A stretch of 64,000 nt of DNA, taken from contig CP121691.1 in the NCBI GenBank assembly GCA_038396585.1, forward strand, positions 1,674,001 through 1,738,000. Direction: 5' to 3'. The notes below the pieces were generated by a model. It was not told the DNA's origin. It did no database searches and saw only the letters and a list, made by a program, of their open reading frames with translations. This document shows positions 1-64,000 of this stretch, piece by piece. The position numbers and the translations under genes were made by a program. How positions within the stretch are numbered: position 1 is the stretch's first letter; each line of letters starts with the position of its first letter. Source of the stretch: Vallitaleaceae bacterium 9-2 (lineage in GTDB: Bacteria; Bacillota; Clostridia; Lachnospirales; Vallitaleaceae).

Positions 1-424
1 AGGTATCAATAGTTAGATGTTCTGCTCGACCAAACCAACGACTTTCATAAAATTCATTATAAGTGGGAAGGTAACTTTTTGGAACGATGCCTAGAAGTTC
101 TCCTTGATATATTATGGCGGCCACGTTATACACAGATTCATCTATAAGCATCGGTAGACCCACAACAAGTATTGTATGTCGGCCAAGTGAGTAGTTGAGT
201 AACTCATCAAGTCCTTTTTTTGCATGATTTAATACACTAGACTGATGCAGTAAGTCTCCCAGTGAGTAACCGGTTATGCACAGTTCTGGCATAATAATTA
301 AATCGACATTGTGATTACATGCTTGATCATATATATTTTTTATTTGTTGAAGGTTATAGTTGATATCCCCTAATTTTATTATTGGAATTCCATTTGCAAC
401 ACGAGAAAATCCATAAGAATTCAT
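1..424 (-). CDS. nadE: NAD+ synthase, glutamine-hydrolysing, N-terminal part (partial)
   Basis: Only the first 141 codons are in the window; the gene runs off the left edge. The visible part is the nitrilase-like glutaminase domain that supplies ammonia to the C-terminal NAD synthase domain, which converts deamido-NAD to NAD. Residues 45-53 (MPELCITGY) carry the likely catalytic Glu47. PKSYLP at 115-120 carries the catalytic Lys116. The family's catalytic Cys lies beyond the edge. The ATG at 424 follows an AAAGGATGG ribosome site. The gene is divergent from comEA. A stand-alone carbon-nitrogen hydrolase cannot be fully excluded without the C-terminus, but the start (SYGFSRVA) and the PTYNEFYE stretch are typical of NAD synthases. 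Confidence 0.85.
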   Translation of the reverse strand, partial: MNSYGFSRVANGIPIIKLGDINYNLQQIKNIYDQACNHNVDLIIMPELCITGYSLGDLLHQSSVLNHAKKGLDELLNYSLGRHTILVVGLPMLIDESVYNVAAIIYQGELLGIVPKSYLPTYNEFYESRWFGRAEHLTIDT

Positions 425-442
425 TGTACACCATCCTTTTAA

Positions 443-456
443 TTAACTAAAGTTAA
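443..456. repeat. Small perfect palindrome in the nadE-comEA divergent region
   Basis: TTAACT-AA-AGTTAA has 6-bp perfect arms around a 2-base centre. It lies just upstream of the nadE ribosome site in the 124-bp divergent spacer. It may be an operator, but in A+T-rich DNA it could be chance. The rest of the spacer shows no convincing promoter: a TTGTAT-N17-TAGAAT match at 501-529 would start transcription inside the comEA ribosome site. Confidence 0.25.
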
Positions 457-548
457 ATTCGTTCTTTCTCTATTATTTTAACATATTTTTATATAAATTG
501 TTGTATGTAATTGATTTATTTTGTAGAATATAAAGGAGACTATTATTT

Positions 549-1199
549 ATGATAAAAAGTAAAGCTATATTTGTCTGTGCCGGTTTATTATTCGTCTTGA
601 TTTCAGGGATTATATATATTATGATGGCATCGACGGATGCCGTTGTTTTTCAATCGGAGATTGAAAATGATGAACGTATAACAAAAGAAGGCGTTATTGA
701 TACGGATATTAATCATCTTGATGAGGAAAATGTGGATGCAGAGCTAGACATTACTCAAGAAATCGTCCATAATGATATTGTTGTCTATATATGCGGTAGT
801 GTTACAAATGAAGGTGTATATTCACTTCAAGAAGGCGCGCGCGTATATGAGGCACTTGAACTAGCGGGAGGAATGACGCAAGAGGCGCAGCAAGGACATA
901 TTAACTTAGCCCGTGTACTTGTAGATGGTGAGAGTATATATTTTCCCACGCAAGACGAAGTCAAAACCATAGGGCTAACATGGAGTGAACAAACACAACC
1001 AGAAGATGCGCGAATTAATATTAATACTGCATCTGAAGAAGAATTAACACAGCTTCCTGGAATTGGTTTAGCAAAGGCCAAAGCGATTATCGCATATCGA
1101 AAAAACAATAGTATGTTTAAAAAAATAGAAGATATAATGGAAGTTCCAGGAATCAAAAAAAATACTTTTGAGAATATAAAGGAACAAATATCCATTTAA
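549..1199 (+). CDS. comEA: ComEA, competence DNA receptor
   Basis: This is a membrane-anchored DNA-binding protein that takes up double-stranded DNA at the cell surface and passes it to the ComEC channel. A single N-terminal membrane segment (about residues 5-26) is followed by an acidic linker. An SLBB-type domain lies at about 76-135 (VVYICGSVTNEGVYSL). A C-terminal helix-hairpin-helix domain at about 155-216 has the typical ININTAS and LPGIG motifs. The length of 216 residues is usual for the family. The ATG follows AAAGGAG with normal spacing. comEC lies 3 kb downstream, separated by a two-component system and a lipoprotein gene; in many Firmicutes comEA and comEC are direct neighbours, so this block looks like an insertion into a late-competence operon. 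Confidence 0.93.
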   Translation: MIKSKAIFVCAGLLFVLISGIIYIMMASTDAVVFQSEIENDERITKEGVIDTDINHLDEENVDAELDITQEIVHNDIVVYICGSVTNEGVYSLQEGARVYEALELAGGMTQEAQQGHINLARVLVDGESIYFPTQDEVKTIGLTWSEQTQPEDARININTASEEELTQLPGIGLAKAKAIIAYRKNNSMFKKIEDIMEVPGIKKNTFENIKEQISI

Positions 1200-1220
1200 A
1201 ATAGAATAAGGATGGTTATC

Positions 1221-1913
1221 ATGAAAAAGAGAATTTTAGTGGTGGATGATGAAAAAACAATAGTAAAAGGAATACGATTTAGCTTAGAACAAGAGGGGTA
1301 TGATATTGATAGTGCATATGATGGGGAAGAAGCCTTAAATTATGCCAAGAATCATCAATATGATTTGATTGTCTTGGATGTCATGCTTCCTAAAAAAGAT
1401 GGACTGGAAGTGTGCCGTAATATTCGGGAATTTTCCACGGTTCCAATTATTATGCTGACGGCTAAAGGCGAAGATATGGATAAAATATTGGGACTTGAAT
1501 TTGGCGCAGATGATTATATGACCAAACCGTTTAATGTACTTGAACTGAAAGCTCGAATTAAAGCGATTATTCGAAGAAACAAATATGTCAATAATGAAAG
1601 TGAAGATCAAATGAAGTCACTTCATAAAGGTGACCTTGAAATTCAAAAGGAAAGTCGACGTGTTTTTGTCAAAGAAAGTGAAGTGAATCTAACAGCAAAA
1701 GAGTTTGATTTGTTGGAATTATTCTTAACACATCCAAATAAAGTCTATTCAAGAGATCAGTTATTAAGCATTATATGGGATTATGATTATCCTGGAGATG
1801 CACGTACTGTTGATGTGCATGTGCGAAGGTTACGTGAAAAAATTGAAGAAGTTCCTAGTGAGCCTAGATACATTCATACTAAATGGGGAGTGGGTTATTA
1901 TTATCAACAATAA
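1221..1913 (+). CDS. OmpR/PhoB-family response regulator
   Basis: Two-component response regulator of 230 residues. The receiver domain (about 3-115) has the acidic pair DD at 9-10, the phospho-acceptor Asp53 in VLDVMLP, a conserved Thr in MLTAKG and Lys in TKPF. A winged-helix DNA-binding domain (about 130-230) ends in VDVHVRRLREKIE and a GVGYYY hairpin. I chose the ATG at 1221 because AAGGATGG ends 5 bases before it; an in-frame ATG at 1212 lies inside that ribosome site. The gene overlaps the start of the cognate kinase. Its target genes cannot be read from the sequence. Confidence 0.93.
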   Translation: MKKRILVVDDEKTIVKGIRFSLEQEGYDIDSAYDGEEALNYAKNHQYDLIVLDVMLPKKDGLEVCRNIREFSTVPIIMLTAKGEDMDKILGLEFGADDYMTKPFNVLELKARIKAIIRRNKYVNNESEDQMKSLHKGDLEIQKESRRVFVKESEVNLTAKEFDLLELFLTHPNKVYSRDQLLSIIWDYDYPGDARTVDVHVRRLREKIEEVPSEPRYIHTKWGVGYYYQQ

Positions 1914-3327
1914 GCGCTTTCAAAGTATACGTGTTAAGTTATTTATGAGCTTTATGCTTATAGGTATTATTACAACAATCGTCTTGTCAATTGCATTTAT
2001 CTTTACAATACAACAACGCTATTTGACAGAAAAAAAACGTGAGCTATATCGACAAGCCAATACAATTGCTATTAGCCTTGTGACAACAGGCTATTTTTCT
2101 GATGAACACAATAATTCCTATTTAATGACTGTTCAAGCAAGTGTTAGTGGACGAGGAATGATTATTGACCGAAATGGAAGCATTTTGTTTGATTCGAATC
2201 ATCTTGACGAAGGGAAGTCCCTTGTCAATGCAGAAGTGTTATCTGCGCTGCGTGGCAAAAGTTCATATACATTTTTAGAAGAGATGAATATTGGAGCTGT
2301 CACCGTTCCTATTGTTGATTTGGATTATCAAACAGTTTTAGGAGCCGTTGTTGTTTCAGATTCTTTTAATGATATTACATATTCGATTAAATATTTATGG
2401 AATATTGCACTGTTTTTCATTGTTGGATTAACGGTGATTATTTTTATGCTTAGTTATTATCTGAGCGGATCCTTTAACCGACCGTTCAGACAATTGTTAG
2501 ATCATATTAACCGTATAACCGATGGACATATTGAAGAAAAAGTTCAAATTAAAGGGAATACAGAGATTGAAGAGATAACAACAGCATTTAATCATATGTT
2601 TGAACGCATTGAAGCGATTGAAAGTCATCGCCAAGAGTTTGTTGCCAATGTAAGTCATGAGTTAAAAACACCGATGAGTTCAATTAAAGTATTGGCAGAA
2701 TCGTTAATACATCAACCCGATACCCCCATCGAAATTTATCAAGAGTTTTTATATGATATCAATGAAGAGGTGAATCGCGAGACAAAGATTATTAATGATT
2801 TGTTGACGTTGGTGACTTTAGATAAAAAGGATAATTCACTACGTATTAAAGAAGTGGATGTTAATCAGTTAATCGTGGATGTGATGAAGCGCTTAAAACC
2901 TTTAGCAGACTTAAAAAATATACAGATGCTTTTTGAAAGCTATCGAAATGTTCAAGCGGAAATAGATGATACAAAAATGGAACTTGCCATTACCAATCTT
3001 ATTGAAAATGCCATTAAGTATAACAAGGAATATGGGTATATTAATGTGAGTTTAGATACGGATTTTAAAAACTTTTTCATTAAAATAAAAGATACAGGGG
3101 AAGGAATTTCTCAAGAACATATTGATCAAGTGTTTAGACGGTTTTATCGAGTGGACAAAACCCGGTCAAGAGATACGGGCGGAACGGGTCTTGGATTATC
3201 AATTGTTCAAAAAACCATATATATGCATCAAGGAAGTATAAAATGTAAAAGTGAGCTTGGTCAGTGGACAGAATTTATTGTGACGATGCCAATTAAACAT
3301 ATTAAACGAACGTATGAAGAGGAGTAA
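1858..3327 (+). CDS. Sensor histidine kinase (start uncertain)
   Basis: Membrane histidine kinase partnered with the preceding regulator. After a short cytoplasmic start (KRFQSIRVKLF) there is a first membrane helix, an extracytoplasmic sensor of about 125 residues (Cache-like by size and pattern), a second membrane helix, HAMP, HisKA with the phospho-acceptor His in NVSHELKTP, and a HATPase domain with N box (NLIENAIKYN), DTGEGIS, FRRFYRVD and GGTGLGL. The start is a problem. The natural N-terminus falls near 1897-1909, where the frame has only ATT/ATC codons. The GTG at 1858 has a weak GAAGAAG upstream and is entered as a formal start. ATT at 1897 or 1900, behind GGGGAG at 1885-1890, is the better biological candidate, and ATG 1945 would remove the N-terminus before the first helix. 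The overlap with the regulator implies translational coupling. Confidence 0.9.
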   Translation: MSLDTFILNGEWVIIINNKRFQSIRVKLFMSFMLIGIITTIVLSIAFIFTIQQRYLTEKKRELYRQANTIAISLVTTGYFSDEHNNSYLMTVQASVSGRGMIIDRNGSILFDSNHLDEGKSLVNAEVLSALRGKSSYTFLEEMNIGAVTVPIVDLDYQTVLGAVVVSDSFNDITYSIKYLWNIALFFIVGLTVIIFMLSYYLSGSFNRPFRQLLDHINRITDGHIEEKVQIKGNTEIEEITTAFNHMFERIEAIESHRQEFVANVSHELKTPMSSIKVLAESLIHQPDTPIEIYQEFLYDINEEVNRETKIINDLLTLVTLDKKDNSLRIKEVDVNQLIVDVMKRLKPLADLKNIQMLFESYRNVQAEIDDTKMELAITNLIENAIKYNKEYGYINVSLDTDFKNFFIKIKDTGEGISQEHIDQVFRRFYRVDKTRSRDTGGTGLGLSIVQKTIYMHQGSIKCKSELGQWTEFIVTMPIKHIKRTYEEE

Positions 3328-3330
3328 AAA

Positions 3331-4251
3331 ATGGTAAAAAAAATACTGCTACTTGGATTATGTTTTTTGATGATTACCGGATGTCAAGCTTCATCTAATC
3401 GTTTTCTTCAATCCAGTAGCGAAGCACAGATTTATTTGTTTAATGAAGAGACGCTGGATATTGAACCGGTGGATTTGTATTTAAAAGATATTATTGATAT
3501 TCAAAATGTCAATCAAGTGACACACTATGTACTTAACATGTTATCCCAAGGTGCCAAAAGCTCATCATTAAGTCCAACATTAAAAAAAGAAGTGGAGCTT
3601 GAGTACTACGTATTTAGTGAGGGGAATATGCTTTTGAATTTTAATGAGGCTTATGCTCAGATGAATTCGTTGGAAGAATTAATCGCAAGAAGTTCGCTGG
3701 TACTGAGTCTGACATCCTTTGATATGATAAGCTCGGTAGAAATTGTTGTGGGGGAAGAGGCCCTTATTGATCAAATGGGGAATCGTATTGGACGAATGCG
3801 AAATGAAGATGTCTATTTATCCATGTATGCATCGGCAAATACTACGGTGGATACTCAATTTACTATTTATTGTCCTGCAGATAATCGACGATATTTAAAA
3901 GAAAAAGAAGTGACAATAACGTTGCACCCGAACAAGCACAAAGAAGAGCTTATAGTAGAATACTTAATTGAAGAATCGTCATGTCAGTTTTTGCCGGAAG
4001 AGACCAAAGTATTGGATGTGCAAATTCATGATACGACATGCTATGTGAACTTTAACGAACAATTTTTAACCTCATACCTGCCTGAAGGCATTACAAGCCC
4101 GGTAGCAATTTATGGGATTGTTAATACACTGACTGAACTGAGTAATATTTCGAAGGTTCAGATTTTAGTTGAAGGTGAAATCGTTGATAACTTTCAAGGA
4201 ACATTTCCTTTAAATGTACCTTTAAGCAAAAACTTTCAACTTGTTCAATAA
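3331..4251 (+). CDS. GerM-like lipoprotein with two GerMN domains
   Basis: A lipoprotein signal peptide ends in the lipobox ITGC at residues 16-19. Two GerMN (sporulation/germination) domains follow, at about 30-165 and 175-300, each ending in a similar pattern (LTSFDMISSVEIVVG and LTELSNISKVQILVEG). B. subtilis GerM has the same two-domain layout and functions in sporulation, and GerMN domains are thought to bind cell-wall components. The ATG at 3331 is 3 bases after the kinase stop and has a GAGGAG site inside the kinase 3' end, so the two are almost certainly co-expressed. The position after a regulator-kinase pair matches LpqB, the GerMN lipoprotein behind MtrAB in Actinobacteria. A role in modulating this kinase is therefore an inference. 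Confidence 0.85.
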   Translation: MVKKILLLGLCFLMITGCQASSNRFLQSSSEAQIYLFNEETLDIEPVDLYLKDIIDIQNVNQVTHYVLNMLSQGAKSSSLSPTLKKEVELEYYVFSEGNMLLNFNEAYAQMNSLEELIARSSLVLSLTSFDMISSVEIVVGEEALIDQMGNRIGRMRNEDVYLSMYASANTTVDTQFTIYCPADNRRYLKEKEVTITLHPNKHKEELIVEYLIEESSCQFLPEETKVLDVQIHDTTCYVNFNEQFLTSYLPEGITSPVAIYGIVNTLTELSNISKVQILVEGEIVDNFQGTFPLNVPLSKNFQLVQ

Positions 4252-4266
4252 TAGGAGGTGATGTGA

Positions 4267-5679
4267 ATCAAAAGATATATCCTGAAAAAGTATAGTATAC
4301 ATATTTTACTTGTATTATTATCTATAATTCGTGTATGGCAATATACGGATGCCTATTTTGAGGCACTAGAATATATTGAATCCATAGATTCAATAGAAAT
4401 AGAAGTTCAAATAAATGATATCCGGCAAACTCAATATGGATATTCATGTCATTTTACAATTCTAAAGCCGATGAAGACCGCTTCTCTAGCAAATTATACC
4501 GGTTATTTTTATTTAAATAAACAGCAGCAATCTAAATATTTTCCAAATCTCAACCAAGAAAAACATAAATACATACATCAAAAATACCGTCTTCAGGGAC
4601 AATTTGAAAAAGCATGGTATCCAAGAAATCCGGGGCAGACCCACCCGCTTATTTATTTGATGGGCAAAAAAGCTTTTGGGGCATTTGACTATGAGCATTT
4701 AGAAAAGATTGTAGTACAGCAAAGCTCAAGACAACATTTTATCAGCAGCCTGAAGAAAAAAAGTGCATTTATTCGATTGCGCAGTATTAAAAAAATTGAG
4801 CAACAATTGGCAGAGTGTTTTGGAAAAGTAGAGTATGGCTTGCTAAAAGCAATGATTTTAGGAGATAAGTCGTCATTAGATGCTGATATTGTAACAAAAT
4901 ACTCAAACCATGGATTGTCACATATATTGGCTATATCCGGTCTGCATATTATGATTTTTATTGGATGTCTGGAGTATTTTTTTAGAAGCTTGTTATTGCC
5001 AAAAACATATAGATTATGGCTGGTTTTTTTGCTCTTAGTTATATATATATGGATGCTTGGATTTATTGTTAGTGCTATTCGTGCCATTGCGTTGGGAACA
5101 AGCTTGATTTTTTCGATTGCATATGATTATACATATAATCGTCACCGTATGCTTCTTTTAATCTTAAGTGCTTTTCTTATTATAACACCTTATGTGTTGT
5201 TTTCTATAAGCTTTATGCTTTCCTTCGGAGCGGTGTTTGCTTTATTTTTTCTTTATCCGATTTTGAAGAGATCATATCAGTCGCTTCATACAAAATTCCT
5301 TATCCGTTTTATTCTAGACTCACTCAATGTTAGCTTTAGCATTTCGCTGATGACATTTCCCATTCTCCTATATTTTTTTAGAGGGATTTCCTTATCTAGT
5401 TTCATCGTAAATATTTTTGTGTTACCCAGTATTCCTTTGTTTTATACAGCATCGATAATCGCACTTGGAGCAAGTTTTATCCATCAGATGCTTGGACGCT
5501 TTTTGGCAGGGACGGCAACCATTTTTTCGTCTTATATATTAGCGGTTATTGAATTCTTTAATCATAAGTATAATTTTTTGAACCACAGAGCATTATCGTT
5601 ACCAAGTGTTTTGCTATATTATTCGGGACTCATTCTTCTTATTTTTATTTGCCATATGAAGGGAGGAGAAGATGATTAA
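4267..5679 (+). CDS. comEC: ComEC membrane channel part (lacks the metallo-beta-lactamase domain; non-ATG start)
   Basis: Polytopic competence protein that moves single-stranded DNA across the membrane. From 4267 the frame reads a basic start (KRYILKKYS), a first membrane helix, an OB-like DUF4131 region up to about residue 145, and the multi-helix Competence domain with GLSHILAISGLHI. The frame has no ATG, GTG or TTG before the ATG at 4471, which would remove the first helix and most of the OB region. A perfect 10-base ribosome site AGGAGGTGAT (4253-4262) sits 8 bases before ATC at 4267, so ATC initiation or a start-codon mutation is likely. The ATG at 4261 is followed at once by TGA, and GTG 4263 opens only 10 codons. 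If ATC is not used, the gene is 4471-5679. The metallo-beta-lactamase domain is encoded by the next gene. Confidence 0.8.
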   Translation: MKRYILKKYSIHILLVLLSIIRVWQYTDAYFEALEYIESIDSIEIEVQINDIRQTQYGYSCHFTILKPMKTASLANYTGYFYLNKQQQSKYFPNLNQEKHKYIHQKYRLQGQFEKAWYPRNPGQTHPLIYLMGKKAFGAFDYEHLEKIVVQQSSRQHFISSLKKKSAFIRLRSIKKIEQQLAECFGKVEYGLLKAMILGDKSSLDADIVTKYSNHGLSHILAISGLHIMIFIGCLEYFFRSLLLPKTYRLWLVFLLLVIYIWMLGFIVSAIRAIALGTSLIFSIAYDYTYNRHRMLLLILSAFLIITPYVLFSISFMLSFGAVFALFFLYPILKRSYQSLHTKFLIRFILDSLNVSFSISLMTFPILLYFFRGISLSSFIVNIFVLPSIPLFYTASIIALGASFIHQMLGRFLAGTATIFSSYILAVIEFFNHKYNFLNHRALSLPSVLLYYSGLILLIFICHMKGGEDD

Positions 5680-6670
5680 AGTTGGACGTCAACACGAGGA
5701 CAAAATTCTCAAGAAAAAAACCTTGTACTGCTGCCGTATACTGTTAAAAATAATTGGGATATTCAGTGTTATTTTTATAATGATGCATAGTATCGTTATC
5801 ATGTATCAAAAAGATACAACACGGCTGTTTTTTTTAGATGTAGGTCAAGGCGATGCATGTGTGATTACCCATAACGAACAGACATTTCTCGTTGATGGTG
5901 GAGGCAATAGGTATATGGATGAAGAAAACAATATGGGAATGCGTGTTATTTATCCGTTTTTGTTATATAAAGGGATTGATAATATAGATGTAGCTTTTAT
6001 AAGCCACATGCATTATGATCATATCAAAGGCGTGTTAGAACTTTTTGATGAGATTAAGATAAAAAAAGTAGCAGTAAGTCATGTATATAAGAGCATTGTA
6101 GAAGATGAACAGCAACTTCAAGAACATGTACTTTTAAATGAACTAATCAAAAAGTGTAAACAAACAAATACAGAATTGATTTTTGTTAAAGAAGGAGATG
6201 TGTTTTTAGGTGATGGCATAAAATTTGTCTGTCATTATCCTTTTTCGGAAACAGAATATGAAGAAGATGAAAATAAAAACTCCATGGTTTTAGAATTAAA
6301 GACATGGCAACAACAGATATTATTTACGGGTGACATAGAGGCTGACGTAGAGGAAGCTATTGAAAAAAAGGATGTAGATATTTATGGAATGGATGTATTA
6401 AAAGTAGCACATCATGGCTCAGCAACTTCATCCTCGCAACAATTTTTAGAAAGGACACATCCGACAGTAGGCATTATTAGTGTCGGGGAGAATAGGCACG
6501 GACATCCTAGCCAAGAGGTCATTGCACGATATAACAAATTAAAAATTCCCGTGTATCTCACTATGGATTATGGTATGATAGAGGTTAGTATAAATCGTAA
6601 ACATTTAAAAATAAAGACGCATTTAAGAAGGAATAATGATGAAACAGTTAAAAGAAGATATAAAAAATAG
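5672..6670 (+). CDS. ComEC-type metallo-beta-lactamase domain protein
   Basis: A separate gene for the part that forms the C-terminus of ComEC in most bacteria. It has its own membrane helix at about 25-46, then the ComEC-type LDVGQGDA motif at 55-62 and the metal-binding HMHYDH at 112-117. Later motifs include FTGDIE and KVAHHGS, and GENRHGHPS near the C-terminus. Known ComEC domains of this type are proposed to degrade the non-transported DNA strand. The gene has its own GGAGGAG site and ATG and overlaps the channel gene by 8 bases. The membrane anchor and ribosome site indicate a stable gene split rather than a sequencing frameshift. Confidence 0.87.
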   Translation: MIKVGRQHEDKILKKKTLYCCRILLKIIGIFSVIFIMMHSIVIMYQKDTTRLFFLDVGQGDACVITHNEQTFLVDGGGNRYMDEENNMGMRVIYPFLLYKGIDNIDVAFISHMHYDHIKGVLELFDEIKIKKVAVSHVYKSIVEDEQQLQEHVLLNELIKKCKQTNTELIFVKEGDVFLGDGIKFVCHYPFSETEYEEDENKNSMVLELKTWQQQILFTGDIEADVEEAIEKKDVDIYGMDVLKVAHHGSATSSSQQFLERTHPTVGIISVGENRHGHPSQEVIARYNKLKIPVYLTMDYGMIEVSINRKHLKIKTHLRRNNDETVKRRYKK

Positions 6671-7628
6671 AATATTTCAACCAACATACTTATTTACAGG
6701 GGAAGAAAAATATCTGCTTGATGTGTATGTCAAAAGAATATGTGATAAAGTTTTTGAAGGACAAGATTCGATGATGAACCTTGATCAATATACGGTGGAT
6801 CAAAAAGATTTTGAAGTGGTTATTGGAAGTCTTGAAACGTTGCCCTTTTTTGCGGAGAAACGTGTAGTGATTTTGTGGAACATGGATTTGTTTAACAGTA
6901 AAAATAAGGAGAAGGCAAATCAGCTAGCAGGCAAGTTGGATCAATTAGGGGAGACCGCAATTTGTATTGTTGTCGAAGACAAAATAGACAAACGCAGCAA
7001 ATTATATAAAAAAATAAATAAGTTGGGAGCATTTTATGATTTTAAGCACCTCAATGAAAGTGCCCTGATTCATCATATAGGACGACGCCTGGCCAAAGAA
7101 AAACTAAAAATCAGTACAGGTGACGCAAAATTTTTTATTGAACGTGTAGGATATGAATTGAACACAATAGAGCAAGAATTATCCAAGGTGATTGATTATT
7201 GTGTGGGAGAAGAAATTGTCGTAAGAGAAGATATAATACAAGTTACAACAAAGCATATTGAGGCCAAGATATTTGAACTAGTCGATGCCATCGGAAGCAA
7301 AAAACGTGAAATCGCGCTATACTTATATCAGGATATGATTTCTTTAAAAGAACCACCAACACGTATACTTTTTATGATATCAAGACAAATGATGCTTATT
7401 CATAATATCAAACTTATGCTTCAAGGTAAAATGGGACAACAACACATGGCATCAGAACTTAAGATACCGCCTTTTGTTGTCAATAAACTTATTGGACAAA
7501 GCCGTCAATTTGATTTGGCAACACTGCGCCAAATATTGGCGCGTTTACTTGATTTGGAATACCAATTTAAACAGGGTAAAATGGACCTTACTATGGGAAT
7601 AGAGATATTTATTTTAGAACAAAGTTGA
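6639..7628 (+). CDS. holA: DNA polymerase III subunit delta
   Basis: Delta subunit of the clamp loader, which opens the beta clamp and loads it on DNA during replication. The protein has 329 residues. The N-terminal AAA+-like domain starts with the characteristic PTYLFTGEEKYL. A middle helical part carries ELNTIEQELSKV and the family-typical IFELVDAIGSKK. The C-terminal collar domain includes PPTRILFMISRQ. The delta subunit does not hydrolyse ATP, and I see no intact Walker A motif. The ATG at 6639 has AAGGA 6 bases upstream; the ATG at 6636 is only 3 bases away. It overlaps the preceding gene by 32 bases. Next to comEC is a common place for holA in Firmicutes. Confidence 0.93.
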   Translation: MKQLKEDIKNRIFQPTYLFTGEEKYLLDVYVKRICDKVFEGQDSMMNLDQYTVDQKDFEVVIGSLETLPFFAEKRVVILWNMDLFNSKNKEKANQLAGKLDQLGETAICIVVEDKIDKRSKLYKKINKLGAFYDFKHLNESALIHHIGRRLAKEKLKISTGDAKFFIERVGYELNTIEQELSKVIDYCVGEEIVVREDIIQVTTKHIEAKIFELVDAIGSKKREIALYLYQDMISLKEPPTRILFMISRQMMLIHNIKLMLQGKMGQQHMASELKIPPFVVNKLIGQSRQFDLATLRQILARLLDLEYQFKQGKMDLTMGIEIFILEQS

Positions 7629-7651
7629 TTATACAGATAAAAAAGCATAAT

Positions 7652-7677
7652 AAAAAAGCCACAGAAAATCTGTGGCT
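7652..7677 (-). terminator. Rho-independent terminator of rpsT
   Basis: A 9-bp perfect stem (7657-7665 with 7669-7677) closes a 3-base loop and is followed on the minus strand by TTTTTT. It lies between convergent holA and rpsT. On the plus strand there is no good T-run after the stem, so it mainly serves rpsT. Confidence 0.85.
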
Positions 7678-7690
7678 GATATTTATGTGC

Positions 7691-7954
7691 TTATTTTAAT
7701 TCGTTAACAGCTTTAGTTAAAATAGAAATCTTTCTTGCTGCTGTATTTTTATGGAAAATACCTTTAGAAGTTGCACTTGAAATAGCTTTGATTGCTTCAG
7801 TAAGAGCTACGTTTGCAGCTGCTTTATCACCATTAGCTACAGCGACGTCAACTTTTTTAATAATTGTCTTTACGCGTGATTTAATGCTTTTGTTATGAGC
7901 TGTTTTTGTTGCGATAACTTTAATTCTTTTTTTAGCAGATTTAATATTAGCCAT
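7691..7954 (-). CDS. rpsT: 30S ribosomal protein S20
   Basis: Primary 16S rRNA-binding protein of the small subunit. At 87 residues it is the usual size, with the basic start MANIKSAKKRIKV and the helix KTAHNKSIKSRVKT. GGAGGTGA precedes the ATG on the minus strand. It is the only minus-strand gene between comEA and thiN. Upstream there is a possible minus-strand promoter in the TTGTAC ... AATAAT stretch (about 7985-8013), too weak to list separately. Placement next to holA is common in Firmicutes. Confidence 0.97.
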   Translation of the reverse strand: MANIKSAKKRIKVIATKTAHNKSIKSRVKTIIKKVDVAVANGDKAAANVALTEAIKAISSATSKGIFHKNTAARKISILTKAVNELK

Positions 7955-8129
7955 GATTTCACCTCCAAAATAAATTTCTTATATTATTGTACAAATAGAG
8001 GGTGAGTACAATAAGATAAACGCAAGAATCTAGTGGGGTAGAAACTTACGATACAATCACATTTGCATACCTACATATTCTAAGGTATAAATCACAAGAA
8101 GTCAACAGATATTTGGAAAAAGATTCAAA

Positions 8130-8158
8130 TTGAAAGAAAATCCGTTCTGTGTTAATAT
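8130..8158 (+). promoter_or_regulatory. SigA-type promoter of the small alarmone synthetase gene
   Basis: TTGAAA (8130-8135), a 17-base spacer and TAATAT (8153-8158). It lies 29 bases before the ATG and shows that translation cannot begin at 8130. The rest of 7955-8186 is divergent regulatory sequence with no recognisable gene. Confidence 0.75.
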
Positions 8159-8186
8159 AGGAATATACTATTTAAGGAGAAGATGT

Positions 8187-8990
8187 ATGGAAACCTATAT
8201 GTGGCGGGAGATATTGATTCCTTATGAACAAGCAGTCAATGAACTTGTTATAAAGTTTGAGAGTATTGTTAATGAAAGTCGCCGTCTTGGAACCTATTCA
8301 CCAATTGAATTTGTAACAGGACGTGTAAAAAAAATATCTAGTATTTTAGATAAAGCAAAAAAGAAACAGTTAAATATGTCTTATATAGAAGAAGAAATTG
8401 AGGATATTGCTGGTATACGCATTATTTGTCAATTTGTTGAAGATATTGACCGTGTGGTGCAGTTAATTCATGCACGTAATGATATGGAAGTAAAATATGA
8501 AAAAGATTATGTCCAAAACACAAAAAAGAGTGGATATCGTAGCTACCATATTATAGTATACTATAATGTGCATACTGCATTAGGAGAAAAAAGGATACAA
8601 GCAGAGATACAAATACGTACCCTTGCCATGAATTTTTGGGCGACGATTGAGCATTCGCTTCAATATAAATATGGGCATAATATTCCGGTTGCTATTCAAA
8701 ATCGCTTGATTCGTTCGGCAGAGGCAGCGCATATGCTCGATCAAGAGATGTCAAAGATTCGGGATGAAATCATGGATGCGCAGAGTTCGTTCCAGTACAA
8801 GTCAAATATTATTGCGGATATTTTGAATAATTTACAAAACATTAAGAAAAAGTGTGATGATGTGCATGAGCTTGATCAATTGCAAGATGAATTTTACCGG
8901 TTATGGGAAGAAGGAAATCTCGATAAGCTTGTTGCATTTAACAAACACTTAGATAATATTGCAGAAGTATATCGAGTGCAGAGTTTATAA
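8187..8990 (+). CDS. Small alarmone synthetase (RelA/SpoT-domain GTP pyrophosphokinase)
   Basis: Transfers pyrophosphate from ATP to GDP or GTP to make (p)ppGpp. The single RelA_SpoT synthetase domain spans about residues 40-165: TGRVKKISSILDK, EDIAGIRIICQF (73-84), the nucleotide-binding KSGYRSYH (114-121) and QIRTLAMNFWATIEH (142-156). There is no hydrolase (HD), TGS or ACT domain. A helical C-terminal extension of about 100 residues makes it 267 long, longer than RelP or RelQ of Bacillus (about 210). I chose the ATG at 8187 because AAGGAGA lies 7 bases upstream and the promoter lies just before. It has its own promoter and terminator, so it is probably controlled independently. Confidence 0.9.
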   Translation: METYMWREILIPYEQAVNELVIKFESIVNESRRLGTYSPIEFVTGRVKKISSILDKAKKKQLNMSYIEEEIEDIAGIRIICQFVEDIDRVVQLIHARNDMEVKYEKDYVQNTKKSGYRSYHIIVYYNVHTALGEKRIQAEIQIRTLAMNFWATIEHSLQYKYGHNIPVAIQNRLIRSAEAAHMLDQEMSKIRDEIMDAQSSFQYKSNIIADILNNLQNIKKKCDDVHELDQLQDEFYRLWEEGNLDKLVAFNKHLDNIAEVYRVQSL

Positions 8991-8992
8991 AG

Positions 8993-9015
8993 CCAATGGA
9001 CAATCCATTGGTTTT
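8993..9015 (+). terminator. Rho-independent terminator after the alarmone synthetase
   Basis: Perfect 8-bp stem CCAATGGA/TCCATTGG around CAA, followed by TTTT. The next gene's frame could formally start at 8996, but that ATG is inside this stem, which supports the later start at 9056. Confidence 0.85.
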
Positions 9016-9055
9016 ATATTTGGTTCAAAAGGACAAATGGAAAACGAGGAAAAAG

Positions 9056-9790
9056 ATGAAAGAAAAAAATACAATAATGCGAATTGACAAATTCTTGAGT
9101 AATCAGGGAATTGGTAGCAGAAGAGATGTTCGAAAGCTTATTCAAAAAGGCAATGTTTATATCAATGGAACGTTAATTAATAAAATAGATGTGAAGATTG
9201 ATGCTACTATTGACGATATAGAATGTAACGGACAAAAAGTGACGTACCAATCGGGAGTTTATTTGATGCTCAATAAACCTAAAAATTGTATTACAGCAAC
9301 CGAGGATAAACACCATAAAGTGGTTATGGATTATATAGAACATCCACAAAGACGTCATTTATTTCCGGTAGGACGATTAGATAAAGATACAACAGGACTT
9401 TTGATTATAACAGATGATGGGCAATTGGCACATGATCTGTTAGCACCAAAAAAACATGTGAATAAAACATACCATGCAAAACTTGATAAGGAAATTACCC
9501 CAAGCATTATTGATGCATTTTATGCGGGGATAGAGCTTGATGATGGATACAAAACACAACCCGCCACGTTAAAAAAAATAGAGGATACGGAGCAACCATA
9601 TGATGTTGAAGTGGTTATTCAAGAAGGAAAGTATCATCAGATTAAACGCATGTTTAGTGCCTGTGAATGTGAAGTGCTTGAACTAAAAAGGGTTCAGATG
9701 GGCAGTGTGAAACTCGATGTTCAATTAGCTGAAGGTGAATATCGCGAATTAACGCAAGAAGAAATATTGCAATTACGTGAAAGAAAATAA
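9056..9790 (+). CDS. RsuA/RluB-family pseudouridine synthase
   Basis: Isomerises a uridine in rRNA to pseudouridine. The N-terminal S4 RNA-binding domain runs from RIDKFLSNQGIGSRRD to about residue 60. The catalytic domain carries GRLDKDTTGLLI with the nucleophilic Asp, and ends with GKYHQIKRMF. The protein has 244 residues. Exact target (16S or 23S) cannot be told from the sequence. The ATG at 9056 has a GAGGA site 5 bases upstream; a second ATG at 9077 (MRIDKF) is also possible. It is followed 10 bases later by a HAD phosphatase gene in the same direction. Confidence 0.88.
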   Translation: MKEKNTIMRIDKFLSNQGIGSRRDVRKLIQKGNVYINGTLINKIDVKIDATIDDIECNGQKVTYQSGVYLMLNKPKNCITATEDKHHKVVMDYIEHPQRRHLFPVGRLDKDTTGLLIITDDGQLAHDLLAPKKHVNKTYHAKLDKEITPSIIDAFYAGIELDDGYKTQPATLKKIEDTEQPYDVEVVIQEGKYHQIKRMFSACECEVLELKRVQMGSVKLDVQLAEGEYRELTQEEILQLRERK

Positions 9791-9800
9791 GAGGTGAAAG

Positions 9801-10466
9801 ATGTTTGATAAAATAAAAGCGGCTATCTTTGATATGGATGGAACATTGGTTGACTCTATGTGGCTATGGAAAACCATCGATATAGACTATTTAGCCAAGC
9901 ATAATCTTGAATTACCAGAGGATTTGCAAGAATCCATCGAAGGAATGAGTTTCTCAGAAACTGCAGCATATTTTAAAAAGCGGTTTGTCATTGAAGATGA
10001 TGTTGAAACCATTAAAGAAGAATGGAATACAATGGCGGCAGACTATTATCAAAATAGAGTGCCATTAAAAGAAAATGTATTGGAATTTATACAACATTTG
10101 CGTGACCGAGATATTAAGTTGGGGATTGGAACAAGCAATTCAAAAGAGTTAGCACAAATGATTGTTCAAAAGTATGCACTTGAATCCCACTTTGATTCTG
10201 TTCGAACATCTTGTGAAGTCAATAAAGGAAAACCACATCCAGACATTTTCTTAAAGGTCGCACAAGATTTAGGTGTTCATCCATCGGAATGTATTGTTTT
10301 TGAAGACATACCTAATGGATTGTTAGCAGCAAAAAGGGCAGGAATGCGAGTTGTTGCTATTGATGATGATTTTAGCAAAGAACTTGTTGAAGAAAAACGT
10401 GAATTATCTGATTTTTTCATTTATTCATATAATGAAGCAATTCAGGTTTTATTGAAAGGAATATAA
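9801..10466 (+). CDS. HAD-superfamily hydrolase, beta-phosphoglucomutase-like (subfamily IA)
   Basis: Probable sugar-phosphate phosphatase or phosphomutase. Motif I is FDMDGTLVDS at residues 10-19, with nucleophile Asp11 and acid-base Asp13. Motif II is the GTSNS region, motif III the Lys in NKGKPHPD, and motif IV is FEDIPNGLLAA. A cap domain lies between motifs I and II, as in subfamily IA. At 221 residues it has the family length. The substrate cannot be assigned. GAGGTGAAAG precedes the ATG, and it lies in a run with the pseudouridine synthase and YgiQ genes. Confidence 0.85.
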   Translation: MFDKIKAAIFDMDGTLVDSMWLWKTIDIDYLAKHNLELPEDLQESIEGMSFSETAAYFKKRFVIEDDVETIKEEWNTMAADYYQNRVPLKENVLEFIQHLRDRDIKLGIGTSNSKELAQMIVQKYALESHFDSVRTSCEVNKGKPHPDIFLKVAQDLGVHPSECIVFEDIPNGLLAAKRAGMRVVAIDDDFSKELVEEKRELSDFFIYSYNEAIQVLLKGI

Positions 10467-10469
10467 TAG

Positions 10470-12359
10470 ATGAATCGATTTTTACCAACAACACGTGAAG
10501 AAGGAAAAGAAAAAGGTATCGATATCTTTGATTTTGTTTTTGTAAGTGGAGATGCCTATGTGGATCACCCTTCTTTTGGGATTGCAATTATTTCAAGACT
10601 GCTTGAAGCCAACGGATATAGTGTTGGTATTATTGCCCAGCCAGACTGGAAAGACCCAAACTCAGTTACGATTCTTGGGAAGCCACGTCTTGCTTTTTTG
10701 GTTTCTGGTGGGAATATCGACTCCATGGTTAATCATTATTCGGTTGCGAAACGACGCCGAGATCATGATGCCTATACACCTGGAGGAAAAGCGGGGGCCC
10801 GCCCTGACCGAGCAACGATTGTTTATGGGAATCTTATTCGCCAAACATATAAGCAGACGCCAATTATTTTGGGCGGAATTGAAGCAAGTCTAAGGCGATT
10901 GGCTCACTATGATTATTGGGATAACAAACTGCGACGCTCAATTTTACTTGACTCAGCTGCGGACATTCTTGTCTATGGAATGGGTGAGAAAGCTATTTTA
11001 GATATTGCCTCATCATTGGACAATGGGATACCGATTGAAGAAATAGGATATATTAAAGGAACGGCTTATCGAAAAAAAACACTGGAAGATCTAGTGGACT
11101 ATATTGAATTGCCGTCATATCCCAGCTTGCTTCAAGATAAGAAAAAATATGCACAAAGTTTCTTGACCCAAACCCAAGAGGGGAATTTTGCGCTTGGGAA
11201 AACACTTGTTGAATCGTATGATTCAAATAGCTATGTTGTTGTTAATCCCCCCATGGCTCCAGTAACGGAATCTGAGTTTGACTATTATTATAGTCTCCCA
11301 TATACTCGAGAAGTCCATCCGATGTACACAGAAAATGTGCCGGCGATTGAAGAGGTACAATTTAGTGTGATTAGTAATCGAGGCTGCTTTGGAAATTGTA
11401 ACTTCTGTGCATTGACCTTCCATCAAGGGCGTACAATACAGGCAAGATCGCATGCGTCAATTCTACGAGAGGCACAGGCAATCTCATGGGATGTGAATTT
11501 TAAAGGATATATACATGATGTAGGCGGACCTACGGCGAACTTTCGAGCGCCATCATGTGAAAAACAATTAACAGTGGGACCATGTAAGAATAAAAACTGC
11601 TTAGGTTCAGATCCTTGTAAACAAATGACCGTTGATCATTCCGATTATTTGCAATTGCTTAGAAAAATGCGCGAACTCCCGAAGATAAAAAAAGTCTTTG
11701 TCCGTTCAGGAATTCGATTTGACTATTTGCTCTACGATAAGGACGATACTTTTTTCAAAGAATTGGTTCAACATCATATTAGCGGTCAACTAAAAGTAGC
11801 ACCGGAACATGTATCAAACCGAGTTTTAGATTATATGGGAAAACCACATCATAAAGTCTATAAAGAGTTTACCCAAAAATATAATCAATTAAATAAGCAC
11901 TATGGCAAAAAGCAATTTATTGTACCTTATCTCATGTCTTCACACCCGGGGTCAACGATTGATGACGCAATTACTTTAGCAGAATTTTTGCATGCTGAAA
12001 ACATTGTCCCTCAGCAGGTACAAGACTTTTATCCTACACCAAGTACTATGTCAACGGTCATGTATTATACCGAAATTGATCCGCGAACGGGACAATCCGT
12101 TTATGTGGCAAAAAATCCTCATGAAAAAGCTATGCAAAGGGCTTTGATTCAGTACCGGAATCCTAAAAATTACCGCCTGGTTCAAGAAGCGCTGATTATA
12201 GCTGGGCGAGAAGATTTGATTGGTTCGGCTAAAAAATGCTTAATCTATGCTAAAGGCAATTACGCCAAGAACATCAAGACAAATCAACGTACAGCCAAAA
12301 CACCAAATAAAAAAGGGAAGAAAAAGACGATTCGTAATCTTCATAAGAAGAAAAAGTAG
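10470..12359 (+). CDS. YgiQ-family radical SAM protein
   Basis: Large radical SAM protein (629 residues) of unknown reaction. The N-terminal YgiQ domain (MNRFLPTTREEG, SGDAYVDHPSFG) is followed by a radical SAM core whose 4Fe-4S cluster motif is CFGNCNFC near residue 305. A further cysteine cluster (CKNKNCLGSDPCKQ) near residue 375 may bind an additional cluster or metal. The C-terminus is a Lys-rich tail typical of the family (KKGKKKTIRNLHKKKK). AAAGGA lies 8 bases before the ATG. The family is widespread in anaerobes, but its function is not established. Confidence 0.92.
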   Translation: MNRFLPTTREEGKEKGIDIFDFVFVSGDAYVDHPSFGIAIISRLLEANGYSVGIIAQPDWKDPNSVTILGKPRLAFLVSGGNIDSMVNHYSVAKRRRDHDAYTPGGKAGARPDRATIVYGNLIRQTYKQTPIILGGIEASLRRLAHYDYWDNKLRRSILLDSAADILVYGMGEKAILDIASSLDNGIPIEEIGYIKGTAYRKKTLEDLVDYIELPSYPSLLQDKKKYAQSFLTQTQEGNFALGKTLVESYDSNSYVVVNPPMAPVTESEFDYYYSLPYTREVHPMYTENVPAIEEVQFSVISNRGCFGNCNFCALTFHQGRTIQARSHASILREAQAISWDVNFKGYIHDVGGPTANFRAPSCEKQLTVGPCKNKNCLGSDPCKQMTVDHSDYLQLLRKMRELPKIKKVFVRSGIRFDYLLYDKDDTFFKELVQHHISGQLKVAPEHVSNRVLDYMGKPHHKVYKEFTQKYNQLNKHYGKKQFIVPYLMSSHPGSTIDDAITLAEFLHAENIVPQQVQDFYPTPSTMSTVMYYTEIDPRTGQSVYVAKNPHEKAMQRALIQYRNPKNYRLVQEALIIAGREDLIGSAKKCLIYAKGNYAKNIKTNQRTAKTPNKKGKKKTIRNLHKKKK

Positions 12360-12364
12360 GTCTG

Positions 12365-12393
12365 TTGACGAATGTTAGCACCTCATGTATAAT
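12365..12393 (+). promoter_or_regulatory. SigA-type promoter of the yloC-gmk-rpoZ group
   Basis: TTGACG (12365-12370), a 17-base spacer and a perfect TATAAT (12388-12393), 31 bases before the yloC start codon. This is one of the best promoter matches in the window. Confidence 0.85.
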
Positions 12394-12423
12394 ACTAAAG
12401 AAACCTAAGAAAAGAGGAAAATT

Positions 12424-13305
12424 ATGATTAGAAGTATGACAGGTTTTGGACGGGGTGAAGCTGTCAATAATAATCGAACAATAACGATTGAAATGAAAAG
12501 TGTGAATCATCGTTACTGTGATATTAATATTCGTATGCCAAAAGTCCTTTTTCATATTGAAAACAAGTTGAAGAACATTATTAAAGAAGAAATTCATCGT
12601 GGTAAAATCGATGTGTTTATTAATTATGACGATCGAAGTGACAAAGCAAACAGTATTAGGTATAATAAAAATTTGGCTGAGCAATATATGGATCAGTTTA
12701 AGCAAATAAGCCAAGAATTTCACATTGAAAATGATATTAAAGTTTCGCATTTATCTAGATATCCAGAAGTGCTTGTTTTGGAAGAGCAAGATCAGTGCGA
12801 AGAAGAAGTTATCGAAAATCTAGCATTTGAATCGCTTCGAGTAGCATTAAGCAATATAAAAGAAACGCGATCTAAAGAAGGACAAATGCTAAAGACAGAT
12901 TTAAAATTAAAACTAAATGATATGTTAGAATATGTTGAGCAACTTAAGTCAATCACGCCAAAAGTTATTGAAGATTATCGTATTAAGTTGACAGAACGTA
13001 TATCTGAACTTACAGATCAAGCGCTTATCGATCCTGAACGCATTGCAATGGAAGTTGCAATATATGCAGATAAGAGCTGTATTGACGAAGAAATAGTTCG
13101 TTTGGAAAGTCATATAAAACACATGCGCGATACATTAGATGCCGATGAAGCCATTGGGCGTAAGTTAGACTTTATCTCACAGGAAATGAACCGAGAGGCA
13201 AATACCGTCTTAAGTAAAGCCAATAATATAGAAGTGTCAAATCATGGTATTGAGCTTAAAACCCTTATTGAAAAAGTTAGGGAGCAAATACAGAATATAG
13301 AATAA
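12424..13305 (+). CDS. YicC/YloC-family endoribonuclease
   Basis: Member of the YicC/YloC family, recently recognised as endoribonucleases. It opens with the family signature MIRSMTGFGRGEA, followed by KSVNHRYCDINIRMPK. The C-terminal DUF1732 part includes DKSCIDEEIVRLESH and GRKLDFISQEMNREANT. It has 293 residues, the usual length. Placement directly before gmk and rpoZ is the conserved Firmicute order, except that the small remA gene normally found between yloC and gmk is absent: only 19 bases separate them. Confidence 0.93.
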   Translation: MIRSMTGFGRGEAVNNNRTITIEMKSVNHRYCDINIRMPKVLFHIENKLKNIIKEEIHRGKIDVFINYDDRSDKANSIRYNKNLAEQYMDQFKQISQEFHIENDIKVSHLSRYPEVLVLEEQDQCEEEVIENLAFESLRVALSNIKETRSKEGQMLKTDLKLKLNDMLEYVEQLKSITPKVIEDYRIKLTERISELTDQALIDPERIAMEVAIYADKSCIDEEIVRLESHIKHMRDTLDADEAIGRKLDFISQEMNREANTVLSKANNIEVSNHGIELKTLIEKVREQIQNIE

Positions 13306-13324
13306 TATTAGAACGGAGTTTGAA

Positions 13325-13951
13325 ATGGAAAAAAAAGGATTGCTTTTAATTGTTTCCGGGTTTTCAGGAGCGGGAAAAGGAACAATCGTTAAGGAGTTTA
13401 TTAATCGCAATGAGGATGTGCGATTATCTGTTTCAGCAACAACAAGAGAAATGCGCCAAGGAGAACAAGACGGTGTCCATTATTATTATATTTCACGAGA
13501 AAAGTTTGAACATATGATTGATAATGGAGATATGATTGAATATGCGTCATATGTTAACAATTATTATGGAACGCCTAAGAGTTTTGTTATGAAACAGCTA
13601 GAACAAGGGCATGATGTAATACTTGAGATAGAGATGCAAGGTGCATTGCAAGTGAAGCGTATGTATGAAGAAGCCATTTTGATTTTTGTTGTTCCACCAC
13701 ATGCAAAAGATCTTGAAGATCGTTTGTTTGGACGTGGAACCGAGACGGCAGAAGTTATAAAAAATAGGTTGCGACGTTCGTGTGAAGAAGTTGATTTGAT
13801 ACCACATTATGATTATATTTTGGTTAATGATCAGCTTCCAGATAGTGTAAACATGTTAGAAAATATTCGTAGTGCAGAACATTTAAAGGTGAAGCATTAC
13901 GAAAATCTAATTGATAAATTGAAAAAAGAGTTACAAAGCATTATAAATTGA
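13325..13951 (+). CDS. gmk: Guanylate kinase
   Basis: Phosphorylates GMP to GDP, essential for GTP and dGTP supply. The P-loop SGFSGAGKGT is at residues 11-20. The GMP-binding region has SATTREMRQGEQDGVHYYY, and the lid contains LFGRGTE and RLRRS. The protein has 208 residues, standard for the family. It sits between yloC and rpoZ with short spacers in one transcription unit. Guanylate kinase activity in Firmicutes is inhibited by (p)ppGpp, which connects it to the alarmone synthetase upstream only in a general way. Confidence 0.96.
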   Translation: MEKKGLLLIVSGFSGAGKGTIVKEFINRNEDVRLSVSATTREMRQGEQDGVHYYYISREKFEHMIDNGDMIEYASYVNNYYGTPKSFVMKQLEQGHDVILEIEMQGALQVKRMYEEAILIFVVPPHAKDLEDRLFGRGTETAEVIKNRLRRSCEEVDLIPHYDYILVNDQLPDSVNMLENIRSAEHLKVKHYENLIDKLKKELQSIIN

Positions 13952-13964
13952 AAGGAGCATACCT

Positions 13965-14213
13965 ATGTTACATCCATCTTATTCTGATTTAATGGGCGTT
14001 ATCAATGATCGTAGTGAAGAAAGCGGTACAAAAGTAAAGAGTCGATATTCGGTGATTATTGCAACATCCAAGCGTGCACGTCAATTAATCGAAGAGAATC
14101 AATCATTTGAAGAAAGAGAAGATGATTTTAAAGCGAAGAAAAACCCAATGCGTATTAAAGAATTATCTTGTGCAGTTGAAGAATTATATGAAGGAAAAAT
14201 AGACATTATATAG
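13965..14213 (+). CDS. rpoZ: RNA polymerase omega subunit
   Basis: Small subunit that helps assemble the beta' subunit into RNA polymerase. At 82 residues it shows the family core: PSYSDLMG near the N-terminus, then SRYSVIIATSKRARQLIE. AAAGGAG precedes the ATG. Its stop codon lies inside the long terminator palindrome. In B. subtilis coaBC follows; here the next gene is priA after a terminator, so coaBC has moved or been lost from this position. Confidence 0.93.
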   Translation: MLHPSYSDLMGVINDRSEESGTKVKSRYSVIIATSKRARQLIEENQSFEEREDDFKAKKNPMRIKELSCAVEELYEGKIDII

Positions 14214-14258
14214 CTATAAGACAAAAAGACGCACATGCGTCTTTTTGTCTTATAGCTA
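14211..14258. terminator. 48-bp perfect palindrome, terminator of the yloC-gmk-rpoZ unit
   Basis: Perfect 23-bp arms (14211-14233 and 14236-14258) around a 2-base CA centre. The core GACGCA-CA-TGCGTC with flanking A5/T5 runs is a classical intrinsic terminator that would work in both directions. The outer arms continue to pair well beyond the T-run and include the rpoZ TAG stop codon. Confidence 0.88.
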
Positions 14259-14281
14259 AACGTTTAATAGGAGCGATATTT

Positions 14282-16549
14282 ATGGAAAGCGTTCAAGTGA
14301 TTATTGGTATATCAACCAAAGCTTTGGACAGACCATTTACATATATTTTACCCCCCAAATTAAAAGACCGTGTTGAAGTTGGGTCTGTAGTTTTAGTGCC
14401 ATTTGGAAAAGGCAATGCGCTAAAGGAAGCATATGTAACGGAACGGGGATATCTGATAAAAGAACCTGATTTTGAACTCAAGGAAGTCTATGAAGTCATT
14501 GAAGATGTAAAAGTAGAAAAGGAACTTATAAAACTTGCCTACTGGATACATAAACGTTATGAATGCAGTATTACTTCGGCTCTAAAATTGATGGTTCCAA
14601 CAGATGTCAATGCAAAAGTGAAGACAGAAAAGTTTGTAAGCATGTCAAAGATCCAGGCTACAACTGCTGCAAAAGACTTGCAATTAGAGAGTAAAGAAGG
14701 TTTGACAAAAAAAAGGCGCGAAATACTAGCGGCGTTTTTGGGTCAAATGGATGAACAGAACTTGTCGGCAATAAAACTTCCGATGAAACAAGCGTGTCAG
14801 ATTATGGGAACGACAACCACATTATTAAAAACATTACAAGAACTTGGCTACCTTAGTATTTCAGATGATGAGGTGGGCAGGGATATTGGTGTACTTAAAA
14901 ACCGTGCGATGGGCCAAGAGCTGATTCTTAATGAAGAGCAAGAAAAATGTGTCAATCAAGTATCTCATTCATTAGAAAGCCAAGGGACATTTTTGCTTCA
15001 TGGAGTGACTGGAAGTGGAAAGACAGAAGTCTATATGCAACTGATTCAGCAAGTTTTAGAACAAGGGAAAAGTGTTATTGTCCTTATTCCGGAAATTGGG
15101 CTGACGTCCCTTACGACGCAAAGGTTTATTGAACGATTCGGTCAGGTTGTGGGAGTACAGCATTCAAAGCTGAATTTAGGTGAGCGATATGAACAATGGC
15201 TAAAAGCCAAACGTGGTGAGATTCAGATTATGGTAGGCGCGCGCTCGGCTATCTTCACTCCATTTACACGTATTGGATTGATTATTATTGATGAAGAGCA
15301 CGAGCATACATATAAGTCAGAGCAAAACCCAAGATATCATGCGCGTGAGATAGCCATTAAAAGAAGTATGGACCATCAATGTCCGGTTATTCTTGGGAGT
15401 GCAACCCCTTTAATTGAAAGCTATTATAAGGCCCAAGCAGGTCAATATACACTGCTTGAACTTAATAAGCGGGCAGTTGTAGGTTCAAATCGCAAAGTTA
15501 CAATGATCGACATGCGTCATGAATTAGAAAATGGCAATACAAGTATTTTGTCCCATGATTTAGAACAGGCTATAGCCAAAGCGCTACAAAAAAAAGAGCA
15601 GATTATATTATTTATCAATCGTAGAGGTTTTGCCAATTTTGTCAGTTGTAGACAATGCGGTTTTGTATATACGTGTAAACATTGTGATGTCTCGATGACA
15701 TATCATGCCAATAACAAACGTATGATTTGTCATTATTGTGGTTATTCGCTTCCGGTTAACAAGACGTGTCCTGAATGTGGCTCGTCCTATTTAAAAGCTT
15801 TTGGAGCAGGAACCCAAAAAATACATGCATATATAAAAAAACAATTTCCAGAAGCCAATATTGCTCGGATGGATCAAGATACGACCCAAAAAAAACATGG
15901 ACATGAGATTATTTTGAATGCATTTGATCAAAAGGAAATTGATATATTGATTGGAACACAAATGATTGCAAAAGGACATGATTTTCACAATGTATCTGTT
16001 GTAGGTGTACTTGCGGCAGATTTATCCTTGCACATAGATGATTTTCGTGCAGCAGAGCGAACGTTTCAATTAGTTACACAAGTTATTGGTCGAACAGGTC
16101 GAGGGGAAGTTGATGGACATGCCTATATACAGACATATAGTCCAGACCATTTTGCGCTTACCTATGCACTAGAAGAAAACTATTTAGGCTTTTATAATGA
16201 AGAAATTTTATTTAGGAGAGCAATGATTTACCCTCCGTTTTGTCATATACTGCAGTTGATTACTTTCTCAGAACGTGAAGAAATCGGAATGAAATTTTTG
16301 AATGAATGTCTAAAAATGCTTGAACACTACGGACAAAACAATGAGCAATTAGGTGACATTATTGTCTTGGGACCGGCAAAGGCAAGCATTGGAAAGGTTA
16401 AAGGTAAGTATCGACATCGTCTATTAATCAAAGGAAGTTCATATAGACAGTTGACGAATATTAGAAAAGAACTCTATAATAGTATAGATAGTAAAATTAA
16501 AAATGAATTGCAAATGCATGTGGATATAAATCCGATGATTATGTATTAA
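14282..16549 (+). CDS. priA: Primosomal protein N' (replication restart helicase PriA)
   Basis: 3'-to-5' DNA helicase that recognises stalled forks and starts primosome assembly. The 755 residues include the N-terminal 3'-end-binding domain, Walker A GVTGSGKTEVYM near residue 243, Walker B DEEH, and the zinc-binding insertion with eight Cys (CRQCG, CKHCD, CHYCG, CPECG) near 460-505. Helicase motif VI is present as QVIGRTGR. TAGGAG precedes the ATG at 14282. It heads the run priA-def-fmt in the standard Firmicute order. Confidence 0.97.
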   Translation: MESVQVIIGISTKALDRPFTYILPPKLKDRVEVGSVVLVPFGKGNALKEAYVTERGYLIKEPDFELKEVYEVIEDVKVEKELIKLAYWIHKRYECSITSALKLMVPTDVNAKVKTEKFVSMSKIQATTAAKDLQLESKEGLTKKRREILAAFLGQMDEQNLSAIKLPMKQACQIMGTTTTLLKTLQELGYLSISDDEVGRDIGVLKNRAMGQELILNEEQEKCVNQVSHSLESQGTFLLHGVTGSGKTEVYMQLIQQVLEQGKSVIVLIPEIGLTSLTTQRFIERFGQVVGVQHSKLNLGERYEQWLKAKRGEIQIMVGARSAIFTPFTRIGLIIIDEEHEHTYKSEQNPRYHAREIAIKRSMDHQCPVILGSATPLIESYYKAQAGQYTLLELNKRAVVGSNRKVTMIDMRHELENGNTSILSHDLEQAIAKALQKKEQIILFINRRGFANFVSCRQCGFVYTCKHCDVSMTYHANNKRMICHYCGYSLPVNKTCPECGSSYLKAFGAGTQKIHAYIKKQFPEANIARMDQDTTQKKHGHEIILNAFDQKEIDILIGTQMIAKGHDFHNVSVVGVLAADLSLHIDDFRAAERTFQLVTQVIGRTGRGEVDGHAYIQTYSPDHFALTYALEENYLGFYNEEILFRRAMIYPPFCHILQLITFSEREEIGMKFLNECLKMLEHYGQNNEQLGDIIVLGPAKASIGKVKGKYRHRLLIKGSSYRQLTNIRKELYNSIDSKIKNELQMHVDINPMIMY

Positions 16550-16567
16550 TAGAAAAGGAGAATTAAG

Positions 16568-17029
16568 ATGGCATTAAGACAAATACGAATAGAAGGCGAT
16601 GAGATTCTTCGCAAACACGCAAGAAAAGTTGAAGAGATAACTCCAAAGATAAAAGAACTTGTTGAAGATATGATTGAGACAATGTATGATGCGAACGGTG
16701 TGGGACTTGCGGCACCTCAAATAGGTGTGCTAAAACGCATCGTTATTATTGATGTCGGTGAAGGGCCTATTGTTATGATTAACCCTGAAATCATTGAACG
16801 TGCCGGGGAGCAAGAAGGTGTTGAGGGCTGCTTGAGCGTACCTGGAAAATCAGGAATCGTTAAACGTCCAAACTATGTTAAGGCACAAGCGATGAATGAA
16901 AAAGGTGAAGTATTTACCGTTGAAGGGGAAGAGCTTTTGGCAAGAGCAATTTGCCATGAGCTTGATCATCTTGATGGTCGCTTATATATTGATATTGCCC
17001 AAGAGATGGTCGAATATGACCAAGAATAG
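16568..17029 (+). CDS. def: Peptide deformylase
   Basis: Metalloenzyme that removes the formyl group from nascent proteins. All three family motifs are present: GVGLAAPQIG (residues 45-54), EGCLSVPG (87-94, metal Cys) and HELDHLDG (131-138, two metal His and the catalytic Glu). With 153 residues it is a compact type 1-like enzyme. AAAGGAG precedes the ATG. It is followed 9 bases later by fmt, which makes the formyl-Met-tRNA substrate in the same pathway. Confidence 0.97.
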   Translation: MALRQIRIEGDEILRKHARKVEEITPKIKELVEDMIETMYDANGVGLAAPQIGVLKRIVIIDVGEGPIVMINPEIIERAGEQEGVEGCLSVPGKSGIVKRPNYVKAQAMNEKGEVFTVEGEELLARAICHELDHLDGRLYIDIAQEMVEYDQE

Positions 17030-17038
17030 GAGGCTGCA

Positions 17039-17992
17039 ATGAAGATTATTTTTATGGGAACGCCTGAGTTTAGTGTTCCAACATTAAAGGCACTCATTGA
17101 TTCAGAACATGACATTGTGGCCTGTTATACCCAGCCAGATAAGCCCAAAGGACGTGGGAAAAAAATGATGATGCCACCGGTTAAACAGGTATGTATCGAA
17201 CATGATATTCCGGTATATCAACCGACACGCATTCGGCATTTAGAACATGTAGAACAGTTTCAAGCTATTGAAGCGGATGTAGCCGTTGTTATTGCATATG
17301 GTCAGATTTTACCTAAAGCTATACTTGAAGCGCCAAAATACGGATGTATTAATATTCATGCATCGTTGCTTCCCAAATACCGAGGCGCAGCTCCATATCA
17401 GTGGGCTGTGATTAATGGTGAAAAAGAAACTGGGATTACAACGATGCAGATGGATGTAGGGATGGACACTGGAGACATGTTATTAAAGACAAGCCTACCG
17501 ATTGCTCCGGATGAAACGGCAGGTAGCCTTCATGATAAGTTAATGACTTTAGGGGGACCGTTAATACTAGATACACTAAAAAAAATAGAAGCACAGTCCA
17601 TTACGCCTAAGGTGCAAGATGAAGAGCAAGCAACGTATGCCCCTATGTTGAAAAAAGAATCCGGCCAGATTGATTGGTCATGTTCTGCAAAGACAATAGA
17701 GCAACTCATTCGCGGATTAAATCCATGGCCTAGTGCGTTTAGTCATCTTAATGGTGCTTTGATTAAGCTTTGGAAAGCGGATGCTGATGGGGACAATGCA
17801 ACACTTGATGTTGCTGCGTTTAAACCGGGAACTATTTGTCACATTGATAAAAAAAAGGGAATTGGCATATGCTGTGGAGAAGGAGTCCTTTACATAAAAG
17901 AACTCCAACAACAAGGGAAAAAGCGCATGAATGCAACCGATTACTTGAATGGGCATGTATTATGTGTGGGAGACCAGTTTGACAGTTTATAA
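17039..17992 (+). CDS. fmt: Methionyl-tRNA formyltransferase
   Basis: Formylates Met-tRNA for translation initiation, using 10-formyltetrahydrofolate. The N-terminal formyltransferase domain shows FMGTPEFSVPTL, the catalytic NIHASLLPKYRGAAP near residue 108 and the conserved Asp in MDVGMDTGDML. The C-terminal OB-like tRNA-binding domain begins near 205 with RGLNPWPSA. It has 317 residues, as expected. It is co-directional and tightly spaced with def. Confidence 0.97.
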   Translation: MKIIFMGTPEFSVPTLKALIDSEHDIVACYTQPDKPKGRGKKMMMPPVKQVCIEHDIPVYQPTRIRHLEHVEQFQAIEADVAVVIAYGQILPKAILEAPKYGCINIHASLLPKYRGAAPYQWAVINGEKETGITTMQMDVGMDTGDMLLKTSLPIAPDETAGSLHDKLMTLGGPLILDTLKKIEAQSITPKVQDEEQATYAPMLKKESGQIDWSCSAKTIEQLIRGLNPWPSAFSHLNGALIKLWKADADGDNATLDVAAFKPGTICHIDKKKGIGICCGEGVLYIKELQQQGKKRMNATDYLNGHVLCVGDQFDSL

Positions 17993-18006
17993 GGAGAAGT
18001 GAATAT

Positions 18007-18726
18007 ATGTTTTATAATTATACATGGTATGCATCCTATATCGTTTTAATTCCGGCGATTTTATTTACATTATATGCAAGCAGTAAAGTAAACTCAACAT
18101 TTAAAAAATACTCGAAATACGCCAACCGAAATGGATATACGGGAGCGGAAGTTGCGCGAAAAATTCTTGATGACCAAGGATTATATGATGTAAGAATAGA
18201 GCATATACCAGGAGATATGACCGACCATTATGACCCGCGAACAAAGGTGGTTCGTTTGTCGGATACGGTGCATAGCAAAAATTCGTTATCGGCAATTAGT
18301 GTGGCAGCACATGAGTGTGGTCATGCCATACAACATCAACAACAATATGTATTTTTATCCATACGACATGCCATTGTGCCAGGGGTTAACTTGGTCAATA
18401 AAATGTCCATGCCTATGATTATGATTGGTGTTATTTTGGGTGGATTTGGTGGCAACTCTTTCGTTGGGTATCTAATGATACAACTGGGTATTCTCTTTTT
18501 TGCGGGAGCTGTTCTTTTTCAATTTGTAACATTGCCCGTTGAATTTAATGCATCAAAACGTGCATTACAAATTCTGGATGCAGAGCGCATGCTAAGTGAT
18601 GAAGAGATGGGACCGGCAAAAAAAGTATTAAATGCAGCGGCGCTTACATATGTGGCGGCAGCAGCAACAGCTGTCTTAAGTCTTATTCGCCTTATTTTAG
18701 TGTTTGGAGGACGGCGTGATGACTAA
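18007..18726 (+). CDS. YugP-like membrane zinc metallopeptidase
   Basis: Membrane protein of the neutral zinc metallopeptidase 2 family (PF04298). It has an N-terminal membrane helix (about 9-25), the zinc motif HECGH at 102-106, a hydrophobic pair of helices at about 130-180, and a C-terminal helix at about 215-235. Its substrate is unknown. In Clostridia it commonly sits between fmt and rsmB, as here. The 3' end overlaps the rsmB start by 8 bases. Confidence 0.9.
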   Translation: MFYNYTWYASYIVLIPAILFTLYASSKVNSTFKKYSKYANRNGYTGAEVARKILDDQGLYDVRIEHIPGDMTDHYDPRTKVVRLSDTVHSKNSLSAISVAAHECGHAIQHQQQYVFLSIRHAIVPGVNLVNKMSMPMIMIGVILGGFGGNSFVGYLMIQLGILFFAGAVLFQFVTLPVEFNASKRALQILDAERMLSDEEMGPAKKVLNAAALTYVAAAATAVLSLIRLILVFGGRRDD

Positions 18727-20065
18727 TATAAATGAGCGTCATATTGCGCTGAAAGTACTCGAAGACGTTGAGGGAAAGGATGTTTTCGTTCGTCAAGTGC
18801 TGGATGGGTACTTTCAACAACAGGAGTTGACGAAGCCCCAGCGCAGTTTTATTTCAAAACTAGTTTACGGAGTTATTGAAAATCAACTTCTTTTGGATTA
18901 TTTTATTAATATTTCTTCGAATGTGAAAAAAAACAAAATGAAACCGGTAATACGCCATATTTTGCAGTTAGGTATATATCAACTTCTTTTTTTAGATAAA
19001 ATACCAAATCATGCAGCAATCAATGAGACGGTTAAGCTGGTAAAGAAACGAAAGATGTTTCAGTTAAAAGGATTTGTCAATGGTGTACTTCGTAACATTG
19101 AGCGTAATCAAGACGCGTTATTTGCAAAAGTTGAAGCACTACCGCTTAAAGAGCGAATGTCAATTGCGTATTCAATGCAACAAGATTTAGTTGACTATCT
19201 ACTTAAGATGTATGAGCCACAAGAGCTGGAGGCATATTTACAAGAAAGTATGCAAGTAAAAGACACATGTATAAGAACCAATATTCATAAAATTGATCCC
19301 CATATACTTAAGGAAAAACTATCGAAAAAGTATACGCTACGACCTGGATATTTTTTTGAAGAAGCATTTTATCTGACAGGATATGATCGACTTGAAGAAG
19401 TTGAAGGATTTGAACAAGGATATTTTCAAGTACAAGATGAAAGTTCAATGTGTGTGGCTAAATTGGTTGGTCAAGATGCTACAGACATTATTGATGTGTG
19501 TTCAGCTCCGGGAGGAAAAGTCACCCATTTGGCTGAACTTAAAGGTGATAAGGCAAAAATCATTGCTTGTGATGTTTCAAATAAAAAAATTGAAAAAATT
19601 GAGGAAAACTGTAAGCGACTTGAGTTACATTCCATTACGCCACAGGTGGCTGATGCGACACAGTATAATCCTTCGTGGAAGGAAGCGTTTGACTGTGTAT
19701 TAGCAGATGTTCCATGCTCAGGACTTGGAATACTAAGAACAAAACCGGATATTAAGATGCATATGTCCTTAGAAAAGATTGAGTCATTGATTAAAATTCA
19801 AAAACAGATATTGGATAATGTGCATCAATATGTTAAAATTGGTGGCGAGTTGATTTATAGTACGTGTACAATTAATTCTAACGAGAATGAAAAACAGATC
19901 AATTGGTTTTTAGATAAATATCCAAACTTTGAAAAAGTAGATATAGGTAAAGAAGGCTTAGGCGAACATATCAATAGTTTTGTCCAAGATAAAAACATAC
20001 AGTTATTAACACATAAATCAAGGACAGATGGATTTTTTATATCTAAGCTGAGGAGAAAAAGTTAA
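18719..20065 (+). CDS. rsmB: 16S rRNA (cytosine-967-C5)-methyltransferase RsmB
   Basis: Makes m5C967 in 16S rRNA. The N-terminal NusB-like RNA-binding domain (about 5-135) precedes the SAM-dependent methyltransferase core: DVCSAPGGKVTHLAE (SAM site), DVPCSGLG (motif IV) and the catalytic Cys in STCTINSNENE. The length is 448 residues. The ATG at 18719 sits 8 bases after GGAGG, inside the end of the YugP gene. A TTG at 18704 would place the ribosome site in the coding region. Confidence 0.95.
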   Translation: MTNINERHIALKVLEDVEGKDVFVRQVLDGYFQQQELTKPQRSFISKLVYGVIENQLLLDYFINISSNVKKNKMKPVIRHILQLGIYQLLFLDKIPNHAAINETVKLVKKRKMFQLKGFVNGVLRNIERNQDALFAKVEALPLKERMSIAYSMQQDLVDYLLKMYEPQELEAYLQESMQVKDTCIRTNIHKIDPHILKEKLSKKYTLRPGYFFEEAFYLTGYDRLEEVEGFEQGYFQVQDESSMCVAKLVGQDATDIIDVCSAPGGKVTHLAELKGDKAKIIACDVSNKKIEKIEENCKRLELHSITPQVADATQYNPSWKEAFDCVLADVPCSGLGILRTKPDIKMHMSLEKIESLIKIQKQILDNVHQYVKIGGELIYSTCTINSNENEKQINWFLDKYPNFEKVDIGKEGLGEHINSFVQDKNIQLLTHKSRTDGFFISKLRRKS

Positions 20066-20067
20066 GT

Positions 20068-21111
20068 ATGAACACATATGATATTCAGTCCATGACAATC
20101 AATGAGATCAATGATGTTGTTACCCAATGGGGCGAAAAAGGATTTCGATCAAAACAAATTTTTCAATGGTTGCATGAGAAAAAAATAAACACATATGATG
20201 CAATGAGTAATTTACCGAGTGCGTTGCTGGACAAATTAAAACAAGCATATCCGATACAGCATCTTAAAGAAGTTGCAAAAAGTGAAGATGCAAAAGATCA
20301 AACAGTTAAGTACCTTTTTGAACTTGAAGATGGACAATTGGTTGAGACGGTTTTAATGGTCTACAAATATGGGTATTCTGTATGCATTTCTTCCCAAGTG
20401 GGTTGTCGCATGGGATGTACGTTTTGTGCATCAACTCTTAATGGGCTTACAAGGCAATTAAAACCTTCAGAAATGCTAGAGCAAATATATGTTATTGAAC
20501 GTCAATTAAAAGAACCGATACACAGTGTTGTTATTATGGGAACAGGAGAACCTTTTGACAATTATGCGAATGTGCAACGATTTATTGAATTGATTTCTCA
20601 TGAAAAGGGAAGGCATCTTTCGCGCCGCCATATTACGGTGTCAACATGTGGAATTGGAGATAAAATCATGCGATTTGCACAGGACTCACCGCAAGTGAAT
20701 TTGGCGATTTCCTTGCATTCTCCATACCAATCCCAGCGTCAGACAATGATGCCAATTGCAAAAAAATATCCTTTGGATGAATTGATGAAGACGTGTCATG
20801 ATTATGTTCAAATAACAAAGCGACGTATCTCTTTTGAGTATAGTTTGATTCACAATGTTAATGATACAAAACAGCATGCCATAGACTTAGCCCATCTACT
20901 TGAAGGATTATTATGTCATGTCAACTTGATTCCGATTAATCCGGTAGATGAGAAAGATCAAAAAGCTTCAGACATGCAACATGTCTTAGCTTTCCAAAAA
21001 CAATTAAGCGAATATAATATTGTATCAACCATTCGAAGATCATTGGGGCAAAATATTGATGCGGCGTGCGGACAACTACGCAATCAATATCGCAATAATC
21101 GTCAGGATTAA
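20068..21111 (+). CDS. rlmN: Dual-specificity RNA methyltransferase RlmN
   Basis: Radical SAM enzyme that makes m2A2503 in 23S rRNA and m2A37 in some tRNAs. The cluster motif CRMGCTFC is near residue 112. The second catalytic Cys is in AACGQL near the C-terminus, and MGTGEPFDNY and SLHSPYQSQR are conserved. It has 347 residues. It follows rsmB by 2 bases in the usual order. Confidence 0.96.
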   Translation: MNTYDIQSMTINEINDVVTQWGEKGFRSKQIFQWLHEKKINTYDAMSNLPSALLDKLKQAYPIQHLKEVAKSEDAKDQTVKYLFELEDGQLVETVLMVYKYGYSVCISSQVGCRMGCTFCASTLNGLTRQLKPSEMLEQIYVIERQLKEPIHSVVIMGTGEPFDNYANVQRFIELISHEKGRHLSRRHITVSTCGIGDKIMRFAQDSPQVNLAISLHSPYQSQRQTMMPIAKKYPLDELMKTCHDYVQITKRRISFEYSLIHNVNDTKQHAIDLAHLLEGLLCHVNLIPINPVDEKDQKASDMQHVLAFQKQLSEYNIVSTIRRSLGQNIDAACGQLRNQYRNNRQD

Positions 21112-21123
21112 AGAGGAGGAGCT

Positions 21124-21864
21124 ATGCAATCATATGGTTTAAGTCATAAAGGATATATACGAAAAGTAAATCAAGATGCTTTTTTTCACCAAGATACGTC
21201 CATTGGCCCCTTAAGTAATTTATATGTTTTGGCTGATGGTATGGGCGGGCATCGTGGTGGTGAAGTGGCTTCAAAGCTTGCTGTGGATACAATTATTCAA
21301 AGTATTCAAAAAGCAAAAGATTCCATGGAACCGGCGCAAATTTTAGAACAGGCAATTTCAGATGCAAATCAGCGTATTTTTAATGAAGCAATAGAAGATT
21401 CAACATTATACAATATGGGAACAACTGTGATTGCTTCATGTATGATTGACCGAAAAATATATGTAGCACACGTTGGAGATAGCCGATTTTATGTTTACAT
21501 CAATAATCGTTTAGAACAAATCACTAAAGATCACTCGTATGTCCAAGAACTCGTGGATGTAGGAGCCATTACCGCGGAAGAAGCAAAACATCATCCACAA
21601 AAAAATCAAATTACTCGAGCGGTAGGCATCAACGCTACAATTCAAGTGGATATATATACAATAGATTTAGATACAATTGACAATGTCATTGAATATATTC
21701 TTATATGTACAGACGGACTAACGAATATGGTTAGTGAATTGGAAATTATGCAGGTAATCAAAGAACAAAAATCTAACCGAGATATTTGCGAAAAATTGAT
21801 TGAAGATGCGCTTAGTGCAGGTGGGACTGATAATATTACGTGCATAATTATTCAAAATAATTAA
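21124..21864 (+). CDS. prpC: Stp1/PrpC-family PP2C protein phosphatase
   Basis: Serine/threonine phosphatase that counteracts the kinase encoded next. PPM-family metal-binding motifs: an early Asp in NQDAFF, ADGMGGHRGGE near residues 38-48, HVGDSRFY near 117, CTDGLTNM near 196, and GGTDNITC near the C-terminus. It has 246 residues. AGGAGG precedes the ATG. Pairing with a PASTA kinase is conserved throughout Firmicutes. Confidence 0.95.
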   Translation: MQSYGLSHKGYIRKVNQDAFFHQDTSIGPLSNLYVLADGMGGHRGGEVASKLAVDTIIQSIQKAKDSMEPAQILEQAISDANQRIFNEAIEDSTLYNMGTTVIASCMIDRKIYVAHVGDSRFYVYINNRLEQITKDHSYVQELVDVGAITAEEAKHHPQKNQITRAVGINATIQVDIYTIDLDTIDNVIEYILICTDGLTNMVSELEIMQVIKEQKSNRDICEKLIEDALSAGGTDNITCIIIQNN

Positions 21865-21877
21865 AGGTGGTGGAAAA

Positions 21878-23827
21878 ATGTTACAACTCGGTTCAATTCT
21901 TAATGAACGTTATGAAATTATAGAAAAAATTGGCTCAGGTGGAATGAGCATTGTATATAAAGCAAAAGACACAAAGCTTGAACGATATGTGGCCATCAAA
22001 GTATTGCGTGAAGAATTTTGCTTAGATGAAAATTTCGTAAGAAAATTCAAAGTCGAAGCCCAGTCAGCTGCAAGTTTATCGCATCAAAATATTGTTAACA
22101 TATATGATGTAGGTAACGAAGGGCGTACGCATTTTATTGTTATGGAATACTTAGAAGGCCAGACGCTTAAGGAGTATATTAAAGAGCAAGGGCAGATTCC
22201 GGAAGAGTACCTTTTAAAAATTGCACTCAGTATTGCATCGGCATTGGAGCATGCGCATGTCAATCATATTATTCACCGGGATATAAAACCTCAAAATATT
22301 ATTTTAACAAAAGATGGAAAAGTTAAAGTGGCAGATTTTGGGATAGCGCGTATTGCAACAGATCAAACATTAGATGTGCCGGAAAATCCCTCAGGAAGCG
22401 TCTATTACATTGCGCCAGAACAAGCCCGAGGTGGATATCAAGATCATAAAAGCGACATATATTCTTTAGGAATAACCATGTATGAAATGGCAACAGGCAA
22501 ACTGCCATTTGTTGGGGAAAACCCTGTCAATGTGGCGCTTAAACAGATACATGACCCCATGCCGAAACCTTCGGATATCAACCACAACATATCACCAAAC
22601 GTGGAGACAATTATCCTGAAAGCAACGGAAAAGAAAACATCCATACGTTATCAAAATACACAAGAATTAATCGAAGATTTAAAGCTTGTTATGAAAAATC
22701 CGGAAGATATTCTTGTATATACCAATGATATAGCAATGGATGAGACGTTAGTACTTCGTAATGAAGAGATGAAACATATATGGAACAAACAAGAAGTTGA
22801 CGCATATACAAAAGAAAAAGATCCGCTTGAAAAAGTCGTCGTTATTGGAGGTATATTGCTGTCGTTTATTATTGTGTCCATTCTTGTAATTTTTGTATAC
22901 AATAATTTTGCAAAGAAAATGATTCCGGAAGAAATTGAAGTACCTAATATTAAAAATATGGAACTTAGCCAAGCAAGTGATACATTAAGTGAACTTCAAC
23001 TAGATATTAATGTTATTGGAAATGAATATGACACTCAAGTAGAAAAGGATCATATCATTACTCAATCACCTGAAATGGGTACACTTGTACTTGCAGACAC
23101 TACAATTGAAGTTACTGTTAGTAAAGGTATACAGTTATTTACAGTAAACAATGTAGTGGAGCAAATGTATGATGATGCAACAAAAATGCTTGAAAACAGT
23201 GGATTTGTTGTAGAAGTTGTTCCAGAATACAGCGATAGCGCTCCAACAGGAACGGTTATTCGACAAACACCAATGGCAAATGAATCAGTTGTTGAAGGAA
23301 CTGTTGTTACACTTTATGTTAGCCAAGGACCAGAAGTAACATATGTTGAAGTTCCAAAACTAGAGAATTTGGACATAGCAGAAGCGCAGAATGTGCTTAA
23401 GAGCTTGAATTTGGAAGTGGGTAACATTACTTATATTCACCATGATACAGTGGAAGAAAATAAAGTGATCAGTATGTCGGTTGACGCGGGTAGAGAAGTT
23501 GCAGAAGAGTATGTCATTGACCTAGCGGTAAGCCTGGGACGTGAGATTGTACTTGAGACAAAATCTTTTGTAATTAACAATATTTTGGATCATAATCAAG
23601 AACAGTGTGAGCTTAAAGTTGTCTTAGCAATCAATGGCGAAGAAAAAACACTCTATAATGATGTGGTAACGGATACTGATTTTCCAATGACCCTTAGCGC
23701 CACGGAGACAGGCGAAGGGATTATACACGTCTATAATGATGGGGTGCAACAGTATGAATTTTTTGTACAATTCACACAAGATACTCCCAATACGAACACT
23801 CAAGATGCAAACGGAGGAAATGAATGA
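21878..23827 (+). CDS. prkC: PASTA-domain Ser/Thr protein kinase (PrkC/Stk1 type)
   Basis: Membrane kinase that senses cell-wall muropeptides and controls growth and, in Bacillus, germination. The cytoplasmic kinase domain (about 10-270) shows GSGGMSIVYKA, the catalytic Lys in YVAIKVL, HRDIKPQNI and DFGIAR. A single membrane helix lies near 318-343. Three extracellular PASTA repeats begin with VPNIKNMELSQA, VNNVVEQMYDDA and VPKLENLDIAEA. After them is a beta-rich tail of about 90 residues, which some Clostridial homologues also have. The 3' end overlaps rsgA by 4 bases (ATGA). Confidence 0.96.
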   Translation: MLQLGSILNERYEIIEKIGSGGMSIVYKAKDTKLERYVAIKVLREEFCLDENFVRKFKVEAQSAASLSHQNIVNIYDVGNEGRTHFIVMEYLEGQTLKEYIKEQGQIPEEYLLKIALSIASALEHAHVNHIIHRDIKPQNIILTKDGKVKVADFGIARIATDQTLDVPENPSGSVYYIAPEQARGGYQDHKSDIYSLGITMYEMATGKLPFVGENPVNVALKQIHDPMPKPSDINHNISPNVETIILKATEKKTSIRYQNTQELIEDLKLVMKNPEDILVYTNDIAMDETLVLRNEEMKHIWNKQEVDAYTKEKDPLEKVVVIGGILLSFIIVSILVIFVYNNFAKKMIPEEIEVPNIKNMELSQASDTLSELQLDINVIGNEYDTQVEKDHIITQSPEMGTLVLADTTIEVTVSKGIQLFTVNNVVEQMYDDATKMLENSGFVVEVVPEYSDSAPTGTVIRQTPMANESVVEGTVVTLYVSQGPEVTYVEVPKLENLDIAEAQNVLKSLNLEVGNITYIHHDTVEENKVISMSVDAGREVAEEYVIDLAVSLGREIVLETKSFVINNILDHNQEQCELKVVLAINGEEKTLYNDVVTDTDFPMTLSATETGEGIIHVYNDGVQQYEFFVQFTQDTPNTNTQDANGGNE

Positions 23828-24717
23828 TAGGAAAGATCGTTAAGGGTATTGCCGGATTCTACTATGTTGATGTTAATCAGGTTGGAGTTTACCAATGTCG
23901 TGCACGCGGTATATTTAGGAATCAAAAAATTAAGCCGCTTATTGGAGACAATGTGCGTATTGAAGTGACTCACGAACAAGACATGGAGGGAAATGTCCTT
24001 GAGATTTTGCCTCGAAAAAATGCTTTGATTCGACCGACAGTATCAAATGTTGACCAAGCCTTTGTGGTTTTTTCAGTGGCTCATCCTGAACCAAATTTAA
24101 ACTTGTTGGACCGTTTTTTGATTGCGGTTATGTCCAAAAACATTGAAGCCATCATCTGTTTTAACAAAATTGATTTGTTAAATAGCTTGGATAATGAAGT
24201 TGTTAGTATGTATAAACATGCAGGTTACAAGGTAATTATGATGAGTGCTGTCAATGATGAACAAAGGCACTTGGAAAAACGTGTGGAACGCATTGAAGAG
24301 ATGATGAAAGGCAAGACAACTGTTTTTGCCGGACCGTCGGGGGTTGGAAAATCAACGATTATTAACTTGATTCAAGAACATACGCATATGGAGACAGGAA
24401 GTATAAGTGATAAAATAAAGCGTGGAAAGCATACGACTCGTCATGCCAACCTTATTCCAATTGACCAGCAATCTTATGTCGTTGATACGCCTGGGTTTAG
24501 TTCGCTGCAACTTGATGACTTAGAACCAGAACAGGTAAAAGAGTACTTTATTGAATTTGCCAGCTATGAACCGATGTGTAAGTTTGCAGGGTGTAATCAT
24601 ATTAACGAGCCTAAATGCGGCGTTAAAGAGGCACTGGCTGCTGGAGATATTCACCCAGTACGGTATGAAAATTATTTGCATATTTATAATGAATTAAAAG
24701 AAAAACGAAAATATTAA
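23824..24717 (+). CDS. rsgA: Ribosome small-subunit maturation GTPase RsgA
   Basis: Circularly permuted GTPase that helps late 30S assembly and is itself a known (p)ppGpp target. An N-terminal OB domain (about 1-70) is followed by G4 NKID near 117, G1 GPSGVGKST near 171-179 and G3 DTPG near 221. A C-terminal zinc knuckle (CKFAGCNHINEPKC) lies near 256-270. It has 297 residues. The start codon overlaps the prkC stop as ATGA, which indicates translational coupling. Confidence 0.96.
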   Translation: MIGKIVKGIAGFYYVDVNQVGVYQCRARGIFRNQKIKPLIGDNVRIEVTHEQDMEGNVLEILPRKNALIRPTVSNVDQAFVVFSVAHPEPNLNLLDRFLIAVMSKNIEAIICFNKIDLLNSLDNEVVSMYKHAGYKVIMMSAVNDEQRHLEKRVERIEEMMKGKTTVFAGPSGVGKSTIINLIQEHTHMETGSISDKIKRGKHTTRHANLIPIDQQSYVVDTPGFSSLQLDDLEPEQVKEYFIEFASYEPMCKFAGCNHINEPKCGVKEALAAGDIHPVRYENYLHIYNELKEKRKY

Positions 24718-24743
24718 ACTAATGGTATTAAAAGGAGATAAAC

Positions 24744-25397
24744 ATGATTAAAATAGCACCATCAATATTATCAGCAGATTTTTCAAAATTAGGGAGCGAA
24801 ATACAGCGTATTGATGCAGCCGGTTGTGATATGGTTCACATTGATGTAATGGATGGACAGTATGTTCCAAACATAACCTTTGGTCCACCAATTATCAAAT
24901 CCGTACGTAAATATACAGAAAAAGTGTTTGATGTACATTTGATGATCGATCAACCAGAACGCTATATTAGTGAGTTTGTAGATGCAGGGGCTGATATTAT
25001 TACAGTTCATGCAGAATCAACAACCCACCTTCACCGAACAATTCAATATATTAAATCATTTGGAGTAAAAGCAGGTGTTTCGTTAAATCCGGCATCGCCT
25101 TTAAATCTTTTGGATTATGTTATTGACGATGTGGATATGGTTTTAATCATGACAGTAAATCCTGGGTTTGGCGGTCAAACATTTATTCCTTCAATGTATG
25201 ATAAAATTAAAAAAATAGCAAAAATTCGAGAAGAACACAAAAAAACATTTGATATACAAGTAGATGGTGGTGTGGGACTTGATAATTTAAAAAAAGTGGT
25301 TGATGCAGGTGCTAATGTAATTGTTGCAGGTTCTGCAATCTTTAATGCCGATAATCTAGAACTTCAAATAGAAAATTTTAAATCCATTAACTTATAA
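24744..25397 (+). CDS. rpe: Ribulose-phosphate 3-epimerase
   Basis: Interconverts ribulose-5-phosphate and xylulose-5-phosphate in the pentose phosphate pathway. This TIM-barrel protein of 217 residues has the start APSILSADF, the metal-binding HIDVMDG at 32-38, the conserved VNPGFGGQ near 139 and the catalytic Asp in VDGGV near 173. AAGGAG precedes the ATG. Its position between rsgA and thiN is the conserved order. Confidence 0.96.
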
Positions 25398-25407
25398 GAG
25401 GTCAAAA

Positions 25408-26070
25408 ATGATGAAATGCTTAATTGTCAGTGGAGGAACCATTGAGGCGAACGATTTAGTTAATTATATAAATGCCCAAGAAGTAAAACCATATATTATC
25501 GGAGTGGATGGTGGATGCCAAGTTCTTTATGAGCTTGGCATCGTACCAAATACAATTCTAGGAGATTTTGATACACTGGATCAGCAGGTTAAAGGATACT
25601 TCGCTAGGCAACAAGTGCCGATTCATCAGCTTGATCCTATCAAAGACTACACAGATACACATGCAGCCTTTGAAGAAGCGAAAGCTCTTGGGGCAAATGC
25701 CATTGATGTCTTTGGTTTTTTTGGGTCACGCCTAGACCATTCATTAGGTGCTTTGCTAACAGCATTTAAATATTCCGCACAGATAACTATACGCTTTTAT
25801 GATAAGCATAATATTGTTTTTGTTGTGGATGGGGCATATGAACTTACCATTTATAAAACATCAAAAAACTTGAAGCGTGACTTCAAATATTTGTCGATTA
25901 TTCCAATCGAGAAATCTTACATTAACGAAACACGGAATTTAAAGTATCCACTTAAAAATGCATGGCTCTTTGCATATGATAGTTATGGTGTAAGTAATGA
26001 AATTATAGAAGAACAGGGAACAATAGATGTGCAGTCGGGACGACTGTTTGTGATTCAATCGAATGATTGA
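25408..26070 (+). CDS. thiN: Thiamine diphosphokinase
   Basis: Transfers pyrophosphate from ATP to thiamine to make the cofactor thiamine diphosphate. It shows VDGGCQVLYE near 29, GDFDTLD near 52, the substrate Asp motif KDYTDTHAAFE near 75-85 and GSRLDHSLG near 107. The last is usually GGRxDH, so the loop here is slightly divergent. It has 220 residues. AAGAGGT precedes the two adjacent ATGs (25408 and 25411), and either could be used. It closes the long plus-strand run, ending at a shared terminator. Confidence 0.93.
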   Translation: MMKCLIVSGGTIEANDLVNYINAQEVKPYIIGVDGGCQVLYELGIVPNTILGDFDTLDQQVKGYFARQQVPIHQLDPIKDYTDTHAAFEEAKALGANAIDVFGFFGSRLDHSLGALLTAFKYSAQITIRFYDKHNIVFVVDGAYELTIYKTSKNLKRDFKYLSIIPIEKSYINETRNLKYPLKNAWLFAYDSYGVSNEIIEEQGTIDVQSGRLFVIQSND

Positions 26071-26100
26071 TGCGTTTTTATAAGCGTTTACAACAATGAA

Positions 26101-26156
26101 AAAATAGGACCTGCAATCCTTATTGCATAAGCAATAGAAATTGCAGGTCCTATTTT
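26101..26156. terminator. Bidirectional terminator between thiN and rpmB
   Basis: Perfect 17-bp stem (26101-26117 with 26140-26156) beginning AAAA and ending TTTT, which gives T-runs for both convergent genes. Its 22-base loop contains a second hairpin, TATTGC-ATAA-GCAATA (26121-26136). Confidence 0.88.
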
Positions 26157-26184
26157 ATCGTTTTTTCAACTTCATATCCAGTAA

Positions 26185-26370
26185 TTAAGCTCTTTCAACT
26201 TTGCCTGAACGTAAACATTTTGTACAAACGTCTAGCTTTTTAACACTACCATCAACGATTGCTCGAACAGTTCTTACGTTTGGTTTCCATTGTTTGTTTG
26301 ATCGTCTATGAGAATGGCTTACTTGGTTTCCGAAGTGTACACTCTTATCACATACTGCACATTTTGCCAT
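26185..26370 (-). CDS. rpmB: 50S ribosomal protein L28
   Basis: Large-subunit ribosomal protein of 61 residues. It is the zinc-binding (C+) type, with CAVC at residues 4-7 and CTKC near 52-55. It starts MAKCAVCDKSVHFGNQVSHS. GGAGGTGC precedes the ATG on the minus strand. It is transcribed against its neighbours, as it is in the B. subtilis order. Confidence 0.97.
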   Translation of the reverse strand: MAKCAVCDKSVHFGNQVSHSHRRSNKQWKPNVRTVRAIVDGSVKKLDVCTKCLRSGKVERA

Positions 26371-26394
26371 TGTTGCACCTCCTTACTTCTTCCT

Positions 26395-26423
26395 ATATCA
26401 ATACAACAATCCAATTTTAACAA
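26395..26423 (-). promoter_or_regulatory. Probable rpmB promoter
   Basis: On the minus strand TTGTTA, a 17-base spacer and TGATAT. The start of transcription would fall about 20 bases before the ATG. Confidence 0.5.
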
Positions 26424-26482
26424 AAAAAGCGTTAGAATGCAAGACAAAGATTTGGAAATTTTAAAAAAAGTTAAATTATAAT

Positions 26483-26510
26483 TTGAAATCATAGGAAAAG
26501 ATGATATAAT
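26483..26510 (+). promoter_or_regulatory. SigA-type promoter of the asp23-fakA genes
   Basis: TTGAAA (26483-26488), a 16-base spacer and a perfect TATAAT (26505-26510), 33 bases before the asp23-like start codon. It is divergent from the rpmB promoter. Confidence 0.7.
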
Positions 26511-26543
26511 GAAAAAACAGTATAGTGAAAAAGGAGGCTTACC

Positions 26544-26900
26544 ATGGTTGGAAATATGGAAAATGCGCTTGGAAAAGTAGTTATTGAAAATGAAGTTCTT
26601 GCAAAAGTTGCTGGATTATCCGCAATTGAATGTTATGGCGTTGTTGGAATGGCTATGGTCAATTTTACTACAGGACTAACAAGATTACTTAAACGTGAGA
26701 GTCTTACCAAAGGAATTGACTTACAGGTTAATGAGAATATAATCTCAATAGAATTACATATCATTATTGAATATGGCGTAAATATTAAAGCTGTAACTGA
26801 TAGTCTAATCAGCACGGTAAAATATAAAGTCGAAACGTTCTCAGGTATGGAGGTTGATAAAATCGATGTGTTTGTGGAAGGTGTTCGCGTAGACGAATAA
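26544..26900 (+). CDS. Asp23/Gls24-family protein (YloU-like)
   Basis: Small envelope-stress-type protein of 118 residues. It has the Asp23 core VIENEVLAKVAGLSAIECYGVVGM and a C-terminal VDKIDVFVEGVRV. The molecular function of the family is not firmly known; some members anchor to the membrane and respond to alkaline or cell-wall stress. It is the yloU position, directly before the DAK-domain gene. AAGGAGG precedes the ATG with 6-base spacing. Confidence 0.93.
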   Translation: MVGNMENALGKVVIENEVLAKVAGLSAIECYGVVGMAMVNFTTGLTRLLKRESLTKGIDLQVNENIISIELHIIIEYGVNIKAVTDSLISTVKYKVETFSGMEVDKIDVFVEGVRVDE

Positions 26901-26921
26901 TAACTTGAAGGAGGAAGACCA

Positions 26922-28610
26922 GTGACTTTAGAGACAATTAATTCGAACGTAATTAAAAATATGTTCATAGCTGGTGCTAAATATTTAGAATCAAAAAAGA
27001 AATATGTGGATGAGTTAAATGTTTTCCCTGTACCTGATGGGGATACAGGAACCAATATGACATTAACAATTTTAGCTGCAGCAAAGGAAGTGGATAAAGC
27101 TGAAGGTTCAGATATGGCAGCAATTGCCAAGGCAATTTCATCTGGATCCCTTCGAGGTGCTCGTGGAAATTCAGGGGTTATCTTATCACAGCTTCTACGC
27201 GGGTTCTCAAAAGAAATCAGTGGACATGAAGAACTGGATACTATTATCCTTGCAAATGCCATGGAAAAAGGTGTTCAAACAGCTTATAAAGCTGTTATGA
27301 AGCCCAAAGAAGGGACAATTCTTACCGTAGCCAAAAAAATGGCGGAAAAAGCAGCAGAAGTAGCTGTGGAATCCCAAGATATATTATTCTTATTAGAAGA
27401 AGTTTTTGCCTATGGAAATGAAGTCCTTGAACAAACACCGGATATGCTTCCGGTATTAAAAGAAGCAGGTGTGGTTGATGCAGGGGGACAAGGCCTTATG
27501 TACATTATACAAGGTGGCATGATGGCACTAAAAAATGGAACGGATGTCACGCTTGAATTAGATGATGAAAGTTTATCAGATAATGAAGAGCCAAAAGTTT
27601 CTATTGTTCATGTAGAGAAAGAAATTAAATTTGGGTACTGTACCGAATTTATTATTGATACAGGCGATCGTCATACCCTTGAAGAAAATGAAAAACATGC
27701 CAATGATTTAAAACGGTTTTTAGGAACGATCGGTGATTCGATTGTTTCGGTAGCAGATGAAGATTTAATTAAAATTCATGTGCATACAAACGAACCGGGA
27801 ACAGCAATGCAGCGTGGACTTGTCATTGGTCAATTAATGAATATTAAAGTTGATAATATGCGGTTGCAACATGCTGAACATGTCATTCAAAATGTAGATG
27901 GATATCTAAAAAAAGACGAAGCAAACGTTGAAGCCGTTGTTCAAGAAGAAAAACCTTATGGATTTGTTGTGGTATCTGTCGGGGATGGTATGAACACGAT
28001 TTTTAAAAGCCTTGGAGCGGATTACGTTGTCACAGGTGGTCAAACGATGAATCCAAGTACAGAAGATTTTGTTAAGGCTGTTTCTGAGATTAACTCTAAA
28101 GTCATATATTTGTTGCCAAATAATAAGAATATTATTTTGGCGGCAGCGCAGGTCAACGAATTGGTCGAGGATAAAGAAGTATATGTGATTCCGACAAAGA
28201 CAATACCACAAGGCGTATCAGCACTTATTGCATTTGATACAACAGTTTCGCCTGAGGAAAATGTTGAAGCAATGACACAAATGAGCCGTGATGTAAAAAC
28301 CGGACAAGTGACATTTGCGGTACGAGATACAAGTATTGACTCAAAGCCGATTCAAGCAGGTGATATTTTAGGAATATCAGATAATGGAATTGCAGTGGTT
28401 GATAAAGATATCAAAGCATGTACCTTTGAACTTATAAAGACTATTGTTGACGCATCTAGTGAGCTTGTTACCATCTATTATGGCGAAGAAATTAATGAAG
28501 AGCAAGCAAATGCAGTGGCAGCTTACATAGAAGAGACTTATGAAGATGTAGAAGTTGAAGTGCATTATGGTGGCCAGCCATTATACTATTATGTTATTTC
28601 AGTAGAATAA
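26922..28610 (+). CDS. fakA: DAK2-domain protein, fatty acid kinase FakA-like (YloV)
   Basis: ATP-binding subunit of fatty acid kinase, which phosphorylates fatty acids presented by FakB so that PlsX/PlsY can use them. The N-terminal DAK2 kinase domain (about 8-200) has the metal- and nucleotide-binding NVFPVPDGDTGTNM and GARGNSGVILSQ. A middle part is followed by a C-terminal FakA-specific region. It has 562 residues. The start is a GTG, 8 bases after GGAGG. No fakB is in the window; plsX is 8 kb downstream. The name is given by family and synteny. Confidence 0.88.
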   Translation: MTLETINSNVIKNMFIAGAKYLESKKKYVDELNVFPVPDGDTGTNMTLTILAAAKEVDKAEGSDMAAIAKAISSGSLRGARGNSGVILSQLLRGFSKEISGHEELDTIILANAMEKGVQTAYKAVMKPKEGTILTVAKKMAEKAAEVAVESQDILFLLEEVFAYGNEVLEQTPDMLPVLKEAGVVDAGGQGLMYIIQGGMMALKNGTDVTLELDDESLSDNEEPKVSIVHVEKEIKFGYCTEFIIDTGDRHTLEENEKHANDLKRFLGTIGDSIVSVADEDLIKIHVHTNEPGTAMQRGLVIGQLMNIKVDNMRLQHAEHVIQNVDGYLKKDEANVEAVVQEEKPYGFVVVSVGDGMNTIFKSLGADYVVTGGQTMNPSTEDFVKAVSEINSKVIYLLPNNKNIILAAAQVNELVEDKEVYVIPTKTIPQGVSALIAFDTTVSPEENVEAMTQMSRDVKTGQVTFAVRDTSIDSKPIQAGDILGISDNGIAVVDKDIKACTFELIKTIVDASSELVTIYYGEEINEEQANAVAAYIEETYEDVEVEVHYGGQPLYYYVISVE

Positions 28611-28638
28611 CAGTATATAAATGTTGATGAATGTTATT

Positions 28639-28667
28639 AAAATAGGTTGCCGATGGCAACCTATTTT
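28639..28667 (+). terminator. Rho-independent terminator after fakA
   Basis: Perfect 13-bp stem AAAATAGGTTGCC with GGCAACCTATTTT around GAT, with the T-run in the 3' arm. It separates fakA from recG, 44 bases before the recG start. Confidence 0.85.
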
Positions 28668-28710
28668 GTAGTATAGGATAGTTGAAAGATAGACAAAAAA
28701 GGTGATTATA

Positions 28711-30744
28711 ATGAATTTGCTTCTCAATGATGTTGAGACATTAAAAAAAGTAGGACCAAAATCTAAGCAAGCACTTAATCGCATGGGCATTTATCGGGTA
28801 TCGGATTTAATTCACTATTATCCTAGAGATTATGAGGTTGTTGAAGGAATAAGAGCCATTGCATCACTTCAGCCAGAGGAAACTTGCTATGTAGAAGGGA
28901 CTATAACATCGTCTGTTACACTTTCAAGGTTTAACGGACGAGTGATGGTGCGTTTTACCCTTAGTGATAGTACAGGGCGCATTCAAGTGATGTTTTTTAA
29001 TCAACCCTATATAAAAAAAGTGTTACATCAAGATGAACGGGTGATTTTAAAAGGGAAATATGTCATCAAGAATAATCGTAGGATGATAACAAATCCAAAA
29101 ATAATCAAACCAGAAGAATTTGAGCAATTATCTAAACTTAAGCTTAAACCGATTTATCCATTGTCAAAAGAAGTTAAACTAAAGCAACTTACAGGTTATG
29201 TGAATCAATCCCTTGAAATCATGAAACATCAGATTACAGATTATCTTAAAGAGGATATTCGCGAAAAATACCAGCTGGCAGCACTCGATTTTGCCTATGA
29301 AAAGATTCATTATCCAGTAGATGATAATAATTTAAAGATTGCAAAACGGCGGCTGGCCTTTGATGAGTTTTTTTTGTTTCAAGTGGCGATGCGTCGGGTA
29401 CGCGAGAAAGTCAAAAAACAAAATAATGCATTTAAAATAAAGAAAAATCGAGAAATAGATCGCTTCATATCAGACCTTCCTTTTCGATTGACAGATGTCC
29501 AGAAAAAAGCATTGAATGATGTATTTGAAGACATGGATGGTCATGCGACGATGGTTCGACTCATTCAAGGGGATGTAGGAAGTGGAAAGACGATTATTGC
29601 AACTATTAGTATGCTAAATACAGTGCTTAGTGGCTATCAATGTGCAATGATGGCGCCGACAGAAGTTTTAGCAAAGCAACATTATCATAGTTTATCAAAT
29701 CAACTTGCGGCTTTTGGGGTTACAGTGGGGCTGTTGACAGGCAGTATGACAAAAAAGCAAAAAGAAAATATGTCTCAACAAATTAAAGAGGCAAGTATAG
29801 ATATTGTTATCGGAACACATGCACTGATTCAGGAACATGTAGAGTTTAATGCACTTGCATTAGTGATTACAGATGAACAGCATCGTTTTGGCGTTATGCA
29901 AAGAGAAGCTTTGGTTAATAAAGGAAGGTATCCCCACACATTAGTCATGAGTGCAACACCGATTCCAAGGACATTAGCCCTCATTGTTTATGGCGACTTG
30001 GACATAAGTATTGTTGATGAACTGCCAGCTGGACGTAAAAAAATAGATACGTTTTTGGTGCCGTCTTCTTATCGTGAACGTATATTTAACTTTGCACTTA
30101 AAGAAGTTCGGGCAGGACGAAATGTATATTTTGTTTGTCCGATGGTGGAAGAAAATGAAGAGATGCCTTTGGCTAATGTTGAGAATTATATAGAGACGCT
30201 TAAAGAATTTATGCCAGAGGATATTCAAATTGGCATGCTCCATGGACGGATGAAAGCTAAAGAAAAAAATAAAATTATGGATGATTTTTTGAGCTATTCT
30301 ACACAAGTATTAGTATCCACAACTGTCATAGAGGTGGGCGTTAATGTTCCAAATGCAACATTAATGATTATTGAAAATGCAGAACGCTTTGGTCTGGCTC
30401 AACTTCATCAGCTTCGAGGACGGGTTGGGCGATCAGATTTACAATCCTATTGTGTGCTGATATCCGATACGCAATCGAAAGAGACGAAGAAGAAATTGTC
30501 ATTCTTAAGAGATCATGAGGATGGATTTGAGCTGGCAGAATATGATTTGAAAACTCGTGGACCGGGACAGATTTTTGGTTTCGCTCAATCAGGGGTTCCA
30601 TTTTTTAGGCTGGCAAATCTCTATGATGATAAAGAACTCCTAGAAATTACACAAGCATTGGTTGAAGAAATAGAGGTTGACAGAGCGATAGATGAACAGT
30701 TAGAATTATTTTATTATAAATTTGAAGGGAATATCGGGATATAA
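28711..30744 (+). CDS. recG: ATP-dependent DNA helicase RecG
   Basis: Branch-migration helicase acting on stalled forks and recombination junctions. The N-terminal wedge domain (about 60-160) contains the OB fold. Helicase motifs are GDVGSGKT (Walker A, near 288), DEQHRFG (motif II), MSATPIPRT (motif III) and the QLRGRVGRS motif VI. It has 677 residues from the ATG at 28711, which follows AAAAGGTGA by 6 bases; the GTG at 28702 lies inside that site. It has no visible promoter of its own between the terminator and the start. Confidence 0.96.
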   Translation: MNLLLNDVETLKKVGPKSKQALNRMGIYRVSDLIHYYPRDYEVVEGIRAIASLQPEETCYVEGTITSSVTLSRFNGRVMVRFTLSDSTGRIQVMFFNQPYIKKVLHQDERVILKGKYVIKNNRRMITNPKIIKPEEFEQLSKLKLKPIYPLSKEVKLKQLTGYVNQSLEIMKHQITDYLKEDIREKYQLAALDFAYEKIHYPVDDNNLKIAKRRLAFDEFFLFQVAMRRVREKVKKQNNAFKIKKNREIDRFISDLPFRLTDVQKKALNDVFEDMDGHATMVRLIQGDVGSGKTIIATISMLNTVLSGYQCAMMAPTEVLAKQHYHSLSNQLAAFGVTVGLLTGSMTKKQKENMSQQIKEASIDIVIGTHALIQEHVEFNALALVITDEQHRFGVMQREALVNKGRYPHTLVMSATPIPRTLALIVYGDLDISIVDELPAGRKKIDTFLVPSSYRERIFNFALKEVRAGRNVYFVCPMVEENEEMPLANVENYIETLKEFMPEDIQIGMLHGRMKAKEKNKIMDDFLSYSTQVLVSTTVIEVGVNVPNATLMIIENAERFGLAQLHQLRGRVGRSDLQSYCVLISDTQSKETKKKLSFLRDHEDGFELAEYDLKTRGPGQIFGFAQSGVPFFRLANLYDDKELLEITQALVEEIEVDRAIDEQLELFYYKFEGNIGI

Positions 30745-30753
30745 GGAGATGTT

Positions 30754-31320
30754 ATGCGAGTAATTGCAGGAAGTGCCAAAAGATTGTTATTAGAATCACC
30801 ACCACAAGGGGTTCGACCGACAACAGATAGGACAAAAGAAACGCTGTTTAATATTATTAATTATAGACTTTTTGATGCATATGTTCTTGATTTGTTTTCT
30901 GGAAGTGGTGCATTAGGCATTGAATCATTAAGTCGGGGTGCCAACAGTTGCGTCTTTAATGATATGAATAATAGTTCCATTGAAATTATAAAAAAAAATT
31001 TAAATCATACAAAACTTATTGAAAAAGCAAGGATTATAAAGTATGATTATGTTAGTGCACTTAATGCATTACATCAACAAGGAGACTGTTTTGATCTTAT
31101 CTTTATTGATCCTCCATATAATCAAGGATATGAGATGGAGGCGTTAAAACAGATTGATATGCTAAAGTTGATACGTAATCAAGGGCTGATTATTGTTGAA
31201 AGTTCTATAGAAACAGAACTTGATGATAAATCTTTCACGAATTTAGAGATAGTACGTGAAAAAACATATCGTACAAATAAGTTCACATTTATAGAGTATA
31301 AGAAAGGTGAAATAGAATGA
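30754..31320 (+). CDS. rsmD: 16S rRNA (guanine-966-N2)-methyltransferase RsmD
   Basis: Methylates G966 of 16S rRNA. It starts with MRVIAGSAKR, followed by RPTTDRTKETLFNI, the SAM site LDLFSGSGALGIE and the catalytic DPPY near 120. It has 188 residues. AAGGAG precedes the ATG. It overlaps coaD by 4 bases (ATGA), a very common arrangement in bacteria. Confidence 0.96.
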   Translation: MRVIAGSAKRLLLESPPQGVRPTTDRTKETLFNIINYRLFDAYVLDLFSGSGALGIESLSRGANSCVFNDMNNSSIEIIKKNLNHTKLIEKARIIKYDYVSALNALHQQGDCFDLIFIDPPYNQGYEMEALKQIDMLKLIRNQGLIIVESSIETELDDKSFTNLEIVREKTYRTNKFTFIEYKKGEIE

Positions 31321-31799
31321 AAATAGGTGTATATCCCGGGAGCTTTGATCCGACTACAAATGGACATATGGATATAATCGAACGCGCGTCAAAGTTAGTG
31401 GACCTGTTAATCGTTGGTGTATTAAATAATCCGGATAAAACACCTTATCTTGATGTGGATCAACGTGTTTCGTTATTAGAGGATTTAACCAAAGATTTGG
31501 ATAATGTAAAGATTGAGCCGTTTACAGGATTGCTTGTTAATTTTGTAAAACAAAAAAATGCGCAAATGATTTTTAGAGGTTTTCGTGCGATTTCGGACTT
31601 CGAATATGAATTGCAATTAGCTCAAACAAATCACATGCTAGATGAAACAATCGAAACTGTTTTTTTAGTTTCGAGAACAGAATATGCGTATATTAGTTCA
31701 AGTATGGTAAAACAGTTGATTCAATTTGGAGGCGATATTTCTCGCATGGTTCCCAAAGAAACTGAGTATGTGCTGCTAGAATCAATTAAGAAGCAATGA
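31317..31799 (+). CDS. coaD: Phosphopantetheine adenylyltransferase
   Basis: Fourth step of coenzyme A synthesis: adenylates 4'-phosphopantetheine. The nucleotidyltransferase fold shows YPGSFDPTTNGH (residues 6-17, with the TxGH-type motif), FRGFRAISDFEYE near 86-98 and the C-terminal YISSSMVK. It has 160 residues, the standard length. The start codon overlaps the rsmD stop. Confidence 0.97.
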   Translation: MKIGVYPGSFDPTTNGHMDIIERASKLVDLLIVGVLNNPDKTPYLDVDQRVSLLEDLTKDLDNVKIEPFTGLLVNFVKQKNAQMIFRGFRAISDFEYELQLAQTNHMLDETIETVFLVSRTEYAYISSSMVKQLIQFGGDISRMVPKETEYVLLESIKKQ

Positions 31800-31812
31800 C
31801 AGGAGGGGTAAT

Positions 31813-32319
31813 ATGGATTCGATAATGTTGTTATTAGATGAGATGGAAGGTTACCTGCAAGAATGTAATAATTTGCCTTTTTCCAGTAAAGTTGTCGTAA
31901 ATATGGAAGTGTTATACGAATTTATGGCAGACCTTCGAATGAAGTTGCCGGAAGAAATTAAACGTTCAAAGCGTCTGATTGAAGAGAAAGATAAAATAAT
32001 TGGAGAGGCAGAATCCGTGGCAACAGGAATCGTTGAAGAGGCTAAAAATCAAGCAGAAAGAATGCTTGATGAACATGAAATACGTCGACAGGCAATTAAA
32101 GAGGCAGAAGCTATGTTGGCCCAAACAAAACAAACGGCAAATGAAATAACAGAAAGCGCATATGAATATGTGGATGCAATATTAGCGCAAAGTCAGCAAG
32201 TTATTCAAGATATGCTGCAAAATAGTGAACAGCAATTTGCATCATATGATCAGTATATGCGCGATCAGCTTGAGGTTATTCATAACAACCGAAGTGAACT
32301 AAAAATCTCAGATAAATGA
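31813..32319 (+). CDS. Coiled-coil protein of unknown function between coaD and tmcAL
   Basis: Not assigned to a characterised family. The 168-residue protein is highly charged, with an acidic N-terminal helical part (DEMEGYLQECNNLPF), then a long Ala/Glu/Gln-rich helix from about residue 50 to 150. It resembles the b/E-subunit stator helices of rotary ATPases, hence names such as 'ATPase' for similar clostridial proteins. I see no membrane segment, signal peptide or nucleotide-binding motif. AGGAGG precedes the ATG. It lies 13 bases after coaD in the same unit, and its position between coaD and tmcAL suggests a conserved clostridial neighbour, but function is open. Confidence 0.7.
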   Translation: MDSIMLLLDEMEGYLQECNNLPFSSKVVVNMEVLYEFMADLRMKLPEEIKRSKRLIEEKDKIIGEAESVATGIVEEAKNQAERMLDEHEIRRQAIKEAEAMLAQTKQTANEITESAYEYVDAILAQSQQVIQDMLQNSEQQFASYDQYMRDQLEVIHNNRSELKISDK

Positions 32320-32326
32320 GAAAAGA

Positions 32327-33544
32327 CTATAGAATGATTATTGGTTGAGAATAGTCATTCTTTTTTATATGATTGCTTTTTTGAAGAAGGAGTTCATTGT
32401 AGAGGTTAGTAAACTTCACCTCATCATGCAGCATTTTTTTACCATCTGCTAGGAGCTGTTTTTGATGATCGGCTACGTTAGTGATTAATGGTAGACGAGC
32501 ATTGTTTTTTAGTAAAGCAAGTACAGGAGAGGCCGATTTTTTAAAGCCAAGAATTTTTATATAATGATGTAACTGAGTGTTGTTTTCTTGGATATTTGTC
32601 GTGGTTATATTTAAAAATTGATGTAACAAAGCACGTTGTATCGTTGTCTTAGTGTAGTTTTTGGATTGGGCAGCATCAATAAAGTGTGCATAGTTTTCGG
32701 ATTGAAGCATGATTTTTTGGAGACGATTGTTAAGCTCAACAGGAAAGTCGTAAATATTTTCTACACTAGGGTTATTTATCGTTAGCAAATAACGATAATA
32801 GGGGAAATAATCTTCTGGATATATTGAAAAAACTGAATGACCGAGCGCATCAAGTAAATAGTCAAAACATGGAAGCGGTATAGTTGCATCAACAGCATTT
32901 GGGTTATCCTTTAATGCTAGGCGAATGGCCGTCGCAGAAGCGTAGGTTGACTGAAGTTTGGTTTCAAGGTAGGATGAACCTACACGTTTAAGTGTAAAGG
33001 GCGCTATTGAGGAATCGGATTGGAGTAAAGCCTTTAAGTATTCAATAGCTAAAATATTATTGGACCCTTTTAATAGCGTCTCATACTCTGGATAAAGGGT
33101 TGAAGTGGCTAGGCTTCTTGCTTTTGGGAAAGAAAAACCTTTTTTTAAATTGGCTTTTAGATGGTGCTGAAAATGAGGTGATTCATTTAAATAAAGCTGA
33201 GCCAGTGTAGTGAGTGGGTTTATATCTCCGTGTTCACTTCCAAAACTTAAGTAGTCAATGATATTTAATTGGTTGAGCAAATCAACTGCACCTTTTGCAA
33301 AAAGCTCGGCAGAGGCAGTCGAGTAAAGGGTCGGAAGCTCGATAACGACATCGACACCCCCAAGCAGGGCTAAACGCGTACGTGTCCACTTATCAAAAAT
33401 AGCGGGTTCTCCACGTTGTACATAGTTACCGCTCATAATGGCAACGACAAAATCAACACCTAGCGTTTCCTTCGTACTACGGATTTGATACGCATGTCCA
33501 TTGTGAAATGGATTATATTCTGAGATAATTGCAGCAATTTTCAT
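32327..33544 (-). CDS. tmcAL: tRNA(Met) cytidine acetate ligase TmcAL
   Basis: Acetylates the wobble cytidine of elongator tRNA-Met using free acetate and ATP. The nucleotidyltransferase-like N-terminus shows AAIISEYNPFHNGH (residues 4-17), SGNYVQRGEPA near 38, and KWTRTRLALLGGVDVVIELP near 52-71. It has 405 residues, in the family range (formerly YlbM). AGGAGG precedes the ATG on the minus strand. It is divergent from pta-ackA, the enzymes that make or use acetate. The last codons overlap the terminator of the coaD unit. Confidence 0.94.
   Translation of the reverse strand: MKIAAIISEYNPFHNGHAYQIRSTKETLGVDFVVAIMSGNYVQRGEPAIFDKWTRTRLALLGGVDVVIELPTLYSTASAELFAKGAVDLLNQLNIIDYLSFGSEHGDINPLTTLAQLYLNESPHFQHHLKANLKKGFSFPKARSLATSTLYPEYETLLKGSNNILAIEYLKALLQSDSSIAPFTLKRVGSSYLETKLQSTYASATAIRLALKDNPNAVDATIPLPCFDYLLDALGHSVFSIYPEDYFPYYRYLLTINNPSVENIYDFPVELNNRLQKIMLQSENYAHFIDAAQSKNYTKTTIQRALLHQFLNITTTNIQENNTQLHHYIKILGFKKSASPVLALLKNNARLPLITNVADHQKQLLADGKKMLHDEVKFTNLYNELLLQKSNHIKKNDYSQPIIIL
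32331..32366 (+). terminator. Terminator of the coaD unit, embedded in the tmcAL 3' end
   Basis: 11-bp stem with one G-T pair (32331-32341 with 32351-32361) around a 9-base loop, followed by TTTTTT. It lies within the last codons of the convergent tmcAL gene. Confidence 0.75.
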
Positions 33545-33568
33545 GGTTTGACCTCCTGTATTTACTTA

Positions 33569-33597
33569 ATACTATCGGTTTCAATGAGAAAGTGCAA
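33569..33597 (-). promoter_or_regulatory. tmcAL promoter with a cre-like sequence
   Basis: On the minus strand TTGCAC, a 17-base spacer and TAGTAT. Positions 33570-33583 read TGAAACCGATAGTA on the minus strand, matching 12 of 14 positions of the catabolite-control (cre) consensus TGWAANCGNTNWCA and overlapping the -10 element. Binding by CcpA is an inference. Confidence 0.5.
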
Positions 33598-33627
33598 TAA
33601 GGAATCTAAAAAAAAAGCAAAAAGATA

Positions 33628-33656
33628 TTGTATACAATGAACAATTTGTTTATAAT
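33628..33656 (+). promoter_or_regulatory. SigA-type promoter of pta-ackA
   Basis: TTGTAT (33628-33633), a 17-base spacer and a perfect TATAAT (33651-33656). The -35 element is part of the palindrome TTGTATACAA. It lies 43 bases before the GTG start of pta. Confidence 0.8.
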
Positions 33657-33699
33657 GGAGTTGAAGGGTATGATTACATACACGAAAGGAGCAATAAAA

Positions 33700-34701
33700 G
33701 TGAGTTTTATTGAAAGAATTAAAGAAAGAGCAAAAGAAAACATTCAAACAATCGTATTACCTGAGTCACTTGAGTTAAGAACTTTGGAGGCAACAGACCA
33801 AATTCTTAAAGAAAAAATTGCCAAGGTTATTCTTATTGGTAAGGAAAAAGAGATTAAAGAAAAAGCAGGTGATTTAGATATTTCAGGAGCGACAATTATT
33901 GATCCAGATCGATTTGATGAAATGGATGATTACATTGCAACGCTTGTAGAACTTCGAAGCAAAAAAGGAATGACAGCTGAAAAAGCGCAGGAACTATTAA
34001 CTCAAGATCCTTTATATCTTGGTGTAATGATGGTGAAAAAAGGCTTGGCAGGCGGTATGGTTGCAGGTGCTGTTAATTCAACGGCGAACGTATTACGACC
34101 ATCATTACAAATATTAAAAACGGCACCAGGAACAAAACTTGTGTCTGCATTTTTTGTCATGGTCGTTCCAAATTGTGAGTATGGTGCGAACGGTACATTT
34201 ATTTTTGCAGATAGTGGATTGGTACAAAATCCAAACTCAGAAGAATTAGCTTCTATTGCGGGAAGTTCAGCCAAATCTTTTGAAATACTGGTTGAAGAAA
34301 AACCAGTTGTTGGTATGCTTTCACATTCAACAATGGGAAGTGCTAAACACCCAGATGTGGACAAAGTGGTTGAAGCAACACGTCTTGCAAAAGAACAATA
34401 CCCAGACTATGCAATTGATGGAGAGTTCCAATTAGATGCAGCGATTGTTCCAAGTATTGGACAAGCAAAAGCGCCAGGTAATGAAGTGGCGGGTAATGTC
34501 AACGTTCTTGTATTCCCGGACTTGGATTCTGGTAATATTGGATATAAATTAACACAAAGATTAGCTAAGGCAGAAGCATATGGACCTGTAACTCAAGGTA
34601 TTGCAAAGCCTGTTAATGACTTGTCACGAGGATGCAGTTCTGAAGATATTGTAGGAGTCGTTGCAATCACAGCAGTCCAAGCCATTAACCAAAGCATATA
34701 G
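33700..34701 (+). CDS. pta: Phosphate acetyltransferase
   Basis: Converts acetyl-CoA and phosphate to acetyl phosphate and CoA. With ackA it forms the main ATP-yielding acetate route of fermenters. The 333 residues are a single PTA_PTB domain with IVLPES near the N-terminus, GGMVAGAVNSTANVLRPSLQ near 112-131, SHSTMGSAKHPDV near 208 and DGEFQLDAA near 240. I chose the GTG at 33700 because AAAGGAG ends 8 bases before it and the promoter lies just upstream. It is followed 12 bases later by ackA. Confidence 0.96.
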   Translation: MSFIERIKERAKENIQTIVLPESLELRTLEATDQILKEKIAKVILIGKEKEIKEKAGDLDISGATIIDPDRFDEMDDYIATLVELRSKKGMTAEKAQELLTQDPLYLGVMMVKKGLAGGMVAGAVNSTANVLRPSLQILKTAPGTKLVSAFFVMVVPNCEYGANGTFIFADSGLVQNPNSEELASIAGSSAKSFEILVEEKPVVGMLSHSTMGSAKHPDVDKVVEATRLAKEQYPDYAIDGEFQLDAAIVPSIGQAKAPGNEVAGNVNVLVFPDLDSGNIGYKLTQRLAKAEAYGPVTQGIAKPVNDLSRGCSSEDIVGVVAITAVQAINQSI

Positions 34702-34713
34702 AAGGAGTCTATT

Positions 34714-35904
34714 ATGAATATTCTCGTACTCAATTGTGGAAGCTCGTCACTTAAGTACCAACTAATAAACATGGATGATGAAAGTGTTTTAGCGATTGGA
34801 ATTTGTGAACGTATTGGGATTGAAGGGTCACAGATAAAGCATGAATCAGCGGGAAAAGAAAAAATTGTTTTGAAAACAGAGATGAAAAACCATGAAGATG
34901 CAGTGCGCTATTTGATTAAGGCACTTGTTGATGAAACCCATGGTTGTATTCAGTCAATGCAAGAAATATCAGCTGTAGGACATCGAGTTGTTCATGGCGG
35001 AGAGTTTTTCTCGGATTCAGTAGTTATTGATGAAAAAGTTATTGAAGTTATTGAAGAGTGTGTAGAACTTGCACCGCTTCATAATCCTGCTAACCTTATT
35101 GGTATTCGTGCATGTCAAAGCATTATGCCCGGAGTTCCGATGATTGCTGTATTTGATACGGCGTTTCATCAGACAATGCCGGAAAAGGCATACCTATATG
35201 CAATACCATACGAATACTATGAAAAGTTTAAAATACGACGTTATGGATTCCATGGAACATCCCATAAATTTGTTGCTCATAGAGCGGCAGAAATGTTAGG
35301 CCGACCTATTGAAGAGCTTAAGATTATTGTATGTCATTTGGGAAATGGTGCGAGTGTGTGTGCAGTTGATGGTGGGAAATCTATTGATACATCGATGGGA
35401 TTAACTCCACTAGAAGGACTTGTAATGGGAACACGCAGCGGAGATATCGATCCGGCAATTGTAGATTATATTGCTCAAAAAGAAAATGTGTCGGTACATG
35501 ATGTTATCGAAATATTAAATAAAAAATCAGGAGTTCTTGGACTATCAGGAATCTCCAGTGATTTTAGAGATATACGTTCAGCAGCCAATCAAGGTGATCA
35601 ACATGCTATTCGAACAATGGAAGTTTTTGAATATCGCGTAGCTAAATATATTGGCTCATATGCAGCGACACTTAATGGATTAGATGCCTTAGTATTTACA
35701 GCTGGTTTAGGAGAGAATAACATATCCGTACGTGCTAATATATGTAAACAATTAGGCTATCTTGGTATTGATGTGGATGATGAACTTAACGATTGTTCAG
35801 GTATTGAACGTGACTTTAGCAAAAAAACAGCGACATGTCACTCAATGGTTGTTCCAACGAATGAAGAGTTGATGATTGCACGTGAAACCCTAAAATTAGT
35901 ATAA
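34714..35904 (+). CDS. ackA: Acetate kinase
   Basis: Makes ATP and acetate from acetyl phosphate and ADP. The ASKHA-fold enzyme of 396 residues shows LNCGSSSLKYQ (5-15), GHRVVHGGEFF near 89-99, the active-site region FDTAFHQTMP near 147, HLGNGASVCA near 207, and GTRSGDIDP near 238. AAGGAG precedes the ATG. It is in one unit with pta. Free acetate and ATP are also the substrates of the divergent TmcAL. Confidence 0.98.
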   Translation: MNILVLNCGSSSLKYQLINMDDESVLAIGICERIGIEGSQIKHESAGKEKIVLKTEMKNHEDAVRYLIKALVDETHGCIQSMQEISAVGHRVVHGGEFFSDSVVIDEKVIEVIEECVELAPLHNPANLIGIRACQSIMPGVPMIAVFDTAFHQTMPEKAYLYAIPYEYYEKFKIRRYGFHGTSHKFVAHRAAEMLGRPIEELKIIVCHLGNGASVCAVDGGKSIDTSMGLTPLEGLVMGTRSGDIDPAIVDYIAQKENVSVHDVIEILNKKSGVLGLSGISSDFRDIRSAANQGDQHAIRTMEVFEYRVAKYIGSYAATLNGLDALVFTAGLGENNISVRANICKQLGYLGIDVDDELNDCSGIERDFSKKTATCHSMVVPTNEELMIARETLKLV

Positions 35905-35929
35905 GTTTTATGAACTTGATATAAAATGG

Positions 35930-35958
35930 TTGACAAACAAATTGCTAATGGTTATAAT
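35930..35958 (+). promoter_or_regulatory. Consensus SigA promoter of yceD-rpmF
   Basis: Perfect TTGACA (35930-35935), a 17-base spacer and perfect TATAAT (35953-35958), 48 bases before the yceD start. It is one of two full-consensus promoters in the window, fitting strong expression of rpmF. Confidence 0.9.
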
Positions 35959-36006
35959 AAATTTTGGTGATTTAACATCAGGCAATACCGAAAAGAAGGT
36001 GAATAT

Positions 36007-36510
36007 ATGTTACTACATTTAGTTGAAGCATTTATTCGAAGTGATCAAATAACATTACAGCAGACTTTTAATGATGTTGTTTTTGAAGATGGGTTACATG
36101 AATATCAAGTAGTCGAACCTTTGTCGTGCGACTTAATATTCAAGCGCATTAACGAAAAAGACATTTTGATAGAAGGCATAGCGAGCATAGGGTTGAATAT
36201 TCCATGCGATCGTTGTACTGTGGATGTTATGCAAAATGTGAAGGTTCATATTCATAGATCCGTATCCCTTCATGACAGCGAAGAATTTGCCTACATACAA
36301 GGGGCAGAACTTGATGTGGAAGATTTTTTATTAACAGAACTGTTAATTGAATTTCCGCAAAAAGTATTGTGTTCTGATGAATGTAAGGGTCTATGTGAAC
36401 AATGTGGCGCAAACCTCAATGAGCAAGAATGTTCATGTGAAAAAGGTCATGTTGATATTCGAATGGCTCATTTAAAAGATTTGTTTGAGAGCAAATTTAA
36501 GGAGGTGTAA
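36007..36510 (+). CDS. YceD/DUF177-family protein
   Basis: Family of unknown biochemical role, linked to 23S rRNA accumulation in some bacteria and almost always encoded just before rpmF. The 167 residues include the Cys motif CDRC near 65-68 and a second cluster of Cys near 120-142 (CSDECKGLCEQCG, ECSC) that may bind zinc or iron. AGAAGGTGAA precedes the ATG. It is followed by rpmF 5 bases later. Confidence 0.9.
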   Translation: MLLHLVEAFIRSDQITLQQTFNDVVFEDGLHEYQVVEPLSCDLIFKRINEKDILIEGIASIGLNIPCDRCTVDVMQNVKVHIHRSVSLHDSEEFAYIQGAELDVEDFLLTELLIEFPQKVLCSDECKGLCEQCGANLNEQECSCEKGHVDIRMAHLKDLFESKFKEV

Positions 36511-36515
36511 CTAAG

Positions 36516-36695
36516 ATGGCAGTACCAAAAAGAAAAGTATCCTCAGCACGTAGAGACAAGCGTCGTGCTCAAAGCTGGACGTTATCAGCTCCAAATTTGG
36601 GAAGATGCAGCAAATGTGGTGAGTTAGTGATGCCACACAGAGCTTGTAAAGCATGTGGAACATACAAGAATAAAGTAGTTGTTGAAAAAGAGTAA
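36516..36695 (+). CDS. rpmF: 50S ribosomal protein L32
   Basis: Large-subunit protein of 59 residues. It begins MAVPKRKVSSARRDKRRAQ and has the zinc-binding pairs CSKC at 31-34 and CKAC at 44-47, so it is the C+ form. AAGGAGGTG precedes the ATG. Co-transcription with yceD is the conserved arrangement. Confidence 0.97.
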   Translation: MAVPKRKVSSARRDKRRAQSWTLSAPNLGRCSKCGELVMPHRACKACGTYKNKVVVEKE

Positions 36696-36709
36696 TATGA
36701 TTTTTAAAG

Positions 36710-36741
36710 GCAGGAGGACCTATGGTTTTCCTGCTTTTTTT
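36710..36741 (+). terminator. Rho-independent terminator after rpmF
   Basis: 11-bp stem with two G-T pairs (36710-36720 with 36724-36734), TAT loop and a T7 run. Confidence 0.88.
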
Positions 36742-36753
36742 ATGGCGGTTTGC

Positions 36754-36782
36754 TTGAAAAGTTTGCAAAAAAATAGTATAGT
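36754..36782 (+). promoter_or_regulatory. SigA-type promoter of plsX-acpP
   Basis: TTGAAA (36754-36759), a 17-base spacer and TATAGT (36777-36782), 30 bases before plsX. I see no FapR-type operator around it. Confidence 0.75.
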
Positions 36783-36812
36783 AATCTAAGAACTTATTGA
36801 AAGGGGTACGCT

Positions 36813-37811
36813 ATGAAGCAAGTGAGTATTGCAGTTGATGCAATGGGAGGGGACCATGCACCAGATATTGTTGTTGATGCGGCAATTATGGCAATGGAAC
36901 AAGAGCCGAATATCATATTGACATTATTTGGTAATGAAGCTATGATTAATGATAAGTTAAACGGACGAAGTTATGACCAGAACCGATTGCATATTATCAA
37001 TGCAACGGAAAATATAGATAATAACGAATCGCCTGTCTTAGCTATTCGCAGAAAAAAAGATTCATCCATTGTTAAGGGCTTACGCTATGTCAAAGAAGGA
37101 CATGCAGATGCCTTTGTGTCCGCAGGGAGTACGGGAGCGGTCTTGGCAGGAGGTACATTGATTATTGGGCGCATAAAGGGCATTGAACGACCGGCGCTTG
37201 GTTCTTTTATTCCTACTGCAAATGGAGTGACGCTTTTGATGGATTGTGGAGCAAATGTAGATTCAAAACCAATGTATTTACATCAGTTTGCTAAAATGGG
37301 ATCAAGTTATAGCCAATCCTTTACAGGAAAATCCAAGCCAACAATTGGATTGCTTAATGTTGGCGATGAAGAGAAAAAGGGCAATAGCTTAACAAAAGAG
37401 ACATATGCGCTTTTAAAGCAAGATACTTCTTTGAACTTCATCGGAAATATTGAAGGACGCGATATTGCTTTAGGAAAAGCGGATGTCATCATAGCGGACG
37501 GATTTACAGGCAATCTGATCTTAAAACATACAGAAGGTTTAGCGATGTTTTTACTTACTCAGATTAAGCAAGCAATTACGTCGACCTGGTATTCAAAAAT
37601 AGGTGCACTACTTATAAAAGGTCCATTAAAGAAAATGTTAAAATCTTTTGACTACACTGAATACGGCGGCGCACCTTTATTAGGGCTTGAGGGGCTTGTT
37701 GTCAAGGCACATGGAAGCTCGGATGCAAAAGCATTTAAAAATGCCATACTACAATGTAAAACTTTTTCTGACGAAGATGTAAATAAAAAAATAAAACAAC
37801 AACTTATATAA
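36813..37811 (+). CDS. plsX: Phosphate acyltransferase PlsX
   Basis: Makes acyl phosphate from acyl-ACP and phosphate for phospholipid synthesis. The 332 residues start VSIAVDAMGGDHAPD and contain SAGSTGAVLAGG near 100, MDCGANVDSKP near 145 and GFTGNLILKHTEGL near 230. AAAGGGG precedes the ATG. It is followed 15 bases later by acpP, whose product carries its substrate. Confidence 0.96.
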   Translation: MKQVSIAVDAMGGDHAPDIVVDAAIMAMEQEPNIILTLFGNEAMINDKLNGRSYDQNRLHIINATENIDNNESPVLAIRRKKDSSIVKGLRYVKEGHADAFVSAGSTGAVLAGGTLIIGRIKGIERPALGSFIPTANGVTLLMDCGANVDSKPMYLHQFAKMGSSYSQSFTGKSKPTIGLLNVGDEEKKGNSLTKETYALLKQDTSLNFIGNIEGRDIALGKADVIIADGFTGNLILKHTEGLAMFLLTQIKQAITSTWYSKIGALLIKGPLKKMLKSFDYTEYGGAPLLGLEGLVVKAHGSSDAKAFKNAILQCKTFSDEDVNKKIKQQLI

Positions 37812-37826
37812 TATGGAGGAAATACG

Positions 37827-38066
37827 ATGGACGAAAAAAAACTTTTAGAAATTATTGCGGAATTTACAACATATGAAGCAGACGACATTGATGAATCAAT
37901 GGATTTTGTAGATGATTTAGGTATTGATTCATTAGACTTAGCTCAAATTATCTTAAGTGCAGAGTCGGCATTTGATGTTGATCTTGAAGATGATATGATG
38001 GAAAATGTAAGTACTGTCGGAGATGCTATGGAGATGTTAAGAAACCGTATCGAAGAAATGGAATAA
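37827..38066 (+). CDS. acpP: Acyl carrier protein
   Basis: Carrier of growing fatty acids. The 79-residue acidic protein has the phosphopantetheine attachment motif GIDSLD at about 32-37, with the modified Ser in DSL. GGAGG precedes the ATG. The family's usual DSL-x(D/E) context and the plsX-acpP-rnc order support the call over a specialised carrier protein. Confidence 0.94.
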   Translation: MDEKKLLEIIAEFTTYEADDIDESMDFVDDLGIDSLDLAQIILSAESAFDVDLEDDMMENVSTVGDAMEMLRNRIEEME

Positions 38067-38072
38067 GGGATT

Positions 38073-38109
38073 AACGAACAAGTCGCCTTAGTACTTGTTC
38101 GTTTTTTTT
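38073..38109 (+). terminator. Rho-independent terminator after acpP
   Basis: 11-bp stem (38073-38083 with 38093-38103), 9-base loop and a T8 run. It ends 27 bases before the rnc start, so rnc is either read through or has its own weak promoter. Confidence 0.88.
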
Positions 38110-38136
38110 GATGTGTTATATAATGAGGAGGAACCC

Positions 38137-38826
38137 ATGAAATATAAAAAATTACATGAGTTTGAATCAGTAATTTCATATCCGTTTGAGAATATGAAAT
38201 TACTGATTCAATCTCTAACCCATAGTTCATATGCTAATGAACATAATCTAAAAAAAATTGAAAATAATGAACGGTTGGAATTTCTTGGAGATGCAGTTCT
38301 TGAAATTGTAACAAGCGATTATTTATATCGAAAATATCCGGATAACCTTGAAGGTGAGTTAACAAAATTAAGGGCAAGTTTGGTTTGCGAACCGACACTA
38401 GCAACTTTTGCTAGAGAAATCTCGTTAGGCTCATACCTATTGTTGGGAAAAGGTGAAGACGCCTCTGGTGGACGAGAGCGAGATTCCGTTTTATCCGATA
38501 CAGTTGAAGCGCTGATTGGAGCAATCTATTTAGATGGCGGTATTGATAAGGCTAGGACATTTATTGAGCGTACATTATTATCAGACATCCCGTCAAGACA
38601 ACGTTTTGTAGACAGCAAAACACAGCTTCAAGAATATATTCAACAGTTTAGTGAGCAGCCTATTGAATATCGCGTGATGAGTGAAACAGGACCGGATCAT
38701 GATAAACATTTTGAAGTGCATGTATATCACAACGAGGCGGTTGTCGGACAAGGATCTGGGCGAAGTAAAAAAAGTGCGGAACAAAGTGCGGCCATGGATG
38801 CGTTATCAAAAATCGAAAATAAATAA
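38137..38826 (+). CDS. rnc: Ribonuclease III
   Basis: Cuts double-stranded RNA: 30S rRNA precursor, structured mRNAs and antisense pairs. The 229 residues comprise an endonuclease domain with the signature NERLEFLGDAVLE at 44-56, acidic residues in DTVEALIGAIYLDGG near 115-130, and a C-terminal dsRNA-binding domain from about 152 with DSKTQLQEYIQQ. I chose ATG 38137 because GAGGAGGAA lies just upstream and an earlier start would lie in the acpP terminator. Codons 9-25 contain a perfect 20-bp inverted repeat, described separately. It leads into smc and ftsY, as in many Firmicutes. Confidence 0.97.
   Translation: MKYKKLHEFESVISYPFENMKLLIQSLTHSSYANEHNLKKIENNERLEFLGDAVLEIVTSDYLYRKYPDNLEGELTKLRASLVCEPTLATFAREISLGSYLLLGKGEDASGGRERDSVLSDTVEALIGAIYLDGGIDKARTFIERTLLSDIPSRQRFVDSKTQLQEYIQQFSEQPIEYRVMSETGPDHDKHFEVHVYHNEAVVGQGSGRSKKSAEQSAAMDALSKIENK
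38162..38211 (+). repeat. Perfect 20-bp inverted repeat inside the 5' end of rnc
   Basis: Left arm 38162-38181 and right arm 38192-38211 are exact reverse complements, separated by 10 bases (38182-38191). In rnc mRNA this makes a 20-bp uninterrupted RNA duplex about 25 bases after the start codon. It has no T-run and is not a terminator. Because of the symmetry the minus strand encodes the same peptide pieces (ESVISY, MKLLIQ). Confidence 0.9.
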
Positions 38827-38838
38827 GAGGGTAGTTTT

Positions 38839-41800
38839 ATGTATCTAAAAAGTATTGATTTATATGGCTTTAAATCTTTTGCCAACAAAATGATTTTTAA
38901 ATTTGATAAAGGAATTACAGGCATAGTCGGTCCTAATGGCAGTGGGAAAAGCAATGTAGCAGATGCTGTTCGCTGGGTATTAGGAGAGCAAAGTGCAAAA
39001 CAGTTACGTGGAAGTAAGATGGAAGATGTTATTTTTGCAGGGACTGAAACACGTCGAGCATTGGGATATTGTCAGGTAGATTTAACGATAGATAACAGCG
39101 ATGGTAAAATGCCAATAGACTATCGTGAAGTGACTGTTTCTAGGCGCGTATATCGTTCAGGCGAAAGTGCATATTATATTAATGGGACTGCTTGTCGGTT
39201 AAAAGACGTTCATGAACTATTTATGGATACGGGTGTTGGGCGTGAAGGATACTCGATTATTGGACAAGGACAGGTAGATAAAATCCTTTCCTCAAAACCC
39301 AATGACCGTAGAGACTTATTTGATGAAGCCGCCGGAATCGTAAAATATAAAACGCGAAAACTAGCAGCAACAAAAAAACTGGAAAGTGGAGAGACCGACT
39401 TAGAACGGATTTCCGATATTATTGGTGAACTTGAGACACAAAAAGATGGATTAAAAGATCAGGCAGAAGTTGCAAGAGTCTATTTGGATTATCGTGAAGA
39501 ACTAAAAAAGCTGGAAATTAACAGCTTTATTCGTCTTATTGATGAGTTTGAAGTAAAACTCAAAGAACTCAAAGAAAATGAGCAGCGCATTCAAAAAGAA
39601 TATGAAGAAAAAAATGCAACGCATAAGCAATTGCAACAAAAGTATCACGAATATGAAGAACAGTTTAAAGTGATTGAAGAAGAGCTAGATACATATCGTG
39701 ATGATATTACATCGACGTCTTTGGCTATTGAAAAACTGCAATCAACGATGCGTCTGTCGGAAGAAAAGACAAAAAACAGTGTAATACAAATTGAAAAGTT
39801 AACCAATGAGATTCAACGACTTGAAGACATGGAGATGCGCCGTCGGATAGAACTTAATGAAATTAAGGATTTAAAAGAAAAACAAGTACATAAGATAAAA
39901 CTTCAAGAAGAAGTAATTAGTGAGCATCAGAAAGTCTCAGAGCATATACAGCAAGAAATCACGTCCTATGAAAATGAAATAGACACGATACAAACGGATA
40001 TGATACAACGCCTTAATGAAGGGTCAAATATAAAAGGACAAGTGCACCGCAGCGAGGTCATGATAGAAAATAATCGCTCACGTTTGGAACAGCTGTCCTC
40101 ACGTAAGGTCATTGCCATGGAAACAGTTCAAACATTGGCCCAGGAATTGACCAATGCACAACATGCTTTAGATGCCTTCGAAAAGAAACAACAAGAGTTG
40201 CTAGATCAAAAGCTTAAGATTCGAAGTGTCATAGGAAAAAACGAAGCAACACTTGTAAATGAAAAGAAAAAGGCGCAAGAAATCATCTATGAGCTTAACA
40301 AAAATCAATCCAAATTGGATGCAATTAAAGGTATGGAAGAACAGTATGATGGATATTTCTTCAGCGTAAAAAAAGTCATGGAGTTAAAAGATCCAGGAGC
40401 GTTGGGGGTTGTTGCAGAATTGATTCGTGTGCCATCAAAATATACGGCGGCTATTGAACTGGCATTAGGGTCGAATCTACAAAATATTGTGACAACCAAT
40501 GAACAAAAAGCGAAGGGATTTATTGAGTATCTTAAAAAAAATAAATATGGACGAGGAACTTTTTTACCGCTTACGACAGTTAAAGGTCATTGTATTCAAT
40601 CGTTTAAGAAAACAGATGGATTTATAGGGATTGCAAGTGAATTAATTGAGTGTGATGAAGCGTATAGACCAATTATACGTCAGCTTTTAGGGCGTATTCT
40701 CGTGGTTGATCATATTGAAAATGGTATAAAGCTTGCAAAGGCTAATCAACAAAAAGTACGTATCATAACCCTTGAAGGGGAAGTAATCAATCCTGGGGGA
40801 GCTATGAGTGGTGGTGCCTTCAAAAATGAAAAGGGACAATTGCTTTCCAGAAAGAATGATATTGAGTCCTTAGAAGCCAATATAAAAGCCATGCAAGAAA
40901 CTGTGAACACAAAGCAAAAAGAAATCTTAAGTGCTGAAGATGAACTCCAATCGCTAAAAGATAACATTGAGTCTATACAGGCGCAAGAGCAAACGATGAA
41001 TATCGAGCATCATACGATGATAACTCAGATGAATACCAACCAAAGCGAACATGTGAAGTTTCAGCAAGAATTAAAAAATATAAGTGCTGAAGTTGAGACG
41101 TTAAAAGCAGAGACAGAGCAACTGCGTGAAGAGAAAGAACAGCTGTCCTCTCAATTAAGTACTTCTCAAATTGATCATGTTGATGCGGAGTCACGCGTCG
41201 AAACCCTTAATGAGAAAATTCAAGTGCTTAAAGAAGACTTGAAGCTGATTATGGAAGACTTAACCAGCGATAAAATGGCATTGACAACGCTACAAGAACA
41301 AATGCGCCATTATGAGGAAAATATTAAACGCCTCATTGAAGGGTTGGAAGACCATACGGACTCCATTCAACGTATTCGTGAAGAAATTCAAGGGTATGAG
41401 TTAAGCAACTTAAAAGAAACCCAAAATCTTCAAAAAAGCCAAGAAGAACAAATAATAGAAAAAGAAAAATTACTTGAGTTAAATACAAAAGTTAATGAAC
41501 TTAAGTTTCAACGTCAAGATATTCAAGTCCAAAAAGGACAGATGGATGCAAAGCGTGAGATGGCTTATGAAGAGTTTAATCAATTAGAAAAAGAATTAAT
41601 TCGTATCAGTGGTAATATTGAGCGAAATGAAATGCAAAAAGAAACACAAATCAATTATATGTGGGATGAATACGAACTAACATATACAAAGGCATTGACG
41701 TTTAAAACAGAAATAGAATTAGCAGAATCAACCATTAAAAGTAAAATTGCATCGATTAAAAGTGAAATCAAGCAACTGGGTGATGTAAATGTTCATGCTA

Positions 41801-42399
41801 TTGAAGAATACCGACAAGTAAAGGAACGCTATACATTTTTATCTTCTCAGCGTGAAGATTTGATAACCGCCAAAGAAAAACTCTTGGGGATTATTCAAGA
41901 GCTGGATGAACAAATGACCGCTCAGTTTCGGGAAAAGTTCAATGAAATCAATGCTCAGTTTAACACTGTTTTTAAAGAACTCTTTGGTGGAGGAAAAGGA
42001 TTTTTAGAGTTGACAGATGATGAAGATATTCTGTCAGCAGGAATTACTATTATTGCGCAGCCACCAGGCAAAAAACTTCAAAACATGATGTTGCTCTCTG
42101 GTGGAGAAAGAGCGTTTACAGCAATTGCATTATTGTTTGCCATCCAAAGTCTACGTCCTTCACCATTTTGCGTATTAGATGAAATTGAAGCAGCACTTGA
42201 TGATGCCAATGTAGATCGTTTTGCGACATATTTGCAAAAACTTACACATCAGACGCAGTTTATTGTTATCACCCATAGAAAAGGGACCATGGAAGCCGCG
42301 AATGCACTGTATGGAATTACAATGCAAGAAAAAGGCGTGTCAACCCAAGTATCCGTAAAATTAATACAAGATCAGCTTGATCATACAACAAAAGAATAG
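38839..42399 (+). CDS. smc: Chromosome segregation protein SMC
   Basis: Condensin ATPase that compacts and segregates the chromosome together with ScpA and ScpB. The 1186 residues have the N-terminal Walker A GPNGSGKSN near 32-40, a long coiled coil, a hinge at about 510-680 with conserved Gly-rich GGAMSGGA, a second coiled coil, and the C-terminal signature LLSGGERAFTAIAL near 1090 with Walker B VLDEIEAALDDANV. It lies 12 bases after rnc and 12 before ftsY, all on one strand. Confidence 0.98.
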   Translation: MYLKSIDLYGFKSFANKMIFKFDKGITGIVGPNGSGKSNVADAVRWVLGEQSAKQLRGSKMEDVIFAGTETRRALGYCQVDLTIDNSDGKMPIDYREVTVSRRVYRSGESAYYINGTACRLKDVHELFMDTGVGREGYSIIGQGQVDKILSSKPNDRRDLFDEAAGIVKYKTRKLAATKKLESGETDLERISDIIGELETQKDGLKDQAEVARVYLDYREELKKLEINSFIRLIDEFEVKLKELKENEQRIQKEYEEKNATHKQLQQKYHEYEEQFKVIEEELDTYRDDITSTSLAIEKLQSTMRLSEEKTKNSVIQIEKLTNEIQRLEDMEMRRRIELNEIKDLKEKQVHKIKLQEEVISEHQKVSEHIQQEITSYENEIDTIQTDMIQRLNEGSNIKGQVHRSEVMIENNRSRLEQLSSRKVIAMETVQTLAQELTNAQHALDAFEKKQQELLDQKLKIRSVIGKNEATLVNEKKKAQEIIYELNKNQSKLDAIKGMEEQYDGYFFSVKKVMELKDPGALGVVAELIRVPSKYTAAIELALGSNLQNIVTTNEQKAKGFIEYLKKNKYGRGTFLPLTTVKGHCIQSFKKTDGFIGIASELIECDEAYRPIIRQLLGRILVVDHIENGIKLAKANQQKVRIITLEGEVINPGGAMSGGAFKNEKGQLLSRKNDIESLEANIKAMQETVNTKQKEILSAEDELQSLKDNIESIQAQEQTMNIEHHTMITQMNTNQSEHVKFQQELKNISAEVETLKAETEQLREEKEQLSSQLSTSQIDHVDAESRVETLNEKIQVLKEDLKLIMEDLTSDKMALTTLQEQMRHYEENIKRLIEGLEDHTDSIQRIREEIQGYELSNLKETQNLQKSQEEQIIEKEKLLELNTKVNELKFQRQDIQVQKGQMDAKREMAYEEFNQLEKELIRISGNIERNEMQKETQINYMWDEYELTYTKALTFKTEIELAESTIKSKIASIKSEIKQLGDVNVHAIEEYRQVKERYTFLSSQREDLITAKEKLLGIIQELDEQMTAQFREKFNEINAQFNTVFKELFGGGKGFLELTDDEDILSAGITIIAQPPGKKLQNMMLLSGGERAFTAIALLFAIQSLRPSPFCVLDEIEAALDDANVDRFATYLQKLTHQTQFIVITHRKGTMEAANALYGITMQEKGVSTQVSVKLIQDQLDHTTKE

Positions 42400-42411
42400 C
42401 GAGGTTTATAT

Positions 42412-43362
42412 ATGGCAGAAAAAAAAGGTTTTTTTAGTAAATTAGTAAGTGGATTAACCAAAACACGTGATCAATTTTTAGGTGGAGTTGAGGATGTTCT
42501 AAAAAATTTCAAATCGATTGATGAAGAATTTTATGAAGAGCTTGAAGAAGCATTAATTATGGCAGACTTAGGTGTGCCTACAACCATGACAATCATTGAA
42601 GATTTGCGAAAAAAAGTGAAAGAACAGAAATTGACCAATACAGAACAGGTGCGTCAGCTCTTAGCAGATGAACTGAAAGAATTAATGCATGTAGATCATG
42701 ATGCCTATGCCTTTACAGAACAAAAAACAGTTGTTCTTGTTATTGGCGTTAATGGTGTAGGAAAAACGACATCAATTGGAAAGTTAGCAAGTCAATATAA
42801 GGCTGAAGGGAAAAAAGTCATGCTTGCAGCTGCAGATACATTCCGTGCAGCAGCCATTGATCAGTTACAAGAATGGGCTAGTCGTGCCGATGTTCCAATT
42901 ATTGCTCAAGGAGAAAATTCAGACCCGGCAGCAGTGGTTTATGATGCTGTCCAATCAGCAAAGGCTAAAAATACAGATATACTTATCTGTGATACAGCCG
43001 GACGCTTGCACAATAAGAAAAATTTGATGGATGAGCTGAATAAGATTCATCGCATAATTGCGAGGGAATATCCGGATGCGCATAAAGAAGTACTGCTAGT
43101 CCTAGACGCCACTACGGGGCAAAATGCTTTGCAGCAAGCAAAATTATTTAAAGAAGTCGCAGATATTACCGGCGTAGTTTTAACAAAACTTGACGGTACG
43201 GCTAAAGGTGGAATTGCCATTGCGATTCAGTCCGATCTAAAACTACCTGTTAAGTATATTGGAGTGGGAGAAGGAATTGATGATATGCGCCCCTTTGATT
43301 CAAACGATTTCGTCGACGCTTTATTTAATATTGAATCGGATAAAATTTCTGTTGACAAATAG
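42412..43362 (+). CDS. ftsY: Signal recognition particle receptor FtsY
   Basis: Membrane-associated SRP receptor GTPase that receives ribosome-SRP complexes for co-translational export. The 316 residues comprise the N domain, a G domain with GVNGVGKTTSIGKLA near 109-123, DTFRAAAIDQL, DTAGRLHNKKNLM near 195 and TKLDGTAKGG near 260. It lacks a long acidic A domain, as in many Gram-positives. The promoter of the next unit overlaps its last codons. Confidence 0.97.
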   Translation: MAEKKGFFSKLVSGLTKTRDQFLGGVEDVLKNFKSIDEEFYEELEEALIMADLGVPTTMTIIEDLRKKVKEQKLTNTEQVRQLLADELKELMHVDHDAYAFTEQKTVVLVIGVNGVGKTTSIGKLASQYKAEGKKVMLAAADTFRAAAIDQLQEWASRADVPIIAQGENSDPAAVVYDAVQSAKAKNTDILICDTAGRLHNKKNLMDELNKIHRIIAREYPDAHKEVLLVLDATTGQNALQQAKLFKEVADITGVVLTKLDGTAKGGIAIAIQSDLKLPVKYIGVGEGIDDMRPFDSNDFVDALFNIESDKISVDK

Positions 43363-43380
43363 GTTTTTTATCTGTATAAT
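43352..43380 (+). promoter_or_regulatory. Consensus SigA promoter of ylxM-ffh, overlapping the ftsY stop
   Basis: Perfect TTGACA (43352-43357, coding for the last ftsY codons), a 17-base spacer and perfect TATAAT (43375-43380), 43 bases before ylxM. Confidence 0.88.
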
Positions 43381-43423
43381 ACCGTCTGTAAAGTAATTGT
43401 ACTTGACAGGCAAGGTGGAAGCA

Positions 43424-43759
43424 ATGGATGATTTAGGATATAAAACAATGTTATATGATTTCTATGGAAATATGATGACACAACGTCAAAAAGAAGTCTA
43501 TGAAGAATATTATCTTAATGATCTTTCTCTTGGAGAAATTGCTCAAAAATTGAATATTAGTCGGGCAGCTGTCCATGATAATATAAAACGCAGTGAAAAA
43601 GCACTTGTAAATTATGAACAATCTCTTGGATTGATACATCAGTTTCAAGAAAATCAGATTCTCTTGGAAAAGATTTTAGAATTAACTAAGGAAGAAGATA
43701 CCAAATTTGCACTTGAATCAATACGTGGATTAGTATCCGAAGTTCTTAAAAATTTATAG
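43424..43759 (+). CDS. YlxM-family helix-turn-helix protein
   Basis: Small SRP-associated protein of 111 residues that is nearly always encoded before ffh and is reported to modulate SRP. It has a sigma-70 region 4-like helix-turn-helix: LSLGEIAQKLNISRAAVHDNIKR at about 33-55. AAGGTGGAA precedes the ATG at 43424. It has its own strong promoter and is followed 33 bases later by ffh. Confidence 0.92.
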   Translation: MDDLGYKTMLYDFYGNMMTQRQKEVYEEYYLNDLSLGEIAQKLNISRAAVHDNIKRSEKALVNYEQSLGLIHQFQENQILLEKILELTKEEDTKFALESIRGLVSEVLKNL

Positions 43760-43792
43760 TACTATAGATTGTCGGCATAGAAAGGATTACAC

Positions 43793-45136
43793 ATGGCATT
43801 CGAAAGTTTATCAGATAAATTTCAGAATATATTTGCGGGATTAAAACGTAAAGGAAAACTCAGTGAAGCAGATGTAAAAGCTGCTATGCGCGAAGTTAAG
43901 ATGGCTCTTCTTGAAGCGGATGTTAACTTTAAAGTGGTTAAGCAGTTTGTTAACAGCATCCGTGAACGAGCGATTGGCGTTGAAGTCTTGGATTCGTTGA
44001 CCCCTGGTCAACAAGTCATTAAAATTGTTAATGAAGAGATGGTCAAACTGATGGGTGATGAGACCGATGAAGGTTTGACATTTGCCAGTGAACCGCCAAC
44101 GATCTATATGATGGTTGGATTACAAGGGGCTGGTAAGACAACATCAACAGCAAAAATAGCAGGTCTTTTAAAGAAAAAAGGGAAAAAACCTTTATTGGTG
44201 GCTTGTGATATTTATCGACCGGCAGCTATTAAGCAATTGCAAGTTGTCGGTGGACAAATTGATGTTCCGGTCTTTGAGATGGGACAGAATAATCCTTTAG
44301 ACATTGCAAAAGCAGGAATTGAACATGGGAAAAAAAATGGCAATGATGTCATTATTCTAGATACAGCCGGACGTTTGCACATTGATGAAACGATGATGGG
44401 TGAACTAGTTGAGATCAAAACCACAGTAAATCCTCATCAAATTTTATTGGTTGTGGACGCAATGACAGGGCAAGATGCAGTTAATGTTGCCGAAACATTT
44501 AATGCACAGCTTGAAATTGATGGAGTGATCTTGACAAAATTGGATGGAGATACTCGAGGTGGTGCTGCTTTATCGGTAAAAGCTGTTACAGGTAAACCGA
44601 TTAAATTTGCTTGCGTTGGTGAAAAACTTACCGACGTAGAAATATTCCACGCCGATCGAATGGCATCACGTATTCTTGGCATGGGGGATGTACTTACGCT
44701 CATTGAAAAAGCAAGTGAATCCATTGACGAAGAAAAAGCCAAAGAAATGGAACGCAAGTTTAAAAAAGCGGAATTTTCGTTTGAAGATTTTTTAGATCAG
44801 ATGCAGCAAATTAAAAAAATGGGATCACTCAATGATCTTATGGGGATGATTCCTGGTATGGGACAACAGATGAAAAATGTCCAAGTCGATGAAAAAGAGC
44901 TTGCCAAGATGGAAGCGATGATTTTATCTATGACTCCGGCAGAACGCCAAAATCCTGATTTGATTAATGTGGCACGCAAAAAACGTATTGCAGCCGGGTC
45001 GGGTAATGAGATGGCAGCAGTCAACCGATTCATCAAACAATTTGAGCAATCCAAAAAAATGATGAAACAAATGAGTGGTATGATGAAAGGTAAAAAGGGT
45101 AAAAAAGGAATGTTTAATATGCCCTTTATGAAATAA
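43793..45136 (+). CDS. ffh: Signal recognition particle protein Ffh
   Basis: SRP54 GTPase that binds signal sequences on nascent chains together with SRP RNA. The 447 residues comprise the N domain, a G domain with GLQGAGKTTSTAKIA near 106-120, DTAGRLHIDE near 189 and TKLDGDTRGG near 245. The Met-rich M domain from about 300 ends MKQMSGMMKGKKGKKG and FNMPFMK. AAAGGA precedes the ATG. The SRP RNA gene is not in the window. Confidence 0.98.
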   Translation: MAFESLSDKFQNIFAGLKRKGKLSEADVKAAMREVKMALLEADVNFKVVKQFVNSIRERAIGVEVLDSLTPGQQVIKIVNEEMVKLMGDETDEGLTFASEPPTIYMMVGLQGAGKTTSTAKIAGLLKKKGKKPLLVACDIYRPAAIKQLQVVGGQIDVPVFEMGQNNPLDIAKAGIEHGKKNGNDVIILDTAGRLHIDETMMGELVEIKTTVNPHQILLVVDAMTGQDAVNVAETFNAQLEIDGVILTKLDGDTRGGAALSVKAVTGKPIKFACVGEKLTDVEIFHADRMASRILGMGDVLTLIEKASESIDEEKAKEMERKFKKAEFSFEDFLDQMQQIKKMGSLNDLMGMIPGMGQQMKNVQVDEKELAKMEAMILSMTPAERQNPDLINVARKKRIAAGSGNEMAAVNRFIKQFEQSKKMMKQMSGMMKGKKGKKGMFNMPFMK

Positions 45137-45212
45137 TACGGTATTAAGCAATTATGCTTTATATATATTCTTGATTGATAAAATCAAATTACTATAATAG
45201 GAGGTGAAAAAC

Positions 45213-45458
45213 ATGGCAGTAAGAATGAGATTGAAAAGAATGGGCGCTAAAAAAGCACCTTTTTATAGAATCGTAGTAGCTGATTCAAGATCACCAAGAG
45301 ATGGTAAGTTCATTGAGCAAGTAGGTTACTATAATCCTACAACTGAGCCTGCTGAAATCAAGGTTGACGAAGAAATCGCGAAAAAATGGCTTGCAACTGG
45401 AGCTCAACCTTCAGAAACAGTAAAAAAATTACTTAAAATTGCTGGTGTAACTGAGTAA
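45213..45458 (+). CDS. rpsP: 30S ribosomal protein S16
   Basis: Small-subunit protein of 81 residues with the start [20 protein letters not shown] and [11 protein letters not shown]. The ATG at 45213 follows AGGAGGTGA; a GTG at 45204 lies inside the ribosome site. TTGATT-N16-TATAAT at 45171-45198 looks like a promoter, but its transcript would begin inside the ribosome site, so I do not list it. Confidence 0.97.
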
Positions 45459-45494
45459 TAGTGTCATTTGCCAAAAGGCAAGGAGGTTCAACTT

Positions 45495-45722
45495 ATGAAA
45501 GAACTTGTTGAAGTGATTGCAAAAGCACTTGTTGATAATCCTGATGCAGTTGAAGTTCGAGCCGTAGAAGGCGAAAAATCAACAGTACTTGAATTAAAAG
45601 TTGCTCCTGAAGATATGGGAAAAGTTATCGGCAAACAAGGTCGAATTGCTAAGGCAATTCGTACCGTTGTTAAGGCTGCAGCTACAAAATCTGATAAACG
45701 TGTTGTTGTTGAAATTATGTAG
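45495..45722 (+). CDS. khpA: KH-domain RNA-binding protein KhpA (YlqC)
   Basis: Small single-KH-domain protein of 75 residues. The GxxG-type loop is in [14 protein letters not shown] near 41-54. In streptococci KhpA pairs with KhpB to bind RNA and affect cell elongation. I chose ATG 45495 because AGGAGG lies 8 bases upstream. Position between rpsP and rimM is the conserved order. In B. subtilis ylqD follows; here the spacer holds a hairpin instead. Confidence 0.94.
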
Positions 45723-45767
45723 CGTAAATTTGATAAACATTTCCTATCATGTATCGCAGCTTAAACC

Positions 45768-45819
45768 AAGTACCAAAAGTATATCGTGTTGTGAACCGAT
45801 AAATACTTTTGGTACTTTT
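45768..45819 (+). terminator. Terminator-like hairpin between khpA and rimM
   Basis: Perfect 15-bp stem (45768-45782 with 45803-45817), a 20-base loop with a further ATCG/CGAT pairing, and a short TTTT end (45816-45819). It splits the usual rpsP-khpA-rimM-trmD operon. It may be a partial terminator or a processing site, since no promoter is evident in the 30 bases before rimM. Confidence 0.65.
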
Positions 45820-45849
45820 AGGATATAAAGAAAGTTTAGAGGTAGTTGA

Positions 45850-46359
45850 ATGGAGTATATCCAAATTGGAAAAGTAGCCAATACACATGGTGTACGAGGT
45901 GACTTGAAGATTTTTCCACTCACGGATGATATAACGCGATTTGAATTATTGGACCAGATTCGTATTGAAAATAACGGTCGAATTTACTCATGTACGATTA
46001 CAGGCGTTAAATATTTTAAAAATCTTGTGATTCTCCAACTCAAAGAAATCCAAGATATGAATGAAGCGTTGGCGCTTAAAGGAGGAACCGTATTGATTCC
46101 GATAGAACAAGCCCTTCCTCTTGCAGAAGATGAAAACTATATTTTTCAAATGATTGGTCTTGTTGCCCAAGAAGAAGATGGAACAAAGCTTGGTCCATTA
46201 ACGGATGTCATGCAAACAGGGGCACATGATATCTATGTTATTGATGATGGTAGTAAGCACGGGCTTATGATTCCGGCGACAAAAGAATTTATACGTGAAG
46301 TTAATGTAGACAAAGGTTACTTGATTGTGAAGTTAATTGAAGGATTGAAAGGGTTATAA
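45850..46359 (+). CDS. rimM: Ribosome maturation factor RimM
   Basis: Assists assembly of the 30S head and binds S19. The 169 residues comprise an N-terminal RimM beta barrel with IGKVANTHGVRGDLKIFPLTD at 6-26 and a C-terminal PRC-barrel half with MIPATKEFIREVN. GAGGTAGTTGA precedes the ATG. It is followed by trmD 1 base after its stop, which fits coupled translation. Confidence 0.95.
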   Translation: MEYIQIGKVANTHGVRGDLKIFPLTDDITRFELLDQIRIENNGRIYSCTITGVKYFKNLVILQLKEIQDMNEALALKGGTVLIPIEQALPLAEDENYIFQMIGLVAQEEDGTKLGPLTDVMQTGAHDIYVIDDGSKHGLMIPATKEFIREVNVDKGYLIVKLIEGLKGL

Positions 46360-46360
46360 T

Positions 46361-47107
46361 ATGAAATTCCATGTATTAACACTTTTCCCTGAACATATAG
46401 ATGAAGGTTTAAACAGTAGTATTATACGTCGGGCACGCGAAAATGGCCTCATTGACTTGAATTTAGTTAATATACGTGATTTTTCAAAAAATAAGCATAA
46501 AACTGTAGACGATTATCCTTATGGTGGCGGGGCAGGTATGGTGATGCAGCCCGGTCCGATTATAGATGCATATGCACATGTAAAAAAAGAGAACCCAAAA
46601 CTTAAGCGCGTGATTTATCTTTCGCCTCAGGGGCAGACGCTGAATCAAGAAAAAGTACTTGAACTGGCCAAAGAAGAGGAGCTTCTCTTTATTTGTGGAC
46701 ATTATGAAGGAATTGATGAACGTGTAATTGAGTCAATCGTTACAGAAGAACTCTCTATAGGGGATTATGTCTTGACGGGTGGAGAAATGGCTGCGATGGT
46801 TGTCATAGACGCTGTGAGCCGTCATGTTGACGGGGTGCTCTCCAACGCGGTATCAAAAGATATTGAATCCTTTGACAATGGACTGCTTGAATATCCACAA
46901 TACACGCGACCGGCTGACTATAATGGGCAAAAAGTTCCGGAGGTTTTATTATCGGGAAATCATCAAAAAATTGATGCATATCGACATGAGCAGGCTTTGC
47001 TTCGAACGGCAAAAAAACGACCGGATTTATTGGCACATGCAGAGCTTTCTAAAGAGGATAAAATCTTCTTAAAAAAAGCTTGTCATATAGACACAAATAT
47101 GTTATAG
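46361..47107 (+). CDS. trmD: tRNA (guanine-37-N1)-methyltransferase TrmD
   Basis: Makes m1G37 in tRNAs reading CNN codons, which prevents frameshifting. This SPOUT-class enzyme of 248 residues starts MKFHVLTLFPEH and has the trefoil-knot SAM site with CGHYEGIDERV near 111-121 and SIGDYVLTGGEMAAMVV near 132-148. The DAVSRHVDGVL segment is typical. It is translationally close to rimM. The promoter for rplS overlaps its stop codon. Confidence 0.97.
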   Translation: MKFHVLTLFPEHIDEGLNSSIIRRARENGLIDLNLVNIRDFSKNKHKTVDDYPYGGGAGMVMQPGPIIDAYAHVKKENPKLKRVIYLSPQGQTLNQEKVLELAKEEELLFICGHYEGIDERVIESIVTEELSIGDYVLTGGEMAAMVVIDAVSRHVDGVLSNAVSKDIESFDNGLLEYPQYTRPADYNGQKVPEVLLSGNHQKIDAYRHEQALLRTAKKRPDLLAHAELSKEDKIFLKKACHIDTNML

Positions 47108-47108
47108 T
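47080..47108 (+). promoter_or_regulatory. Promoter of rplS, overlapping the trmD stop
   Basis: TTGTCA (47080-47085), a 17-base spacer and TATAGT (47103-47108). The predicted transcript begins near 47115, at the start of the L19 leader. Confidence 0.7.
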
Positions 47109-47114
47109 ATGTAA

Positions 47115-47183
47115 CTGTGAGTACGGATGTTCCGCTGGTAAGACGTTTATTAAAGAACATCTATGATGGAAGGAGGTAGACTC
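47115..47183 (+). ncRNA. Ribosomal protein L19 leader (cis-regulatory RNA)
   Basis: The 70-base untranslated leader of rplS contains ACGGATGTTCCGCT and later AAAGAACATCTATGATGGA. GATGTTC (47126-47132) pairs with GAACATC (47155-47161) to close a stem over a 22-base internal region. L19 leaders in low-GC Gram-positives are known autoregulatory elements, and the position and sequence pattern fit. The family call is from memory of its features, not a covariance search. Confidence 0.6.
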
Positions 47184-47531
47184 ATGAACGCAATTATTAG
47201 AGAAATTGAACAAGAACAAATCAGAACAGATATTGCTGATTTTAATCCTGGAGATACAATTCGTGTTTACGCTAAGATTAAAGAAGGTACACGCGAGAGA
47301 GTTCAGATGTTTGAAGGAACAGTTCTTAAGAGACAAAACGGCGGCAATAGAGAGACATTTACAGTACGTAGAATCTCTTATGGCGTAGGTGTTGAAAAAA
47401 CTTGGCCTTTACATTCTCCAAATCTTGATCGTATCGAAGTGATTCGCCGTGGTAAAGTTCGACGTGCAAGACTTCACTACTTACGAGACAGAATCGGTAA
47501 GAAAGCAAAAGTTAAAGAAAAAATGTCATAA
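47184..47531 (+). CDS. rplS: 50S ribosomal protein L19
   Basis: Large-subunit protein at the interface with the 30S subunit. The 115 residues include [29 protein letters not shown] and a C-terminal [17 protein letters not shown]. The ATG at 47184 follows AAGGAGGTAG. It has its own promoter and leader, followed by a strong terminator, so it forms a single-gene unit. Confidence 0.97.
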
Positions 47532-47543
47532 AAGAGTTATTGA

Positions 47544-47572
47544 AAAAGAGCTATGCAATAGCTCTTTTTTTA
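47544..47572 (+). terminator. Rho-independent terminator after rplS
   Basis: Perfect 12-bp stem (47544-47555 with 47559-47570), GCA loop and a T7 run. Confidence 0.9.
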
Positions 47573-47629
47573 ATGTTCGTAATATGGTATTATGTAGTAG
47601 ACAAAAAATTAACGGATGGAGGAATTGCG

Positions 47630-48175
47630 ATGAAAGAAAATAAACTTCTTGGAGAAGTAAAAACACTTGTCAAAGATATTCTTATCGTTATTGTAGGTGT
47701 CTTTCTGGTTAGTTCCTTTATCGCCCAACCAACAACAGTTGAAGGAAATTCCATGTTACCAACCCTTTATGACGCAGACCAATTGATTATAGAAAAACTA
47801 AGCCAAAACTTTAGACCTTTTGAACGTTATGATATTGTTGTTTTTCCATATAACAGTGATCGGAGTAAATTTTACATTAAGCGAATTATAGGTTTGCCGG
47901 GTGAAGAAGTGAATATAAAAGGTGGAAAAGTACTTATTAATAACGCAGAACTACAAGAGCCGATTATTCTAGAAACCATTAAGGATTTAGGGACACAGCA
48001 GTATCCGGTGCTTATTCCGGAACATACGTATTTTGTTATGGGTGATAATAGAAATCACAGTCGAGACAGTCGCTATCTAGATGTAGGGTTGATTAAAGAA
48101 GAAGATATTGTTGGTAAAGGTTTTTTAAGGATATATCCATTTTCAAATTTTGGATTTTTAAAAATAAAAGAATGA
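47630..48175 (+). CDS. lepB: Signal peptidase I
   Basis: Membrane protease that removes signal peptides from exported proteins. The 181 residues have one N-terminal membrane helix (about 14-33), the nucleophile Ser41 in EGNSMLPTL, the general base Lys84 in YIKRIIGLPGE, and MGDNRNHSRDSR near 142-153. The ATG at 47630 follows GGAGGAA. An in-frame upstream start at 47540 would require reading through the rplS terminator. It lies between rplS and rbgA, as in many Clostridia. Confidence 0.95.
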   Translation: MKENKLLGEVKTLVKDILIVIVGVFLVSSFIAQPTTVEGNSMLPTLYDADQLIIEKLSQNFRPFERYDIVVFPYNSDRSKFYIKRIIGLPGEEVNIKGGKVLINNAELQEPIILETIKDLGTQQYPVLIPEHTYFVMGDNRNHSRDSRYLDVGLIKEEDIVGKGFLRIYPFSNFGFLKIKE

Positions 48176-48191
48176 ACATGAAGGAGAACAA

Positions 48192-49061
48192 ATGAATATA
48201 CAATGGTACCCAGGACACATGACCAAAGCAAAGCGAATGATGCAAGAGAGCATAAAACTAATTGATTGTGTGGTTGAGCTCTTAGATGCAAGAATACCTA
48301 TCAGTAGTCAAAATCCCGACTTACCTAAAATAGCCAATGGTAAACCACGGTTAATCTTACTCACCAAAATGGATTTGGCTGATCCAAACCAAACACACCA
48401 GTGGGTTGAGTATTTTAAAGCCCAAGGAATCGTTGCAATGCCTGTAAATGCAAGAGATGGACAAAACATGAATAAAGTTATTCCACAAATTCATGAAGTA
48501 TGTAAGGAAAGAATTGAGCGCAATAAAAAAAGAGGGTTAATTAACAAACCATTGCGAATTATGGTTGCAGGTATACCCAATGTGGGCAAGTCCACCTTTA
48601 TCAATAAGCTTGTTGGAAAATCAAGTACCAAAACCGGGAATAAACCGGGCGTCACCAAAGGGAAACAATGGATTAAAATCAAAAAAGGATTAGAGCTTTT
48701 GGATACTCCGGGTATCTTATGGCCTAGATTTGAAGACCAAACCGTTGGTGCGCATTTGGCATTTGTAGGGAGTATAAAAGATGACATATTAGATACTACA
48801 GCATTGGCATATGAATTAATTAGTCATTTAATGCAGTTATATCCAAGTGCATTAAAAGAGGCATTTCCAAATGTTGAATTTATGGAGGGTGATGAGCTAA
48901 AACCCGCCTATCAATTATTGGAAGCATTTGCAATAGACCGACACTTTCTACAAGAAAAAAATTCGCCAGACACAAATCGAATGGGGAAAAACATTCTAGA
49001 TGATTTTCGTGCAGGACGCTTTGGCAGAATGTCTATCGACATAATACCAAGTCAAGTGTAA
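48192..49061 (+). CDS. rbgA: Ribosome biogenesis GTPase RbgA (YlqF)
   Basis: Needed for late 50S assembly, including uL16 incorporation in Bacillus. This circularly permuted GTPase of 289 residues starts IQWYPGHMTKAKRMM. Motifs run in permuted order: LTKMDL (G4) near 57, then PVNARDG (G5), GIPNVGKST (G1) near 128-136, and DTPGILWPRF (G3) near 175. AAGGAGAAC precedes the ATG. It is 16 bases after lepB. Confidence 0.96.
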   Translation: MNIQWYPGHMTKAKRMMQESIKLIDCVVELLDARIPISSQNPDLPKIANGKPRLILLTKMDLADPNQTHQWVEYFKAQGIVAMPVNARDGQNMNKVIPQIHEVCKERIERNKKRGLINKPLRIMVAGIPNVGKSTFINKLVGKSSTKTGNKPGVTKGKQWIKIKKGLELLDTPGILWPRFEDQTVGAHLAFVGSIKDDILDTTALAYELISHLMQLYPSALKEAFPNVEFMEGDELKPAYQLLEAFAIDRHFLQEKNSPDTNRMGKNILDDFRAGRFGRMSIDIIPSQV

Positions 49062-49101
49062 TTGCACATATAAATTTAAGAGAGAAAAGGAGAGCTACAG
49101 G

Positions 49102-50310
49102 ATGGGAAATAAAACAATAAAAAAAGTTGTAATCATTGGTAATGGTATTGCTGGAGTTACAGCAGCAGAGACAATTCGTAAAGAGGACAACGAAGTTGAG
49201 ATCATCATCATTGATAGAGAGAACTATCCGGTATATTATAAACCGATGTTATCAAAGTTTATAGGACAAGACAAACTTCCGGGAGCTTTTTTTGTTCGAA
49301 AAGAAACGTGGTATGAAGAAAATAATATTCAGTGGTTGAGAGAACATGAAGTGACATCTATTAATGATGACGCAAGGGAACTTGTAGTGTCAAATGGAAA
49401 AGAAAGTCGTTCGATAGTATATGATAAGCTGATTATCGCCACGGGAAGCTATTGTTTTGTTCCACCTATTGAAAATAATCATTTGGACAATGTATTTACA
49501 CTGCGTACTTATGATGATGCACTTCACATTAAAGAGGTCATGAAAGAGCATAAAAAAGCGACCGTTATTGGCGGAGGATTGCTTGGTTTAGAGTTAGCTG
49601 CACAACTGTATCAAGCAGGTATGGAAGTAACGGTGGTTGAGATTATGGAACGCTTATTGCCTAGACAACTTGATCAAAAGGGGGCAGAAATTCTAGAAAA
49701 CGTATTTGATGTGGAGCGAATGAATGTGCTCAAGGCAACAGGGGTAAAGCGCCTTATTGGGGAAGATAAGGTAACAGGAGTTGAGACGCTTGATGGACGG
49801 ATGATAGAATCTGATCTTGTAATGATATCCGCTGGTGTGCGTATTGATCCGAAGCTGGCACAGATGGCAGGTGTTGATTTTGACAAAGCGATTATTGTCA
49901 ATGAATATATGCAGACGAGTAAAGAACATATCTATGCATGTGGAGATTGTGCTTGCTTTGAAGGGCATAACTTTGCCATATGGCCAGAAGCGATTTCACA
50001 GGGGCAAATAGCAGGGGCTAATGCGATCGGACAACAGCAAGTGTATGAAAACTTTGTGCCATCAACTATTTTGCATGCCATGGGACTTAACATTTTTTCA
50101 ATAGGTGAAATGGATGTTGATGAAGATGAAGAAGGCATTGCAATTTTAAATTATGAAGAAAAACATGCCGGCGTTTATAAGCGTATGAATTTTAAAGATA
50201 AAAACCTGATAGGTGGCATTTTAGTTAATGACCAACGTAAAGCGAAGTTTTTAATTAAGGGAATGAAAGTAGAGACCACATTGGCAGATTTATATGAGGT
50301 GCTTGAATAA
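49102..50310 (+). CDS. NAD(P)/FAD-dependent oxidoreductase (rubredoxin/nitrite reductase-like)
   Basis: Two-dinucleotide-binding flavoprotein of 402 residues. The FAD site is IIGNGIAGVTAAETIRK (9-25 region). A second Rossmann site for NAD(P)H is ATVIGGGLLGLELAAQL near 154. The FAD-ribityl motif is IYACGDCACFEGH near 276. The C-terminal domain resembles that of NADH-rubredoxin oxidoreductases (KHAGVYKRMNFKDKNLIGG). There is no redox CxxC like that of disulfide reductases. In anaerobes this family often reduces rubredoxin for oxygen detoxification, but the partner is not encoded nearby. AAAGGAGAGC precedes the ATG. It overlaps the next gene by 1 base. Confidence 0.88.
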   Translation: MGNKTIKKVVIIGNGIAGVTAAETIRKEDNEVEIIIIDRENYPVYYKPMLSKFIGQDKLPGAFFVRKETWYEENNIQWLREHEVTSINDDARELVVSNGKESRSIVYDKLIIATGSYCFVPPIENNHLDNVFTLRTYDDALHIKEVMKEHKKATVIGGGLLGLELAAQLYQAGMEVTVVEIMERLLPRQLDQKGAEILENVFDVERMNVLKATGVKRLIGEDKVTGVETLDGRMIESDLVMISAGVRIDPKLAQMAGVDFDKAIIVNEYMQTSKEHIYACGDCACFEGHNFAIWPEAISQGQIAGANAIGQQQVYENFVPSTILHAMGLNIFSIGEMDVDEDEEGIAILNYEEKHAGVYKRMNFKDKNLIGGILVNDQRKAKFLIKGMKVETTLADLYEVLE

Positions 50311-51002
50311 TGACAGAGACAGACTTGTATGCCCCTGTGCAAAAGTATTTTGCGCAATTAGGTTATACAATTGATGCTGAGGTTAAGGATCTGGATGTGC
50401 TTTGTATTCGTGAAGAACAAAGTGTTGTGATTGAATTGAAAAATGAGCTGAATCTAAAAGTAATTACCCAAAGTGCTTTACGTCAAAAAATGTTTGACTG
50501 GGTATATGTTGCGATATGGACGCCTAAAAATATGCGACAGCAAGCATTTAAGGACAAGGTGTATCTTTTAAAGCGTTTAGGCATAGGGCTGATTCTGGTT
50601 TCGCCGCATGCATTGAGCGTCGATATTTATCATGAACCTATGATGCATCCGATTGAAGAGTATCAACGCAGGAATCGCAAGAAAAAAAAGAAGATAATCG
50701 AGGAATTAAAAAAACGCAGGACGCACATGAATATCGGGGGAACCCATCGAAAAAAAATCATAACTGCTTATAAAGAAGATGCCTTAATTATATTAGATTA
50801 TTTAAAAAAACATGAGTCTATGCCCCTCTCTCAAATAACTCAAGACACGCAAATCAAACGTACAGGAACAATTGTACAAAAAAACTTCTATGGTTGGTTT
50901 AAGCGAGTTCAAAGAGGGGTCTATGCCCTTACAGATGTTGGACTAGATGCCCACGAAGAATATACTCACGTCATTGCTAAAATACGAAATGCTGATCAAT
51001 AA
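50310..51002 (+). CDS. DUF2161-family PD-(D/E)XK nuclease-fold protein
   Basis: Uncharacterised 230-residue protein. The N-terminal half has a nuclease-like fold: Asp29 in EVKDLDVLCI and the E-x-K pair Glu42/Lys44 in VVIELKNEL. A Gln in the following helix (VITQSALRQK) is typical of PD-(D/E)XK enzymes. A basic linker (RRNRKKKKK) precedes a winged-helix-like C-terminal domain (about 150-225). Its substrate is unknown. The ATG overlaps the stop of the FAD oxidoreductase gene (TAATG), which indicates coupling to it. Confidence 0.8.
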   Translation: MTETDLYAPVQKYFAQLGYTIDAEVKDLDVLCIREEQSVVIELKNELNLKVITQSALRQKMFDWVYVAIWTPKNMRQQAFKDKVYLLKRLGIGLILVSPHALSVDIYHEPMMHPIEEYQRRNRKKKKKIIEELKKRRTHMNIGGTHRKKIITAYKEDALIILDYLKKHESMPLSQITQDTQIKRTGTIVQKNFYGWFKRVQRGVYALTDVGLDAHEEYTHVIAKIRNADQ

Positions 51003-51012
51003 TGGAGCGAAT

Positions 51013-52221
51013 ATGAATATAATAACTTTAGATGATTTTTATGATGCAAAACAGATGGTTGACAAGATTATCAAAAAAACGCCACTTATGTATTCGGATT
51101 TTTATAGTCAAGAATATGATGCGGATATATATTTGAAGCCTGAAAACCTGCAACGTACAGGGGCATTCAAGATTCGTGGGGCATATAACAAAATAATCCG
51201 GTTAACAGAAGAAGAAAAAAAGAAAGGGCTGATTGCTTCGAGTGCAGGCAATCATGCGCAGGGAGTTGCCCTGGCGGCAAAGGCCTGTGGTGTAAAAGCC
51301 ACCATTGTTATGCCTTCAAACACCCCTTTAATTAAAGTTGAGGCGACTAAAAAGTACGGAGCAAATGTTATTTTATCAGGTGAGTGCTATGATGATGCTT
51401 TTCGGGAGGCAAAATCATTAGAAGAAAAGTATGGATATACCTTTATCCACCCATTTGATGATGATGACATTATATTAGGACAGGGAACGATTGCTCTTGA
51501 GATATTGGAAGAGATGCCAACAACAGATATTCTTATTGTACCCATTGGAGGCGGTGGATTAATCAGTGGTATAGCCATGGCAGCAAAGCTGATAAAGCCA
51601 GAGATTGAAGTTATCGGAGTAGAGCCCCAAGGAGCACAAACCCTTAGAAATTCAATTAAAAATGGCCATATCGTTGAGCTGAAAAATGTCAATACAATAG
51701 CAGAAGGCGTTGCAGTCAAACGAAGTGGGATAAAAACTTTCGAATATGTAAAGCAGTATGTGGATCGTATTGTGACAGTTAATGATGTTAATATTATGGA
51801 AGCTTTTTTACTTGTAGCAGAAAAAGAAAAAGTGATTGCAGAAAATGCAGGTGTGTTGTCGGTTGCAGCTTTACGTAAACTTGATGTAAAAGGGAAAACC
51901 GTGGTATCTTTGATTAGTGGTGGAAATATAGACGTGGTTACAATATCTGAATTGATTAGTCGTGGACTTGTCGTTAGGGGACGAGTGTTCTGTTTTTCAG
52001 TAGAGCTATCGGACACACCGGGACAATTACAGATGATTGCAAGTATCTTATCAGAAGTTGGAGCTAATATCATTCAGCTAGACCATAACCAATTTAAAAC
52101 GGTTGATCGCTTTAAGCGGGTGCACTTGGAAGTTACATGTGAGACCAATGGAAAACGTCACGTTGCTCAGATAAAACGTGCGTTAAGGCAAAAAGGTTAT
52201 GATGTAAAAGTTGTCTATTAA
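51013..52221 (+). CDS. ilvA: Threonine ammonia-lyase
   Basis: PLP enzyme that deaminates threonine to 2-oxobutanoate, the first step toward isoleucine or a catabolic route. PLP binds Lys53 in GAFKIRGAYNK (50-60). The phosphate-binding loop is GGGGLISG near 183, and SSAGNHAQG is near 77. A C-terminal ACT domain lies at about 328-402 (FSVELSDTPGQLQM). At 402 residues it is the single-ACT type found in catabolic and many Gram-positive enzymes, so the biosynthetic role is not certain. The ATG at 51013 follows TGGAGCGA; an earlier in-frame start would run deep into the preceding gene. Confidence 0.93.
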   Translation: MNIITLDDFYDAKQMVDKIIKKTPLMYSDFYSQEYDADIYLKPENLQRTGAFKIRGAYNKIIRLTEEEKKKGLIASSAGNHAQGVALAAKACGVKATIVMPSNTPLIKVEATKKYGANVILSGECYDDAFREAKSLEEKYGYTFIHPFDDDDIILGQGTIALEILEEMPTTDILIVPIGGGGLISGIAMAAKLIKPEIEVIGVEPQGAQTLRNSIKNGHIVELKNVNTIAEGVAVKRSGIKTFEYVKQYVDRIVTVNDVNIMEAFLLVAEKEKVIAENAGVLSVAALRKLDVKGKTVVSLISGGNIDVVTISELISRGLVVRGRVFCFSVELSDTPGQLQMIASILSEVGANIIQLDHNQFKTVDRFKRVHLEVTCETNGKRHVAQIKRALRQKGYDVKVVY

Positions 52222-52271
52222 GTTTAGCTTAAGTTAATTCCTTTGAAAAGTGTAGAATATTCTAAAAACTG

Positions 52272-52285
52272 TGATATAATATAAT
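52272..52285 (+). promoter_or_regulatory. Extended -10 promoter of the LysM nucleotidase gene
   Basis: TGATATAAT (52272-52280) is an extended -10, followed by an overlapping second TATAAT (52280-52285). No good -35 is visible. It lies about 42-47 bases before the TTG start. Confidence 0.5.
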
Positions 52286-52326
52286 GGTTAACACAAATAG
52301 AATACTTACAAAAGGAGGAGTTTTTT

Positions 52327-54084
52327 TTGAAAAAGTCACTCAGTATTATGTTATCACTTATGATGTTATTTTCAGTTGTATTTTCAACAACCGTATTGGC
52401 TGAAACAACATATTCTGTGCAATCAGGTGATGTTCTTTGGAAAATCGCAGACGAATATGGGCTAGAATGGGAAGAGCTAGCAGAGTTTAATGCATTAGAA
52501 AATCCACATTTGATTTTCCCGGGACAATTAATACGAATTCCAAGTGAAGATACTGTGGAAGAGGTAACGCCGGAAACACCAGTAACACCAGAAACACCAG
52601 AAGAGGTTCCACAAGAGCCTGTAGTTGAAAGCACTAAACTTACTGTACTTCATACCAATGATATGCATGGATTTTTTGTTGAAGGTGCATATGATGGAAT
52701 GGGTGCTGCGAAGTTAGCAGCGTATTATAATAGTGTTAAGGCAGACAATCCTAATACTTTAATTTTAGATGCAGGTGATGCAACACAAGGACATAACCTT
52801 GTTACTTTGTCAAAAGGTGAAAAAGCAATGCCTATATTAAATGCTCTAGGATATGATGCAATGGTTACCGGAAACCATGAATTTGACTATGGTCAAGAAC
52901 AATTGCAAAAAAATGTTGCATTAGCAGATTTTCCAATTCTTGCGGCCAACATCGTGGATGAAGACGGAGAAGATTTCTTATCTCCATATATTATCAAAGA
53001 AATGAATGGCTTATCTATTGCAATCTTTGGATTGGCAACACCAGAGACAAAGTATAAGTCACATCCAGATAATACTGTTGGATTAACCTTTAATGATCCA
53101 ATTGAGACGGCAAAAATGTTGGTACCAACATTAAGAGAACAAGCGGATGTTGTTATTGGATTAGTGCATTTAGGTGATGAAGGAACAATGACATCAGGTG
53201 CGTTAGCAGAAGCGGTTGAAGGCATTGATCTAATTATTGATGGACATAGTCACTCAACATATGAAAAAGGCATGCTCGTTAATGATACACTTATTGTCAG
53301 TGCAGGAGAAAAAACGAAAAATGTTGGTCATGTTGATATAACATTAGTAGAAGATAAAGTAACCTCTGTACAGGCGACGTTATTTACAAAAGAACAATCA
53401 TTAGAACTTATAGATGATGTAGTAGTAGCTGATTTGGTGAAGGCAGTTCAAGAAGAAAATGCCGTCATTGAAAATGAAGTGGTAGCTACAGCACCTTATG
53501 AGTTGAATGGCGAACGAGAGTTCGTACGTACAGGAGAAACAAACCTTGGTAATATGATTACAGAAGCTTTGCTTGATATTAGTGGAGCAGATGTTGCGTT
53601 GACCAATGGTGGAGGAATTCGTGCATCGATTGAAGCAGGAGAAGTAACAAAAGGTGATGTACTCACTGTACTACCTTTTGGAAATACTGTACGTATTATT
53701 GATGTAACGGGTGCGGATATTATTGCGGCATTAGAAAATGGATTGTCAACATATCCTGAAGCTTTGGGTGCGTTCCCACATGTTGCAGGGATGATGGTTC
53801 AATTTGATTCGTCAAAAGAAGCGGGTAGCCGTGTGGTTTCTGTTATGATTGGCGATGAGATGCTTGATGAAGAAGCGGTTTATTCTTTAGCAACAAATGA
53901 TTTTATTGTTGCCGGAGGCGATGACTACACAATGTTTATCGGTGCCAACGTAACAGCAGAATTTGGTGCTATGGATGAAGTGTTAATTGACTTTATTGCT
54001 GAAAACGGATTTGATGCATCTGAAGTGACAGGACGTATTCAAGATGTTGCACAAGAAGATGTTGAAATGGATGACGCGGCATAA
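52327..54084 (+). CDS. Secreted 5'-nucleotidase/metallophosphatase with LysM domain
   Basis: Exported enzyme that probably releases phosphate from extracellular nucleotides. A Sec signal peptide of about 25 residues ends VLA-E. A LysM cell-wall-binding domain at 28-72 starts YSVQSGDVLWKIADEYG and ends PGQLIRIP. A Pro/Glu/Thr linker (73-103) follows. The calcineurin-like metallophosphatase domain shows LHTNDMHG (108-115), GNHEFDYG near 184-191 and DGHSHSTY near 309. The 5'-nucleotidase C-terminal domain has NGGGIRASIEAG near 436 and AGGDDYTMF near 530. The start is a TTG behind a strong AAAGGAGGAG, 7 bases away. A strong terminator follows. Confidence 0.92.
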   Translation: MKKSLSIMLSLMMLFSVVFSTTVLAETTYSVQSGDVLWKIADEYGLEWEELAEFNALENPHLIFPGQLIRIPSEDTVEEVTPETPVTPETPEEVPQEPVVESTKLTVLHTNDMHGFFVEGAYDGMGAAKLAAYYNSVKADNPNTLILDAGDATQGHNLVTLSKGEKAMPILNALGYDAMVTGNHEFDYGQEQLQKNVALADFPILAANIVDEDGEDFLSPYIIKEMNGLSIAIFGLATPETKYKSHPDNTVGLTFNDPIETAKMLVPTLREQADVVIGLVHLGDEGTMTSGALAEAVEGIDLIIDGHSHSTYEKGMLVNDTLIVSAGEKTKNVGHVDITLVEDKVTSVQATLFTKEQSLELIDDVVVADLVKAVQEENAVIENEVVATAPYELNGEREFVRTGETNLGNMITEALLDISGADVALTNGGGIRASIEAGEVTKGDVLTVLPFGNTVRIIDVTGADIIAALENGLSTYPEALGAFPHVAGMMVQFDSSKEAGSRVVSVMIGDEMLDEEAVYSLATNDFIVAGGDDYTMFIGANVTAEFGAMDEVLIDFIAENGFDASEVTGRIQDVAQEDVEMDDAA

Positions 54085-54118
54085 AAGTGCATAAAAAGTT
54101 ATCCTAAAAATATAACTT

Positions 54119-54155
54119 AAAGAGCGCAACGACATTTTTGTCGTTGCGCTCTTTT
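54119..54155. terminator. Bidirectional terminator between the nucleotidase gene and nrdJ
   Basis: Perfect 16-bp stem (54119-54134 with 54139-54154) around TTTT, with A/T ends that give T-runs on both strands. It serves the two convergent genes. Confidence 0.88.
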
Positions 54156-54207
54156 GAATTGAGCTTGTTGTTATGCTAAGTGACCATAAAATTTTATCGA
54201 TTTGGTG

Positions 54208-56562
54208 TTATCGTACTGGACACACACCAGATTCGCAACCATCATCACCAACATCCAGTTCTTGTTCGTTGGATTCGTATTTGGAAAGAAGTGCAGGAAC
54301 AAAGGGGCGCATTTGTTCGACGCGCGTATTGTATTCTGCTTCATCAATAGCTTCATAAGGTAGAAGCTGGTAAAAATTATCATCCAGTGATAGGAAGGAA
54401 ACTGCAACAATATCGTCCCATTTTTTGTAGACCCACTCTTCAACATCATCCCATTCGTGATCACGAACGTGAATGGTGATAGAGCAGTTATGGTCAACAT
54501 AGTTTTCCATAAAGAGTTTATAGTTTTCAAGTTGCTCAATTGCACTAACATCATATTTTGTAATGCCTTCTGGTGCTTTTACAGGGAACTCAATGACTTT
54601 TGTCGTACAATTTTCAAGTGTTTGTCCTACTTCAGGATATATAGGATAATTAAGCTCCTCGCATACTTTAACTAAAGGATCAGAAGAACTGATTCGAACT
54701 CGGCGAATGTAATAAGGAGAATGTGAATAATGTACACCAGAAGAAACCGTTGGAAGCTGACTAAGAGTACCTTCAGGTTTTACAGTGGTGACAAGTAGGG
54801 ATTCGTTTTCTCCGATTTCGCAAGAGTATTCTTTAACAGCTTCTTGAGCGGTACTACGAAGTTGACGAAGTACTTTGGCTTGATCATCTCGTGAGAGTGC
54901 AGCTTTATTGACCATATCTTGCCATCCGGTTAAAGAACAACCTGTAAGTTTGTCGCGTTGTTGTACGTTGTTCCATTCTGGAATTTCCAAATCAACACAA
55001 GTCATTCGATATCCAGCACGAGCAGACAGGCGCTGTGCTTCGAGTAGACCATCATAATCCAATGAACCGTCTTCATTTACAAAAGCATAAACATTAATGG
55101 TCGTTAAATTACAAAGACCTTGAGAGTCAAGAAGAATTTCTCCACAAGGATTTACGCCGTTCATATTGGGGCGACGTTTTGCACCGGCAACTTCATTTAC
55201 CCATCCAGGTTCTCCGGAATAACGCATTTGTTCAATTTGCCAATGTAGCATTTCGCGTTCGGGTTTACTTGTGTAATAGATGGAATTATTACTCATTTGA
55301 CGATGAATAATTTCTTGGTCGACAATCCATTGACCGTCGATTTGTTTATATAAATTATTTTTAGCTTCGATACACTCTTTGTCATCAGCGTCAACAAGAA
55401 CGATTTCAGCTGTTCGACGTACACCACCAACAACAACGTTTTCACCAATAATATTGGCGATATCCAAGCAATCAATCGGATGAAGTTTTACAAATTGGTG
55501 TTCATCATAGATGGCACGTTTTTTTATGACTTTGACAATTTTTATAAACATGTTTTTAATGGATTGATGTCCGCTGGCTGTTCCACCAAAAGACTTAAGT
55601 CTTTCGCCTTTTGGACGCACATGATTGTAATTAATAACAATTGTATTAACATTGCGATACTCAGAACTATGGACAATTTTTAAAAAGTAGTCCAGTGCTT
55701 GCGTCCATCCTTCTTTTGAATCTCCAATAATTATTTTACATACATTATTATGAGAAAATGCAAGGCTGGTAGAATCTTCGCGTTGATTCATGGGAGTAGG
55801 GGTATAGTCTTCATGAATGACTTCAAAATCAGCACGAACTTTGGGTAGTTTTTTGACATCGGACTTAAGAACACGAACTCCAACACCGGCACCAACCATA
55901 AGTAAATAAAAAAGATCTTTAAAGGCACTAAAGTTGTCGATGACTTGGAATGCGCAATTATAGTTACTCATCGGATAATTCTTGGACACGGTAGTGCCAC
56001 CAACCCAAAACGTTCGACCTGAAAGAAATTGGCGCAAGTGGAAGATGTTATCAAAGAGTTTTTCCGCTTCTTCACGTGTTGTAGGAACAAGGCTACAGTT
56101 GTATTCAACGGCACGTCGAACGGTTTCCCACCAATACTCTCGGCGATTTTCTTCTTGAAGCCATCGTGAATAGGTTCGATAGTAGACAAAACTTCCTAAT
56201 TGTTGCATTGGATTTGTCATATGTTTATATTTACTGATAAAATCATCGCTTAAAATACGATTTGAGGTACTTTTACTGCGTTTTTCTCTTGTTTTATCAC
56301 GTTCATAACGATACAAAATATATTTTTTTGCAACATCTTTACGGGTAGATTCCATAAGTTTTTCTTCAACAGTGTCTTGAATGATATTGACCGAAAAAGG
56401 AGAAGAGTAATTTTTTAAAGCCTCTTCAACACTTTCAGCAATGTCTGTAGCTAATGCTTCATCAATGCCGTCTTTGGTTTCAGACATGGCTAATATAATG
56501 GCATTTCTTATTTTATCATTGCTGTACTCAACGACTGAGCTATTACGTTTGATAACGTTCAT
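54208..56562 (-). CDS. nrdJ: Adenosylcobalamin-dependent ribonucleoside-triphosphate reductase (class II)
   Basis: Makes deoxynucleotides using coenzyme B12, with or without oxygen. The 784 residues begin with an ATP-cone allosteric domain (about 1-90). The reductase core has the redox Cys203 (SNYNCAF), the thiyl-radical Cys473 with Glu475 in NPCGEI, and Cys484 (GLCNLTT), with the same 11-residue spacing as 408/419 of the Lactobacillus enzyme. The C-terminal shuttle pair is Cys776/Cys781 (CESGVC). This resembles the monomeric triphosphate reductase type. I chose the ATG at 56562 because AGGAGAG lies before it; a TTG at 56580 precedes that site. Expression is probably controlled by NrdR through two boxes upstream. 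Confidence 0.92.
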   Translation of the reverse strand: MNVIKRNSSVVEYSNDKIRNAIILAMSETKDGIDEALATDIAESVEEALKNYSSPFSVNIIQDTVEEKLMESTRKDVAKKYILYRYERDKTREKRSKSTSNRILSDDFISKYKHMTNPMQQLGSFVYYRTYSRWLQEENRREYWWETVRRAVEYNCSLVPTTREEAEKLFDNIFHLRQFLSGRTFWVGGTTVSKNYPMSNYNCAFQVIDNFSAFKDLFYLLMVGAGVGVRVLKSDVKKLPKVRADFEVIHEDYTPTPMNQREDSTSLAFSHNNVCKIIIGDSKEGWTQALDYFLKIVHSSEYRNVNTIVINYNHVRPKGERLKSFGGTASGHQSIKNMFIKIVKVIKKRAIYDEHQFVKLHPIDCLDIANIIGENVVVGGVRRTAEIVLVDADDKECIEAKNNLYKQIDGQWIVDQEIIHRQMSNNSIYYTSKPEREMLHWQIEQMRYSGEPGWVNEVAGAKRRPNMNGVNPCGEILLDSQGLCNLTTINVYAFVNEDGSLDYDGLLEAQRLSARAGYRMTCVDLEIPEWNNVQQRDKLTGCSLTGWQDMVNKAALSRDDQAKVLRQLRSTAQEAVKEYSCEIGENESLLVTTVKPEGTLSQLPTVSSGVHYSHSPYYIRRVRISSSDPLVKVCEELNYPIYPEVGQTLENCTTKVIEFPVKAPEGITKYDVSAIEQLENYKLFMENYVDHNCSITIHVRDHEWDDVEEWVYKKWDDIVAVSFLSLDDNFYQLLPYEAIDEAEYNTRVEQMRPFVPALLSKYESNEQELDVGDDGCESGVCPVR

Positions 56563-56574
56563 ATAATCTCTCCT

Positions 56575-56590
56575 ATACAATATATTGTGC
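56575..56590. promoter_or_regulatory. NrdR box 1 (proximal)
   Basis: ATACAATATATTGTGC matches 14 of 16 positions of the NrdR consensus ACACWATATATWGTGT. It lies in the nrdJ leader, downstream of the predicted transcription start. Confidence 0.75.
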
Positions 56591-56607
56591 TTGTTAGCAT
56601 AATCAGC

Positions 56608-56623
56608 ACACTATATATTGTAT
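56608..56623. promoter_or_regulatory. NrdR box 2 (distal, overlaps the -10)
   Basis: ACACTATATATTGTAT matches 15 of 16 positions of the NrdR consensus. Its start is 33 bases from that of box 1, close to three helical turns, as in known NrdR-controlled promoters. It covers the nrdJ -10 element. Confidence 0.8.
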
Positions 56624-56644
56624 CACGATTCAATGAAATATCAA
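56617..56644 (-). promoter_or_regulatory. nrdJ promoter
   Basis: On the minus strand TTGATA, a 16-base spacer and TACAAT. The -10 element lies inside NrdR box 2, so bound repressor would block RNA polymerase. Confidence 0.7.
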
Positions 56645-56670
56645 TAGTAAGATGGAATTATATTCCTAAA

Positions 56671-56699
56671 TTGTTGCAAAACAATGACTGTGGTATAAT
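56671..56699 (+). promoter_or_regulatory. ppk2 promoter
   Basis: TTGTTG (56671-56676), a 17-base spacer and TATAAT (56694-56699) with the extended TGG before it. It lies 30 bases before the TTG start codon and is divergent from the nrdJ promoter. Confidence 0.75.
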
Positions 56700-56729
56700 G
56701 AGAATATATGAAAGGGAGGCGGTGTTTTT

Positions 56730-57542
56730 TTGAGTAAAGAAAGCAAAGGAATCAAGAAAAAAGTGTATGAAGAGCAATTGCATATGTTGCAAATTGAGTT
56801 GGTCAAGCTTCAAGAATGGGTTAAAAAAGAAGGACTAAAAGTCGTGGTTATTTTTGAAGGTCGAGATGCAGCCGGAAAAGGGGGCGTCATTAAACGAATA
56901 ACAGAAAAATTAAATCCTCGGGTTTGTCGCGTGGTTGCATTAGGTGTGCCAACGGAGCGAGAAAAAAGCCAATGGTATTTCCAACGTTATGTTCAACATC
57001 TACCGGCAGCAGGTGAGATTGTTCTTTTTGACCGCAGTTGGTATAATCGTGCGGGTGTAGAAAAGGTCATGGGATTTTGCACGCAACAAGAATATGATGA
57101 ATTTCTTCGTAGCTGTCCTGAATTTGAGAAAATGTTAGTTCGTGCAGGGATTATCTTGATAAAATACTGGTTTTCCGTAAGTGATGATGAACAGGAACGT
57201 CGTTTTCAAGCGCGCATCAATGACCCAACGAAACGATGGAAAATCAGTCCTATGGATTTAGAGTCAAGAAAATATTGGGTAGAATACTCCATAGCAAAAG
57301 ACATGATGATGGACTACACAGATATTAAGCAAGCGCCGTGGTTTGTTGTTCCATCGGATAATAAAAAACATGCGCGGTTAAATTGTATTCATCATTTACT
57401 TGAACAGATTCCCTATGAAGATATTCATAAGGAAAAACTTAAGCTTCCAACGCGCCAGGAAAATGACTTCTATAAGCGTCCGCCATTTGAAGAACAAACA
57501 TTCGTTCCGGATTATGCGTCCCAGTTTGTTACACAGACATAA
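56730..57542 (+). CDS. ppk2: Polyphosphate kinase 2
   Basis: PPK2-family kinase that uses polyphosphate to phosphorylate nucleotides, or the reverse. The 270 residues have the Walker A FEGRDAAGKGG at 42-52, Walker B LFDRSWYNR at 99-107 with Asp101, and the lid RFQARINDPTKRWK near 155-168. This is the single-domain type; whether it prefers NDP or NMP is not readable by eye. The start is a TTG after GGGAGGCGG. It has its own promoter and probably a terminator, so it is likely a single-gene unit. Confidence 0.93.
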   Translation: MSKESKGIKKKVYEEQLHMLQIELVKLQEWVKKEGLKVVVIFEGRDAAGKGGVIKRITEKLNPRVCRVVALGVPTEREKSQWYFQRYVQHLPAAGEIVLFDRSWYNRAGVEKVMGFCTQQEYDEFLRSCPEFEKMLVRAGIILIKYWFSVSDDEQERRFQARINDPTKRWKISPMDLESRKYWVEYSIAKDMMMDYTDIKQAPWFVVPSDNKKHARLNCIHHLLEQIPYEDIHKEKLKLPTRQENDFYKRPPFEEQTFVPDYASQFVTQT

Positions 57543-57551
57543 CCAAAAATA

Positions 57552-57580
57552 TTGAATTTTTATGTGAAGTCCGTTATAAT
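57552..57580 (+). promoter_or_regulatory. Possible miaB-mutS-mutL promoter
   Basis: TTGAAT (57552-57557), a 17-base spacer and perfect TATAAT (57575-57580). A good match, but its start point would fall inside the hairpin that follows. Confidence 0.6.
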
Positions 57581-57581
57581 G

Positions 57582-57612
57582 AAATAGCTGTCAAGGTTTT
57601 TGATAGCTATTT
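57582..57612 (+). terminator. Hairpin between ppk2 and miaB, probable ppk2 terminator
   Basis: 13-bp stem with one G-T pair (57582-57594 with 57600-57612), GGTTT loop and a short T-run (57610-57613). It lies 24 bases before the miaB start. Confidence 0.6.
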
Positions 57613-57636
57613 TGCTATGTCTATTAGGAGGACCAA

Positions 57637-59073
57637 ATGAAAAGAGAACCCATTATTTTAAACCATGATACGGACGAGGGACTCCGTCAAAAGAAAATTA
57701 TAGAGAGATTAAGAAAGAAAAATGATGCACATGAACAAGCGACAGGTAAGAAAAAGAAGATGCATATTGCAACCTTTGGATGCCAGATGAATTTTCATGA
57801 TTCTGAAAAGCTAAAAGGTGTATTGGAAGAAATTGGCTATGAAGAATGTGATACAGAAGCCGAAGCTGACTTTGTCGTCTACAATACATGTGCCGTACGA
57901 GAAAATGCAGAGACACGTGTATTTGGTCGTATCGGTCACCTTAAGTCATTAAAAGAGAAAAACCCGAATATGGTTATTGCTCTTTGTGGTTGTATGATGC
58001 AGCAAGACACGGTTATAGACAAATTAAAAAAATCCTATCCACATGTGAACATTGTTTTTGGAACACACAATATCTACAAACTTGCAGAACTTCTAGAAAC
58101 ATATCTTGAAACAAAAGAAGCGGTTTATGACATATGGGATTCGTATCAAGACATTGTAGAAGATTTACCGACCGTTAGAAAATACAAATACAAATCTAGT
58201 GTAAATATTATCTTTGGATGTAATAATTTCTGTAGTTATTGTATTGTGCCATATGTTCGCGGGCGAGAGCGCAGCCGTGAGCCAGAAGATATTATTCAAG
58301 AAGTAAAAGCACTTGTTGCAGATGGCGTTATAGAGATAACGTTCTTAGGTCAAAACGTTAACTCCTATGGGAAAAATTTAAAACACCCGATGAGTTTTGC
58401 TGGGTTATTAGAAGAAATTGAAAAAATTGATGGGTTAGAACGAATTCGTTTTATGACTTCACATCCAAAAGATTTATCCGATGAACTCATTGATGTGATG
58501 GCAAAATCAACGAAAATATGTAAGTCGTTGCACTTACCATTCCAATCAGGAAGCACAAAGCTTCTAAAAAAAATGAATCGAGGATATACAAAAGAAGGAT
58601 ATCTAAATCTGGTCAATAGAATAAAGACAGCAATACCTGATATTGCTATAACTACAGATATTATTGTAGGCTTTCCAGGAGAGACAGAAGATGACTTTTT
58701 AGATACAATGGATGTGGTCAAACAAGTCGAATATGATAGTGCCTTTACATTTATATATTCAAAACGTACGGGGACTCCTGCCGCAACTTATGAAGATCAA
58801 GTGGATGAGGCCATCGTAAAAGACCGATTTAATCGCTTGCTAGACGAAGTTAATCAGATTGCAAACAAAAAAAGTGTGGCGCATATTGGCAAGGAATATT
58901 TGGCGCTTTTTGAAGAAGAAAATACAAGTCGAAAAGGATATATGTCAGGTCGTTTAGATAATGGACATTTGGTCCATGTAAAAGGTGATTCGTCTTTGGT
59001 AGGGACAATTCGACGTGTAAAAATTACTGATGCAAAGACATTTTATTTAGTAGGAGAGATTATTAATGAGTAA
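57637..59073 (+). CDS. miaB: tRNA-2-methylthio-N6-dimethylallyladenosine synthase MiaB
   Basis: Radical SAM methylthiotransferase acting on i6A37 of tRNA, the product of MiaA encoded downstream. The 478 residues contain the N-terminal UPF0004 domain with three cluster Cys (FGCQMN, NTCAVRENA, CGCMMQQ). The radical SAM motif CNNFCSYC is near 195, followed by VPYVRGRERSR, and a C-terminal TRAM domain lies at about 410-478. AGGAGG precedes the ATG. It overlaps mutS by 8 bases. Confidence 0.97.
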   Translation: MKREPIILNHDTDEGLRQKKIIERLRKKNDAHEQATGKKKKMHIATFGCQMNFHDSEKLKGVLEEIGYEECDTEAEADFVVYNTCAVRENAETRVFGRIGHLKSLKEKNPNMVIALCGCMMQQDTVIDKLKKSYPHVNIVFGTHNIYKLAELLETYLETKEAVYDIWDSYQDIVEDLPTVRKYKYKSSVNIIFGCNNFCSYCIVPYVRGRERSREPEDIIQEVKALVADGVIEITFLGQNVNSYGKNLKHPMSFAGLLEEIEKIDGLERIRFMTSHPKDLSDELIDVMAKSTKICKSLHLPFQSGSTKLLKKMNRGYTKEGYLNLVNRIKTAIPDIAITTDIIVGFPGETEDDFLDTMDVVKQVEYDSAFTFIYSKRTGTPAATYEDQVDEAIVKDRFNRLLDEVNQIANKKSVAHIGKEYLALFEEENTSRKGYMSGRLDNGHLVHVKGDSSLVGTIRRVKITDAKTFYLVGEIINE

Positions 59074-61666
59074 CACGTTAACACCTATGATGCAACAATA
59101 TATGAACATAAAAGATAAATATAAAGACTGCATTCTCTTTTATCGTTTAGGTGATTTTTATGAGATGTTTTTTGATGATGCGATTGAAGCATCAAGGGAA
59201 TTAGAAATCACATTAACGGGAAAAAATTGCGGTTTGGAGGAACGTGCACCAATGTGTGGCGTTCCTTATCATTCTGCGGAAAATTATATCAATCGATTAA
59301 TTGAAAAAGGATATAAAGTAGCTATAGCAGAGCAAATTGAAGATCCGGCGATGGCCAAAGGCATTGTAGAACGTGATGTTATTCGTGTTGTTACGCCGGG
59401 GGCAAATCTTAATATGCAAGCCCTTGATGAAACAAAAAATAACTATCTGATGTGCCTATACTCGGACATATCAAGATATGGCGTGAGTTATATTGATGTC
59501 ACGACTGGAGAATTTCAGACAACGATTTTAACCAGTTATGCTGCAATGCTGGATGAGATTGCCAAAGTGCAGCCGGCAGAATGTATTATTAACGAAACGC
59601 TACAGGAAAATACTGAATTTATTGCTTGGATGGAGCAAAATGTCCATGCGTTTATTAATAATTATGAAGATTGGTTTTTTGATAGTAAACGAACAAAAGC
59701 AACATTGCTTAAACATTTTGAAGTGGCAAGTTTAGATGGACTAGGCATAGGTGAACATGATGAAAGTGTAATTGCATCTGGTGCGCTTTTGGACTATCTA
59801 TATGAAACACAAAAGTCAGGGTTATCTCATATTGATCACATTCGCTATTACGAAACAGGCAAGTATATGCTTCTGGATGTATCTACACGGCGTAATCTAG
59901 AGCTTTTGGAGACGATGCGTGAAAAAGAAAAAAAAGGATCCCTCCTTTGGGTCCTTGATCATACCAAAACAGCAATGGGAGCAAGAAAATTAAGACATTT
60001 TATTGAGCAGCCGTTAACATCAGTCAATAAAATCGAAGAACGTCTAGATAGTATTGAAGAATTGGTTGGAGACTTGATGGCTCGTGAAGAGATTCGAGAG
60101 TTATTAACGCCTGTATATGATATGGAACGCCTAATGACAAAGATGACTTTACAGACGGCTAATCCAAGAGACCTTCTTGCTTTTCGTCAATCGATTCATG
60201 TACTTCCGGACATAAAAATGCTGTTAAAAAATCTGAAGAGTCCATTGCTAAAGCGTATGGGGGATACTCTCGATATGCTCCTTGATTTAGATAAGCTTAT
60301 AGGTGATAGCATTATGGAGGAGCCGCCAATTGCCCTTAAAGAGGGAAGAATCATAAAAGATGGTTTTAGCGAAGAGGTGGATAAGCTTCGAAAAGCATCA
60401 ACGGATGGAAAATCCTGGCTAACGTCCCTAGAGGCAAAAGAACGGGAAGCAACAGGGATTAAAAATCTGAAAATCAAATATAATAAGGTGTTTGGCTATT
60501 ATCTTGAAGTGACAAAATCCAATCTTCATATGGTTCCACAGCGATATCAGCGCAAACAAACACTTGCAAATGCAGAACGATATATTACACCAGAGCTTAA
60601 AGAAATTGAAGATACTGTTTTAGGAGCTCAAGATAAGTTGATTGAACTTGAATACTCGTTATACGTTAAGATTCGTAATAAATTAGCTGAACATGTGTTA
60701 CGAATAAAAGAGACTGCTCGAAAAGTAGCGCAGTTAGATGCACTACAATCTTTAGCACATGTAGCAGTGACCAACCATTACGTACGACCGACCTTTAATG
60801 ATCGCGGAACGATTGAAATTGTGGAAGGGCGCCATCCGGTGATTGAAAAAATCATGGGACATGAGCAGTTTATAACTAATGATACACTTATGAATACCCA
60901 AGAACACCGCTTTTCTATTATAACAGGTCCTAATATGGCCGGAAAGTCAACGTATATGCGCCAAGTGGCTCTTATAACTTTGATGGCGCAGATAGGAACC
61001 TATGTACCAGCAACTTCAGCTAATATTTGTCCGGTAGACCGAATCTTTACACGTGTTGGAGCGTCAGATGATTTATCTTCAGGAAAAAGTACATTCATGG
61101 TTGAAATGAGTGAAGTGGCGAATATCTTACGTAATGCAACGGTCAATAGTTTGGTTATTCTTGATGAAATCGGTCGGGGGACATCGACCTTTGATGGTCT
61201 AAGTATAGCCTGGGCAGTTGTTGAATATCTCGTTCGGGAAAAAACAGTGGGAGCTAAAAGCTTGTTTGCGACCCATTATCATGAATTGACGGAATTAGAA
61301 GGCAAAATTGAAGGTGTCCAAAACTATTGCATCACAGTAAAAGAAAAAGGTGATGACATCATTTTTTTACGTAAAATTGCAAAAGGTGGAGCAGACAAAA
61401 GTTATGGGATACAAGTGGCTAAAATTGCAGGTGTTCCGCAACATGTTATTGAAAGGGCCAAAGAAATCTTAGATGATTTATCGGATGCAGACATTACCAA
61501 AAAAGCAAAAGACGTACAGATTCCAAAAGAACCATTGCAGCTTAATTTTTTTGAAGAGCCAAAAGATGAAATCAAAGAGCGAATAAAAAAAATTAATATA
61601 AACCAAGTAACGCCAATAGAAGCGTTAAATATTCTCAATGAATTAGTGACTTTAACGCAGAAATAG
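59066..61666 (+). CDS. mutS: DNA mismatch repair protein MutS
   Basis: Mismatch-recognition ATPase. The 866 residues begin with the mismatch-binding domain containing the FYE motif (Phe31 and Glu33 in GDFYEMFF). Connector, lever and clamp domains follow. The C-terminal ATPase has Walker A GPNMAGKSTYM near 621, SSGKSTFMVEMSEV and Walker B LDEIGRGTSTFDG near 695. It overlaps miaB and is followed by mutL, as in many Clostridia. Confidence 0.98.
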   Translation: MSNTLTPMMQQYMNIKDKYKDCILFYRLGDFYEMFFDDAIEASRELEITLTGKNCGLEERAPMCGVPYHSAENYINRLIEKGYKVAIAEQIEDPAMAKGIVERDVIRVVTPGANLNMQALDETKNNYLMCLYSDISRYGVSYIDVTTGEFQTTILTSYAAMLDEIAKVQPAECIINETLQENTEFIAWMEQNVHAFINNYEDWFFDSKRTKATLLKHFEVASLDGLGIGEHDESVIASGALLDYLYETQKSGLSHIDHIRYYETGKYMLLDVSTRRNLELLETMREKEKKGSLLWVLDHTKTAMGARKLRHFIEQPLTSVNKIEERLDSIEELVGDLMAREEIRELLTPVYDMERLMTKMTLQTANPRDLLAFRQSIHVLPDIKMLLKNLKSPLLKRMGDTLDMLLDLDKLIGDSIMEEPPIALKEGRIIKDGFSEEVDKLRKASTDGKSWLTSLEAKEREATGIKNLKIKYNKVFGYYLEVTKSNLHMVPQRYQRKQTLANAERYITPELKEIEDTVLGAQDKLIELEYSLYVKIRNKLAEHVLRIKETARKVAQLDALQSLAHVAVTNHYVRPTFNDRGTIEIVEGRHPVIEKIMGHEQFITNDTLMNTQEHRFSIITGPNMAGKSTYMRQVALITLMAQIGTYVPATSANICPVDRIFTRVGASDDLSSGKSTFMVEMSEVANILRNATVNSLVILDEIGRGTSTFDGLSIAWAVVEYLVREKTVGAKSLFATHYHELTELEGKIEGVQNYCITVKEKGDDIIFLRKIAKGGADKSYGIQVAKIAGVPQHVIERAKEILDDLSDADITKKAKDVQIPKEPLQLNFFEEPKDEIKERIKKININQVTPIEALNILNELVTLTQK

Positions 61667-61674
61667 AGGTGACT

Positions 61675-63558
61675 ATGAGCCGAATACATCTTTTAGATCA
61701 AGATACGATTAATAAAATAGCAGCAGGTGAAGTGGTTGAGCGCCCTTTGTCTATTGTAAAAGAATGTGTAGAAAACTCGATTGACGCAAAGGCGAATGCA
61801 ATTACTGTGGAAATTGAAGATGGCGGGTTGAAAAGCATTCGAATCACAGATAATGGTATTGGTATGTCAAAAGAAGACGTCGAGTCTGCATTTTTACGCC
61901 ATGCAACCAGTAAAATTACAGATGCAGATGATTTGGATCATATCAGATCATTAGGTTTTCGTGGAGAGGCGTTAGCAAGTATTGCAGCGGTCTCGATGGT
62001 TGAATGCATTACAAAAAATGAAGATGCATTAACAGGCGTACGTTATTTGATTGAAGGGGGGCAAGAAAAGCAAATTGAAGATATCGGATGCCCAAGTGGT
62101 ACCACATTTGTCGTTCGAGAACTTTTCTATAATGTCCCTGCGCGCAAAAAGTTTTTAAAAACGCCACGTACAGAAGCAGGATATATTACGGACTTAATTT
62201 ATCGCTTAGCATTAAGTCATCCAGGTATTTCGTTTAAATATATTGTGAACAAAAAAGTGAAACTGCATACCTCAGGCAATTATGCATTATTGGACTGTGT
62301 TTATCAGGTTTTTGGGAAAGAATATGCAAAAAAAAGTAAGGAAGTCAATTACACGTTTGGAGAATATACAGTTACAGGGTATATTGGAGAACCTGAATTA
62401 AGCCGAGGTAATCGTCAATATGAAATCTATTATGTAAATAATCGTTATATTAAATCAAAGTGGATTCAAGAAGGCATTGAAGAGGGATTTAAAGAAGCCA
62501 TGATGATTAATCAGTTTCCTTTTGCGGTGATGTTTTTAAAGTGCCCAACACACCTGTTGGATATCAATGTACATCCGACCAAGATGCAAGCACGATTTGA
62601 CGATGAGATGCTTATACGCCAGATTTTTAAAGAGGCGGTGATACATACTCTTCGTCAAAAAGAGCCGGTTGTTGATGTGACGCTTAGTGAATCAAAGGAT
62701 GAAAAAGAACGAATACGCAGTGAAAAAAAACAACATCAAAAACTCATTAAGGAAGCACCGGAACCTTTTGAAGTTAAACGTCGAGAAACGTATACGCAAC
62801 CACCAACAGAATATATAAAACCTCAGATACAAAACAAAAATGTTGAATCGTCTCAACCAAGTCGGCCAAACCCAAAGCAGACTCAGCCAAACTCAAAACA
62901 GCCTCAGCCTAACCCTATGTTTCAAAACACACAAACGGCAGAACCGGTATCGATGGATTTGTTTTTAGACGAACAAAAAGTGCAAAAACATCGTGTTATC
63001 GGACAGCTTTTCAAGACGTATTGGCTGGTAGAGTATCACAAAGAATTATATATTATTGATCAACATGCTGCCCATGAAAAAGTGCTTTATGAATCCTGGG
63101 TTGAAAAAATTGAAAAGCACAATATTTCTTCTCAGATGCTTTTAGAATCAAAGGTATATGATTTGTCCGATCGTGAGTTTGAACTGTTTCAAGAACATCA
63201 GCAGGCGATTGCGGATTTGGGATTTGATGTGGAAGAATTTGGTGGAAATTCAATCGTGCTAAAGAGTGTTCCATATCTATTGAATGCACCACTTACAAAT
63301 ATGGATTTTATTCATTTTTTTGACCAATTGCGTTCAGGACTCCAAATGAAAAAGCAAGAACGTTATCTTCATGAATTAGCAACAATCGCTTGTAAGGCAG
63401 CGATTAAAGGTCGGGATAAAATAACGGTCTTAGAATATCAAAGCTTGATTGAACAACTTTTGCAACTTAACGATCCGTACCATTGCCCTCATGGTCGACC
63501 AACAATGATTCGAATGAGTGAGCAGGAACTCGAAAAAAAATTCAAACGAATTGTATGA
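61675..63558 (+). CDS. mutL: DNA mismatch repair protein MutL (endonuclease type)
   Basis: Links MutS to strand excision. The N-terminal GHKL ATPase (about 1-330) has NKIAAGEVVERP, ITDNGIGM and GFRGEALASI. A Lys/Gln/Pro-rich linker (about 340-435) precedes the C-terminal dimerisation domain, which has DQHAAHEKVLYE near 462-473 and CPHGRP near 604. These metal-site motifs mark the endonuclease-active MutL found in bacteria without MutH. It has 627 residues from the ATG at 61675, which follows AGAGGTGAC; a GTG at 61669 lies inside that site. Confidence 0.97.
   Translation: MSRIHLLDQDTINKIAAGEVVERPLSIVKECVENSIDAKANAITVEIEDGGLKSIRITDNGIGMSKEDVESAFLRHATSKITDADDLDHIRSLGFRGEALASIAAVSMVECITKNEDALTGVRYLIEGGQEKQIEDIGCPSGTTFVVRELFYNVPARKKFLKTPRTEAGYITDLIYRLALSHPGISFKYIVNKKVKLHTSGNYALLDCVYQVFGKEYAKKSKEVNYTFGEYTVTGYIGEPELSRGNRQYEIYYVNNRYIKSKWIQEGIEEGFKEAMMINQFPFAVMFLKCPTHLLDINVHPTKMQARFDDEMLIRQIFKEAVIHTLRQKEPVVDVTLSESKDEKERIRSEKKQHQKLIKEAPEPFEVKRRETYTQPPTEYIKPQIQNKNVESSQPSRPNPKQTQPNSKQPQPNPMFQNTQTAEPVSMDLFLDEQKVQKHRVIGQLFKTYWLVEYHKELYIIDQHAAHEKVLYESWVEKIEKHNISSQMLLESKVYDLSDREFELFQEHQQAIADLGFDVEEFGGNSIVLKSVPYLLNAPLTNMDFIHFFDQLRSGLQMKKQERYLHELATIACKAAIKGRDKITVLEYQSLIEQLLQLNDPYHCPHGRPTMIRMSEQELEKKFKRIV
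62866..62907 (+). repeat. Two 21-base tandem repeats in the MutL linker
   Basis: Two imperfect in-frame copies (62866-62886 and 62887-62907) encode Pro/Asn/Gln-rich units (PNPKQTQ and PNSKQPQ), with a third decayed start. They lie in the disordered linker, so a change in copy number would not break the domains. Confidence 0.7.
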
Positions 63559-63575
63559 TATGAAAGTGTGTAGTG

Positions 63576-64000
63576 ATGATGGATAAGAAAAAATTAATTG
63601 TTGTTGCTGGTCCGACAGCTAGTGGAAAAACAGCTGTCTCAGTAGCGCTTGCAAAAAAAATCCAAGGAGAGATTATCTCTGCAGATTCGATGCAGGTATA
63701 TAAATATATGGATATAGGGTCAGCTAAAATTACTAAAGAACAGATGGAAGGTGTAGCCCATCATCTCATTGATGTTTTGGAGCCGGATGAGGACTTTAGT
63801 GTACACCGGTTTCAAATGATGGCTAAAAAGGCCATGGATAGTATTTACGCAAAGCAGGCGACGCCTATTATCGCAGGAGGGACAGGCTTTTATATTCAAT
63901 CTGTTGTTAATGATATTGATTTTTCACAAACAGATGAGCAAGCCCATGTCCGACGACAAGTAGAAGAGTATTTTGAAAAGTACGGAGGAGATGGCTTACA
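63576..64000 (+). CDS. miaA: tRNA dimethylallyltransferase MiaA, N-terminal part (partial)
   Basis: Adds the dimethylallyl group to A37 of tRNAs, making the substrate of MiaB. The first 141 codons are in the window. They show the P-loop GPTASGKTA near 12-20, the ISADSMQVYKYMDIGSAK region near 38-55, HHLIDVLEPDEDFSV near 67-81 and AGGTGFYIQ near 109. Two adjacent ATGs (63576 and 63579) could start it. No strong ribosome site is visible; GAAAG lies about 10 bases upstream. It lies 17 bases after mutL. Confidence 0.95.
   Translation, partial: MMDKKKLIVVAGPTASGKTAVSVALAKKIQGEIISADSMQVYKYMDIGSAKITKEQMEGVAHHLIDVLEPDEDFSVHRFQMMAKKAMDSIYAKQATPIIAGGTGFYIQSVVNDIDFSQTDEQAHVRRQVEEYFEKYGGDGL

Follow-up and report, generated by a model that had tools for sequence, protein, structure and literature searches.

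Introduction

To our knowledge, very few bacterial genes outside infC keep AUU, AUC or AUA (AUH) as start codons. One of them, pcnB of Escherichia coli (AUU), is reportedly limited in yield by its weak start, as is proposed here for comEC, although the two genes are unrelated. The gene of initiation factor IF3, infC, shares with the comEC described below an AUH start behind an extended Shine-Dalgarno (SD) sequence and is known to be regulated by IF3 in a feedback loop (studies in E. coli, cited in the accessible part of PMC13009471), whereas no connection of comEC with initiation is known. Conserved non-canonical starts have further been described in Staphylococcus aureus for cvfC1 (AUU), ccpN (AUA), infC (AUA) and, in a strain lineage, citZ (AUA), with reporters giving about 10% of the AUG yield in poor medium, a figure that for ccpN rose to as much as 30% when the medium was rich (accessible part of PMC13009471). 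These cases resemble comEC in combining an extended SD with a conserved AUH start; they were, however, established by profiling and reporters, while comEC is known here from sequence alone. Neither comEC nor competence occurs in the accessible text of that paper (0 occurrences). For Listeria, the available portion of PMC13068326 reports infC (ATT) and rnhC (ATC) as fixed non-canonical starts, a yield of rsbW lowered by ATA and ATT, and comEC among 39 genes with flexible start codons. This flexibility mostly concerns ATG, GTG and TTG, and the codons of comEC are not named in that portion of the text, so that a non-AUG comEC is not claimed there (PMC13068326). No report of a non-AUG comEC start or of a split comEC was found in the open literature searched.

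The Proposed comEC Start Site

The locus lies in a window of 64,000 nucleotides (the whole stretch of DNA analysed) of Vallitaleaceae bacterium 9-2, the genome of which is a single contig of 3.81 Mb. Among its near relatives are the Clostridiales bacteria UBA4039 (locus L031) and UBA2432 (locus L032; the same contig was seen as G001). The features around the start are as follows.

3331 to 4251, + strand: GerMN-domain (Germane) lipoprotein-like gene directly upstream of comEC; stop at 4249-4251, 15 nt before the ATC
4253 to 4262, + strand: extended SD sequence AGGAGGTGAT, the full complement of the 16S 3' end, -16.4 kcal/mol
4261 to 4266, + strand: ATG TGA, a start with an immediate stop, in frame with comEC; found in L031 but not in L032
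4263 to 4295, + strand: GTG mini-frame of 10 codons (VNQKIYPEKV) in another frame, with its stop TAG at 4293-4295; not conserved in L032
4267 to 4269, + strand: ATC, proposed start codon of comEC, the first codon after the in-frame TGA 4264-4266; AUH in relatives
4267 to 5679, + strand: comEC, N-terminal part (membrane helix, soluble region, competence domain), 470 aa; PF03772, E 1.3e-45
4471 to 4473, + strand: ATG, the first canonical in-frame codon, not a credible start; SD +2.7 and not Met in L032

Direct reading of the + strand places the AGGAGG core of the SD at 4253-4258, with ATC 4267-4269 following 8 nt past this core and 4 nt past the 10-mer. Five 16S copies were found in the genome, each with GGATCACCTCCTTTCT as its 3' end, so all ten bases can pair, and the duplex energy is -16.4 kcal/mol for ATC 4267 versus +2.7 for ATG 4471. 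From the stop of the GerMN-domain gene onward, the comEC frame reads TAA, TAG, GAG, GTG, ATG and TGA before ATC 4267, and ATG, GTG and TTG are absent from it between this ATC and ATG 4471. Since the frame is closed by TGA 4264 and holds none of these codons until 4471, translation most likely begins at ATC 4267. The original prediction had described the ten-base anti-16S match, its distance of 8 bases from the ATC, the ATG at 4261 that meets TGA at once, the GTG at 4263 that opens ten codons of another frame and the lack of canonical in-frame codons before 4471; each of these is borne out by the sequence, as are the basic start and membrane helix that it ascribed to the product (four Lys/Arg among residues 1-12, and a hydrophobic stretch from residue 5).

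When 58 open reading frames of the window were surveyed mechanically, eight rows were flagged, among them comEC and the histidine-kinase frame at 1768 (see below); six rows had a canonical start or a candidate deep within the frame. The single listed start with a stronger SD than that of comEC, and the strongest of the survey, was ATG 47184 (-16.5).

Start Codons in Related Genomes

The site is retained in L031 (93% identical protein) as AAGGAGGTGATGTGA-ATC with an SD of -17.3, and G059 (locus L034), labelled as the same species, equals L031 in frame and energy. L032 (54% identical) reads AAGGAGGTAAAACGA-ATA (-17.2); compared with the window, the SD, the 8-nt gap and the place are kept, while the spacer bases and the third codon base differ. 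Locus L003 of genome G002, with a comEC product 28% identical, has TAG followed by TGTGGTGAT-ATT-ATT-AAA behind a weak SD (-7.4), with no canonical codon ahead of a TTG within the first helix; this genome weighs less because of its weaker SD and a comEC frame that ends near the contig end. A non-canonical comEC start is common to all four genomes of the genus, a sample of only four whose starts share ancestry, and the SD is strong in the window, L031 and L032 and weak in L003. In-frame TTG codons occur 8 codons after the ATA in L032, 13 and 17 codons after the ATC in L031 and within the first helix in L003, none of them preceded by an SD; as candidate alternative starts they count against the ATC reading. 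Comparison of start codons among relatives had been set beforehand as a test of the original prediction. None of the relatives begins at the equivalent of 4471, and the presence of ATC, ATA and ATT at the same place (L031, L032 and L003, respectively), with the SD kept, supports the predicted initiation at ATC.

A comEC gene was found in 57 of 59 genomes, and 58 loci were read from the start of the open frame onward. Outside the genus, a canonical start codon is present in the N-terminal part of the comEC frame in 54/54 loci; the presumed starts are mostly MKRP-like, with GTG in L004 and TTG in L010. L027, from another family, was considered as a further case for its Ile-Lys-Arg-Tyr near the N-terminus and was rejected, its ATT being without an SD and an ATG standing at the head of the frame. 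Seven other cluster genes were set against their counterparts in L031 and L032: in six of them the ATG is conserved in position to within one codon, and the remaining one, a histidine kinase gene, has no clear start. Such a start has been retained while the protein diverged by about 46% and the codon itself shifted among AUC, AUA and perhaps AUU, which suggests that the weakness of the start is itself under selection.

Coding Evidence for Codons 2-68

Compared with L032, codons 2-68 align in the comEC frame at 44% identity (E 3.6e-21), while six of the eight other frame pairs give no alignment and two give weak ones (E 0.007 and 0.048). Changes by codon position number 24/16/40 against L032, a third-position excess (p 0.004), and 2/1/5 against L031, where the bias is not significant (p 0.20). 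The dN/dS of this stretch is 0.022/0.115 (L031) and 0.42/1.94 (L032), or about 0.2, as compared to 0.038/0.138 (L031) and 0.34/2.41 (L032) for the remainder of comEC; values of 0.14-0.27 across both parts of the gene denote purifying selection. Frame-specific identity, codon-position changes and dN/dS together indicate that codons 2-68 are translated and kept.

Organisation of the Gene Cluster and the Split ComEC

The further genes of the cluster considered here are listed below.

549 to 1199, + strand: comEA
1897 to 3327, + strand: histidine kinase gene, open frame from 1768; start at AUU/AUC 1897-1905 or at a canonical codon inside the response-regulator gene
5672 to 6670, + strand: metallo-beta-lactamase part of ComEC as a separate gene (PF00753 and the C-terminal part of TIGR00361); ATG kept in L031 and L032

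The gene order is comEA, response regulator, histidine kinase, GerMN-domain gene, comEC, metallo-beta-lactamase gene, holA-like gene and rpsT, the names of the last two, downstream of the metallo-beta-lactamase gene, being our own reading. The response regulator, histidine kinase and GerMN-domain gene lie between comEA and comEC (window 549-6670), and the kinase is close to comEC in other genera too.

The product of comEC carries the competence domain PF03772 (E 1.3e-45), and the C-terminal metallo-beta-lactamase part is not in the same protein: the two genes score 120.3 and 141.6 bits against TIGR00361, each under the cut-off of 190.05, and cover positions 76-354 and 415-659 of the profile. 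This split is seen in the window, L031 and L032, and the split protein would work like a two-piece ComEC. The ATG of the metallo-beta-lactamase gene overlaps the end of comEC in all three (window 4267-6670). Nearly all loci read in other genera have one ComEC protein (open frame of about 635-832 codons). The comEC frame of G002 reaches a stop close to the contig end (L109:6111-6227), perhaps an assembly edge, and a split is not judgeable there.

ComEC of this genus has a shorter N-terminus, lacking about 37 residues that come directly after MKR in other genera. Pfam gave no OB/DUF4131 match (E 0.1), and the OB region named in the original prediction is thus no more than a candidate. The alignment to profiles of other genera covers residues 105-461 and leaves out the first 104, and with them any match of the ATC to the ATG (MKRP) of those genera. 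The structure model of the 470-aa protein was poor (pLDDT 41.5, three-row alignment) and was left unused. DprA and T2SSE-type ATPases are each present in 4/4 genomes of the genus; DNA uptake is thus not plainly lost.

The Histidine Kinase as a Candidate Second Case

Two genes upstream of comEC, the histidine kinase (window 1768-3327, start region 1843-1960) is without a convincing canonical start. Its start region was compared with L031:3501-3700, L032:3544-3700, L109:2493-2660 and L158-L170. In the window, the kinase frame holds no canonical codon between GTG 1858, which is without an SD, and ATG 1945, a codon of the first membrane helix in whose place L032 has ATT. In the window, L031 and L032, ATT 1897, ATT 1900 and ATC 1903 stand behind GGGGAG (-7.9 to -9.6); G002 has comparable codons after GGGGTG, and the pattern extends to part of the family. 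By our tally, 9 of 13 family genomes have GTG or TTG just before the Ile codons, overlapping the SD; of the other four, L169 and L170 carry an ATG preceded by an SD, L158 has its ATG four codons further on, and L167 lacks both kinds of codon. The last codons of the response-regulator gene run through this stretch, and the protein sequence that they specify (WGVGYYY) fixes the SD-like bases as well as the Ile codons, so that conservation there is no proof of a kinase start. An ATG further up inside the response-regulator gene may offer another start, and the kinase may be a second gene with an AUH start.

infC and the Genome Screen

The same genomes hold an AUU start in another gene: infC, intact, begins at ATT behind AGGAGGTG in G000, G059, G001 and G002, and an IF3 gene is present in 8/8 genomes searched. 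A sequence similar to this infC start region, AGGAGGTGTAGGACAATA, occurs at a different place (G001:C48:124403-124420). Screening the genome for AGGAGGT-N6-8-ATH gave 67 matches and the backward-pattern control 108, so the pattern by itself proves nothing. Of these matches, 46 were read as DNA and 19 were excluded on annotation or visual inspection, 17 of them because the spacer holds an ATG (judged by eye), one for its overlap with a tRNA and one for its place inside a gene of the window. Among the 67, only the infC and comEC matches stand at the head of a long frame that has no usual start close by. L116, L134 and L143, tried as further AUH starts, proved on re-reading to lie inside genes with ATG starts. 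Being based on AGGAGGT, the screen misses weaker SDs, for example that of the kinase.

Alternative Explanations

Translation from a canonical codon further in would yield a shorter ComEC and leave 4267-4470 as a leader; ATG 4471 does head a 402-aa frame with the whole competence domain, which gene finders would call, but it has no SD (+2.7), L032 has no Met at its place and codons 2-68 are conserved as protein, which together make such a start quite unlikely. A start at GTG 4263 with a subsequent +1 shift into the frame of comEC, which the original prediction had offered, draws on a GTG close behind the SD in the window and L031. Nevertheless, its spacing from the SD core is only 4 nt, and L032 keeps the SD, the spacing and the protein while having neither a GTG there nor an open mini-frame, and this route is considered highly improbable. 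Nothing beyond the oddity of an ATC start speaks for a base error of the assembly, whereas ATC recurs in an independent assembly and ATA and ATT stand in other species; as each of the three relatives, one of them from the same species, was assembled separately, the probability of such an error is practically negligible. Read-through or a shift from the GerMN-domain gene was likewise rejected: three in-frame stops separate it from comEC in the window, and the frames of the two genes stand in three different relations in the window, L031 and L032, so this is not a common way in.

A decaying comEC, its start codon lost while competence is being given up, would be in keeping with a weak start codon, with the separation from the nuclease-like part and with the absence of the first about 37 residues after MKR. 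Decay is nonetheless very unlikely in view of dN/dS values of 0.14-0.27 in both gene parts, a frame open in 4/4 genomes of the genus, the strong SD kept, and the presence of the metallo-beta-lactamase gene, comEA, DprA (4/4) and T2SSE-type ATPases (4/4). The related suggestion of the original prediction, a recent start mutation that weakened competence, does not agree with a genus-wide non-AUG start and purifying selection on the protein. An RNA structure hiding the start site was rejected as well, since the start-region folds of four species sequences were no more stable than shuffles (z 0.77, 0.12, 2.68 and 0.91), that of L032 being clearly less stable; no Rfam match was found within the window. 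An unusual initiator tRNA was likewise set aside: among the 35 loci fetched out of 54 tRNA matches, ARAGORN gave no initiator-like tRNA with an Ile anticodon and one initiator-like tRNA with anticodon CAU (the initiator stem being our own recognition).

Proposed Mechanism and Significance

Initiation of comEC at AUC 4267 behind the extended SD, keeping ComEC low through inefficient AUC, AUA or AUU initiation, is very probably the explanation of this locus. The ten-pair SD, with its core 8 nt upstream, would hold the 30S subunit on the start codon, where initiation would occur with fMet; the initiator tRNA would read AUC badly, and the channel protein would be made at a low, steady rate. Ribosomes ending the upstream GerMN-domain gene 12-17 nt before may feed the start site. 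Selection would keep ComEC low, and the membrane channel is probably needed in few copies. The low rate is argued by analogy with the AUA and AUU starts of other bacteria.

For annotation, callers accepting only ATG, GTG and TTG cut off the first 68 residues of ComEC, and such genes can be traced through extended SDs that are conserved although no start codon follows them. Control of comEC through IF3 is possible in principle. A wider, speculative and rather unlikely proposal is that the comEA - two-component - GerMN - comEC cluster has AUH starts in two of its genes, comEC (4267) and the histidine kinase gene (1897-1905), such that the level of IF3 or the supply of ribosomes, via the step that controls infC, would set the amounts of channel and sensor kinase and DNA uptake would be tuned by the initiation-factor state. 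At present, comEC is best read as a newly recognised example of an already described type of attenuation, with a lasting low level of ComEC as its likely outcome.
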